A program made the translations under genes and the position numbers. 43,599 nt of DNA from Thermithiobacillus tepidarius DSM 3134 (GTDB lineage: Bacteria > Pseudomonadota > Gammaproteobacteria > Acidithiobacillales > Thermithiobacillaceae). A model generated the notes under the pieces. That model did not search any database, was not told the DNA's origin, and was given only the letters and a program-made list of their open reading frames with translations. Within the stretch, counting starts at the first letter, position 1. Each line of letters opens with the position of its first letter. The DNA lies in assembly GCF_000423825.1 (NCBI RefSeq), contig NZ_AUIS01000023.1, positions 1 through 43,599 of the forward strand. Direction: 5' to 3'. This document shows positions 1-43,599 of this stretch, piece by piece.

Positions 1-294
1 ACATGCTCAAGCACTGGTGCACCTGCGTCATGCGTTCCAAGGTCGAACCCATGAAGGAGGTCGCCGCCATGGTCCGTCGCCACCTCGAGGGCATCGTCGC
101 CTGGGCCCAGACCCGCCAGACCAACGGCTTCCTCGAAGCGCTCAACGGCCTGTTTCAGTCCGCCAAGCGCCGCGCTCGCGGCTTCACCCGCTTCACCACT
201 ATCAGAACCGTCATCTTCCTGATCGCCGGCAAGCTCGACTTCGCAGTGATCAACCCTCATGCCCGGCAACCCACTTGAAATTCAACAGAGCCCC
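1..294 (+). mobile_element. Partial ISL3-like insertion sequence (left end of window)
   Basis: The right-hand end of an insertion sequence whose left part lies outside the window. It holds the C-terminal part of a transposase (stop at 276-278), followed by about 16 bases to the element's end. Bases 251-294 reappear as an exact reverse complement at 43556-43599, so the same element occurs at both edges. The end reads GGCTCTGTTG outward-in, resembling the GGCTCT tips of ISL3-family elements. Family assignment rests on the transposase tail. The exact outer boundary (291 to 294) is uncertain because the shared bases end in a run of C. Confidence 0.8.
3..278 (+). CDS. ISL3-family transposase, C-terminal fragment
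   Basis: About 91 residues of the C-terminal end of a DDE transposase; the true start lies upstream of the window. The residues TNGFLEALNGLFQSAK, followed by RRARGF and a hydrophobic segment ending IAGKLDF, match the conserved C-terminal region of ISL3-family transposases, where the last catalytic Glu lies in the N-(A/G)-x-x-E-(A/G)-x-N context. The full protein would catalyse cut-and-paste or copy transposition of the element. It is a 5'-truncated view caused by the window edge, not evidence of decay. Another DDE family is possible but less likely. Confidence 0.75.
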   Translation: MLKHWCTCVMRSKVEPMKEVAAMVRRHLEGIVAWAQTRQTNGFLEALNGLFQSAKRRARGFTRFTTIRTVIFLIAGKLDFAVINPHARQPT

Positions 295-361
295 CATTTT
301 TGTTGATCTGTCCGCCCATGCCTGCTGGCGCATGGACGCACTTCCATGGCAAGGAGGTCCC

Positions 362-667
362 ATGAGCAGCGACAAGGTTTGCGGCCACATCCTCGCCGCG
401 TCGGTGGCGATGGTGGGCGTGTGCATCACAGTGATCACGCTGGTCAAGGTCTTCGGCGCCGCCGCCCGCATCAACACCCTGATCGACGAGCTCATGGCCG
501 TCGACAGCGTGCTCTTTCTGGTGAGCGGCTCCCTGTCCTACCTGGCGCTGCGGACGGAACGCGGCCCGTTGCCGCTGACCCGCTACGCGGACGTGATTTT
601 CCTGCTGGGATTGCTGCTGATGATCGCGGCCAGCTTCATGCTGGCCTGGGAGATCGGGGCGGGGTAA
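362..667 (+). CDS. Small hypothetical membrane protein (101 aa)
   Basis: A 101-residue protein with three likely membrane segments (about residues 9-31, 44-62 and 76-98) and very short loops. I do not recognise a family. The ATG at 362 is chosen because a strong AAGGAGG ribosome site lies at 351-357. Longer upstream extensions run into the insertion sequence and have no such site. The gene begins about 70 bases inside the IS end, so its native promoter may have been displaced or replaced by the insertion. It converges with the outer-membrane gene at 711-1277, and its stop codon lies in the U-tract side of that gene's terminator. Function unknown; an inner-membrane location is an inference. 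Confidence 0.6.
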   Translation: MSSDKVCGHILAASVAMVGVCITVITLVKVFGAAARINTLIDELMAVDSVLFLVSGSLSYLALRTERGPLPLTRYADVIFLLGLLLMIAASFMLAWEIGAG

Positions 668-675
668 AAAGCAGC

Positions 676-703
676 GGCCCGGCGCCGATGCAGGCGCCGG
701 GCC
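676..703 (-). terminator. Rho-independent terminator of the outer-membrane barrel gene
   Basis: A perfect 11-bp GC-rich stem (676-686 with 693-703) around a 6-base loop. Read on the minus strand it is followed, five bases on, by TTTTT (666-670). It lies 8 bases after the stop of the minus-strand gene at 711-1277 and could also slow transcripts arriving from the plus-strand gene. Confidence 0.75.
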
Positions 704-710
704 GTCCGTT

Positions 711-1277
711 TCAGAACGCGTAGTTAACGCCCAGGGTGAAGGCGTTTTCCGTGGTCTTGTGCAGATCCTCCTCGACCTGGACACGTGCCCACTCGCCGCT
801 CAGAGCGATGGTCTCGGTTATTTCGTACTCTAGGCCCGCCCCGCCGTGGAAAGCGGCCTTGGTGCCGTGCAGATCCCCGGTGTGCTTGACCCAGGCGACG
901 CCCAACTTGGCGAACGGCATCACGTGCCCCAGGGCGTAGCCGAGCTTGCCGTCCACGCCGTAGGCGTTGCTGCCGAAACGGATGTCATGCCGAGTGCCGT
1001 CGGGCTCGGTCAGCGTGTAGGTCTTCTTGCCGCTGAAATCGGCAAAGAGGTTGGCGCCCAGCACCGGGCCGCCGAAATTCCGGTTGTAGCCGAGCTCCAG
1101 GCCGAACGTGGGCGCCGTCCGCGTATCGTCGCCCAGCCCCGCCTCCTCGAACTTGATCACGTTCGCGCCAAGCTTGGCGCCGATGTACGGCCCGTCGAAA
1201 CCCGCCGCGCTGGCCTCCGCAGCCCACAGCACGCCACCCACGATGGCAAGCACACCCAACCACTTGTTGTTTTTCAT
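711..1277 (-). CDS. Outer-membrane beta-barrel protein (OmpA-like/OmpW-like 8-strand barrel)
   Basis: A 188-residue secreted protein. It has a signal peptide of about 24 residues (MKNNKW, hydrophobic core, then ASA before AGFDGPY), then alternating amphipathic strands beginning GPYIGAKLG and ending in VNYAF. A C-terminal Phe is the usual recognition signal for the BAM assembly machinery. Size and pattern fit the outer-membrane beta-barrel (OMP_b-brl) superfamily, usually eight strands. The ATG at 1277 is chosen because GAGGAAAAG lies just upstream and the signal peptide starts there; a longer reading to 1427 has no signal peptide at its start. Role unknown; a structural or small porin-like function is possible. 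It is monocistronic, with its own terminator. Confidence 0.7.
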   Translation of the reverse strand: MKNNKWLGVLAIVGGVLWAAEASAAGFDGPYIGAKLGANVIKFEEAGLGDDTRTAPTFGLELGYNRNFGGPVLGANLFADFSGKKTYTLTEPDGTRHDIRFGSNAYGVDGKLGYALGHVMPFAKLGVAWVKHTGDLHGTKAAFHGGAGLEYEITETIALSGEWARVQVEEDLHKTTENAFTLGVNYAF

Positions 1278-1614
1278 ATCGCTTTTCCTCTGTTTGACAA
1301 AAATAGGATCAACACGGTACTGAACCCGGTGGCAGCGCACGAACGCAATGTGCCTGCCACCAGCAACCCCGCCATGATGGCTGCGGCTTGCAGGCCGGAG
1401 CAAGTGTGCCGTCATGCCGCGCGGCACGATGGCCGCGCACCGCCGGCTGCAGGCGCGGGACTGCCCGTGCCCTCATTGCGATCGGCACCCCCTGCGCAGC
1501 CCAGCCCGCGCCTGCGACGTCCGGCACGAGTCGTAGGAGCGGGCTTGCCCGCGATAACCGTACCGGCCGCCCGTGGACCACGGCAAGCCCTCTCCTGCGA
1601 ACCGGACAGGGTTT
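1278..1614. repeat. Intergenic gap with REP-like repeat copy and degenerate REP pair
   Basis: This 337-base gap lies between the two outer-membrane genes. A clear repeat copy occupies 1533-1555 (GTAGGAGCGGGCTTGCCCGC plus GAT), the same 23-mer family found in three other gaps of the window. Degenerate copies lie at about 1449-1470 (plus orientation) and 1497-1517 (minus orientation) and form a weakened inverted pair. The bases nearest 1277 hold the ribosome site and presumably the promoter of the 711-1277 gene. No convincing gene was seen. Confidence 0.7.
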
Positions 1615-2451
1615 TTAGAACCCGAAGGCCACTCCGCCCAGATAGGTGATCTGGTTGGTGCTGCTGTCCGGCTCGAAAAAGCCGGACGCGTGGACGGACG
1701 AGCGGCCGTACTTGAAGCGCTCCAGCGCAGTTTCGGCGAAGAGACTGACGCCGCCGGGCAGGCGGTAATCGACGCGGCCGCTCAGGAAATAGTTGCCGCG
1801 GTTGCCCAGCTTGAAGGGATCCTCCTCGATGCTGGCCTCCATGCGCGACTCGAAGTTGCGGCGCACCGCGCCGTCCACGCTCAGGGTCAGGCGCGGCACG
1901 GGCGAGTAGTCCGCCTTCAGGCCGGCGCCGTAGAACCAGTGGCTGTAGAGTTCCTCGTAGCCGGGCGGGTCGCCGCCGTTCAGGTTGCGCCGCCAGTAGC
2001 GCCCGCCGAGGTCCAGGTGCGGGGTCAGCATCAGGCCCTCGGCCAGCACGAAGCCCTTGCCGAGGGCCACCCGCCCGGCCAGGATCTCGGCATCGGACTG
2101 GTTGGTGACGGGAAAGCTGGCGCCGGTGAGCAGGTTGGTCACGGCGCCATTGTAGGTGGTCTGCCCGTTGGCGTAGGACAGCTCGATGTGCTCATAAAGG
2201 TTGGAGACGCCGAGGGCATCCCGCATGCTGCCGAGCTCGAACTTCACGGTGGGCAGATTGCCGTTTTCCGTGTCCAGATAGCCGGGCTGGCCCGCCAGGG
2301 TCTCGCCGTAGCCCAGGTGGGTGACGCCGGCGCCGATGCCGAAATAGTTGTTGGCGCGGATCACCGTGCCGGTGTCCGCACGGGCGGTGCCGGCCAGCAG
2401 CACGGCCGCCGCCAGGATCGCCGCTCCGCCCCTCGGCCTGAAGTCCCGCAT
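1615..2451 (-). CDS. Outer-membrane beta-barrel protein, hypothetical (278 aa)
   Basis: A 278-residue exported protein with an N-terminal signal peptide (MRDFRPRGG, hydrophobic core, cleavage likely after TARA). Alternating strands rich in Tyr, Gly and Asn follow, ending GGVAFGF with the terminal Phe expected of BAM substrates. The strand density suggests a 10-14-strand barrel. I do not recognise a named family; it resembles uncharacterised outer-membrane proteins of environmental proteobacteria. The ATG at 2451 is supported by GGAGG about ten bases upstream. It shares direction with the barrel gene at 711-1277, but a 337-base gap separates them, so separate transcription is likely. Ligand and function unknown. 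Confidence 0.6.
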   Translation of the reverse strand: MRDFRPRGGAAILAAAVLLAGTARADTGTVIRANNYFGIGAGVTHLGYGETLAGQPGYLDTENGNLPTVKFELGSMRDALGVSNLYEHIELSYANGQTTYNGAVTNLLTGASFPVTNQSDAEILAGRVALGKGFVLAEGLMLTPHLDLGGRYWRRNLNGGDPPGYEELYSHWFYGAGLKADYSPVPRLTLSVDGAVRRNFESRMEASIEEDPFKLGNRGNYFLSGRVDYRLPGGVSLFAETALERFKYGRSSVHASGFFEPDSSTNQITYLGGVAFGF

Positions 2452-2520
2452 GCTCGTCCTCCCGTATTGTCATGAAGCCCACAACTTAGCACGAGCGGCA
2501 CATCAGTCAAAACACAGGAG

Positions 2521-3195
2521 TCAGATACGCTGTCCGAGCTGATAGATGCTGCGGCAATGCCGGTCCACGCAGCGGGAGCGGCGCAGGCGGCGCGGCTGGA
2601 TGTAGATGGTGGCCATGCCCAGGCGCTTGGCGGTGGCCAGATTGGCCAGGGTGTCCTCGACCATGACGCAGGCGCGCGCGGGCACGCCGATGCGGCGCAG
2701 GATGCGGCGGTAGGCGAGCGGGTCGGGCTTGGGCCGCAGGCCCGTGGCCACCACGTCGAAAACGTCCTCGAAAAGATCTTCCACCCCCAGGCGGGCCAGC
2801 ACCCGCTCGGCGTGGGCGCGCAGGCTGTTGGTGAAGACGAACTTGCGCCCCGGCAGGGCCAGCAGCAGACGGCGCAGGTGCACGTCCGGCCGCACTTCCA
2901 GCACCAGATCTTCGGGATGGATGCTGTGCAGGTAATGCAGCGGATCCACTTCGTGCAGGGCCATCAGGCCGTGCAGGGTGGTGCCGTAGCGGCGCCAGTA
3001 GTGGCGTCGCAGGCGATCCGCCTCGGCCTCCTCCAGCGCCAGGTGGCGCATGAGATAGGCGTTGATGTGCCGGTTCATGCGCGGAAAGACGTGCAGGTTG
3101 GCGTTGAAGAGGGTGTTGTCCAGATCGAATAGGTAAACGGGCCCGCGCCGCTGGCCGCGGGAGCGCAAGCCGCGGCCAGCCGGCCGGGGCCGCAT
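2521..3195 (-). CDS. Pyrimidine 5'-nucleotidase (HAD superfamily, Sdt1-like)
   Basis: A 224-residue cytosolic HAD-superfamily hydrolase that would dephosphorylate pyrimidine nucleoside monophosphates. Motif I is FDLDNTLFN (about residues 23-31, nucleophile Asp24, acid Asp26). Motif II is the VFTNS segment, motif III the Lys in RPKPDP, and motif IV VEDTLANL. The helical cap between motifs I and II has the Sdt1/PhnX-like length. In many betaproteobacteria this family sits beside argB, as here. The Arg-rich first 20 residues and the weak ribosome site leave the start uncertain; a GTG start just before YLFDLDNTL is possible. It follows the 3210-3488 gene by 14 bases, probably in one operon with argB. 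Confidence 0.85.
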   Translation of the reverse strand: MRPRPAGRGLRSRGQRRGPVYLFDLDNTLFNANLHVFPRMNRHINAYLMRHLALEEAEADRLRRHYWRRYGTTLHGLMALHEVDPLHYLHSIHPEDLVLEVRPDVHLRRLLLALPGRKFVFTNSLRAHAERVLARLGVEDLFEDVFDVVATGLRPKPDPLAYRRILRRIGVPARACVMVEDTLANLATAKRLGMATIYIQPRRLRRSRCVDRHCRSIYQLGQRI

Positions 3196-3209
3196 CGGTC
3201 GGGCCCGGG

Positions 3210-3488
3210 TCAGCGCAGCCAGGCGTCCTCCACCCGGCCGTCGCGGGCGTCCAGGCGCAGGTGGAAGCGGCCCTCGCGCGGGATGCGCTTGCCCACGCCG
3301 CCACAGCCGAGCATCAGGATCTCCTCGAAGCGCACTTGGCAGTCCACGTCCAGATGTCCTTCCCGCTCCTCCACCCGCTCCAGGTCCAGCACCAGCTCGC
3401 GCGTGTCAGGCCAGCCGCCGCGCTCGCACAGCTCGGCGATCAGGCGCGTATTGTCGAAGTACTGCCGCAGGCTTTGCTCCAGTTGCAT
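3210..3488 (-). CDS. Conserved-looking hypothetical protein (92 aa)
   Basis: A 92-residue soluble protein starting MQLEQSLRQYF. It has an acidic-basic middle (LDLERVEEREG) and a C-terminal part that reads as beta strands (HLRLDARDGRVEDAWLR). I do not recognise the family. The ATG at 3488 is preceded by GAGGAGGT with good spacing; a longer reading to 3542 would overlap argB and lacks a ribosome site. It sits between argB (51 bases upstream) and the pyrimidine 5'-nucleotidase (14 bases downstream), all on the minus strand, so an operon is likely. A GLGCGGVGKRI-like stretch (about residues 60-68) is glycine-rich but does not form a complete nucleotide-binding loop. Confidence 0.6.
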   Translation of the reverse strand: MQLEQSLRQYFDNTRLIAELCERGGWPDTRELVLDLERVEEREGHLDVDCQVRFEEILMLGCGGVGKRIPREGRFHLRLDARDGRVEDAWLR

Positions 3489-3538
3489 GAGACCTCCTCG
3501 AAGGTGCTTGGAAAAGCGGAAGGAGTCCACCGGCGGCG

Positions 3539-4462
<924 letters not shown>

Positions 4463-4579
4463 CTAAAGATAGCACGCGAGCCATGCCGATGCATCACGCC
4501 GGACGGCGCGGCATTTGCGTTTCGACACATCGGGGTTAGACTCTGCATACACCCGGCCAGCACACCAGAGGAGGCTTTG

Positions 4580-5821
4580 ATGACACCGGAAGATCCCAGC
4601 GGCCCTGTCCGGCATTCCCGGCGGGATTTCCTTCGCCTCGGCGCCGCGCTCGGCGGTTTGAGCCTCCTGGGGCGGTTGCCGGCGGGCTTGGCGCAAGAAG
4701 CGGTCGACCTGCCCTTCGCCAACGGCCATCGGCCCCTGGTGAGCTACCCGCAAAAGCGCCCACTCATGCTGCTGACCTCGCGGCCGGTACAGCTGGAAAC
4801 CCCCTTCCACGTCTTCAACGATGGCATTCTCACCCCCAACGACGCCTTCTTCGTGCGCTGGCATCTGGCCAGGGTGCCTACCCAAGTGGATGCGCGCAGC
4901 TTCCGCGTGCGGGTCCACGGCAGGGTCAAGCGACGGCTCAGCCTGAGCTTGCATGACCTGCAGCGGGACTTCGAGCCCGTCGAACTGATCGCAGTCAACC
5001 AGTGCTCCGGCAATTCGCGCGGCTTTTTCATGCCCCGCGTCCCCGGCGGCCAGTGGGGCAACGGCGCCATGGGCAATGCCCGCTGGAAGGGCGTGCGCCT
5101 GCGCGACGTGCTGCAACGGGCGGGTCTCGAGCCCAACGCCGTGCAGGTGCGCTTGAACGGGCTGGATCGTGGAGTGATGGAAGTGACGCCGGACTTCATC
5201 AAGGCCCTTGATCTGGACGTCGCCCTCGGGCCGGACGTGCTGCTGGCCTACGAAATGAACGGCGAGCCGCTGCCGCTGCTGAACGGCTTCCCCCTGCGCC
5301 TGGTGGTCCCCGGCTGGTATGCCACCTACTGGGTCAAGATGCTGGACGACATCGAGGTCATCAACCACGAAGACCAGAATTTCTGGATGAAGACGGCCTA
5401 CCGCATCCCCGCCACCCCCTCCGGCGGCGTGGAGCCGGGTCAGAAGGACTTCCCCACCGTGCCCATCAACCGCATGACGGTGCGCTCTTTCATCACCAGC
5501 CTCGCCGACGGTGCTGTCGTGCGCGCCGGCCAGCCCGTGGTGGTGCGCGGCATCGCCTTCGACGGCGGCTTCGGCATCCGCCGGGTGCGCTTCTCCAGCG
5601 ACGGCGGCCGCCGCTGGGAGGACGCCACCCTGGGCCGCGACTACGGCAATTACAGCTTCCGCCCCTGGGAGGTGCGCTTCACGCCGCAAGCGGGCCGGGA
5701 CTACACGCTCCAGTGCCAAGCCGAAAACCAGCGCGGCGAGACCCAGCCCGCCAGTGGGCCCTGGAATCCCGGCGGCTACCTGCGCAACGCCATCGAAACC
5801 GTGCGCGTACGCGCCGTCTGA
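4580..5821 (+). CDS. sorA: Sulfite dehydrogenase, molybdenum subunit (SorA-like), Tat-exported
   Basis: A 413-residue molybdopterin oxidoreductase of the sulfite oxidase family. A Tat signal occupies residues 1-39 (SRRDFLRLG with Arg14-Arg15, hydrophobic core, AQ cleavage). The Mo-cofactor domain contains NQCSGNSRG, where Cys142 should bind molybdenum, and the C-terminal dimerisation domain runs from about residue 300 (VRGIAFDGGFGIRRV, SSDGG, W). The enzyme would oxidise sulfite to sulfate in the periplasm and donate electrons to the cytochrome encoded 12 bases downstream. That pairing is typical of SorAB of sulfur oxidisers and distinguishes it from SorT or MsrP. Start: ATG 4580 with AGAGGAGGC at 4567-4575. 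The substrate is inferred from family and context. Confidence 0.87.
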   Translation: MTPEDPSGPVRHSRRDFLRLGAALGGLSLLGRLPAGLAQEAVDLPFANGHRPLVSYPQKRPLMLLTSRPVQLETPFHVFNDGILTPNDAFFVRWHLARVPTQVDARSFRVRVHGRVKRRLSLSLHDLQRDFEPVELIAVNQCSGNSRGFFMPRVPGGQWGNGAMGNARWKGVRLRDVLQRAGLEPNAVQVRLNGLDRGVMEVTPDFIKALDLDVALGPDVLLAYEMNGEPLPLLNGFPLRLVVPGWYATYWVKMLDDIEVINHEDQNFWMKTAYRIPATPSGGVEPGQKDFPTVPINRMTVRSFITSLADGAVVRAGQPVVVRGIAFDGGFGIRRVRFSSDGGRRWEDATLGRDYGNYSFRPWEVRFTPQAGRDYTLQCQAENQRGETQPASGPWNPGGYLRNAIETVRVRAV

Positions 5822-5833
5822 GGGGAGGAGATC

Positions 5834-6178
5834 ATGTCCCGCCATACGCTGACCCTGCTTGCCGCCGTCCTGGGGGCGCTGCTGCTCGGCGGCGCCGCCC
5901 TGGCCGTCGAACACCGCACCGTCGTAAGCATCGACCTGCCCAAGGACTACAGCCACTACCGATCCGGTCCCCATGAGGACCTGGCCCGGACCTATTGCCT
6001 CATGTGCCATGCCGCCGACTACGTCTACACGCAACCACCCCTCACGCGCACCCAGTGGGAGGCGGAAGTGACCAAAATGAAAAAAGCCTATGGCTGCCCC
6101 ATCCCCGATGGGCAGATCCAGGCGCTGGCGGACTACTTGGTCAGCCAGAATGGCAAGGTGGAATCGGGTGGGCAGTAG
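5834..6178 (+). CDS. sorB: SorB-like monohaem cytochrome c subunit of sulfite dehydrogenase
   Basis: A 114-residue periplasmic protein with a signal peptide (residues 1-24, ending AALA) and a single class-I haem attachment site CLMCH (about residues 55-59). A later KMKKAYG segment supplies the likely axial Met, and ADYLVSQNG is the usual final helix of small cytochromes c. It begins 12 bases after the sorA stop with GGGGAGG as ribosome site, so the two are co-transcribed. In characterised SorAB the cytochrome takes electrons from the Mo subunit and passes them to a further cytochrome c; the same role is inferred here. Confidence 0.85.
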   Translation: MSRHTLTLLAAVLGALLLGGAALAVEHRTVVSIDLPKDYSHYRSGPHEDLARTYCLMCHAADYVYTQPPLTRTQWEAEVTKMKKAYGCPIPDGQIQALADYLVSQNGKVESGGQ

Positions 6179-6213
6179 GTCGCTAGTGTGGGGGGTTCGG
6201 GGCAAGGCACAGC

Positions 6214-6238
6214 TTGGGCTGGATTGGGTTCAGCCCAA
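6214..6238 (+). terminator. Weak hairpin after sorB, possible terminator
   Basis: An 8-bp stem TTGGGCTG/CAGCCCAA (6214-6221 with 6231-6238) around a 9-base loop, 36 bases after the sorB stop. Only GGGTTT follows, so it is a poor intrinsic terminator; Rho or the following REP pairs may do the job. Confidence 0.35.
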
Positions 6239-6273
6239 CGGGTTTGAGGTGGAGCGCACCGCAGCCGCCGGCT

Positions 6274-6340
6274 GTAGGAGCGGGCTGGCCGCGATCGGCT
6301 GCATCAGCCTCCACCGAATCGCGGGCAAGCCCGCTCCTAC
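6274..6340. repeat. Inverted pair of REP-like repeats (BIME-like), copy 1
   Basis: Within the 422-base gap between the convergent sorB and hslU genes. The plus copy is at 6274-6295 (GTAGGAGCGGGCTGGCCGCG) and the minus copy at 6318-6340 (reverse of GTAGGAGCGGGCTTGCCCGC plus GAT). Each copy is an imperfect palindrome, and the two face each other across 22 bases, so RNA from either strand could fold into one long hairpin. The position between converging genes suits a transcription barrier or gyrase/IHF-type BIME role, but that is inferred from other REP families. Confidence 0.75.
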
Positions 6341-6473
6341 AGCCTAAGCTGCCGGCCCGCCAGGATTGGGCACGGCATCGCAGCCGCCCGGAATACCCCC
6401 TCCCACCGGGCAGGCGGAGGCCCCCCGGCATGATCCCCGGCAGCGAGCTTGGGCCGTGCGGTCGCCCAAGGCT

Positions 6474-6541
6474 GTAGGAGCGGGCTGGCTCGCGATCCAC
6501 TACGCCGGCCGCCCTGGGATCGCGGGCCAGCCCGCGCCTGC
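6474..6541. repeat. Inverted pair of REP-like repeats (BIME-like), copy 2
   Basis: A second inverted pair in the same sorB-hslU gap. The plus copy is at 6474-6496 (GTAGGAGCGGGCTGGCTCGC plus GAT) and the minus copy at 6519-6541, with 22 bases between them, the same spacing as in the first pair. The identical arm spacing suggests the pair, not the single repeat, is the unit that spreads. The rest of the gap (6341-6473, 6542-6600) shows no gene. Confidence 0.75.
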
Positions 6542-6600
6542 AAAACCTGGCACGCCGCTGGCCGGCATGCCGGGCTTGCGAGGCCGGCCAGCCTCAGCCC

Positions 6601-7926
6601 TCAAAGAATATACCGCGACAAATCCAGATCCTGCACCAGATCGCCCAGGTGTGCCTGCACGTACGGGGCGTCGATCGCCACCCGGCCGCCGCTCTTGTCC
6701 GGCGCGTCGAAGGAGATCTCCTCCAGCAGCCGTTCCATGACCGTGTGCAGCCGCCGGGCGCCGATGTTCTCCACCCGCTCGTTCACCTGCTGGGCGATCT
6801 CGGCGATGCGGCGCACGCCGTCCTCGGTGAATTCGATGTCCACGCCCTCGGTGGCCAGCAGGGCCTGGTACTGGCGGGTCAGCGCCGTTTCCGGCTCGGT
6901 CAGGATGCGCACCAGATCCTCCACGTCCAGGGACTTGAGCTCCACGCGGATGGGCAGGCGGCCCTGCAGCTCGGGAATGAGGTCCGATGGCTTGGACAGA
7001 TGGAAGGCGCCGCTGGCGATGAACAGGATGTGATCGGTCTTCACCGCGCCGTACTTGGTGCTGACCGTGCTGCCCTCCACCAGCGGCAGGAGATCGCGCT
7101 GCACGCCCTCGCGCGACACGTCCGGCCCCCGGCCTTCGCCGCTGCGGCTCGCCACCTTGTCGATCTCGTCGATGAAGACGATGCCGCTCGACTGCACCCG
7201 CTCCACGGCGCGCGCCTTGATCTCCTCATCGTTGACGAGCTTGCCCGCCTCCTCCTCGGTGAGCAGGCGCAGGGCCTCACGGACGGTGACGGTGCGGCTC
7301 TTGGTGCGGCGCGGGCCGCCCAGGTTGGAGAACATCTCCTGGAGCTGGCTGGTCATCTCCTCCATGCCGGGCGGGGCCATGATCTCCACCCCCACCTTGG
7401 GCGCCTGCAGCTCGACTTCGATCTCCTTGTCGTTCAGCTGGCCTTCGCGCAGCATCTTGCGGAATTTCTGGCGGGTGCCGTCGTCGGCGCGCGGCGTGAA
7501 GGCATCGCGCGGACCGGGCAGCAGGATGTCCAGCACCCGCTCCTCGGCCAGCTCCTCGGCACGCTGCCGCACCCGGCCGGTCTCCTCGGCGCGGGTCATG
7601 TTGATGGCCAGCTCCACCAGATCGCGGATGATGGATTCCACGTCCCGGCCCACGTAGCCCACCTCCGTGAACTTGGTCGCCTCCACCTTGATGAAGGGCG
7701 CGCGGGCCAGGCTGGCCAGACGGCGGGCGATCTCGGTCTTGCCCACGCCGGTGGGACCGATCATGAGGATATTCTTGGGCGTGATCTCCTCACGCAGGCC
7801 GGCCGCCACCTGGCTGCGGCGCCAGCGGTTGCGCAGGGCGATGGCCACGGCGCGCTTGGCCTCCGCCTGGCCGACGATGTACTTGTCCAGCTCCTGGACG
7901 ATTTCACGGGGGGTCATTTCGGACAT
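6601..7926 (-). CDS. hslU: HslU, ATPase subunit of the HslVU protease
   Basis: A 441-residue AAA+ unfoldase that feeds substrates to the HslV peptidase in the cytoplasm. Walker A is GPTGVGKT (residues 57-64), Walker B is in [10 protein letters not shown], and the GYVGRD pore-loop motif is present. The protein ends in LSRYIL, the conserved C-terminal tail that inserts into HslV. An inserted I-domain occupies roughly residues 110-240. Length is standard. It lies 60 bases downstream of hslV in the conserved order hslV-hslU. Such operons are usually heat-shock controlled, but I could not identify a convincing sigma-32 promoter. Confidence 0.96.
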
Positions 7927-7986
7927 GTTCGAGTTCTCAAATCAGGCGTGATGAGGCTGGATGCCTTGCCACTCGGTGCCCGGCAC

Positions 7987-8535
7987 TCACAGCTCTTCGA
8001 TGGTGTGGTTCTGATTGGAATAGATGCAGATGTCGGCGGCGATTTTCAAGCCCTGCTCGACGATGGTGCGCGCCGGCAGGTCGGTGTTCTCCACCAGGGC
8101 GCGGGCGGCGGCCTGGGCATAGGGACCGCCGGAACCGATGGCGATGATGCCCATTTCCGGCTCCAGCACGTCGCCGTTGCCGGTGATGATCAGCGAGGCC
8201 TCGCGGTCCGCCACCGCCAGCAGGGCTTCCAGGCGGCGCAGCATGCGGTCGGTGCGCCAGTCCTTGGCCAGTTCCACGGCGGCGCGGGTTAGATGGCCGC
8301 GGTACTGCTCGAGCTTGCCCTCGAAGCGCTCGAAGAGGGTGAAGGCGTCCGCGGTGGCGCCGGCAAAGCCGGCCAACACGCGATCGTGATACAGGCGGCG
8401 CACCTTGCGGGCGTTGGACTTCATGACGGTATTGCCCAAGGTCACCTGGCCGTCGCCGCCGATCACCACCTGGTCGCCGCGGCGCACCGACAGGATCGTT
8501 GTACCGTGCATGGGAGCAGTCCATTCCGTCGCCAT
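7987..8535 (-). CDS. hslV: HslV, peptidase subunit of the HslVU protease
   Basis: A 182-residue N-terminal-nucleophile threonine peptidase forming the proteolytic dodecamer with HslU. The sequence [11 protein letters not shown] precedes TTILSVRRG, so Thr12 should become the N-terminal catalytic Thr after processing; the family usually carries a propeptide of one to about twelve residues. The conserved GGDGQVTLG and [10 protein letters not shown] segments are present. Two ATGs occur at 8541 and 8535. The ribosome site GGAG at 8542-8545 touches the first and leaves six bases to the second, so 8535 is chosen. Confidence 0.95.
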
Positions 8536-8695
8536 CGTCATCTCCTCGATTGGGGCAGCAAGGGGGAAGCCTCATAGTGGCACAGGATCCGCGCCGCTGC
8601 CAAGGCGGCCGAACCCGCGATTTTGCCGCAAGCGACACGGCGATCGAAGGCTTGCCGGCGATGGCCGCTCCGGCCAGGACACCCACGCGGCTGCG

Positions 8696-9655
8696 TCAGT
8701 GGCTCGTCCCCGGCAGCGACTGGAGGAAATCCAGCAACGGCGGCAGATACACTTCCGGATGGGAGGCGAAGAACAGGTGCTCGCCACCGGCGATGGGCAG
8801 CAGCCGAGCGCCGGGCACCCGGGCGGCCACGTGCTCGGCATGGTCGAAGGGCACCACCGTGTCGGCGGTGCCGTGCAGCACCAGGGTGGGTACGGCGACG
8901 GACTCCAGCGGCAGCTCGGGCAGCCTGGCGATCTGCGCCACGTCGTTGCGGATGCCGGCCTTGCGCGACTCCATCATGCGCCCGCAGCGGATGAAGCTCA
9001 GGATGCTTTCGAATTTGTCCGGATCGCGGATCAATTCGGTCCGCAGCTTGGGATCGTTGGCGCTCAGCATGGGCGGCAGCAGCGCCGGCCAGCGCGCCAC
9101 CAGATAGGGCACGGCGTTCATGAGCGGTTCGCAAAAGGCCAGCTGGCAGGCCGGCGTCTCCAGGCGCGGCAGGAAGTCGGCGCGCCGGCTGACCGCCGCC
9201 ATCATCACCAGGCCGCGGCAGCGCGCCGGGTGGCGCAGGGCGAACTGCAGCGCCGTCGGGCCGCCGGCGGAGATGCCGGCCACCGCCGCCGTCCGGATCT
9301 GCAGCGCGTCGAGCAGGGCCGCCAGGGCGTCGGCCTGCCGGGCCGGGGTGTCGCCCACGCTCAGCGGCGTGCGCAGGTAGCCGGGCCGCGAAGGGGCGAT
9401 GAGGCGCAGGCCGTGGCCGTCCATCAGCCTGGCCGCCACCATGCCCTGATCGTAGCCGCCGCTGGCGCCATGGATCACCAATACCGCCGGCCCCTCCCCC
9501 ACCGTCGCGTATTCCACCGGGCCGAGCGCGGTCTGCGCCATCTGGCTGGCGGCCTGCAGACGGGCCGCCTCGCGGCGTTTCCAGGCTTGGTACTTGGCAC
9601 TGGAGCCGATGACGTCCGCGGCGGCCGTCACCGCCCCGAGCAGCAGGAAACGCAT
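8696..9655 (-). CDS. Alpha/beta-hydrolase family protein
   Basis: A 319-residue alpha/beta-hydrolase fold protein. The oxyanion/HG motif is VLVIHGASGG (about residue 64), and the nucleophile elbow GISAGG carries the catalytic Ser. The acid is probably the Asp in HGTADTVVP and the base the His in GGEHLFF, giving a complete triad. The N terminus (MRFLLLGAVTAAADVIG) is hydrophobic and may be a signal peptide or membrane anchor. The start at 9655 is chosen for AAAGGAGT upstream. The substrate cannot be read from sequence; esterase, lipase or haloperoxidase-like activity are all possible. It lies between hslV (160 bases) and xerC (48 bases), same strand. Confidence 0.8.
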   Translation of the reverse strand: MRFLLLGAVTAAADVIGSSAKYQAWKRREAARLQAASQMAQTALGPVEYATVGEGPAVLVIHGASGGYDQGMVAARLMDGHGLRLIAPSRPGYLRTPLSVGDTPARQADALAALLDALQIRTAAVAGISAGGPTALQFALRHPARCRGLVMMAAVSRRADFLPRLETPACQLAFCEPLMNAVPYLVARWPALLPPMLSANDPKLRTELIRDPDKFESILSFIRCGRMMESRKAGIRNDVAQIARLPELPLESVAVPTLVLHGTADTVVPFDHAEHVAARVPGARLLPIAGGEHLFFASHPEVYLPPLLDFLQSLPGTSH

Positions 9656-9703
9656 GCGCGGACTCCTTTCGATTCGAAGCACATTATCTGCTTAGAACCG
9701 GAT

Positions 9704-10627
9704 TCAGCCTTCCGGTTCGCTCTTGCGGCGCCGTGCCCGCGGATGGGCCTGGTCATAGACCTTGGCCAGATGCTGGAAGTCCAGATGGGTGTAGATCTGC
9801 GTGGTGCCGATGTTGGCGTGGCCGAGGAAATCCTGCACCGCGCGCAGGTCGGAGGCGGATTCCAGCAGATGGCTGGCGGCGCTGTGGCGCAGCATGTGCG
9901 GGTGCACCGGCACGCCCAGGCCCTGCTCGCGGGCGCGCCGGCCCACCCGCAGCTCCACCGCCCGGCTGCCCAGGCGCCGGCCGCGCCCGCTGACGAAGAG
10001 CGCCGGCTCGGCGGCGGGCGCGCGCTGGGCGCGCAGGGGCAGATAGGCGCGGACGGCGGCGATGGCTTGGCTGCCCAGGGGCACCACCCGCGTCTTGCTG
10101 CCCTTGCCGGTGACGCGCACCAACCCTTCGGCCAGATCCAGATCGTTGAGATCGAGGCCGACCAGTTCCGCCAGGCGCAGCCCGGAGCCGTAGAAGACTT
10201 CCAGCATGGCGCGGTCGCGGCGATCCAGGAAACCGTCGCCGTCGACGCCCATCAGCGTGGCGGACTGATCCACGCTGAGGGCCTTGGGTAGCGGGCGGTC
10301 GCCCTTGGGCGCGGGGATGTCGAGGGCGGGATTGCTGGCGGCACGACCCTCGCGCAGGAGAAAACGGTAGAAGCTGCGCACCGCGGCCAGGCGGCGGCGG
10401 ATGGCGCTGGGAGCGGCGCCGTTGCGGTGCTGGGCGCCGACGAAGTGGCGCAGGTGGCTGGGCAGCACCGCACCGGCCTCGCCCACCCCCAACCCGGCCA
10501 TGTGCCGCTGCCACAGGTTGAGATCGGCGGCATAGGCCCGCAGCGTGGCGGGCGCGTGCCGCCGCGCCGCCGCCAGATGGGCCAGGTAGGCCCGGATCTC
10601 GGCCGCTAGCGGCGCCGCTGCATCCAT
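9704..10627 (-). CDS. xerC: Site-specific tyrosine recombinase XerC
   Basis: A 307-residue tyrosine recombinase that, with XerD, resolves chromosome dimers at dif. The core-binding domain covers residues 1-105 and the catalytic domain 115-300. Catalytic residues are Arg151 (GSGLRLAEL), His244 and Arg247 (HPHMLRH), His270 (FLGHANIGTT) and the nucleophile Tyr279 (QIYTHLDF). Its start overlaps the end of the DUF484 gene by 22 bases, indicating translational coupling. The dapF-(small ORF)-DUF484-xerC order is the common one in gamma- and betaproteobacteria and supports XerC over XerD or an integrase. Confidence 0.93.
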   Translation of the reverse strand: MDAAAPLAAEIRAYLAHLAAARRHAPATLRAYAADLNLWQRHMAGLGVGEAGAVLPSHLRHFVGAQHRNGAAPSAIRRRLAAVRSFYRFLLREGRAASNPALDIPAPKGDRPLPKALSVDQSATLMGVDGDGFLDRRDRAMLEVFYGSGLRLAELVGLDLNDLDLAEGLVRVTGKGSKTRVVPLGSQAIAAVRAYLPLRAQRAPAAEPALFVSGRGRRLGSRAVELRVGRRAREQGLGVPVHPHMLRHSAASHLLESASDLRAVQDFLGHANIGTTQIYTHLDFQHLAKVYDQAHPRARRRKSEPEG

Positions 10628-11292
10628 TTGCCGAGCGCGGCGGTGGCCAGCTCACCGAGGCGGCCGAGGATCAGGGTGCCGGCCCGCGCCTCGTAGCGCT
10701 CGGGATCGCGGCTGCCGAGGGCGATGAGGCCGAAGGTATCGCCGGCATGCAGCGGCAGCAGGGCCACGGAGCGGACCATGCCGGCGGCACGGCCGAAGAG
10801 CACCTCCTTGTGCGCCGCGTCCAGCTCCACCCCCACCTTGGGCCGCGCCATGGGCAGCAGATCGAGGAAGGGCTGCAGCGTCGCCCGGGCCACCCACTCC
10901 GGCCGCTCGGCATCGCTCATCCAGTCCGGCTGGCGCAGGCGCAGGGCGATGTGTTCGACCCGGAAATCCTCGGACAGACGGGCGAGAATGGCATCCAGCA
11001 CGGCGTCCAGGTCCTCGGCTTCCAGCAGCCCCTGGGCGAAATGGTGCATGCGCTCGCTCAGGCGCTCGTTCTCCCGCGCCACTTCCAGGAGATCCTGCAA
11101 CTGGTTTTCCAGCTGCGCGCAACGGCCGCGCAGCACTTCCACCTGGCGCTCGATCAGGGACACGCTTTCGCCCCGCCCCACGTGGGGTATGTTGAGATCC
11201 AGGAGCAGTTCCGGGTGGTCCAGGAAAAAATCCCGATGGACCTGGAGGAACTCCAGCACCGCCTGGCTCTCGACGCTCACACTCTTCGCCAC
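10606..11292 (-). CDS. DUF484 family protein (YigA-like, GAF-type fold)
   Basis: A 228-residue cytosolic protein of the DUF484 family. The N-terminal helix (SVESQAVLEFLQVHRDFFLDHPELL) is diagnostic, followed by a coiled coil (about residues 43-85: ERQVEVLRG, LENQLQDLL) and a C-terminal GAF-like sensory fold (from about residue 95). The family nearly always lies between dapF and xerC; its biochemical role is unknown. The start is a GTG at 11292 that directly abuts the TGA of the preceding 58-codon gene, so re-initiation by terminating ribosomes is likely. No catalytic motif was seen. Confidence 0.88.
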   Translation of the reverse strand: MAKSVSVESQAVLEFLQVHRDFFLDHPELLLDLNIPHVGRGESVSLIERQVEVLRGRCAQLENQLQDLLEVARENERLSERMHHFAQGLLEAEDLDAVLDAILARLSEDFRVEHIALRLRQPDWMSDAERPEWVARATLQPFLDLLPMARPKVGVELDAAHKEVLFGRAAGMVRSVALLPLHAGDTFGLIALGSRDPERYEARAGTLILGRLGELATAALGKWMQRRR

Positions 11293-11469
11293 TCAGTAAT
11301 CCTCCCAATGGGTATCCGTATAGGTCTCGGCGCCGCAGTGGATGACGAGCTCCGCAAGCCGCCTGCCCAGGATGTCCCCCTCCTCGTCGCTCAGCTTGTT
11401 CAAAAACTCCAGCTCGCCGGCGGGCGCCTGCAACAGTTCATGGATCCTTGCCAAGACTTCGGGGCGCAT
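11293..11469 (-). CDS. Small hypothetical protein between dapF and DUF484 (58 aa)
   Basis: A 58-residue acidic protein beginning MRPEVLARIHELL and ending TYTDTHWEDY, mostly helical in appearance with one Cys (HCGAE). I do not recognise it. Evidence that it is real: it fills the 201-base gap between dapF and DUF484 in the same direction, GAGGGAGA precedes its ATG at 11469, and its TGA stop is immediately followed by the GTG of the DUF484 gene. It would be missed by gene callers with a high length cutoff. Its residue composition is that of an ordinary soluble protein rather than the Arg/Pro-rich readings of wrong frames in this GC-rich DNA. Confidence 0.6.
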   Translation of the reverse strand: MRPEVLARIHELLQAPAGELEFLNKLSDEEGDILGRRLAELVIHCGAETYTDTHWEDY

Positions 11470-11493
11470 CGCTCTCTCCCTCTCAGCAGATAG

Positions 11494-12342
11494 TCACAAT
11501 TCGCCGGCCAGCCACTCCCCCTGGAACACCGTCACCGCCGGCCCGGTCATGAACACGGGCTCGCCGGGACCGCGCCAGCTGATGCGCAGGTCGCCGCCCG
11601 GCAGGGACACGCGCACCGTCTCGTCGAGCAGATTCCACAGCCGGCCCGCCACCACGGCGGCGCAGGCATTGGTGCCGCAGGCCAGGGTCTCCCCCGCCCC
11701 GCGTTCCCAGACCCGCAGGCGGATGTGGTCGGGGCCGACCCGCTCCATGAAGCCCACATTCACCCGCTCCGGAAAATCGGGATGCCGCTCGATGGCCGGC
11801 CCCAGAGTGTCCACCGGCGCCTGCGCCACGCTCGCCACGGGCAGGATGGCATGGGGGTTGCCCATGGAGACGGCGCCGATCTCATAGGTCTGCCCGGCCA
11901 CCGGCAAGGGATAGCGCAACGCCTGGGCGGGCGCGCGGAACGGGATGCGCGCGGGCTCCAGGATGGGCACGCCCATGTCGACCTGCACCTCGCCCGACGG
12001 CTGGATGGCCAGGGTGATGCGGCCGGCCAGGGTCTCCACCGGAATGACGTCCTTGTCGGTCAGGCCCTGCTCGCGTACGAAGCGGGCGAAGCAGCGGGCG
12101 CCGTTGCCGCACTGCTGCACCTCGCCGCCGTCGGCGTTGAAAATGCGGTAGCGGAAATCGGCGCGCGGGTCGGTGCTGGCCTCCACCAGCAGCACCTGAT
12201 CGCAACCCACGCCGAAGCGGCGGTCGGCCAGGCGCCGGACCTCCGCGGCGGACAGGCGCACCGTCTGGCGCACGCCGTCGATCACCACGAAGTCGTTGCC
12301 CAAGCCGTGCATCTTGCTGAAACGCAATCCGGACAGCGGCAT
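11494..12342 (-). CDS. dapF: Diaminopimelate epimerase
   Basis: A 282-residue cofactor-independent epimerase converting LL- to meso-diaminopimelate for lysine and peptidoglycan synthesis. Two-base catalysis needs two Cys residues: Cys78 in the CGNGARC segment and the Cys in LACGTNAC near residue 225. [11 protein letters not shown] at the N terminus and GNPHAI in the middle are also family marks. The ATG at 12342 gives a length close to the usual 275 residues; longer readings overlap the upstream gene. It stands 13 bases after the 12356-12757 gene and upstream of the small ORF, DUF484 and xerC, probably one transcript. Confidence 0.94.
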
Positions 12343-12355
12343 CACGGCACCCGCG

Positions 12356-12757
12356 TCACAGCGCCTGGTCCACGGGCAGGTACCCGTCCGCCGTGGCCAG
12401 CCGCTGCAGGCTGTCGCGGAATTGGCCCAGGAAAAGCTCGATGGATTCGGCAAAATCCGGATCCACGTCCGCCATGTTGATGCTGCCGTGCAGGGTCATC
12501 TCGCCGTTGCGGCTGGTAACGGTCCACTGCAGGGCATTGGGACAACTGACCAGTTCATAGCGCACGCCGTTGCGGATCGGCAGGCAGCGGCCGTCGAACA
12601 CGCCCCAGACGCAGTCCACCCGGCCCTCGCGGCCCGCCTCGCGCAGCCCTGACACCTCATAGACGTCCTCGCACAAGGCCGGCAACGCCGCCAAGGTGCA
12701 GACCTCCTCGATGCGCGACACCGCCAAGGGCGGCTTGATCAAGTACAACCATTCCAT
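12356..12757 (-). CDS. Hypothetical protein upstream of dapF (133 aa)
   Basis: A 133-residue soluble protein starting [13 protein letters not shown]. It contains four Cys ([33 protein letters not shown]) and a beta-rich middle ([24 protein letters not shown]) followed by a C-terminal helix ([17 protein letters not shown]). I do not recognise a family. The ATG at 12757 has AGGTAA upstream; longer readings start in the REP-containing gap and are less plausible. It precedes dapF by 13 bases on the same strand and is therefore probably the first gene of the dapF-xerC operon. The alternating polar strands resemble small lipid- or ligand-binding folds, but this is only an impression. Confidence 0.6.
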
Positions 12758-12879
12758 GCACGTTACCTGCTGCCTGTAAAAAGCCGCGCCATGCGGCGCG
12801 TCCCGATGACGCCCCATCCAAACAAAATAGACCAAATCCGCCGCTTCGCCGCCTGCCGCGGATCTGCTGGACCGAGCCA

Positions 12880-12984
12880 ATCGCGGGCAAGCCCGCTCCC
12901 ACAGTTCGTGCCGGACGCCGGAGCGGCCTTACCCGCGATGCCGTTGCGGCCGGCTCTCCCTATCGCGAGCAAGCCCGCTCCTGC
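12880..12984. repeat. Cluster of REP-like repeats upstream of the 12356-12757 gene
   Basis: Within the 231-base gap 12758-12988. A minus copy lies at 12880-12902, a degenerate plus copy at about 12918-12939 (GGAGCGGCCTTACCCGCGAT) and a minus copy at 12962-12984 (reverse of the GCAGGAGCGGGCTTGCTCGC type). The last two form an inverted pair with 22 bases between arms, matching the spacing of the pairs at 6.3-6.5 kb. The last copy ends only a few bases from the stop of the downstream PEBP-like gene. Confidence 0.7.
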
Positions 12985-12988
12985 CGCT

Positions 12989-13444
12989 CTAGCGGGAATA
13001 CAAGCCCGTCAGCCGCGCCTGCGCCAGCACGTGTCCCTGCATGGCGTGGCGCAGGGCCGGCAGCGGCGCGCCCGGGGGCAGGCCCAGTCTGGGCACGTCC
13101 AGGGCGTAGAAGCTGAAGTGGTAATGATGCACGCCATGCCCGCGCGGCGGACAGGGGCCGCCGTAGCCATCCCGGCCGAAGTCGTTGCGGCCATGCTTGG
13201 CCCCCTGCGGCAGGGCCCCGCCCTGACTCAACTGGGTCGCGCCGGCCGGCAGGTCGTAAACCAGCCAGTGCACGAAGGTACGGCCGGGCGCATCCGGATC
13301 CTCGACGATGAGGGCGAAGCTGCGCGTGCCCGCCGGCGCGCCCTTCCACCGCAGGGCGGGCGCCCGGTCCGCGCCGTCGCAGGTATGCTCCACCGGAATC
13401 TGGCCGTTGTGGGAGAAGGCCGGGCTGCTGAGATCCATCACCAT
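12989..13444 (-). CDS. YbhB/YbcL-type PEBP family protein
   Basis: A 151-residue protein of the phosphatidylethanolamine-binding/Raf-kinase-inhibitor fold. The bacterial signature is complete: CDGAD near residue 22, DPDAP with VHWLVYDLP (about residues 49-66), and YGGPCPPRGHG followed by HHYHF. These residues line the anion-binding pocket. Bacterial members (E. coli YbhB and YbcL) have no settled biochemical role. No signal peptide is present, so a cytosolic location is likely. The start at 13444 follows GGAGG by five bases. It lies 18 bases after a divergent paralogue (13463-14056), so the pair looks like a tandem duplication in one operon. Confidence 0.88.
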   Translation of the reverse strand: MVMDLSSPAFSHNGQIPVEHTCDGADRAPALRWKGAPAGTRSFALIVEDPDAPGRTFVHWLVYDLPAGATQLSQGGALPQGAKHGRNDFGRDGYGGPCPPRGHGVHHYHFSFYALDVPRLGLPPGAPLPALRHAMQGHVLAQARLTGLYSR

Positions 13445-13462
13445 CGCTGCCTCCGCTCTCCG

Positions 13463-14056
13463 TCAGATGCGGTCCACCCCGGGCACGTGGGTCTCCACGT
13501 CCTTGGCGAAGTGGCCGACCAGCTCCGCATAGGCGATCACGTGCCCGAGCTCGTGCCATTCGCGCGCCATGTGGTCGTCCGCCGGCGGCGCAGCCACGTC
13601 GCCATGCACGTGCCCCTCCACCCCCGGCCCGGGCCGGTGCTTGCGCAACCGCTCCCGCACCTCGGCCCAGGTGGCGCCTTCGGGCAGCCCGAGGGTGGGC
13701 AGATCCGTCGCGTAGAGCACGAAATCGTAGTGCACCAGGTGATGGTCCGGCAGGTGGCAGGGCGGAATGTACACCATGTCGCCGGCGTCGTTGCGGCCCA
13801 CCTTGGCGCCGGCCGGCAGCTCGCCGCCCTCATGGATCAGGTTGGGCAGCACGGGCAGGTCGTAGACCAGCCAGCGCACCTGCTGGTCCGGCGGCGCCTC
13901 CCGCTGCCGCATGACCAGGACCAGGCTTTGGGTACCGTCCGGCACGTGCAACCAGCGGAAGGAGGGGATCACCCCCTCGCCCTCGCAGGTATGGCGGGAG
14001 GGAATCCAATCGTTGTTGAGAAACGCCATGCTTTCCAAAGTCAGGGAGGACTGCAT
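13463..14056 (-). CDS. Divergent PEBP family protein with insertion (197 aa)
   Basis: A 197-residue paralogue of the following gene. Shared landmarks are IPSRHTCEGEGV (for IPVEHTCDGAD), RWLVYDLP (for HWLVYDLP) and a final GHVIAYAELVGHFAK. The DPDAP motif is replaced by QREAPP and the GGPCPP loop by VYIPPCHLP, so the usual anion pocket should be altered or lost. An insertion of roughly 30 residues rich in His, Asp and Glu (EGHVHGDVAAPPADDHMAREWHELG, given here as HVHGD...DDHM...EWHEL) precedes the last strand. Start: ATG 14056 with AAAGGAGG six bases ahead. It may have kept the fold but taken a new ligand, perhaps a metal; that is inference. Confidence 0.75.
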   Translation of the reverse strand: MQSSLTLESMAFLNNDWIPSRHTCEGEGVIPSFRWLHVPDGTQSLVLVMRQREAPPDQQVRWLVYDLPVLPNLIHEGGELPAGAKVGRNDAGDMVYIPPCHLPDHHLVHYDFVLYATDLPTLGLPEGATWAEVRERLRKHRPGPGVEGHVHGDVAAPPADDHMAREWHELGHVIAYAELVGHFAKDVETHVPGVDRI

Positions 14057-14089
14057 CCACCACCTCCTTTCAGTTTGCAACGGCAAGAA

Positions 14090-15331
14090 TTACCCGGTGT
14101 TCTCCAAGCTTAGCAGATCGTCCAGGGTCTCGCGGCGGCGCACGACGGTATAAGCGCTGCCGTCGACCAGCACCTCCGGCACCCGCGGGCGCGTGTTGTA
14201 GTTGCCGCTCATGACGAAGCCGTAGGCGCCGGCGCTCATCACCGCCAGCAGATCACCCGCCGCCACCCCCGCGAGTTCGCGTCCGCGCGCGAAGAAATCA
14301 CCGGTCTCGCAGACGGGGCCAACCACATCGTAGACGGCGCTGTCGCCGCCCCGGCGCCGCACCGGCAGGATCTCGTGGTAGGCGTTGTACAGGGCGGGAC
14401 GCATGAGGTCGTTCATGGCCGCATCCACCACGCAGAAGTGCTTGCCCTCGCCGATCTTGAGGTACTCCACCTGGGTGAGCAGGACGCCGGCATTGCCCAC
14501 CACGGCGCGCCCCAGCTCGAAGACCAGCGGGATGTCCAGGCCGTCCAGGGCCTCCCGCACGGCGCGGGCGTAGTCCTCCGGCGACGGCGCTTCCTCGTCA
14601 CGGTAGCGGATGCCCACCCCGCCGCCCAGGTCCAAATGGTGGATGCTGATGCCTTCCGCCTGCAGGGTGCGCAGCAGCGCCACCAGGCGGCGGGCGGCGT
14701 CGCCGATGGGCGAGAGGTCCAGCAACTGGGAGCCGATGTGGCAGGCGATGCCGCGGATCCGCACGTGGGGCAGCGCCGCCGCCTGCCGATACACCGCCGG
14801 GGCGCGCTCGATGGGGATGCCGAACTTGTTCTCGGACAGGCCGGTGGAGATGTAGGGGTGGGTCTTGGGATCCACGTCCGGATTGACGCGCAGGGCGACG
14901 GGCGCCACCCTGCCCAGCTCCCCGGCCAAGGCGTTGATGCGCCGCAGCTCCGGCTCGGACTCCACGTTGAAGCAGAAGATGCCCGCCTCCAGGGCCAGGC
15001 GGATGTCGGCCGCCGACTTGCCCACCCCGGAGAAGACCACCTTGTCCGCCGCGCCGCCGGCGCGCAGTACCCGCACCAGCTCGCCGCCGGACACGATGTC
15101 GAAGCCGGCGCCCGCCTCTGCCAGCACGCGCAGCACCGCCAGGTTGGAGTTGGCCTTGACGGCGAAGCAGACCAGGGCGTCGGGCCCCAGGGCCTCGGCG
15201 AAGTGCCGATAGCGCCCGCGGATCGCCGCCTTGGAATAGACGTAAACGGGCGTGCCGACATCCGCCGCAATGGCGGACAGAGGCACGCCCTCGGCGTGCA
15301 GGACTTCGTCCCGGTAATCAAAGCACATCAT
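14090..15331 (-). CDS. lysA: Diaminopimelate decarboxylase
   Basis: A 413-residue PLP enzyme (alanine-racemase-like barrel) that decarboxylates meso-diaminopimelate to lysine. The PLP Lys is Lys59 in CFAVKANSN. The glycine loop DLGGGVGIRY and the ELGR segment near residue 275 hold the phosphate, and CETGDF contributes the catalytic Cys across the dimer. The last conserved tract is GAYGFVMSGNYN. Start: ATG 15331 (or the adjacent ATG at 15328), with CGAGG upstream. It follows lptM by 78 bases; argH-lptM-lysA run in the same direction and are probably co-transcribed. Its substrate is the product of dapF, encoded 1.7 kb further on. Confidence 0.95.
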   Translation of the reverse strand: MMCFDYRDEVLHAEGVPLSAIAADVGTPVYVYSKAAIRGRYRHFAEALGPDALVCFAVKANSNLAVLRVLAEAGAGFDIVSGGELVRVLRAGGAADKVVFSGVGKSAADIRLALEAGIFCFNVESEPELRRINALAGELGRVAPVALRVNPDVDPKTHPYISTGLSENKFGIPIERAPAVYRQAAALPHVRIRGIACHIGSQLLDLSPIGDAARRLVALLRTLQAEGISIHHLDLGGGVGIRYRDEEAPSPEDYARAVREALDGLDIPLVFELGRAVVGNAGVLLTQVEYLKIGEGKHFCVVDAAMNDLMRPALYNAYHEILPVRRRGGDSAVYDVVGPVCETGDFFARGRELAGVAAGDLLAVMSAGAYGFVMSGNYNTRPRVPEVLVDGSAYTVVRRRETLDDLLSLENTG

Positions 15332-15409
15332 GCAACCTCGAAATTGCGCCGGCGGGACGGCCAGCGCCGCCCTCCGCCTGCCGCTCCCTAGGAGCCGGAA
15401 CCCACATGC

Positions 15410-15583
15410 TCACCGCTGCCCGTTCTGCTGGCCCGTTGCCGGCTTGGCCGGCTGCTGGTCCGGCAGGTAGAGCGCCCCCTTCTTGCCGCAGCCGGCCAGC
15501 GCGGCGGCCAGCAGGAGCGCCACGGTGGCCGCGGCGAATCGAGCGGGGCGAGACGACCGGATCGCTTGTGCGGATCTCATCAT
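15410..15583 (-). CDS. lptM: LptM (YifL-like) small lipoprotein
   Basis: A 57-residue outer-membrane lipoprotein. A basic N terminus ([15 protein letters not shown]) and a hydrophobic core lead to the lipobox LAGC, then [17 protein letters not shown]. The short CG(K/Q)KGxLYLP sequence directly after the lipidated Cys is the signature of the LptM/YifL family, which assists disulfide maturation of the LPS translocon LptD in E. coli. The start ATG overlaps the argH stop in an ATGA (15583-15580), so translation is coupled. In many relatives the same gene precedes lysA, as it does here. Too short for many automatic calls, but strongly supported by motif and context. Confidence 0.85.
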
Positions 15584-16977
15584 ACCCCCCAGTCGGCCAG
15601 GCGGGTGCGTGCCCGGGCGATGGCCTGGCGGACCTGCGCCGGGGCGGTGCCGCCGATGTGGCCGCGGGCCTCGACCGAGCCCTCCAGGGTCAGCACCTGG
15701 TAGACGTCCGCGTCGATCAGCGGCGAGAAACCGCGCAGGGCCTCCAGGCTCAGGTCCTCCAGGTTGCAGCCCTGCTCCACCGCCAGCCGCACCGCCTTGC
15801 CCACCACTTCATGGGCGGCGCGGAAGGGCAGGCCCTTGCGCACCAGATAATCGGCCAGATCGGTGGCCGTGGCGAAGCCCCGCAGAGCGGCGGCGCGCAT
15901 GGCCTCGCGCCGCACCGTCATGCCCGGCAGCATCTCGGCGAAGACCTTGAGGCTGCCGCGCGCCGTGTCCAGGGCATCGAAGAGCGGCTCCTTGTCCTCC
16001 TGGTTGTCCTTGTTGTAGGCCAGCGGCTGCGCCTTCATGAGCACCAGCAGGGTCTGCAGGGCGCCGATCACGCGCGCCGATTTGCCGCGCACCAGCTCCG
16101 GCACGTCCGGATTCTTCTTCTGCGGCATGATGCTGGAGCCGGTGCAGAAGCTGTCGGACAGCTCGATGAAGCCGAAAGAGGGCGAGGACCAGAGGATCAG
16201 TTCCTCGGCGAAGCGGGACAGGTGCACCATCATGAGCGCGATGGCCGCCACCGTCTCGATGGCGAAGTCGCGGTCGCTCACCGCGTCCAGGCTGTTCTCC
16301 GCCACGAAGTCGAAGCCGAGCTCGTGGGCCACGTACCAACGGTCGATGGGGAAGGTGGTGCCGGCCAGCGCCGCCGCCCCCAGGGGCAGGACGTTGACGC
16401 GCTTGCGAGCGTCCAGCAGGCGCATGCCGTCGCGGTGCAGCATCTCCACGTAGGCCATGAGATGATGGCCGAAGGTGACGGGTTGGGCCACCTGCAGGTG
16501 GGTGAAGCCGGGCATGATGGTATCGGCCTCGCGTTCGGCCGCGTCCATGAGCGCCGTTTCCAGGCGGGCGATGCCGGCCAGGATCTCGTCGATGGCCTCG
16601 CGGGTGTAGAGGCGCACGTCAGTGGCCACCTGATCGTTGCGCGAGCGGCCCGTGTGCAGCTTCTTGCCGACCTCGCCGATGAGCTGGGTCAGGCGCGTCT
16701 CCACGTGCATGTGGATGTCTTCCAGGGCGGCGCTGAAGGCCATCTCGCCGGCCTCGATCTCCGCGCGCACCTGCTGCAGGCCGGCGACGATCTGCTCCGC
16801 CTCCGTCGGGGTCAGCACCCCCGCCTGCGCCAGCATGCGCGCATGGGCGATGGAGCCCCGGATATCCTGGGCGTACAGGCGCTTGTCAAAAGCAATGGAG
16901 GCGGTGAACGCCTCCACAAAAGCATCGGTCGGCGCCGTGAAGCGGCCCGACCAGGGTTTCTCTTCCGTCATAGTCAT
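15580..16977 (-). CDS. argH: Argininosuccinate lyase
   Basis: A cytosolic enzyme of about 465 residues that splits argininosuccinate into arginine and fumarate, the last step of arginine synthesis. The fumarase/aspartase superfamily signature [12 protein letters not shown] (with the catalytic Ser) is present near residue 280, as are [12 protein letters not shown] at the N terminus, SRNDQVATD, and TVMPGFTH-like [12 protein letters not shown]. ATGs occur at 16977 and 16971; neither has a strong ribosome site and either may be used. Its stop overlaps lptM. It is separated from argB by 11 kb, so the arginine genes are scattered. Confidence 0.95.
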
Positions 16978-17049
16978 TCGCCCCAATCACCGAGGCTGCA
17001 ACTATACCGAAAAAGGGGCCGGATTGGCTACGCGGCGCGTCCCCGGCGC

Positions 17050-17343
17050 TCAATCATCGTCGTGATGATGGTGCTTGTGCTTATGCTTGTACTTGTAATA
17101 GCGGCCGTTGTCCCGATAGACGGGATAATAGCGCGGGCGGTCGTAACTGCTGCCGATGGCCGCACCGGCGGCGCCGCCGACGGCGCCGCCGATGATGGCG
17201 CCCTGCTGGCCGCCCATGTTCGAACCCACCGCGGCACCCGCCGCGCCGCCGATGCCACCGCCCAATATGGCGCCCACGTCACCGGCCTGGGCCACACCCG
17301 CCCCGGCCAACAGCAACACACCCGCGAACAACTGCTTGATCAT
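17050..17343 (-). CDS. Glycine-zipper protein with Lys/His/Asp tail (97 aa)
   Basis: A 97-residue exported protein. A signal peptide (MIKQLFAGVLLLAGAGVAQA) is followed by a long glycine zipper (about residues 21-62: GGGIGGAAGAAVGS, then GGQQGAIIGGAVGG) of the Rick_17kDa/Gly-zipper type that inserts in or associates with membranes. The end is SSYDRPRYYPVYRD, then a KYKHKHKHHHHDDD tail. The His/Asp-rich end looks able to bind divalent metal. Start: ATG 17343 after TGGAGGAAAGC. It is a paralogue of the next gene upstream (17512-17859), with near-identical zippers, so the two arose by tandem duplication. Function unknown. Confidence 0.75.
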   Translation of the reverse strand: MIKQLFAGVLLLAGAGVAQAGDVGAILGGGIGGAAGAAVGSNMGGQQGAIIGGAVGGAAGAAIGSSYDRPRYYPVYRDNGRYYKYKHKHKHHHHDDD

Positions 17344-17511
17344 GCTTTCCTCCAAATCGATGTTGTCAGCAAGCCGCGCACGGCGGCCCATTCATGGTCC
17401 GGCGCCCGGCCGGGCGCCGCGCGCCAGCGGCATGGCCGCGCCCGGCCAGCCGGGACAGCCACGCTGGCGCATACTGGATACCGCGAGGGAGATCCGGATC
17501 AGGACGGCCGC

Positions 17512-17859
17512 TTACCAGCGGCCATGACGGTGGCGGTTCTTGTACCAGCCCAGATGCCGGCCGTTGTCGGCCCGGTAGGCATAGGGATAGGCAGGATAAG
17601 CGGGATAAGCGGCCGGCACCACCACCGGCCGGGGCTCGTAGCGCCGGCGGTCGTAGCTGCTGCCCACCGCCGCGCCGGCGGCGCCCCCAATGGCGCCGCC
17701 GATGATGGCGCCCTGCTGGCCGCCCATGTTCGCTCCCACGGCGGCGCCGACCGCGCCGCCCAGCCCCCCACCCAAAATGCTGCCCATGTCGGCGGCCTGC
17801 GCCACGCCCGCCGAAGCCATCAAGCCCAGGATGCCCGCCAATTGCCAGATCTGTCTCAT
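17512..17859 (-). CDS. Glycine-zipper protein, paralogue of the neighbouring gene (115 aa)
   Basis: A 115-residue exported protein with signal peptide (MRQIWQLAGILGLMASAGVAQA) and a glycine zipper almost identical to that of the gene at 17050-17343. The tail differs: a Pro/Tyr/Ala repeat (VVPAAYPAYPAYPYAY) then DNGRHLGWYKNRHRHGRW. The start (17859) uses the same GGAGGAAAGC ribosome site as its neighbour, so the duplication included the leader. The 168-base gap between them holds a 20-bp perfect palindrome at 17400-17419 (CGGCGCCCGG and its complement) without a U-tract, perhaps a processing or partial termination point. Function unknown; a surface or periplasmic location is inferred. Confidence 0.75.
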   Translation of the reverse strand: MRQIWQLAGILGLMASAGVAQAADMGSILGGGLGGAVGAAVGANMGGQQGAIIGGAIGGAAGAAVGSSYDRRRYEPRPVVVPAAYPAYPAYPYAYRADNGRHLGWYKNRHRHGRW

Positions 17860-17952
17860 GCTTTCCTCCGTAGATGCTTTTGGACGAGAGATCTGTGCTT
17901 TACAACGGACGGAACATGGCTCGGTTGACAGCGGCATGACAGAGATCGGCGG

Positions 17953-18450
17953 CTACTTGCCGCCGCGCACCTTGGCCACCCCCGCATCGATCGCCTGATC
18001 CAGGTAGAAGCCATAATAGTCGGGGCTGTTGAAGCCGACAATGGGATCGCTCACCGGGCGGCCGTTGGGCGCGAAGACGATCACGGTCGGCGTCAGCTGG
18101 GCTCGGAAGCTGCGGGCGAAATCGGCCTGAGTGGTACTCTGACCATGGAAGTCCTTGAGGGCGGCCTTGCTGCCCACATCCACGCGCAGGAAACGGACCT
18201 TGTCCTGGTACTCCTTGCTCTTGGACATGGGGTTCAGGTACTCCTGCATCACACGCTTGCAGTAAGGGCAATCCTCCGCCTCGAAGAGCACGACCAGAGG
18301 CTTCTTCTCCTTGGCGGCCTGGGCGGCGAAGGCCTGCAGATCGGCGGGCGTCGGAATGACGGCCTGGGAGGCTGCGGCGAACTGCGGCGCACCGAGGACG
18401 AAGGCCACTGCGAACACGAACATCTTGAGCGAATGCCAGCTGCGGGACAT
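17953..18450 (-). CDS. Periplasmic thioredoxin-fold protein (SoxW/DsbE-like)
   Basis: A 165-residue exported thioredoxin-like protein. The signal peptide is residues 1-27, and the redox motif CPYC is at residues 61-64 in VVLFEAEDCPYCKRV. The cis-Pro is Pro121 (LTPTVIVF), followed by PNGRPVSDPIVGF. This arrangement fits the thioredoxin_2/SoxW group of periplasmic reductases that keep partner cysteines reduced, for instance in sulfur oxidation or cytochrome c maturation. No sox genes are in the window, so SoxW proper cannot be claimed. Start: ATG 18450 after GGAGGTG. It is divergent from hemC across 254 bases; 93 bases separate it from the glycine-zipper gene downstream. Confidence 0.78.
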   Translation of the reverse strand: MSRSWHSLKMFVFAVAFVLGAPQFAAASQAVIPTPADLQAFAAQAAKEKKPLVVLFEAEDCPYCKRVMQEYLNPMSKSKEYQDKVRFLRVDVGSKAALKDFHGQSTTQADFARSFRAQLTPTVIVFAPNGRPVSDPIVGFNSPDYYGFYLDQAIDAGVAKVRGGK

Positions 18451-18638
18451 GGTTGCACCTCCGTGATCGATTTGTTGCAGGCAATGAAGCAATTTCCATG
18501 CAAACCCGACCTCCTTTCCAAGGCATTGATAGAAAAACATAATTTTCGTTATGGCCGGACTCATCGGAAGGTACATTGCCCCCTTCCACCCAAGCGCTGT
18601 CCCAAACTGGCCCACATGGGCCAAGACCGGCCGACAAA

Positions 18639-18667
18639 TTGATTTCAGACGGCCAAGGGCCTAAATT
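18639..18667 (+). promoter_or_regulatory. Candidate sigma-70 promoter of hemCDB
   Basis: TTGATT (18639-18644), a 17-base spacer, then TAAATT (18662-18667). Each hexamer matches the consensus at four positions. It lies in the only AT-rich stretch of the 254-base divergent gap and would start transcription about 30 bases before the hemC GTG. Confidence 0.4.
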
Positions 18668-18704
18668 AGCTTTTTTGATACACCCGAGACCTCTAGGAAC
18701 CATC

Positions 18705-19637
18705 GTGGCTGAACCCCTTCTTCGCATCGGCACGCGCGCCAGCCAGCTGGCCCTGTGGCAGGCCGAGCACGTGCAAGCGCTGTTGCAGCAGTACAATCCC
18801 GGCCTGCGGGTGGAACTCGTGAAGATCACCACCTCCGGCGACAAGATCCTGGACGTGCCGCTGGCCAAGGTGGGCGGCAAGGGGCTCTTCGTCAAGGAGA
18901 TCGAGGAAGCCATGCTGCGGGGCGAGGTGGACATCGCCGTCCACTCCATGAAGGACGTGCCCGTGGTGCTGCCGGAACCGCTCTTCCTGCCGGTGATCCT
19001 GAAGCGCGAGGACCCGCGCGACGCCTTCGTGTCCAACACCTACGCCAGCCTGGACGCGCTGCCCGCCGGCGCGCGGGTGGGCACCTCCAGCCTGCGCCGC
19101 CAGGCGCAGCTCCGGCTGCACTATCCCGATCTGCAACTGCTGGACCTGCGCGGCAACGTCAACACCCGCCTGGCGCGCCTGGACCGCGGCGACTACGACG
19201 CCATCATCCTGGCCGCCGCCGGGCTCAAGCGCCTGGGCTTCGAGCAGCGCATCACCCAACTGCTGCCCATTGCCCGCAGCCTGCCGGCCATCGGCCAGGG
19301 CGCCATTGGCATCGAGCTGCGCCGGGACGACGCCGAGACCCTGGCACGCATCGAGCCGCTGATGGATCTCACCACGCACATCTGCGTCACCGCGGAACGC
19401 GCCATGAATGAGCGCCTGGAGGGCGGCTGCCAGGTACCCATCGGCGGACACGCGGTGCTGACCGAGAACGGCGCCGTCCACCTGCGCGGCCTGGTAGCCA
19501 GCACCGACGGCCAAACCGTGGTGCAGGCGGAGGATTTCGCCCCGGCCGGCGATGCCGAGGCGCTGGGCGTGCGGGTGGCGGAAGCGCTGCTCAGCCAGGG
19601 CGCCGACCGCATTCTGCGAGACTTGTATGGAAAGTAA
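18705..19637 (+). CDS. hemC: Porphobilinogen deaminase (hydroxymethylbilane synthase)
   Basis: A 310-residue cytosolic enzyme that joins four porphobilinogens into hydroxymethylbilane. N-terminal [16 protein letters not shown], the [18 protein letters not shown] substrate loop, HSMKDVP (catalytic Asp), [10 protein letters not shown] and LRGNVNTRL (phosphate/carboxylate-binding Arg residues) are all present. The dipyrromethane cofactor would be attached to the Cys of GGCQVPIGG. The start is taken as GTG 18705, eight bases or so after AGGAA; upstream ATGs give a non-homologous extension. First gene of a hemC-hemD-hemB unit with overlapping ends. Confidence 0.95.
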
Positions 19638-20427
19638 GATCTCCTCTCCCCTGCAGGGCAAGGGCATCGTGGTCACCCGGCCCAAGGAGCAGGCCGGCGA
19701 GCTGATCGCTGCGCTGGAGGCGCGCGGCGCCAGGCCCATCGTTTTTCCCGCCGTGCGCATCGAACGGCCCGCCAGTTGGGATGCCTTCGACGCGGCGGTC
19801 AAGCAGGTGCCCACCGCCCAGTGGGCCATCTTCGTCAGCCGCAATGCCGTCACCGAGGGTATCGCCCGCCTGAAGACCCTGGGTATGGAGTGGCCGGCCG
19901 CCATCCGGGTCGCCGCCACCGGCCGCGAAACAGCCAAGGAATTGGAGGGCATGGGCATCCGCGTCGACCTGGTGCCGCAGACCTTCAACGCCGAATCCCT
20001 GCTGGCGGAGGCGGCCCTGCAGGACGTGGCCGGCCAGGACATCGTGCTCTTCGCCGGCGATGCCGGCCGCGACCTGCTGCCCACGGAGCTGACGGCGCGC
20101 GGCGCCCGGGTGCACGCGGCCTTGTGCTACAAGCGCGTGCGGCCGAGCCTGAACCCCACGCCTTTGCTGCACAAGTGGGCGCGGGCGGAGCTGCACGCCG
20201 TGACCGTCACCAGCCCCGAGATCTTCAACAACTTTTACGAGATGGTCGGCGGCCTCGGCCAGCGCTGGCTGAAGAAGACCCCCATCGTCGCCATCAGCCC
20301 GCTGACCGCCGCCGCCGTGGAGGCCGCCGGCCTGCCCGCGCCCATCATCGCCCCCGAGGCCAGCGGCGCCGGCCTGATCGCCGCCCTGGAAGCCTGGGCC
20401 GCCGCATCCGGAGAGGAAAAGCCATGA
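19627..20427 (+). CDS. hemD: Uroporphyrinogen-III synthase
   Basis: A 266-residue enzyme that closes and inverts ring D of hydroxymethylbilane to give uroporphyrinogen III. The family is weakly conserved. Landmarks are [13 protein letters not shown] at the N terminus, [10 protein letters not shown] (about residue 65), [12 protein letters not shown], and [15 protein letters not shown] with [16 protein letters not shown] near the end, consistent with the two-lobed HemD fold. The ATG at 19627 lies inside hemC (11-base overlap), and its end overlaps hemB in an ATGA, so the three products are translationally coupled. Position between hemC and hemB strengthens the call. Confidence 0.92.
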
Positions 20428-21416
20428 ACCCGATCGTCAACCCCGCCCTGCACAGCCCCCGCCGCCTGCGCCGCCAGGCCGCCATGCGCGCCCTGGTGCG
20501 CGAGCATCAGCTGAGCCCCAGCGACTTCATCCTGCCGCTTTTCGTGGTGGCCGGCGAGAGCGTGCGCAACGAGGTGCCGTCCATGCCCGGCGTCTATCAG
20601 ACCTCAGTGGACCAGACCGTGGCCACCGCCCGCGAGGCCGCCGGCCTGGGCATCCCCGCCGTCATTCTCTTCGGCGTGCCGGAAAGCTGCGAAAAGGACG
20701 TCATCGGCAGCGAGGCCTGGAACCCCGAGGGCCTGGTGCAGCAAGTCATCCGCGCCATCAAGGCCGAGCTGCCCCAGATGCTGGTCATGACCGATGCCTG
20801 CTTCTGCGAGTACACCGAGCACGGCCACTGCGGCGTGCTGGACCACCGGCACGACCGCGACGAGGCCGCCACCCTCGGCAATCTGCAGCGCCTGGCCATC
20901 TCCTACGCCGAGGCCGGCGCCGACGTGGTGGCGCCGTCGGGCATGGTGGACGGCATGGTGGCCGCCATGCGCGAGGCCCTGGACGCCAGCGCCCATCCCG
21001 GCGTGGCGGTGATGTCCTACGCCATCAAGTACGCCAGCGCCTACTACGGCCCCTTCCGCGACGCCGCCGACAGCGCGCCGCAGTTCGGCGACCGCAAGGC
21101 CTACCAGATGGACCCCGCCAACCGCCGCGAAGCCCTGCGCGAGCTGGCCCTGGACCTGGCCGAGGGCGCCGACATCGTCATGGTCAAGCCGGCCCTGGCC
21201 TACATGGATCTCATCCGCGACGTGCGCAACAGCTGCGACACGCCGGTGGCGGCCTACAACGTCTCCGGCGAGTACAGCATGGTCAAGGCCGCCGCGATGA
21301 ACGGCTGGATCGACGAGCGCGCGGTGGTGCTGGAGACCCTGCTCGGCTTCAAGCGCGCCGGGGCGGACATGATCCTCACCTATCACGCGCTGGACGCGGC
21401 GCGCTGGCTGGGCTGA
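20424..21416 (+). CDS. hemB: Delta-aminolevulinic acid dehydratase (porphobilinogen synthase)
   Basis: A 330-residue TIM-barrel enzyme condensing two 5-aminolevulinates to porphobilinogen. The catalytic Schiff-base Lys residues are in SYAIKYAS and MVKPALAY. The segment [15 protein letters not shown] supplies three Cys that bind catalytic zinc, so this is a zinc-type rather than Asp-rich magnesium-type enzyme; an allosteric magnesium site may also exist. It starts at ATG 20424 within the hemD stop (ATGA) with GGAGAGG upstream. Gene order hemC-hemD-hemB puts the later steps first. The pathway supplies haem, including for SorB. Confidence 0.96.
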
Positions 21417-21429
21417 GGCTGCAAAGAAA

Positions 21430-21457
21430 AGCCCGTGGCCGGCTGCGGCCACGGGCT
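21430..21457 (-). terminator. Bidirectional hairpin between hemB and the frameshifted lipoprotein gene
   Basis: A perfect 12-bp stem AGCCCGTGGCCG/CGGCCACGGGCT (21430-21441 with 21446-21457) and 4-base loop. On the minus strand it is followed by TTTTCTTT, making it an intrinsic terminator for the gene ending at 21500. It starts 13 bases after the hemB stop and may stabilise or end that message too. Confidence 0.75.
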
Positions 21458-21499
21458 GTCTGGGTGGACCGCAACGGCGCGGTCCGGTACTGATGCGCC

Positions 21500-23233
21500 T
21501 TAGCTGTTGGTCCAGATGCTGGACACGAACTCCCGACCGTAGCGGTCCTCGGCCTCCAGGAAGATGATGGCGCCTGCGGGGGTGAAGGCGAAGGTACCCA
21601 GCTCGATGGTCGCGCCGGTCGCCGCGGGATCCAGATCCTTGTCCACCTCGATATGCGTGGGGGACGTGCCGGCGGACCACCACTGCACGCTGGCGCCGTC
21701 GACCCGCATTCCCGCGGGCAGCGTCCAGGCAATGGGCAGACGACCGCCCGAAATGAGCGTGCTCAGCAGGAAGGACGAAGGCGCGGTGAAGGTCGCGAAC
21801 ACGGCCGCGGGGTTGACCTGTAGATAGTTTGGGCTGTAGGGCGCTGCCGTCAGCACGTCGTCGTAGCTGCCCATTGCTCGATCATCGCTCGGATCACTGG
21901 GCGTGTTGTTGTCGTCATACAAGGTGAAGGCGTAGGTCAGCTTACCGTCCCTCGCCAGAGCGCTATCCATGGCGGCGTAGTCCAAGGTCGTACCCATCAG
22001 GCCGTCATAGAACAGGGTCCCCCGGTTGAAGCCCTGCGCATCGGCGATGACGAACTCGGGATCGTTGGACAGCTTGGCCAAACGAATGCCGCCGGCGGGC
22101 AGCCCCGGGCCGCTAGCGATGGCGTAGTCGATGCCCTGCCCTGCCCCGCCACGTCGGCCAAGTGGAAGCGCAAGCCGGTTTCAATGCCGTTATCCTGCGT
22201 CTGCTCGGCGCGCGCGAATACGCCCAACTCGGCGATCTCCTGGTTACCGGCAAAGCGCCAGACGCCATTGACCTTACTCATCAACCACTCGTCGCTTTCC
22301 TTCTCGCCGTTGCCCAGCGTGATCACGAAGCGCACCTTCACGGTGCCGGCGTCGATGTAGTCCTCGATGGCGATCTCACTGAACTGCATGCCCCGCAGGT
22401 TCGGGGCGTTCGAGGCGAGCGCCTGCAACAGCGAGGCTTTGTTCAGGCCCCAGAACATGAAATCGTCGGCCAAGCCATCCAGCAGGGTGGGATCATTGGG
22501 CGCCGGGGTGCCGTTCTTGAAGAGTGCGGCGATGGCGTCGAAGCGCGCCTGAATCGCCTGCAGGTCCGCCGTCACCTGTGCCAAGCTCGTGCCCGTGCTG
22601 GGCATCTCATCGGTTTCCTGCTGGTTCGGATCATCCTTGATCGTGCTGTCATCCACGATGTTCCTGATCACCCGCCCGTTCACGTTCGCCGGATCCCGCT
22701 CCACGCGCAGGAGGTCGAGCGCCGCATCCATGCCGGTGTGGTCGGCCTTGAAAGCATCGCGCAAGAGGTCGACGTTCGTGCCGATCCCCAGGGCGCTCAG
22801 CACCGGCTGCAGGCGGCGCTGGTGGCGTCGAAACGGTTGTAGAAATTTTCCGCCAGCTCGCCGGCCAGATTGGCCAGAATCAGGTCGGTGAAAGGCGTGA
22901 TGTTGATGGTGCCGCCGACATCGGCCTGAATGGCGGAGGAGTACAGGTCGACGGTGCGGCCGCCGATGGTGCCGCTGGCCCGCAGCGCGAAAGAGCGGTC
23001 ATGCCGCTGACGTCGATGCGGTAGCTGCCGTCCGCCTGGATCTGGGCGCTTCTTTGGCTGCCAAGGCTGTCTTTGATGGTCACCGTGCCCACGATGGGGG
23101 CGCCGCCGGCGGCGGTGCCGGCGATGACAGTGGACGTGGTGGCCGTGGTGGTGGACGAGTCCCCGCCGCAACCGGCCACGGCGAGCGAGGTCAGCAAGGG
23201 CAGGAGCCTCAAGCCCAGCTTGCTTTTTTGCAT
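21500..23233 (-). pseudogene. Frameshifted lipoprotein gene (three apparent single-base losses)
   Basis: One gene of about 578 codons split over three reading frames. It begins at 23233 with a lipoprotein signal (MQKSKLGLRLLPLLTSLAVAGC) and an Ig-like/carboxypeptidase-regulatory-type strand region (GTAAGGAPIVGTVTIKDSLG). A frameshift near 23000 leads to ASGTIGGRTVDLYSS and ITPFTDLILANLAGELAENF. A second shift at 22812-22813 leads to LSALGIGTNVDLL and a long helical part. A third near 22133-22145 leads to the final beta-rich domain ending SSIWTNS. Each step equals one missing base, and all three joins restore sensible protein. Either the gene is decaying or the assembly carries indel errors. 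The intact family is an uncharacterised surface lipoprotein. Confidence 0.75.
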
Positions 23234-23365
23234 GTTTCCTCCCTATCTGCGCGTTTAATTATGGAGTTTGCCGCACACCAAGACTGCAGTGAGCAGTTAG
23301 CAGCACCTGGCCGTCTTGTAAATGTGGGGGCAGCGCGGATTTCAGGCGGGAAACAGCGAAAACGG

Positions 23366-23404
23366 AAAAAGCGCGGGGGGGCGGGCGGCGCGTTGCCGCC
23401 CGCC
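23366..23404 (-). terminator. Rho-independent terminator of the 2Fe-2S flavin reductase gene
   Basis: A 10-bp GC stem (23380-23389 with 23395-23404, loop GCGTT). On the minus strand it is followed, after a C run, by TTTTTCCGTTTT (to about 23360). It lies 16 bases after the stop of the gene at 23420-24451. The rest of the 186-base gap shows only the ribosome site of the lipoprotein gene. Confidence 0.65.
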
Positions 23405-23419
23405 GCGTGGAAGCGGGGC

Positions 23420-24451
23420 TTACTCCGCCCCGCCCACCATCTTGGGCTGGCTGGCGAAGGTGAAGGCGTCGGAAAAGATGCGCTCGCCGGGCAGGCCCTT
23501 CTCCTGCAGGCGGCGGGCGCCTTCGGCCACCATTTCGGGATGGCCGCAGAGATAGGCATCGAAGCCGCTGAGGTCGGCGAAGTCCTGCATGGCCGCCTCG
23601 GTGACGTAGCCGGTGCGGCCGGTCCAGGTTTCGGACGGGCGCGACACGACCGGCACGAAGGTGAACTGGGGATGGGCGGCCTGCCATTCCTTGATGAGCT
23701 CCAAGCGGTAGAAGTCGTGCTCGTAGCGCACGCCCCAGTAGAGGTGGACGGGCCGGTTCAGGCCCTCGGCGAAGCCGTATTCGAGCATGCCCTTGATGGG
23801 GGCGAAGCCGGTGCCGGTGGCCATCATGACGATGGGGCGATCCGTGTCCAGGCGCAGGTAGAAGCTGCCGAGCGGCCCCTCGAAGCGCCAGATGTCCTTT
23901 TCCTTGAGCGTGGTGAAGACGTGCTCGGTGAACTCGCCGCCCTTGACGCGCTTGATGTGCAGCTCCAGGAACTCGTCGTTCAGCGGCGAGCCCGCCAGGG
24001 AAAAGCCGCGGCGCTTGCCGTTCTTGAGCAGGATATCGATGTACTGGCCGGCGAGGAACTGCAGGCGCTCGGTGGCGGGCGGCTTGAGGTAGACGGCGCG
24101 CACGTCGGGCGCCAGGTCCTCGATCCTGGCCACGCGCGCGGGCAGGGTCTTGACCTGGATATCCTTGGCCGCGCCGATCTCGCGCACCTCGACGACAAGG
24201 TCCGAGCACGGGGTGGCGGCGCAGAAGAGCGCCATGCCCAGGGCCTTCTCCTCCTCGGTCAGGGTGTAGGCCTGATACTGGCCGTAGTCCACCTCGCCGC
24301 TGACGATCTTGCCCTTGCACGAACCGCAGGCGCCGTTGCGGCAGCCGTAGGGAAAGTTGAAGCCCTGGCGCAGCGCCGCTTCGAGCAGGGTCTCGCCCGG
24401 CTCGACATGCATTTCGTGGCCACTGGGTTCGATGCGCACCTTGTAGGTCAT
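23420..24451 (-). CDS. 2Fe-2S ferredoxin-fused NAD(P)H:flavin reductase (AscD-like)
   Basis: A 343-residue electron-transfer protein. An N-terminal plant-type 2Fe-2S domain (ligands Cys37, Cys42, Cys45 and Cys77; YGCRNGACGSC) is followed by an FAD-binding barrel with RGFSLAGSP and an NAD(P)-binding lobe with ATGTGFAPIKGM and YLCGHPEM. Databases often call this architecture CDP-6-deoxy-delta-3,4-glucoseen reductase, but no deoxysugar genes are nearby; it also matches phenol hydroxylase and methane monooxygenase reductase components. No partner oxygenase is present. A strong Fur-box match sits 47-65 bases before its start, so iron control, perhaps as a ferric/flavin reductase, is the better inference. 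Has its own terminator. Confidence 0.85.
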   Translation of the reverse strand: MTYKVRIEPSGHEMHVEPGETLLEAALRQGFNFPYGCRNGACGSCKGKIVSGEVDYGQYQAYTLTEEEKALGMALFCAATPCSDLVVEVREIGAAKDIQVKTLPARVARIEDLAPDVRAVYLKPPATERLQFLAGQYIDILLKNGKRRGFSLAGSPLNDEFLELHIKRVKGGEFTEHVFTTLKEKDIWRFEGPLGSFYLRLDTDRPIVMMATGTGFAPIKGMLEYGFAEGLNRPVHLYWGVRYEHDFYRLELIKEWQAAHPQFTFVPVVSRPSETWTGRTGYVTEAAMQDFADLSGFDAYLCGHPEMVAEGARRLQEKGLPGERIFSDAFTFASQPKMVGGAE

Positions 24452-24480
24452 ACCCGATCCTTCCGCAATCTCAACGCGGC

Positions 24481-24509
24481 TTAAAAAAACCGCAACCGAC
24501 AGTTATTAT
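24481..24509 (+). promoter_or_regulatory. Candidate promoter of the 24559-25437 gene
   Basis: TTAAAA (24481-24486), a 17-base spacer and TATTAT (24504-24509, five of six consensus positions). The -10 element lies inside the Fur-box match, so bound Fur would block it. Confidence 0.4.
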
Positions 24510-24516
24510 CATTATC
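24498..24516 (-). promoter_or_regulatory. Fur box in a divergent promoter region
   Basis: Read on the minus strand the 19 bases are GATAATGATAATAACTGTC, matching the classical Fur consensus at 16 of 19 positions, including two perfect GATAAT units. It lies 47 bases from the flavin-reductase start (24451) and 43 from the epimerase-like start (24559), and overlaps -10-like hexamers on both strands, as expected for an iron-responsive repressor site. Confidence 0.75.
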
Positions 24517-24558
24517 ATACAGGGATTGGCCCGGGAGAGGAACCAAGGAGGGAGTGCG

Positions 24559-25437
24559 ATGCGGCACCGCTACCTGATCGTCGGCTGCGGCTACGTGGGC
24601 ACGCGCCTGGCCCGGCACCTGCCGGCCGGCACGGTGCTGGCCTTGGCGCGCGACGCGGCGCGGGCCCGGCAACTGGCCGCCCTTGGCCTCGTGCCGGTGC
24701 GGGGGGATCTGGACGCGCCGGCCAGCCTGCGCCGACTGCCGCCGGTGGAGACGGTCTTCCATCTCGCGCCGCCGCCGGACGGCGGCGACAGCGACCCGCG
24801 CACCCGCCATCTGCTGGCCGGCCTGGCCCGGCCCGGCCGGCGGCCGCGGCGCCTCGTCTATGTCAGCACCACGGGCGTCTACGGCAACCGCGCCGGCGAC
24901 TGGCTGGACGAGCACACGCCGATCCAGCCGCAAACGCCCCGCGCCCGCCGCCGCGTCGACGCCGAGGCCCAACTGCGCGCCTTCGGCCGGGCCTACGATG
25001 TGGCCGTGGTCATCCTGCGGGTGCCGGGCATCTACGGCCCCGGGCGCCTGCCCCTGGAGAAACTGCGCCAGGGCCAGCCGGTGGTGGACTACGACCCGCC
25101 CCACTACGGCAACCGCATCCAGGTGGACGACCTGGTGCGCGCCCTGCTGGCCGCCGCCCGGCGCGGCCGCCCGAACCGGCTCTACATCGCCAGCGACGGC
25201 CGGCCCGCCACCCAGGCCGAGTTCCTGGACGCCCTGGCCGCCGCCGCGGGCCTGCCCCCGCCGCCGCACATCACTCCCGCCGAAGCGGCGGCCCGGCTCT
25301 CCCCGCTCACCCTGTCCTTTCTGGCGGAGTCGCGACGCCTGCAGAACCGCCGCTTGCGGGAGGAGTTGGGGGTGCAACTGCGCTATGGGGATTTCCGGCG
25401 AGGGATCGAGGCAAGCCTATCGGGCGAGATGCGTTGA
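24559..25437 (+). CDS. NAD(P)-dependent epimerase/reductase (YeeZ-like extended SDR)
   Basis: A 292-residue Rossmann-fold protein. The N-terminal nucleotide loop is IVGCGYVGTRLA; VFHLAPP follows at about residue 75, then VYVSTTGVYGN with DEHTPIQPQTPRARRR (active-site region) and ILRVPGIYGPGR. This pattern is that of YeeZ-like NAD-dependent epimerase/dehydratases of proteobacteria, whose substrate is unknown. The typical SDR Tyr-x3-Lys is not evident after VYG, so catalytic ability is uncertain. The ATG at 24559 is chosen for AAGGAGGG just upstream. It is divergent from the flavin reductase and shares the Fur-box region, which suggests co-regulation by iron. Confidence 0.8.
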   Translation: MRHRYLIVGCGYVGTRLARHLPAGTVLALARDAARARQLAALGLVPVRGDLDAPASLRRLPPVETVFHLAPPPDGGDSDPRTRHLLAGLARPGRRPRRLVYVSTTGVYGNRAGDWLDEHTPIQPQTPRARRRVDAEAQLRAFGRAYDVAVVILRVPGIYGPGRLPLEKLRQGQPVVDYDPPHYGNRIQVDDLVRALLAAARRGRPNRLYIASDGRPATQAEFLDALAAAAGLPPPPHITPAEAAARLSPLTLSFLAESRRLQNRRLREELGVQLRYGDFRRGIEASLSGEMR

Positions 25438-25559
25438 AACCCCGCCGAAGGGTCATAGCTTACCGCTGACACGTTCCCTGCAATAACGCATATCGCCAGA
25501 ATCAATCGCGTCCTCGCCAGAGCACCAGCGCAGATGGGGACGTCGGCTGGAACCTATAG

Positions 25560-26255
25560 TTAGGTGATTGTCAACCTAAACCTCTTGCAAAGACTCTCGA
25601 TAGCATTGAGTGCACCCTTTGCATAATCAAACTTAGCACTGGACAGTGAGCTGAGTACCTCATCACGCTTCTCCGAAAGCATCCTCTTTGCGAAGTCCGG
25701 AATGAAATCGTTGTTCATTGCATCATCGACCATTTTGGCAAAATCTGCGAGATTGGGCGAAGGAGTGTCCGCCCCTTTTCTTTCCAGCACTTTCTTGGCG
25801 GTTTGAAGAACTTCGCTCGCAATATTTTGGCTCAATGTAGCCACATCTTCGGGAGGAGGACTGACCTCCTTAAGCACACCTTTGCTATCAATGCGCCGTA
25901 GTGGGCCAACGATATAGCTGTGCAGACCTTTACCAGCATTGATCATTAACGAACCATCGTGAGTTGTAGCATTTCGGCAATAGTAAACAAACTTTCCATA
26001 CGTTGGAGATAGCTCTTCCCAAGAAATGCTTTTTCCCATTATTATCTGGCAAGTATCTTTAACAGCTTGGATCGAATTTAGATACGCGCTAAAGAAATAA
26101 TTGAGTTCAGCGAGTTCCGAGTTGAGCGGGTAATCTTTAGTTAGATGCTTAATTCTGATAATTTCCGAAACACGAAGGATGTGACCGAGGAAGAAACCAC
26201 ATTCTTCGAGCTTATCTTTGAGGTTGCTTCCCACATCTATTCGGTGCGTGCGCAT
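25560..26255 (-). CDS. AT-rich hypothetical protein with HEPN-like RN-x3-H motif
   Basis: A 231-residue, almost entirely helical protein. The gene is far more AT-rich (low 40s percent G+C by eye) than its neighbours and uses codons such as ATA, AAA and TTA that they avoid, so it was probably acquired by transfer. Residues 90-100 read VYYCRNATTHD: Arg94-Asn95 and His99 match the R-x4-H signature of HEPN ribonuclease-type domains, preceded by the long helices expected in that fold (residues 44-75). HEPN proteins act in toxin-antitoxin and anti-phage defence, but no partner gene is visible here. The fold is inferred from one motif; function otherwise unknown. Start: ATG 26255, with AGAGAGACAC upstream (weak site). 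Confidence 0.6.
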   Translation of the reverse strand: MRTHRIDVGSNLKDKLEECGFFLGHILRVSEIIRIKHLTKDYPLNSELAELNYFFSAYLNSIQAVKDTCQIIMGKSISWEELSPTYGKFVYYCRNATTHDGSLMINAGKGLHSYIVGPLRRIDSKGVLKEVSPPPEDVATLSQNIASEVLQTAKKVLERKGADTPSPNLADFAKMVDDAMNNDFIPDFAKRMLSEKRDEVLSSLSSAKFDYAKGALNAIESLCKRFRLTIT

Positions 26256-26405
26256 TAGTGTCTCTCTTCAGTGCATAACAGTTTTGTCTGAGCTTTGGAG
26301 GACTTGGGCGAGCCGCTGCCCCCAGGGTGCAACAGGACTTCAAAGGGTAGACTTTAGGATGTCAGAGCTGAGGGTCGCTAGGCGCCGGCACTGCGGCCCA
26401 CCTTC

Positions 26406-27050
26406 TTAAACACGGCCCAGCACCGTTTCATCCCACCGATTCACAATGGCGCAGAAGAGCCTCGCTGTCATCTCGGCGTCGTAGATGGCCGCGTGGGCCT
26501 CGCTGTTGTCCCAGGGCAGGCCGGCGGCCTTCGCGGCCTTGGCCAGCACGGTTTCACCGAAGGCGAGGCCGGCCAGGCTCACGGTGTCGAAGGTGCTGAA
26601 GGGATGGAAAGGATTGCGCTTGACGGCGCTGCGGGCGACGGCGGCGTTGAGCACGGCCAGATCGAAGGCGGCGTTGTGCCCCACCAGGATGGCGCGCTTG
26701 CAGCCGGCAGCCCGCACTTCGGCGCGGATGGCCCGAAACAGGGCGTTCAGGGCCTCGGCTTCGCTGATCGCGCCCCGCAGGGGGTGGTGGGGGTCGATGC
26801 CGGTGAAGGCCAGGGAGGCGGGGTCGAGCTCGGCGCCAGCGAAGGGCTCCACGTGGAAGGCATGGGTGCCGAGCGGCTGCAGGTGCCCCGCCGCGTCCAT
26901 GCCGATGATGACGGCGGCGATCTCCAGCAAAGCGTGGCGCTGCGGGTCGAAGCCGCCGGTCTCCACGTCCACCGCCACCGGCAGGAAGCCGCGAAAGCGG
27001 TCCTTGATGGCCAGGCGCGGACGCTCGAGGGTATGCAAGTCTTCGCTCAT
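26406..27050 (-). CDS. rnt: Ribonuclease T
   Basis: A 214-residue 3'-5' exoribonuclease of the DEDDh family, which trims tRNA and other stable-RNA 3' ends. Catalytic residues: Asp28 and Glu30 in [10 protein letters not shown], the Asp of [12 protein letters not shown], and His plus Asp in [22 protein letters not shown] and [14 protein letters not shown] match RNase T rather than the DNA polymerase epsilon-like exonucleases. Length equals that of the E. coli enzyme (215) when started at ATG 27050; an ATG at 27062 is also in frame but would add four residues without a better ribosome site. It is followed upstream, 33 bases away, by fetB in the same direction. Confidence 0.93.
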
Positions 27051-27083
27051 GATCTCAAGCATACGGTTTTGCGCTCCGGCGGG

Positions 27084-27857
27084 CTACTGCTGCGCCTCGG
27101 TGCGATTGAAATAGAGGGCGTAGGGGCCGGCCAGGAACACGGCGCCGAGGGTGGCCAGGGCGACGGCGGCGGTCAGCATGAACATGACCAGAAGCTGCAT
27201 GCCCACCGCCTGCAGGGGCGGGCTGCCGGCCAGGATCATGCCGGCGGTGATGCCGGGGATGTGGATCAGGCCCACGCTCTTGAGGCTGTCGATGGTGGGA
27301 ATGAGCGCGCCGCGCACCACCACCGGATAGACGTGGGCCAGCACCTGGCGCGAGTTGGCCCCGAGCGCGGTCATGGCCACCAGCAGCGCTTCCTGATTGT
27401 TGATCTCGCCGCGCAGGCGGTCCAGGGTCAGGGACACGGCGTTCATGGCGTTGCCGATGAGCATGCCGCCCAGCGGGATGAGCATGCGGCCTTCCGGCGG
27501 CACCAGGCCGGCGAGCAGCATCCAGGCCAGCACGACGCTGGTACTGAGGCCGATGCTGAGCACCCCGATCCAGTAGGCGTGGCGCACCTCCCGGCCGCGG
27601 CTGGCGTTGAAGCCGCCGGCCATCAGCACCATGAGCACCAGAAAGAGCGCCAGCAGCAGCGGCTCCTGCACGGCAAACAACCAGGTCAGCACGAAGCCCA
27701 TGAGGCCCAATTGCACGGTGGCGCGCAGAGCCGACCAGGCCAGGTCACGGCCGATGCCGAGGTGCTGCCAGGCGGAGACGATCCAGGCGATGCTCAGCAG
27801 GCCAAAAACGCCGAGCAGAGCCCAAGGGTTGAATTGGGTGAACAGGGAAGCGGCCAT
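27084..27857 (-). CDS. fetB: FetB-like iron export permease (UPF0014 family)
   Basis: A 257-residue inner-membrane protein with about seven hydrophobic segments. Family landmarks are LRATVQLGLMGFVLTWLF near residue 45, PLGGMLIGNAMNAVSL near 130, and the loop QEALLVAMTALGANSRQ followed by IPTIDSLKSVGLIHIPG, which is the ATPase-coupling region. In E. coli the homologue (YbbM/FetB) works with the ATPase FetA in iron export under peroxide stress. No ATPase gene adjoins this one: upstream is a 357-base gap and downstream is rnt. Either the partner is elsewhere or a shared ATPase is used. Start: ATG 27857. Confidence 0.88.
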   Translation of the reverse strand: MAASLFTQFNPWALLGVFGLLSIAWIVSAWQHLGIGRDLAWSALRATVQLGLMGFVLTWLFAVQEPLLLALFLVLMVLMAGGFNASRGREVRHAYWIGVLSIGLSTSVVLAWMLLAGLVPPEGRMLIPLGGMLIGNAMNAVSLTLDRLRGEINNQEALLVAMTALGANSRQVLAHVYPVVVRGALIPTIDSLKSVGLIHIPGITAGMILAGSPPLQAVGMQLLVMFMLTAAVALATLGAVFLAGPYALYFNRTEAQQ

Positions 27858-28214
27858 CAGCCAGGCTCGCTACCGCTGTTCGGCAAACGCTGCGCCATAG
27901 CTTGCCTCTCCTGGCTCACCGCAGCCGTCCGCGGCCATGCGCATGCAGCGGGCGCAAGCGGCCCTGCGACGGGGATGCGGCTTAAGTCATATCGACGCAT
28001 GTGAAAGCTCTGCTACTGTTAGGAACTTGGATGCTGGCACGGGCGGCCGAGCTTCCGAGCCGACCGGGGGCACTTATACCAGGGTTGCCTCGCAAACGAA
28101 ATGCTTGCAGGACATCCCGCCCGGCGGCGCGCATGGCCGCTCATTCCCGCCAACGGCCGGGCGGGTGCCGGCCACGCCATCCGGCGCCTGCAAGCACGTG
28201 GAAAGGAGCATGAC
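27858..28214. other. Intergenic region between divergent fetB and a Tat-signal gene
   Basis: A 357-base gap between divergently transcribed genes. It must hold promoters for both, but no clear -35/-10 pair or riboswitch could be supported. A short AT-richer tract (about 27978-28030) is the most promoter-like part. The ribosome site GAAAGGAGC (28201-28209) serves the plus-strand gene. Possible small readings here lack ribosome sites and show Arg/Pro-rich wrong-frame composition. Confidence 0.5.
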
Positions 28215-28628
28215 GTGAAAAGATTGCTGCACAGGCGACGCTTTCTGGGCATGCTGGCCGGCTTGGGCGTCTTTGCCTTCCTCGGCCCGCGCCTCGGATT
28301 CGAGCAGGGATCGACGGCCGCGCACGCGGAGCGCCTGTCACTGAAGCTGGCCGATTTCTTCACGCACCGGGAGAGCGCCCGGGCCGTGGGCCGGGCCTAC
28401 CTGCGCGCGATGCCCGCCGAGGCCGATGCCGACCGGCTGGCCGAACTCATCTGCATGGCCGCGCCGGCGGACGGGGCAACCCTGGCCCGGGCCACGCGAC
28501 GCGAACTGCGGTCGCTCTTGCAGGCGCGGCAACGGCAGGATTTCGCCGAGGGCCGCACCGTCGAGGTGCAGGGCTGGCTGCTGTCGCAAACCGAAGCCCG
28601 GCTGTGCGCCATCGCGACTCTGGTGTGA
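28215..28628 (+). CDS. Small Tat-signal hypothetical protein (137 aa)
   Basis: A 137-residue exported protein. An N-terminal twin-arginine-like signal (KRLLHRRRFLGMLAGLGVFAFLG) is followed by a helical domain (ARAVGRAYLRAMPAEADADRLAELI) and a conserved-looking end (VEVQGWLLSQTEARLCAIATLV). Small Tat proteins with this ending often accompany membrane-bound oxidoreductases as chaperone-like or accessory subunits, but none is beside it here. The start is GTG 28215, eight bases after GGAG; the overlapping ATG at 28210 terminates at once. It lies 345 bases upstream of btuB on the same strand but ahead of the riboswitch, so it is probably not B12-regulated. Function unknown. Confidence 0.6.
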   Translation: MKRLLHRRRFLGMLAGLGVFAFLGPRLGFEQGSTAAHAERLSLKLADFFTHRESARAVGRAYLRAMPAEADADRLAELICMAAPADGATLARATRRELRSLLQARQRQDFAEGRTVEVQGWLLSQTEARLCAIATLV

Positions 28629-28714
28629 CCGCACGCATCTCGATCCCAGCCTCATGAAACGGGCTCATGCAGAGCGCCAGAGATAATCATTCGCCTTCAC
28701 TTTCCCGCCGTGCT

Positions 28715-28885
28715 ACATTCCCATCCCGCAGGTGTACGGGAAGCAGGTCGAAAGCCTGCGCTGCCCCCGCAACGGTAGACGAGTCCAGCATTCCCACGAG
28801 GCCACTGTCCACGCGACGGGAAGGCGGGAATGCCGGCGCGCTGCGCGCCACTCGTGAGCCCGGAGACCGGCCTGCGCAAGCATGA
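28715..28885 (+). ncRNA. Cobalamin (adenosylcobalamin) riboswitch
   Basis: The leader of the BtuB-like receptor gene has the ordered elements of a B12 riboswitch: GGGAAGCAGGTCGAAAGCCTGC (28738-28759, given as GGGAAGCAGG then GAAAGCCTGC), the B12 box GCGCTGCCCCCGCAAC (28758-28773) with GGTAGACGAGT after it, GCCACTG (28801-28807), CGGGAAGGCGGGAA (28817-28830), and GAGCCCGGAGACCGGCCTGC (28856-28875). Boundaries are approximate. The expected action is to shut off the downstream gene when cobalamin is plentiful, probably by masking its ribosome site, because no U-tract terminator was seen. Confidence 0.92.
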
Positions 28886-28972
28886 ACCCGGTACCGCGGT
28901 GGGCGATATCCGGGAGGTAGCCGTTTGCCTCCTGTTCCACTGGCGGCCATCACTGTCATCTCCGGAGACGCG

Positions 28973-30856
28973 ATGCGCCATACCCAACACCTCAAAGCCG
29001 CCACGCTGGCCCTGGCCGGCACCCTGGCACACCCCGCCCTGCTGCTGGCGGACAGCACCCTGCCCGAAGTGGTGGTCAGCGCCACCCGCAGCCCCACCCC
29101 CGTCGACCAGGTCACCCAGTCGGTGACGGTCATCACGCGCGCGGAACTGGAGCAGCGCGGCATCACCCAGCTGGATCAGGCCCTGCGCCAGGTGAACGGA
29201 CTCAGTCTGACCGCGAGCGGCCCCTTCGGCGGCGCCACCAGCGCCAGACTGCGCGGCCTGGACGGGCGCAACGTGCTGGTATTGCTGGACGGCGTGCCCC
29301 TGAACGATCCGTCCGGCGTGGACAAGTCCTTTGACTTTGCCGCCTTTGACCTGGCCGGCATCGACCGCATCGAGGTCCTGGAGGGCCCCGCCAGCACCCT
29401 CTATGGTTCCGAGGCCATGGGCGGCGTCATCAATCTCATCAGCCAGCCCGCCCGGCCCGGCCTGCGCGGCAACGTGGCGGCCGACTACGGCAGCTTCGAC
29501 ACCCGCGGCGCCCGCGCCCAGGTCGGCGGCGGCACCGACCGCATCACTTTCAGCCTGGAAGGCGCGCACCGGGACAGCGACGGCGTCAACAAGCTCAACC
29601 GCTTCCCCGCCAGCCTGGACCCGCGCGAGCCCGACCACGGCTACCGCAACAACACCCTGGCGGGGCGCGCCGACATCCACCTGCCCGGCGACCTTCGTTT
29701 TGGCCTGCGCGGGCGCACCGAGGCCAGTTGGTTCGAATACGACCTGAACGGTACCAGCAATCCCGGCATTACTGGGCGCACCATTCAGGATCGCCACAGC
29801 CTGGGCGCCAATCTGTCCCGGCCCTTGGGAGCGGACTGGCTGGGCAGTCTGGAGGCCGGCTGGGTGCAACTGCGGCGCGAAACTCCCGACGACGCCTTCG
29901 GCCGCTTCTTCTCCGGCAACCAATACCGCTACAGCGCCAAGGCGGAGGGCAGCACCGGCCCGGCCCGGCTCACCCTGGGACTCGACCACGACCGCGAGCA
30001 GGCGCGCAATCTCAGCGCGAGTGGCAGCACCAGCCTGTCCGGCACCAGCACCCTGACGGCCCCTTACGTCTTCGCCCTGTGGGATTTCCGCCCGCTGCGG
30101 CTCAGCACCGGTCTGCGCTACAACGAGCACAGCAGCTTCGGCAGCAAGCTGACCTATCAGCTCGGCGCCCGCTATGACCTGCCCACCGGCACCACCTTCA
30201 AGGCCAACCTGGGCACCGGCTTCAAGGCGCCGACCCTGTTCCAGCTCTTCGCGCCCACCTACGGCAACCCCAACCTGCAAGCGGAGAAGTCCACCGGCTA
30301 CGACCTCGGCGTGGAGCAGGCGCTCTGGGCGCGCCGGCTCACCGTGGCGCTGACCTATTTCCGCCAGCGCCTGCGCAATGCTGTCACTTTCACCTTTCCC
30401 GCCGGGTACCAGAACATCAACCAGCGCCGCACCCGCGGGCTGGAGGCGAGCCTGAACTGGCGCCTCGGGGAGACAGCGGTCCTTGCTGCCGGCTATACCC
30501 ACACCAACGGCTTCGACGTGGACGCCGCCGGGCGCGAAAGCGATTTCCTGCTGCGCGTGCCCGAGGACCAGTACTTCCTGCGGGCCAACTACAGCCCGCT
30601 GCGCGCCCTGCGCCTGGACGCGGAGCTCAACTACATCGGCAGCCGCCACGATCTCTTCTTCGGCCCCGGCTTCACCACCACCAGCGTGGACACCGGCAAC
30701 TACGCCCTCGTCAACCTCGCCGCCCGCTACACCCTGTCCCGCGGCCTGGAAACCTATGTCCGCGTCGACAACCTGCTGGACCGGGGTTATCAGGAAGTGG
30801 CGGGCTTCACGGGGCTGCCGCGCTTCGTGCAGGCAGGGGTGAAGGCGGGGTTTTGA
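28973..30856 (+). CDS. btuB: TonB-dependent vitamin B12 receptor (BtuB-like)
   Basis: A 627-residue outer-membrane receptor for cobalamin uptake. A signal peptide (residues 1-27) is followed by the TonB box PEVVVSATR, and a plug domain (to about residue 160) with VNGLSLTASG, RGLDGRNVLVLLDG and GPASTLYGSEAMGGVINLI. A 22-strand barrel ends in VKAGF with the terminal Phe. Length is close to BtuB (about 600). The ATG at 28973 is supported by CGGAGACG. The cobalamin riboswitch in its leader is the main reason to assign B12 rather than another siderophore-type ligand. No btuFCD or cobalamin synthesis genes are in the window. Confidence 0.9.
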   Translation: MRHTQHLKAATLALAGTLAHPALLLADSTLPEVVVSATRSPTPVDQVTQSVTVITRAELEQRGITQLDQALRQVNGLSLTASGPFGGATSARLRGLDGRNVLVLLDGVPLNDPSGVDKSFDFAAFDLAGIDRIEVLEGPASTLYGSEAMGGVINLISQPARPGLRGNVAADYGSFDTRGARAQVGGGTDRITFSLEGAHRDSDGVNKLNRFPASLDPREPDHGYRNNTLAGRADIHLPGDLRFGLRGRTEASWFEYDLNGTSNPGITGRTIQDRHSLGANLSRPLGADWLGSLEAGWVQLRRETPDDAFGRFFSGNQYRYSAKAEGSTGPARLTLGLDHDREQARNLSASGSTSLSGTSTLTAPYVFALWDFRPLRLSTGLRYNEHSSFGSKLTYQLGARYDLPTGTTFKANLGTGFKAPTLFQLFAPTYGNPNLQAEKSTGYDLGVEQALWARRLTVALTYFRQRLRNAVTFTFPAGYQNINQRRTRGLEASLNWRLGETAVLAAGYTHTNGFDVDAAGRESDFLLRVPEDQYFLRANYSPLRALRLDAELNYIGSRHDLFFGPGFTTTSVDTGNYALVNLAARYTLSRGLETYVRVDNLLDRGYQEVAGFTGLPRFVQAGVKAGF

Positions 30857-30927
30857 GGAAGCGCCCGTGAGGCGGGCAGGCTGGGGCGGGACCACGCCGA
30901 CGGTCCCGTTCCATGGCCGGCACGGTG

Positions 30928-31151
30928 ATCGCGGGCCAGCCCGCTCCTGCCAGCCACGATGCCAGCCCGCCAGGAGTTGGCACGGTACCGCGTTGGCGCG
31001 CCCCAGCTATCCTCTCCCGTCGGGAGCGGGCAGGGTGGGGACCCTGCCCCCGATGGCGGTTGATCGCGCTGCTCGAGCGGCTGCAGGAGCGGGCTGGCCC
31101 GCGATTTTTACGGGCGGTCGGATGGCGGATCGCGGGCAAGTCCGCTCCCAC
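30928..31151. repeat. REP-like repeat cluster between btuB and bpt
   Basis: The 495-base gap 30857-31351 separates convergent btuB and bpt. It holds a minus copy at 30928-30950, a plus copy at 31083-31105 (GCAGGAGCGGGCTGGCCCGC plus GAT) and a minus copy at 31129-31151, the last two an inverted pair with 23 bases between arms. As at 6.3-6.5 kb, the repeats stand between converging genes. No gene was recognised in the remainder. Confidence 0.72.
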
Positions 31152-31351
31152 TGTCGGCAGCGGCAACGGGGTTTTTCCATTCCTGCCCTTTGTCGCGCCG
31201 GGGCGGCGGGAGACAAGCGCGAGCGGTCTACGCCCGCCGGGCGAATGCCACGCGCGCCCACCGGTCCGCTCCAACCCTGTTGGGCTTCGCCAGCTCAGCC
31301 CCACCTACGATCCTGCCTCCGGCCACCCAACCCGGCCCGCTCCTTATCTCC

Positions 31352-32065
31352 CTATTCCGGCTTCACCATCTCCACCCACTCCCCCGCCACCCACCCCTCC
31401 AGCGGCTGGTAATCGATCTTGTAGGCCATCTTCGGACTCTCCGCGATCCAATAGCCCAGATACACATACGGCAGCCCCAGCATCCGCGCCTGCTCGATCT
31501 GCCAGAGCACCACGTGCACGCCGAGGGCGCGGGCCTTTTCCTGCGGATCGTAGAAGGTATAGACGGCGGAAAGGCCCTGAGGCAGGAAGTCCACGGCGGC
31601 CACGGCCAGCAGGCGCTCGCCGAGGCGGAAGGAAACCAGGCGGGTGTCCACCGGCGAGCTCAGGATGAAGCGGCGGTAATCGGCCACATCGCCGCTGTCC
31701 ATGTCCTCGCCGGGGTGGCGGGTGTGCTGGTAATGGCGATAGAGCGCCCAGTGCTCGTCCTGGAAGCGCAGGGGTTCGACCGCGGCGGTCAGGTCCTGAT
31801 TGCGCGACCACACGCGCCGCTGGCCGCGCCGGGGCCGGAAGCGCTGCACCGGGATGCGCACGGACACGCAGGAACGGCAACTGCGGCAATGCGGCCGGTA
31901 GAAGTAACCGCCGCTGCGCCGGAAGCCGTGATCGATGAGCAGGCCGTACTGCTCGGTGGAAAGGGGCAGCGCGGGATCGGTGACGACGGCGATGTTCTCG
32001 CGGGTCGGCAGATAGGCGCAGGCCTGCGGGAGGGTCTCGTAGAAGCGCAGGTACTCAAAAGACAT
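31352..32065 (-). CDS. bpt: Aspartate/glutamate leucyltransferase (Bpt)
   Basis: A 237-residue cytosolic aminoacyl-tRNA-protein transferase of the ATE1/Bpt family, which adds Leu to N-terminal Asp or Glu and thereby targets proteins to ClpSAP. The cysteine cluster CRSCRSC (residues 60-66), with C16 in QACAYLP and GFRRSGGYFYRPHC, is diagnostic, as are FYDP near residue 170 and YLGYWIAESPKMAYK near the end. Gene pair aat-bpt is common in proteobacteria. Its ATG overlaps the aat stop by 11 bases, so the two are co-translated. The specific donor (Leu) is assumed from bacterial Bpt proteins. Confidence 0.93.
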   Translation of the reverse strand: MSFEYLRFYETLPQACAYLPTRENIAVVTDPALPLSTEQYGLLIDHGFRRSGGYFYRPHCRSCRSCVSVRIPVQRFRPRRGQRRVWSRNQDLTAAVEPLRFQDEHWALYRHYQHTRHPGEDMDSGDVADYRRFILSSPVDTRLVSFRLGERLLAVAAVDFLPQGLSAVYTFYDPQEKARALGVHVVLWQIEQARMLGLPYVYLGYWIAESPKMAYKIDYQPLEGWVAGEWVEMVKPE

Positions 32066-32780
32066 GCTCGGCCTCCAACTCCAGCTGCCAGGCGCCCGGG
32101 CGGCCGGGCAGTTCCAGGGCCATGGGCAGGAGATCCAGGAACAATTCGCGCGGAATCTCGCGCGCGCCCATGCTGGCCAGGTGCGGGGTCAGGAACTGGG
32201 TGTCGATCAGGGCAAAATCCCAGGCGGCCAGTTGCCGGGCCAGCATTACCAGCACCAGCTTGGAAGCGTCCGTGATGCGGCTGAACATGGATTCGCCGTA
32301 GAACACGCCGCCCAGGGCCACGCCGTAGAGCCCGCCCACCAGCGCCGACCCCGCCCACAGCTCCAGGGAATGGGCGTGGCCCAGGCGGTGGAGAGCCAGA
32401 TAGGCGGCCGCCATCTCCGGCGTGATCCAGGTGCCCGCCTCCCGGGCCCGCGGCGCGGCGCAGGCCTGCAGCACCTCCCCGAAGGCGCTATCGAAGGCGA
32501 AGCGCAGCCCGCCGCGATGCCGGCGAAAGGTCTTGCGCAGGCTGCGGGCGACGTGCGCCTCATTGGGCAGGAGCACGCCGCGCGGATCGGGCGACCACCA
32601 CAAAATGGGATCACCCGGGCTGTACCAGGGAAAGATGCCTTGCCGATAGCCTTGCAGCAGGCGCTCCGGGCGCAGATCGCCGCCCACGGCCACCAGATTG
32701 TGCGGCGCGTGCCGGGGGTCCGGGAAAGCCAGATTGGCGGCGCCCGGTGTAAGGAAGTACAGGCCTGACATGTTGTGCAT
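32055..32780 (-). CDS. aat: Leucyl/phenylalanyl-tRNA-protein transferase
   Basis: A 241-residue cytosolic transferase that adds Leu or Phe to N-terminal Arg or Lys. Landmarks are FPDPRHAPHNLVAVGGDL, YRQGIFPWYSPGDPILWWSPDPRGVL (given in two parts: GIFPWYSPGDP and WWSPDPRGVL), AYLALHRLGHAHSLELW and GGLYGVALGGVFYGESMFS. The family runs 230-250 residues. ATGs occur at 32780 and 32771; the first has GAGGT about 15 bases away and is chosen, with low certainty. With bpt it equips the cell for both classes of N-end-rule tagging. Confidence 0.94.
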   Translation of the reverse strand: MHNMSGLYFLTPGAANLAFPDPRHAPHNLVAVGGDLRPERLLQGYRQGIFPWYSPGDPILWWSPDPRGVLLPNEAHVARSLRKTFRRHRGGLRFAFDSAFGEVLQACAAPRAREAGTWITPEMAAAYLALHRLGHAHSLELWAGSALVGGLYGVALGGVFYGESMFSRITDASKLVLVMLARQLAAWDFALIDTQFLTPHLASMGAREIPRELFLDLLPMALELPGRPGAWQLELEAEHVF

Positions 32781-32883
32781 TGGAAAACAAGGACCTCGCC
32801 GGGCGCGCCGCCCGCCAGCACACTGTTTCAAAAAGCCGGCGGGAATGCCAGTGCCTCCCGTCCGATGAGCCTGCCGAAACGAA

Positions 32884-32907
32884 AACGAGCGGCCCGAGCC
32901 GCTCGTT
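32884..32907 (-). terminator. Rho-independent terminator of htpX
   Basis: A 10-bp stem AACGAGCGGC/GCCGCTCGTT (32884-32893 with 32898-32907) and loop CCGA. On the minus strand it runs into TTTTCGTTT. It lies 22 bases after the htpX stop at 32929. Confidence 0.75.
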
Positions 32908-32928
32908 CCCGTCACCCGCTCGCGGCCC

Positions 32929-33891
32929 TCAGCCCCAGGGGTTGTCCTTGGAGCGCCAGGCATCGCCGGACATGGGCGTGGGCCGGGCATGGCCGGAACG
33001 CTGTTCCCAGTCCACCAACGCCTGCACCCGCTGCTCCAGGCTCGGATGGGTGGCGAAGAGGCCCTTCCAGTCGCCGCCGATCTTGAAGGTCGATAGCGGG
33101 TCGGTGGCCACCGTGTCCTGAGCGAGGCGCTCGGCGGCGCGCCGGTGGATCTTCTCCAACGCCCCGATCATGGGCCGGGCGCCGTAGGTCTCGGCGGCGA
33201 AGCGGTCGGCCCCGAACTCGCGCCGGCGCGAGAACCAGGTGATCGGGATCAGCGCCAGGAAGGACAGCACGATCTGCAGGAAGAAAGATACCGCGAAGGA
33301 CACGAAGGTCGGGTTGCCCTCCGAATCGCGGAAGAACTGCGCCGCCAGCATGCTGAGCCAGTAGACGAAGGTGTTCATCAGGCCCTGCAGCAGGGTGGTG
33401 GCCAGCATGTCGCCGTTCCACACGTGGCCCATCTCATGGGCGAGCACGGCCTTGACCTCGTCGTCGCTGAGCAGGGTCACCAGACCGGAGCTGACCGCCA
33501 CCATGCTGTTGTTCTTGCTGGGGCCGGTGGCGAAGGCATTGGGCTCGTCATCCCAATAAACCCACACCTCGGGCATCTTGATGCCCAGCTTGCGGGAGAT
33601 CTCGGCCACCGTGTTGTAGACCAGGTGCTCCTTGGGCGTCTGCGGCGTTTCGATGCGCTGCATCTGCATGCCCATGCGCGCCATCTGCTTGGACATGAGC
33701 AGGGTGATGAAGGCTCCGCCGAAGCCCAATACCAGGGCCCATAGCAGCATGGAAGCGTTGACCGAGGCGCGGATGTCGATGCCCAGCGCCGGCAGGATGA
33801 AGTTCACCAGCACCTGGAAAGTGATGAACAGGGTAGTGAAAATCAGCAGGTTGGCAACGATCAGCAGCGCGATGCCTTTCAGGGATTTCAT
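32929..33891 (-). CDS. htpX: Membrane-bound zinc metalloprotease HtpX
   Basis: A 320-residue inner-membrane M48 protease that degrades misfolded membrane proteins together with FtsH. Two N-terminal membrane segments (residues 5-34 and 47-66) precede the zinc motif HEMGH (152-156). A second pair of hydrophobic segments (about 165-215) precedes RREFGADRFAAE, whose Glu should be the third zinc ligand. The C-terminal HPSLEQRVQAL is typical. Start: ATG 33891 after AAGGAGAAG. An inverted repeat and a sigma-70-like promoter lie just upstream. Monocistronic, with its own terminator. Confidence 0.95.
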   Translation of the reverse strand: MKSLKGIALLIVANLLIFTTLFITFQVLVNFILPALGIDIRASVNASMLLWALVLGFGGAFITLLMSKQMARMGMQMQRIETPQTPKEHLVYNTVAEISRKLGIKMPEVWVYWDDEPNAFATGPSKNNSMVAVSSGLVTLLSDDEVKAVLAHEMGHVWNGDMLATTLLQGLMNTFVYWLSMLAAQFFRDSEGNPTFVSFAVSFFLQIVLSFLALIPITWFSRRREFGADRFAAETYGARPMIGALEKIHRRAAERLAQDTVATDPLSTFKIGGDWKGLFATHPSLEQRVQALVDWEQRSGHARPTPMSGDAWRSKDNPWG

Positions 33892-33906
33892 CAGCTTCTC
33901 CTTATG

Positions 33907-33929
33907 AACGTCTTTTGGAGTTAGACGTT
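33907..33929 (-). promoter_or_regulatory. Inverted repeat in the htpX leader
   Basis: AACGTCT (33907-33913) and AGACGTT (33923-33929) form perfect 7-base arms around a 9-base spacer, 16 bases before the htpX ATG and just after the candidate start of transcription. It could be a repressor operator or an RNA hairpin near the ribosome site. No known regulator motif fits clearly. Confidence 0.45.
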
Positions 33930-33939
33930 TTCTAAGACC

Positions 33940-33968
33940 ATTCTAGCCGGAAAAAGATTCACTTTGAA
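33940..33968 (-). promoter_or_regulatory. Candidate sigma-70 promoter of htpX
   Basis: On the minus strand TTCAAA (33963-33968), a 17-base spacer and TAGAAT (33940-33945, five of six consensus positions). Transcription would start near 33933, giving a leader of about 40 bases that contains the inverted repeat at 33907-33929. Confidence 0.45.
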
Positions 33969-34041
33969 ACCGCCGGGTCGGCTGGCGTCGGCGGCTTGGC
34001 GCTGGCAAGATGAACGGCGGTCGCCTCAAAAAGGACAAGCC

Positions 34042-35127
34042 ATGAGCCTGATCCACTTCGCCTACTTTATCTTCGGCCTGGCCCTGCTGATCGCCGGCGC
34101 GGAATTGCTCGTGCGCGGCGCCTCCAGGCTGGCCGCCGCCTTCGGCATCTCGCCGCTGGTGATCGGCCTGACCGTGGTCGCTTTCGGCACCAGCTCGCCG
34201 GAGCTCGCCATCAGCGTGCAGTCGGGCCTGGCCGGCCAAAGCGACATCGCCTTGGGCAACGTGGTCGGCAGCAACATCTTCAACGTGCTCTTCATCCTTG
34301 GCCTGTCGGCCGTGATCACGCCGCTGCTGGTGGCCCAGCAACTGGTGCGTCTGGACGTGCCGGTGATGATCGGCGTATCGCTCCTCGTGCTGGGGCTCGG
34401 GTTGGACGGCGCGTTCAGCCGCCCGGAAGGCGGGCTGCTGGTGGCCGGGCTGGCGGCCTATACGGCCTTCCTCATCCGCCAGAGCCGCCGGGAAAGCCAG
34501 GCGGTGCAGACCGAGTACGCCCAGGAGTTCGGTGCCGCGACCTCCGCCGGGCGCGGCCGCCTGCTCAACTTGGCGCTGGTAGCCGGCGGCCTGGGCCTGC
34601 TCGTGCTCGGCTCGCGCTGGCTGGTGACCGGCGCCGTCGCCTTTGCCCAGGCCCTCGGGGTGAGCGAGCTGGTGATCGGCCTGACCCTGGTGGCGGCGGG
34701 CACTTCCATGCCGGAGGTGGCGACCTCCCTCATCGCCGCCGTGCGCGGCCAGCGCGACATCGCCGTCGGCAACGTGGTCGGCAGCAACATCTTCAACCTG
34801 CTCGGCGTGCTCGGTCTCACCGCCGTGGTGGCGCCGAACGGCGTGCCCGTGTCGGATGCCGTGCTGGGCTTCGACCTGCCGGTGATGATTGCCGTGGCGG
34901 TGGCCTGCCTGCCCATCTTCCTGAGCAGCCATCTCATCGCCCGCTGGGAAGGCTTCGTCTTCCTGGGCTACTACGCGGCCTATACCACCTACCTCATCCT
35001 GGAATCGGCGCAGCATGATGCCCTGCCGCTGTTCAGCACGGTGATGGGCGCCTTCGTCCTGCCGCTGACCGCCATCACCCTGCTGCTCGTGCTGCTGCGC
35101 GCCTGGCGGGCGCAGCGGCGGGGCTGA
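34042..35127 (+). CDS. Calcium/sodium antiporter (YrbG/CaxA-type)
   Basis: A 361-residue inner-membrane cation exchanger with about ten membrane segments. Two homologous halves each carry the alpha-repeat motif: GTSSPELAIS with GNVVGSNIFN near residues 50-85, and GTSMPEVATS with GNVVGSNIFN near 235-265. The acidic Glu in each (SPE, MPE) binds the cation. This repeated layout is that of the K+-dependent Na+/Ca2+ exchanger family (TIGR00367-type). The ion preference cannot be read from sequence. Start: ATG 34042 after AAAAAGGAC. It is divergent from htpX and followed 69 bases later by a PsiE-like gene. Confidence 0.9.
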   Translation: MSLIHFAYFIFGLALLIAGAELLVRGASRLAAAFGISPLVIGLTVVAFGTSSPELAISVQSGLAGQSDIALGNVVGSNIFNVLFILGLSAVITPLLVAQQLVRLDVPVMIGVSLLVLGLGLDGAFSRPEGGLLVAGLAAYTAFLIRQSRRESQAVQTEYAQEFGAATSAGRGRLLNLALVAGGLGLLVLGSRWLVTGAVAFAQALGVSELVIGLTLVAAGTSMPEVATSLIAAVRGQRDIAVGNVVGSNIFNLLGVLGLTAVVAPNGVPVSDAVLGFDLPVMIAVAVACLPIFLSSHLIARWEGFVFLGYYAAYTTYLILESAQHDALPLFSTVMGAFVLPLTAITLLLVLLRAWRAQRRG

Positions 35128-35196
35128 CTCCGCTCGCGCCCCCGCCCCGTTCTTCGGCTATGCTTAGCAGGAACGGAACACCGGCGGAGGGCCGCG

Positions 35197-35598
35197 ATGC
35201 TCGCTTATCTGAAGAAATTCGAACGGGTGGTGGTGCTGACGCTCATTGCCATGCTGAGCATCGTGGTGCTCCTGGCCGTGGGGGAGCTGGGCTGGGTCCT
35301 GGTGCAGGATGCCATCACGCCGCCCGTGCTCATCCTGGAGATCGACGAGCTGCTGGACATCTTCGGGCTTTTCCTGCTGGTGCTGATCGGCATCGAGCTG
35401 CTGGAAATGATGAAAGCCTACCTGGCGGAAGGCGTGGTGCACTCGGAAGTGGTGCTCACCGTGGCGCTGATCGCCATCGCGCGCAAGATCGTCGTGCTGG
35501 ACGCCCGCGACTACAGCGGCGCCACGCTGGTCGGCATCGGCGTGATCATCGTGGCCCTGGCGGCGGCCTACTGGGTCATCCGGCGGGCGCGCGGCTAG
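35197..35598 (+). CDS. PsiE-like (phosphate-starvation-inducible E family) membrane protein
   Basis: A 133-residue inner-membrane protein with four hydrophobic segments (about residues 10-34, 54-70, 82-97, 108-127). Between segments, EIDELLDIFGLFLLVLIGIELLEMM, then VHSEVVLTVALIAIARKIVVLD, is the recognisable core of the PsiE family (given here as DELLDIFG and ALIAIARKIVVLD). E. coli PsiE responds to phosphate starvation, but its role is unknown and no Pho box was noted here. Start: ATG 35197 after GGAGGG. It sits between the antiporter and MarC genes on the plus strand and may share their transcript. Confidence 0.75.
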   Translation: MLAYLKKFERVVVLTLIAMLSIVVLLAVGELGWVLVQDAITPPVLILEIDELLDIFGLFLLVLIGIELLEMMKAYLAEGVVHSEVVLTVALIAIARKIVVLDARDYSGATLVGIGVIIVALAAAYWVIRRARG

Positions 35599-35620
35599 AT
35601 GCGGCGGGTATACTGAGCGC

Positions 35621-36256
35621 ATGGACTGGACCTACGCCGCCCGCACCCTCGCCGGCCTCCTCGCCATCCTCAATCCCCTCGGCGCCATTCCGGTATTCAT
35701 CAGCCTGACCATGGGCTGGGACGCGGCCACGCGCATGCGCACCGCCCGCATCGCCGCGGTGGCCACCGGGCTCGTGCTCAGCACGGCGGCCCTGGCTGGC
35801 GACCGCATTCTGGCCTTCTTCGGCATCTCCATCGCCGCCTTCCGGGTGGGCGGCGGCATCCTGGTGCTGCTCATGGCCATCCACATGATGCAGGCCAAGC
35901 GCAGCGGCGCCCGCCAGACGCCGGAGGAGACCGAGGCGGCGGCGGAGAAGGATTCGGTGGCGGTGGTGCCGCTGGCCATCCCGCTGCTGGCCGGCCCGGG
36001 CGCCATCAGCACGGTCATCCTCAATGCCCACCAGACCCGGGGCTTCCTGGGCTTCGTGATGCTGGGCGGCATCATCTGGCTCATGGCCGGCGCCGTGTAC
36101 CTGGCCCTGACCGCGGCCGTGCCCCTGGCCCGGCGCCTGGGCGTGCTGGGCATCAACATCACCACCCGCATCCTCGGCCTGCTGCTGGCGGCCATCGCCG
36201 TGGAGTTCATCGCCGACGGCCTGAAGGAGCTTTTTCCGCTGCTGGCCGGGGGCTAG
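35621..36256 (+). CDS. MarC family integral membrane protein (UPF0056)
   Basis: A 211-residue protein with six membrane segments. LAILNPLGAIPVFISLT at the N terminus, GILVLLMAIHMMQ in the middle, PLAIPLLAGPGAISTVI and the final NITTRILGLLLAAIAVEFIADGLKE (given as RILGLLLAAIAVEFI) are the standard MarC landmarks. The family was once linked to multiple antibiotic resistance, but that role was not upheld; transport function is unknown. It begins 22 bases after the PsiE-like gene. Its end overlaps the convergent 36253-36618 gene by four bases. Confidence 0.88.
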   Translation: MDWTYAARTLAGLLAILNPLGAIPVFISLTMGWDAATRMRTARIAAVATGLVLSTAALAGDRILAFFGISIAAFRVGGGILVLLMAIHMMQAKRSGARQTPEETEAAAEKDSVAVVPLAIPLLAGPGAISTVILNAHQTRGFLGFVMLGGIIWLMAGAVYLALTAAVPLARRLGVLGINITTRILGLLLAAIAVEFIADGLKELFPLLAGG

Positions 36257-36618
36257 GCCCGGCCAGATACCGCAAGCCGCTCCCGCAGCGCTTCGTCCAG
36301 CGCCTCCAAGGCCGGGCGCATCAAGAGGCCGGCGTGAACATGGTAGAAGCGCAGTTCGCAGGCGACGGGCTGGTCCAGGCCGCGCCGGCCCCGGGTGTCG
36401 AAACGGGTCCACTCGATCATGGGCAGCAATTCCTGCCACAGCGACAGCCCCAGCCAGGAGCGCCGATCCAGGACCAGCGCCAGCCCGAGCTTGGGCAGTT
36501 CCAGCTCCAGCGGGCTGCCAAGGCGCAGCAGGGCCAGCTTGACAGGGTTGTAATGCGCCGCCGGCATCATGTACGGCAAGGTCCGGAGCGGCGGAATGTC
36601 GCGAAAACGGTCAGTCAT
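36253..36618 (-). CDS. Hypothetical protein downstream of cbbX (121 aa)
   Basis: A 121-residue soluble protein starting MTDRFRDIPPLRTLPYMMPAA. It contains KLALLRLGSPLELELPKLGLALVLDRRSW, then a W-rich part (GLSLWQELLPMIEWTRF) and the end LEALDEALRERLA; no Cys, no membrane segment. I do not recognise the family. The ATG at 36618 follows GGAGGGCGC, and the gene lies 40 bases after cbbX in the same direction, so it is probably the last gene of the cbbLSX transcript. A role in RuBisCO assembly or regulation is possible but rests on position alone. It converges with marC, sharing four bases at the stops. Confidence 0.6.
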   Translation of the reverse strand: MTDRFRDIPPLRTLPYMMPAAHYNPVKLALLRLGSPLELELPKLGLALVLDRRSWLGLSLWQELLPMIEWTRFDTRGRRGLDQPVACELRFYHVHAGLLMRPALEALDEALRERLAVSGRA

Positions 36619-36658
36619 GCGCCCTCCGGCCAGCCGATGGCGGATTGGAGAAAACCGG

Positions 36659-37621
36659 TCAGCCGGCGGCCTGCCGCGCCGCCGGACCCGAGGTGTCATC
36701 GGGCTGTCCTTCCCGGAACACCCGGCTGGCGAGGATGTCCTCGGCCTCGATGGTCATGAGGTCCTGCCGGGTCAGCAGTCCGCCGCTGGCCAGCAGGCGG
36801 TTGGCCTGGCGCAGGCGGGCACGGTCGAGCGCATTGCGCACGCTGCGGGCGTTGGCGAAGTGCGGCATCCGCATGCGGCGCAGCAGATACTCGTGAAAGG
36901 CCAGCTCCGCATCCGGGCTGAAGCGGTATTGCTGCTTTTCCAGCATGAGATGGGCGATGCCCATCAGCTCGTCCACCGTATAGTCGGGGAAATCGATATG
37001 GTGGGCGATGCGCGAGGACATGCCCGGATTGCTCTCGAAGAAGCGCTCCATCTTGTCCTTGTAGCCGGCCAGGATCACCACCAGATCCTCGCGCTGGTTC
37101 TCCATCACCTGCAAGAGGATCTCGATGGCCTCCTGCCCGTAGTCGCGCTCGTTTTCCGGCTTGTACAAGTAATAGGCCTCGTCGATGAAGAGCACCCCGC
37201 CCATGGCGCGCTTCAGCACCTCCTTGGTCTTGGGCGCCGTGTGGCCGATGTACTGGCCGACCAGGTCGTCGCGGGTGACGGCCACCAGGTGGCCCTGGCG
37301 CACGTAGCCCAGGCGGTGCAGGATCTCGGCCATGCGCATGGCCACGGTGGTCTTGCCGGTGCCGGGATTGCCGGTGAAGCTCATGTGCAGGCTGGGCGGC
37401 CCGGCGTTGAGCTGCAGCTCCTTGCGCACGCGGTCGACCAGGAGCAGCGCGGCGGTCTCGCGGATGCGGGTCTTGACCGGCTTGAGGCCCACCAGCTCGC
37501 GGTCGAGCTGATCCAGCACCTCCTGCAGGTGAGCGTCGCGATAGGCGGCCCGCAGATCGACCGGCGTGTCTCCAGACACCGCTTGGGTTTCGCTGTTGTG
37601 CTCAGCGACTTGCTCGTCCAT
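36659..37621 (-). CDS. cbbX: CbbX, red-type RuBisCO activase
   Basis: A 320-residue AAA+ ATPase that remodels inhibited red-type RuBisCO by pulling on the C terminus of CbbL, releasing tight-binding sugar phosphates. Walker A is GNPGTGKTT (residues 84-92), Walker [14 protein letters not shown] (about 141-153), and the pore loop is QYIGHT (about 123-128, Tyr124). Arginine-finger candidates lie in [14 protein letters not shown]. The C-terminal helical lid ([16 protein letters not shown]) is typical. Length is normal. It follows cbbS after 85 bases that include a strong hairpin. In characterised CbbX, RuBP itself activates the enzyme; the same is inferred. Confidence 0.95.
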
Positions 37622-37672
37622 GGTTCACGCTCCATTGCGTCAGAACATGCGTTTCGAGATATGCACGGCCCC

Positions 37673-37698
37673 GCGGCACCGGGAAGGCCCGGTGCCGC
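37673..37698 (-). terminator. Intercistronic hairpin between cbbS and cbbX (attenuator or mRNA-stabilising)
   Basis: A perfect 11-bp stem GCGGCACCGGG/CCCGGTGCCGC (37673-37683 with 37688-37698), loop AAGG, nine bases after the cbbS stop. No U-tract follows on the minus strand, so it is unlikely to be an efficient terminator. Such hairpins commonly protect the upstream RuBisCO message and reduce the downstream activase level. Confidence 0.6.
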
Positions 37699-37706
37699 TC
37701 GCCAGG

Positions 37707-38126
37707 TTACTGGTAGCGCTCCCCTTCCGGCTCGTCCGTGGCATAGGCATGCACGGTGTAGCCGATGTGCCGCCCTTCGAGCTCCTGCCGCCACAGGCCG
37801 AAGCCCGGCTCCTCCTTGGGCCGGTTGACGATGAAGGACATGCGCGGGGTCTCCCAGCCGCGGGTGGAATCGAAGGCCGTCACCCGGATGTAGTGGTTGG
37901 GATAGGCCTTGCGGCACTCGTTGACCTCGTACATGATGCCGGCCGGGTCCTTGAGGTCGAACATGGGGATGCCCCACATCTCCCAGTAGGTATTGCGCGG
38001 GTGCGGGTCGTCGGTGAACTCCACGTTCACCGCCCAGCCGTTCTGCAGGGCGTATTTGATCTGGGCGAGGATCTGCTCGTCGGTGAGATCGGGCAGGAAG
38101 GAAAACTGGCCTTGGGTGATTCGCAT
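37707..38126 (-). CDS. cbbS: RuBisCO small subunit, form IC (red type)
   Basis: A 139-residue subunit that caps the octameric core of form I RuBis[21 protein letters not shown], the Y-W core ([13 protein letters not shown]), and the C-terminal extension ending [17 protein letters not shown] (past residue 115) are features of the red-type lineage, where the extension forms a beta hairpin in the central channel. Green-type small subunits lack it and carry the betaA-betaB insert instead. Start: ATG 38126, with GAGAGGAGCG upstream. It follows cbbL after 15 bases and surely shares its transcript. Confidence 0.95.
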
Positions 38127-38141
38127 GGCACGCTCCTCTCG

Positions 38142-39977
<1,836 letters not shown>

Positions 39978-40562
39978 TCACATGGCCAGGTTCCAAAGCA
40001 CGTTGGTCACGACCATGAGAAAGGCCAGGCCGACCAAGCCGGTGACGAAGATGGCGCCGCTCAGGAGCGAAGTCTGGCCGGTGTCTTCGGGCTTCAGCAC
40101 CTCCGGCACCAGGCGGAAGATGAGAACGCCGCTGGCGGCCACCGCCAGGCTGAAGACGGCCAGATAAAAGGCCACGCTCGGCACGATCAGCAAAAGCGAC
40201 GACAGCCACAGCGGCGTCGGCGCGATGGCGGCGATGGCGAAGCCCTCGCGGAAGCTGATGCGCGCGTCGATGATCTCGCCCAGCTGCTGGATGACGAAGG
40301 CCATCGCCGGCACTCCGACCAACTGGACGGCCCAAAAGGCCGCCACGATGCCCAGCAGCTCGCCTTGGGGCAGCGGCGGCAGATACAGCACGCTGTCGAC
40401 GTTGCTGGACTTCAGGAAGTACAGCATGAGCGTCGGAATCAGGGAGAACGGCAGTACGTGAAAAAGAAAAAGCTGCGTGACGGACGGCTGGGGGCGGCTC
40501 GGATCGCGCCAGCGAGCCGGGGAAAAATACAGTGAATGGCTCAGCTCGGTCAGGGAGTGCAT
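39978..40562 (-). CDS. YIP1 family inner-membrane protein
   Basis: A 194-residue membrane protein with five hydrophobic segments. It starts MHSLTELSHSLYFSPARWRDP; the short amphipathic N terminus, LFLFHVLPFSLIPTLMLYF (first segment), LLGIVAAFWAVQLVGVPAMAFVIQQLGE and AAIAPTPLWLSSLLLIVP match the bacterial YIP1/DUF1282 group, with its AxxPxW-like motif. Function unknown; eukaryotic relatives act in vesicle traffic. Start: ATG 40562 after AAGGAGGA. It lies 384 bases upstream of cbbL in the same direction. Whether it belongs to the RuBisCO transcript is open, but the long gap argues against. Confidence 0.75.
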   Translation of the reverse strand: MHSLTELSHSLYFSPARWRDPSRPQPSVTQLFLFHVLPFSLIPTLMLYFLKSSNVDSVLYLPPLPQGELLGIVAAFWAVQLVGVPAMAFVIQQLGEIIDARISFREGFAIAAIAPTPLWLSSLLLIVPSVAFYLAVFSLAVAASGVLIFRLVPEVLKPEDTGQTSLLSGAIFVTGLVGLAFLMVVTNVLWNLAM

Positions 40563-40726
40563 GGCAGTCCTCCTTGGGAGGTTCACGAAGCAGGCAAACG
40601 GATTTACCAAACCCAAGGCTTAGACAAGCCGGCGCGGCCTTTGTTATGCCGCAGCCAGGCCGTGGTGGAAGCGATGCGCGGCCGGGCGGCCAAGGCGGCA
40701 AGCCGGGCGCCGCGGGTGCCGATGCC

Positions 40727-43372
40727 CTAAAACAACTGTAGGCTGTGCGGCTGGCTGGCCGGCGCCGCGAAAATTTCCTCGAGCGGCTGCGGGCGCTGCA
40801 GGCCGTAGCCCTGCCCGTAATCGACCCCCAGCTGCTTGAGCTTGGCCAGGATGCGGTCGTTCTCCACGCACTCGGCGATGGTCTGGATGCCCATCACGTG
40901 GCCGAGCTGGTTGATGGACTCCACCATGGCGTAATCGATGGGATCGTCGGCCAGGTCGCGCACGAAGCCGCCGTCGATCTTGAGATAGTCCACCGGCAGG
41001 TTCTTGAGGTAGGCGAAGGAGCTCAGGCCGCTGCCGAAGTCGTCCAAGGCGAAGCGGCAGCCCCGGGCCTTCAGCGTGGTGATGAAACGCTGCGCCTGGG
41101 CGAAGTTGGCGATGGCCGCCGTTTCGGTGATCTCGAAGCAGACGCGCCCGGCCAGCGCGCCCATGGCGTCCAGCTGATCGAGCACGAAATCCAGGAACTG
41201 ATCGTCGCACAGGGAGCGGCCCGACACGTTGATGGCGAAGGCCACGCCGGCGGCATGGCTTTCGGACAGTGCCCGCAGCGCGGCGAGCGCATGGCGGATG
41301 ACCCAGCGGTCCACGGCGGGCATGACGTTGTAACGCTCGGCGGCGGGAATGAAGGCCATGGGCGGCACCACCTTGCCCTGCTCATCCAGCATGCGCACCA
41401 GGATCTCGTAGCGGGCCGGCGCCGCGGGTCCGTCCCGCAGCGGGACGACCGCCTGGCAGTACAGGCGCAGGCGCCCATCCTCCACGGCCCGCGACACCCG
41501 CTGCATCCACTGCATCTCCCCCTGATGCTTGGCCAGCGCCGCGTCGTCGGGCTGGTACACGTGCGCCCGGTTGCGGCCCAGATCCTTGGCCACGTAGCAG
41601 GCCGAATCCGCCGCGCTCAGAATCTCGGTGCTGCTGGCGCTCCGCGCCGTGATGGGGGCGATACCGATGCTCGCCCCCACGCTGAAGGTCTTGTCCTGCC
41701 AGACGAAGCGGAAATCGCTGAGCACCTGACGCAATCCATCGGCGATCTCGCGCGCCTTGGCCGGCATGCAGCCTTCCAGCAGCACGCCGAACTCGTCGCC
41801 GCCAAGGCGGGCCAGGGTATCGCTGCCGCGCAACCTGGGCCGCAGCAGCAGCGCCAACTGCTTCAGCAGTTCATCCCCGGCCACGTGGCCGCAGGTATCG
41901 TTCACCACCTTGAACTGGTCCAGGTCGACATAGAGCAGCGCGTGCTGCACGTCGCCGGCCTGGGCGCTCGCCAGGGCGTGCTCCAGCCGCAGCTCGAACT
42001 CGCGGCGGTTGAGCAGGCCGGTGAGCGGATCGTGGCTGGCTTGGTAACTCAGCTGCCGTGCCATGCCGCGCATTTCGGTCACGTCCCGGAACACCAGCAC
42101 CACGCCGCTGACCCCACCGTCGCGGTCGCGGATGGGGGCGGCCGTGTGCTCGATGGCGAATTCGCGGCCGTCGCGCCGGCGCAGGATACTGTCGCCGGCG
42201 GCGTTGACGATGCCGTTGACCGCCAGGCAGGCGCGCACCGGATCCGGCGCGCTGGCGCCGGTCGCCTCGTCGATCACGTGAAATACCTCGGCCAAAGCGG
42301 CTCCGCGTGCCTCTTCATCAGGCCAACCGGTCAGCAGCTTCGCTACCGGATTCAGATACTGCACCCGCCCGTCCACGTCGGTGGTGATCACCGCCTCGCC
42401 GATGGATTCCAGGGTGACCATGAGCCGCTCTTTTTCCTGGAAGAGCGCCTCGCGGGCACGCTTGAGCTCGGTGATGTCGCGCACCGCCACCACCCGCCGC
42501 ATCCGGCCGTGATAGGAGAAGTCCTTAGCATGGATTTCCACCGGCAGCGTCGTGCCGTCCTTGCGCCGGGCCTCCACCTCCGCGGGCGCATCGGGTTTGC
42601 TGCGCAGCCGCTCGATGAGGAGTTCCCGGGATGCGGGGGCGATCAGGTCCAGGGCATGCATGCCGATGAGTTCGGCCGGCTCATAGCCCAACATGCTGGC
42701 CAGGGTCTGGTTGACCGCCAGGAAATGGCCATCCTCATGGATGGCGATGCCCTCGAAGGCGGCCTGGGACAGGCTGCGGAAGCGCGCCTCGCTCTCGCGG
42801 ATGGCCTCCTCCGCCCGCCGCTGGCGGGTCAGGTCGCGCATGACCTGCAGCACGCCGGTCGCTTCGCCGCGCTGATCACGAATGATCTTGACGGCGATTT
42901 CGATGGGGCGTCGCAGGCGGTTCACCGGGTCGTCCGCCTCCTTGACGAACACCGCGTCGCGCCGCTCCAGGCGCGCCTGGCACACCGGACACGGCTTGTC
43001 CTCATAACGACCATGCACCAGCAGCATCAGGTTGCGGCCGACCGCCTCTTCCGGGGTGCGGCCGAGAAACCCATAGTACTTGTGATTGGCGCGAACCAGG
43101 TTGTCGTCCAGGTCCAGCAGGCAGATGGCGTCTTCGGCGGAGTCCAGGGCCTGAATCCACTCGGCCTCGGTCCGGGCGAGTCGGGCCCGGCTTTCTTCCA
43201 GGCTGCGGCTCAGCCGGCGCAGGTAGAGGGTGGCCAGCGCCAGCGTCAGCAGAACGAAGCCGGCCAAGGCCAGCCAGAACCAGCCGGAGTAGGCGAAATC
43301 CCCGGCGGCCGGCGGTGCACCCGGAAGCGCGGCGGGGCCGCTCAGGACGATGTTGGAGATAAAGGAAAGCAT
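40727..43372 (-). CDS. PAS-containing GGDEF/EAL protein (cyclic-di-GMP turnover)
   Basis: An 881-residue signalling protein. One membrane segment (about residues 30-52) is followed by three PAS domains (roughly 70-185, 193-305 and 312-435), a GGDEF domain with intact GGDEF at 524-528, and an EAL domain. The EAL active site looks complete: ExLVR (YEILVR, 655-660), the Asn of FAINVSG, EITET, DDFGSG, LKID and AECVEN, though the name motif itself reads EIL. It could therefore make or degrade c-di-GMP, controlling motility or biofilm. The first PAS holds a CPVC pair (128-131). Start: ATG 43372, no strong ribosome site. Which activity dominates cannot be told from sequence. Confidence 0.92.
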   Translation of the reverse strand: MLSFISNIVLSGPAALPGAPPAAGDFAYSGWFWLALAGFVLLTLALATLYLRRLSRSLEESRARLARTEAEWIQALDSAEDAICLLDLDDNLVRANHKYYGFLGRTPEEAVGRNLMLLVHGRYEDKPCPVCQARLERRDAVFVKEADDPVNRLRRPIEIAVKIIRDQRGEATGVLQVMRDLTRQRRAEEAIRESEARFRSLSQAAFEGIAIHEDGHFLAVNQTLASMLGYEPAELIGMHALDLIAPASRELLIERLRSKPDAPAEVEARRKDGTTLPVEIHAKDFSYHGRMRRVVAVRDITELKRAREALFQEKERLMVTLESIGEAVITTDVDGRVQYLNPVAKLLTGWPDEEARGAALAEVFHVIDEATGASAPDPVRACLAVNGIVNAAGDSILRRRDGREFAIEHTAAPIRDRDGGVSGVVLVFRDVTEMRGMARQLSYQASHDPLTGLLNRREFELRLEHALASAQAGDVQHALLYVDLDQFKVVNDTCGHVAGDELLKQLALLLRPRLRGSDTLARLGGDEFGVLLEGCMPAKAREIADGLRQVLSDFRFVWQDKTFSVGASIGIAPITARSASSTEILSAADSACYVAKDLGRNRAHVYQPDDAALAKHQGEMQWMQRVSRAVEDGRLRLYCQAVVPLRDGPAAPARYEILVRMLDEQGKVVPPMAFIPAAERYNVMPAVDRWVIRHALAALRALSESHAAGVAFAINVSGRSLCDDQFLDFVLDQLDAMGALAGRVCFEITETAAIANFAQAQRFITTLKARGCRFALDDFGSGLSSFAYLKNLPVDYLKIDGGFVRDLADDPIDYAMVESINQLGHVMGIQTIAECVENDRILAKLKQLGVDYGQGYGLQRPQPLEEIFAAPASQPHSLQLF

Positions 43373-43555
43373 GCTGATAATCGTTTTTGTTCAGAGCCAG
43401 TTCCAGCGCTGGCCCGGCATCCTCCCGACAGCCGCCCGGCGCGCGGCCCTGTGTCCTTTATCGGCGCAAAAGGAAAATGCTTTAGAGGCGGGCGCCGCCC
43501 CGGTCCTAGGGTCTGTTCTCAATCAAGCGAAAAGCGTTATGCCATATGCAACCGA
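43373..43555. other. Non-coding stretch between the c-di-GMP gene and the right-hand IS end
   Basis: These 183 bases should contain the promoter of the c-di-GMP gene; the most AT-rich part is 43373-43392. No convincing gene was seen. A tract at 43507-43527 (TAGGGTCTGTTCTCAATCAAG) resembles insertion-sequence tips and may be the remnant of another element. Confidence 0.35.
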
Positions 43556-43599
43556 GGGGCTCTGTTGAATTTCAAGTGGGTTGCCGGGCATGAGGGTTG
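43556..43599 (-). mobile_element. End of a second, oppositely oriented ISL3-like element
   Basis: Forty-four bases identical to the reverse complement of 251-294, including the last codons of the transposase (minus strand, stop at 43572-43574) and the element's GGCTCTGTTG tip. The transposase body lies beyond the window. The two copies point toward each other with their 3' ends facing inward. Confidence 0.85.

Follow-up and report, generated by a model that had tools for sequence, protein, structure and literature searches.

A probable one-gene phage-defence nuclease of HEPN type in Thermithiobacillus tepidarius, with relatives on plasmids and prophages

Abstract

An AT-rich gene in Thermithiobacillus tepidarius DSM 3134 probably encodes an undescribed one-gene phage-defence nuclease, a reading suggested by the mobile and anti-phage setting of its relatives together with an invariant HEPN motif. 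In our best explanation, to which we give a probability of roughly 0.6, the product is a stand-alone, metal-independent HEPN-type endoribonuclease that acts as a one-gene anti-phage (abortive-infection) module and belongs to an unnamed family. That the members of this family are HEPN-type RNases we consider probable and, this being granted, a role in defence would be slightly more probable again.

Results

An AT-rich, single-gene insertion separates two convergent genes

The window, that is, the whole 43,599-nucleotide stretch of DNA analysed here, carries the gene between rnt and an SDR (NAD-dependent epimerase-like) gene, which are in convergent orientation.

25438 to 26405, no strand: AT-rich insertion of 968 bp, between the SDR gene (end at 25437) and rnt (stop at 26406)
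25560 to 26255, minus strand: HEPN-type gene of 231 aa, the sole sizeable open reading frame (ORF) of the insertion

The ORF, of 231 codons, was confirmed to be real. Its GC content is 44.4%, lower than in any other 696-bp stretch, while outside the gene the window has 67.8%; its GC3 is 0.46 while that of the flanking genes is 0.88-0.93, in full agreement with the original prediction that the gene is far more AT-rich than its surroundings. The 968-bp stretch as a whole has a GC content of 0.48, as against 0.68. An empty-site comparison was performed with one genome of the same family (G001), in which the gene order is the same and the convergent rnt and epimerase genes adjoin directly, with an overlap of 10 bp. 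The base composition of the stretch at 25438-26405 favours an insertion over a loss in G001, which is the less simple alternative.

The neighbours of the gene in the window encode the epimerase-like protein, RNase T (an NCBIfam match above the cut-off) and a FetB-like permease; as had been noted, no MNT, CRISPR or restriction gene adjoins it, and no defence, phage or integrase gene was found near it in the window. Elsewhere, a cobalamin riboswitch (28713-28889, plus strand; Rfam RF00174, 86 bits) is directly followed by an ORF (28925-30856, plus strand) that we take to encode an outer-membrane receptor of the TonB-dependent type; this layout is an ordinary one for B12 uptake. The HEPN-type protein had no Pfam match (E≤1), no NCBIfam family and no significant PHROG, and PADLOC returned a single weak partial match. 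Among the 96 genomes searched as relatives, the gene was present in none but the source genome itself. We regard the window gene as an isolated chromosomal copy, which may still work in defence or may be a relic.

The gene belongs to a family carried by plasmids, prophages and chromosomes

The gene had been described as an orphan, a status that it loses here: full-length relatives with 23-28% identity to the window protein are carried by two plasmids or plasmid-like contigs and eight prophages of Acinetobacter, by two further phage or prophage contigs and by one other chromosome. A tblastn search matched, at 26% identity over 92% (E 3e-15), a 243-aa protein encoded by a mobilizable plasmid of Acinetobacter pittii, 11 kb in size. 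Using the two-sequence alignment as the next query gave seven IMG/VR contigs and an Acinetobacter contig with what we take, from reading by eye, to be plasmid-type replication genes. Whole-genome searches added G187, a chromosome of the same class as the window genome, and G869, an Acinetobacter genome. Two phage or prophage copies of higher GC content (L046/L063 and L052) came from scanning with a DNA pattern for RNAxTHDG. Tblastn against phages revealed no relatives. Single-sequence back-translated scans of genome contigs and viral contigs also revealed none, whereas the alignment-based scans and the motif DNA pattern did find them.

The family gene is sparsely distributed. Searches of 369 genomes of the class and 398 of the phylum turned it up in 2 and 1 (the source genome itself), respectively; the figures are 1 of 27 for the order of G187 (G187 itself), 2 of 175 for the genus Acinetobacter and 1 of 390 for the order to which Acinetobacter belongs. 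In every context measured it is AT-richer than its surroundings. The dN/dS values among the Acinetobacter copies range from 0.06 to 0.38, those at saturated synonymous distance being rough, and these copies are under purifying selection. Two prophage copies are broken, one by an insertion (L009) and the other by a frameshift (L010), so that the gene is dispensable in those prophages. The insertion (L009:8440-9520) has a 9-bp target duplication (ACTTAGCAC), inverted ends and a 310-aa transposase-like ORF; at 2072-3004, that contig has another transposase-like ORF, also of 310 aa and beginning in the same way.

Several matches were set aside. One in Neisseria gonorrhoeae, which by eye falls in a different enzyme gene, was put down to chance, as were L031 (an 81-aa ORF with only a short shared stretch) and most matches of the RNAxTHDG DNA pattern, and the PDB sequence matches were dismissed as making no sense. 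The N. gonorrhoeae record NZ_CP119140.1 (L062) is listed as a plasmid, and its size of 2.17 Mb suggests a mislabelled chromosome. A literature search on the family and its plasmid found no description of the family among the papers covered. The best reading is that of an unnamed, new family of a kind already known, the HEPN-type RNases.

Relatives lie among anti-phage and toxin-antitoxin genes with no constant partner

In the Acinetobacter prophages, the family gene lies just before the endolysin gene and is convergent to it. The assignment of these prophages to an Acinetobacter host is a probable one, based on G869 and on the 72-98% DNA similarity between matching segments. The prophage copies of the family gene share 88-98% DNA identity with that of L006, and the genes on the non-endolysin side vary. 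A PD-T4-5/Abi_2 homologue directly precedes the family gene in L004 (5227-6213), L005 (6035-7030, assigned by sequence identity to L004) and L020 (7019-8005). In L006 (6394-7224) and L009 (6857-7672) a 276/271-aa cargo protein is encoded there instead; L007 has a 196-aa protein in this position, and L008 a polymerase gene of the impB/mucB/samB type. The slot next to the endolysin gene looks like a variable site for defence genes and, since it holds the family gene with changing partners that include PD-T4-5, it may hold other defence genes. The L006 copy of the 276/271-aa protein had no Pfam or PADLOC match; the L009 copy displays GVCKLTGEYGQFIKSHLIPQAL near its start, and the gene for this protein may be one more accessory or defence gene.

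On the A. pittii plasmid, the family gene is located between RelE/NadS and YafO genes, with an AbiEi-like gene slightly further away. In L063, it lies within 2 kb of a CI-like repressor, with a replication O-like gene in the same region. Near these genes the same contig encodes, both on the minus strand and both lacking a PHROG match, a 258-aa protein with a metallopeptidase-like HEYCH stretch (6067-6843) and a 208-aa protein that probably has a membrane segment at its N-terminus (8729-9355). In L052, the family gene opens the contig and is convergent to an ORF that, by eye, is presumably a tyrosine integrase; in G187, the chromosomal copy sits beside a gene that we read by eye as trpE-like. 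A neighbour common to the plasmids, prophages and chromosomes read was sought and none was found; the family gene therefore probably works alone. The proposal that the gene is a defence component gains support from the neighbourhoods of its relatives (the prophage cargo slot, PD-T4-5, AbiEi and toxin-antitoxin pairs); the surroundings of the window copy itself, where no defence or phage gene lies nearby, speak against it. Inspection of the homologues' neighbourhoods, which had been recommended, revealed anti-phage genes beside several relatives but no conserved partner.

The putative active-site motif is invariant

The CRNATTHD motif noted in the original prediction is present at residues 93-100, with R94, N95 and H99. 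Nine intact proteins, 23-28% identical to the window protein, were aligned and revealed two conserved clusters.

25953 to 25976, minus strand: predicted active-site motif R94-N-A-T-T-H99-D-G101, containing invariants of the nine-row alignment
26055 to 26078, minus strand: helix-2 motif N60..Q63..K66-D67, all four residues invariant, within helix 45-73

R94, N95, A96, T98, H99, D100 and G101 are invariant, as are W79, F89, I105, R121, P186 and C223, and all intact copies keep both RNAxTHDG and N60..Q63..K66-D67. Conservation of R94 and H99 had been set beforehand as a test on which the HEPN assignment could fail, and both residues proved invariant. In shuffles of the window protein, R-x4-6-H occurred in 55% and R[NDH]-x3-5-H in 9.5%; such frequencies make the motif poor evidence when a single sequence is considered. 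As a sign of HEPN proteins, the R-x4-H motif thus carried little weight by itself and gained it from being retained at 23-28% identity: judging from the alignment, the conservation of RNAxTHDG at about 25% identity exceeds chance.

The predicted structure is compatible with a HEPN core

HEPN RNases carry their motif at the end of helix 3 or the start of the loop to helix 4, with a polar residue (N, D or H) directly after the motif Arg; helix 2 contributes an acidic residue close to the motif, in many families within an Ex3[KR] pattern (Anantharaman et al. 2013, PMC3710099). Two AlphaFold runs on the window protein agreed with each other (mean pLDDT of 78.2 with 6 rows and 81.3 with 8 rows) and suggested the following parts.

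25767 to 26255, minus strand: N-terminal HEPN-like domain, about residues 1-163, from the AlphaFold models
25863 to 25943, minus strand: beta insert, residues 105-131, from DSSP on both models, with invariant I105 and R121
25563 to 25763, minus strand: C-terminal helical region, residues 165-231, predicted to form three helices, with invariant P186 and C223

Helices are predicted at 2-38, 45-73 and 84/87-97/100, the last with the motif at its end, followed by a loop and strands at 105-131 and a helix at 138-160. The motif is thus placed in the models at the end of helix 3 (with moderate confidence there, the 10-residue block means for the motif region being 70 and 67 in the second model), behind long helices as had been proposed, with an invariant Asn after the Arg and the R-x4-6-H spacing kept by two invariant residues. 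On the helix preceding the motif, D67, which lies outside any Ex3[KR] pattern, is a candidate accessory acidic residue. The protein had been expected to be all-helical; this is contradicted by the beta insert, in which both models predict four short strands between the motif helix and the next one. We propose that the C-terminal helical region is a sensor or oligomerisation part.

Fold and profile searches were less specific. Foldseek (PDB, BFVD) returned no match at E≤0.001, the best (E 0.055) not being HEPN, and no HEPN chain was among the matches listed; the fold is still compatible with HEPN. Structure prediction and Foldseek, the check originally advised, thus yielded a HEPN-like layout and no significant match. 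Among the matches listed by VIA-align was one HEPN toxin chain, 7ae9_D from a HEPN-MNT complex (Z 6.3, rmsd 4.0; 122 of 142 residues aligned to model residues 9-158), tied with unrelated helical bundles. By hhalign, the RNA-x-x-H stretch was in register with that of the pEK499_p136-type HEPN, over just 19-20 columns and with a probability of 4-11%. The PF18730 model matched nothing in anything scanned and is therefore uninformative. Because neither the structure searches nor the profile searches pointed to HEPN in particular, membership of the family in this superfamily is likely, not proven.

Discussion

From the motif, the models and the genomic settings, we infer for this family an RNase activity, a dimer, a trigger and a role in defence. 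In the mechanism that we propose, the N-terminal helical domain would dimerise, so that R94-N95-x3-H99 of both chains form the RNase site, assisted by D67 of helix 2. The beta insert, the C-terminal helices (P186, C223) or both would keep the RNase inactive until an infection cue, upon which RNA would be cut, leaving 2',3'-cyclic phosphate ends, and growth would stop before phage release. Temperate phages and small plasmids would carry the gene as accessory cargo, the source genome holding an isolated copy inserted between rnt and the epimerase-like gene. A more general picture, which we advance tentatively, is that of a family of self-contained abortive-infection RNases of about 230 residues, composed of a HEPN-like core, a beta insert and a C-terminal sensor, lacking an antitoxin and spreading gene by gene among temperate phages, small plasmids and chromosomes.

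The protein could instead be a toxin from a toxin-antitoxin pair, either HEPN-MNT-like or kept in check by a small RNA, that serves plasmid or prophage stability rather than mainly defence, and this would be in line with the frequent occurrence of HEPN toxins in such pairs (PMC3710099) and with the position of the A. pittii plasmid copy amid RelE/NadS and YafO modules. RelE/NadS is, however, annotated as an already complete pair, the neighbours are not constant across the replicons read, and the 130-150 nt flanking the window gene, in which a structured RNA partner was sought, gave no Rfam match at gathering score and no unusually stable fold; we consider this reading quite improbable. A little less improbable is a non-nuclease helical protein that binds RNA or protein, for instance in the superinfection exclusion, regulation or counter-defence of temperate phages, and in which RNAxTHDG would be structural. 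The searches that left the HEPN fold unconfirmed, the ease with which the motif arises by chance in a single sequence and the copy close to a CI-like repressor are all consistent with it. Such a role would have to account for the invariance, in proteins otherwise about 25% identical, of all but one position in a stretch of eight, among them the H and the polar N that follows the R; and the predicted location of the motif where a helix ends, one helix after an invariant acidic residue, would suit an RNase site.

A further possibility concerns the window copy, which might no longer have any role, having been left behind passively by a mobile element since lost. It is a single-gene insertion with no adjoining integrase or phage gene, and other copies are being lost, as seen from the IS-like insertion and the frameshift in two prophages; yet the ORF is full length and all family-invariant residues are intact, and we hold this to be unlikely. 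It can be reconciled with the anti-phage RNase reading of the family as a whole.

If the anti-phage RNase reading is true, the one-gene HEPN defence proteins that temperate phages carry gain an unnamed family which, as far as our searches show, is missing in Pfam, NCBIfam, PHROGs and PADLOC. The small size of the protein suits structural and trigger-finding work, and neighbourhood-based discovery would miss genes such as this lone chromosomal copy outside any defence island.

Compared with known systems, the window protein resembles the HEPN superfamily RNases in its R-N-x3-H at the end of the third long helix and acidic residue one helix earlier, both as predicted, and in the defence-type neighbours of its relatives. 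It differs in matching no HEPN model of Pfam, NCBIfam or PADLOC and in its predicted beta insert after the motif and extra C-terminal helical region. The pEK499_p136-type HEPN (PF18736) shares with it, as read by eye, F-x-x-x-RNA-x-x-H, a short beta-like stretch and then a helix, but is shorter and has no C-terminal region; the PF18736 model matched neither the window protein (Pfam E≤1) nor four homologues (E≤10). The chain 7ae9_D, whose alignment to our model is tied with unrelated bundles, is a HEPN toxin of the HepT-MntA kind; the window gene has no adjacent MNT nucleotidyltransferase gene. The PADLOC model for DzbB of Dazbog matched one of nine members (E 0.0058, partial), which was dismissed as chance.

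PD-T4-5, a plasmid-borne distant relative of AbiF/D, was found by functional anti-phage selection (PMC9519451). Like our family, PD-T4-5/Abi_2 is a single gene on prophages and plasmids, and RN-x3-H is visible in its sequence. It is nevertheless a separate sequence family: the PADLOC PD-T4-5/AbiD models matched none of nine members, and Pfam Abi_2 was also unmatched, while the neighbouring gene does match.

Tha is a prophage HEPN defence RNase of S. aureus that is activated by phage tails and whose anti-phage action requires the catalytic His (PMC11087260). It differs from the window protein in its length (301 aa), in having its HEPN domain at the C-terminus rather than the N-terminus and in its overlapping antisense inhibitor, and hhalign detected no sequence similarity between Tha and the family (probability 0.1%). 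Tha is, like the family as we read it, a lone HEPN effector carried by prophages, and its motif is of the R-N-x4-H type; it would, by analogy, be the nearest functional precedent for the family, which likely works in the same way. The family stands out by its beta insert, which directly follows the motif, and by a C-terminal helical region in which a Pro and a Cys are invariant.
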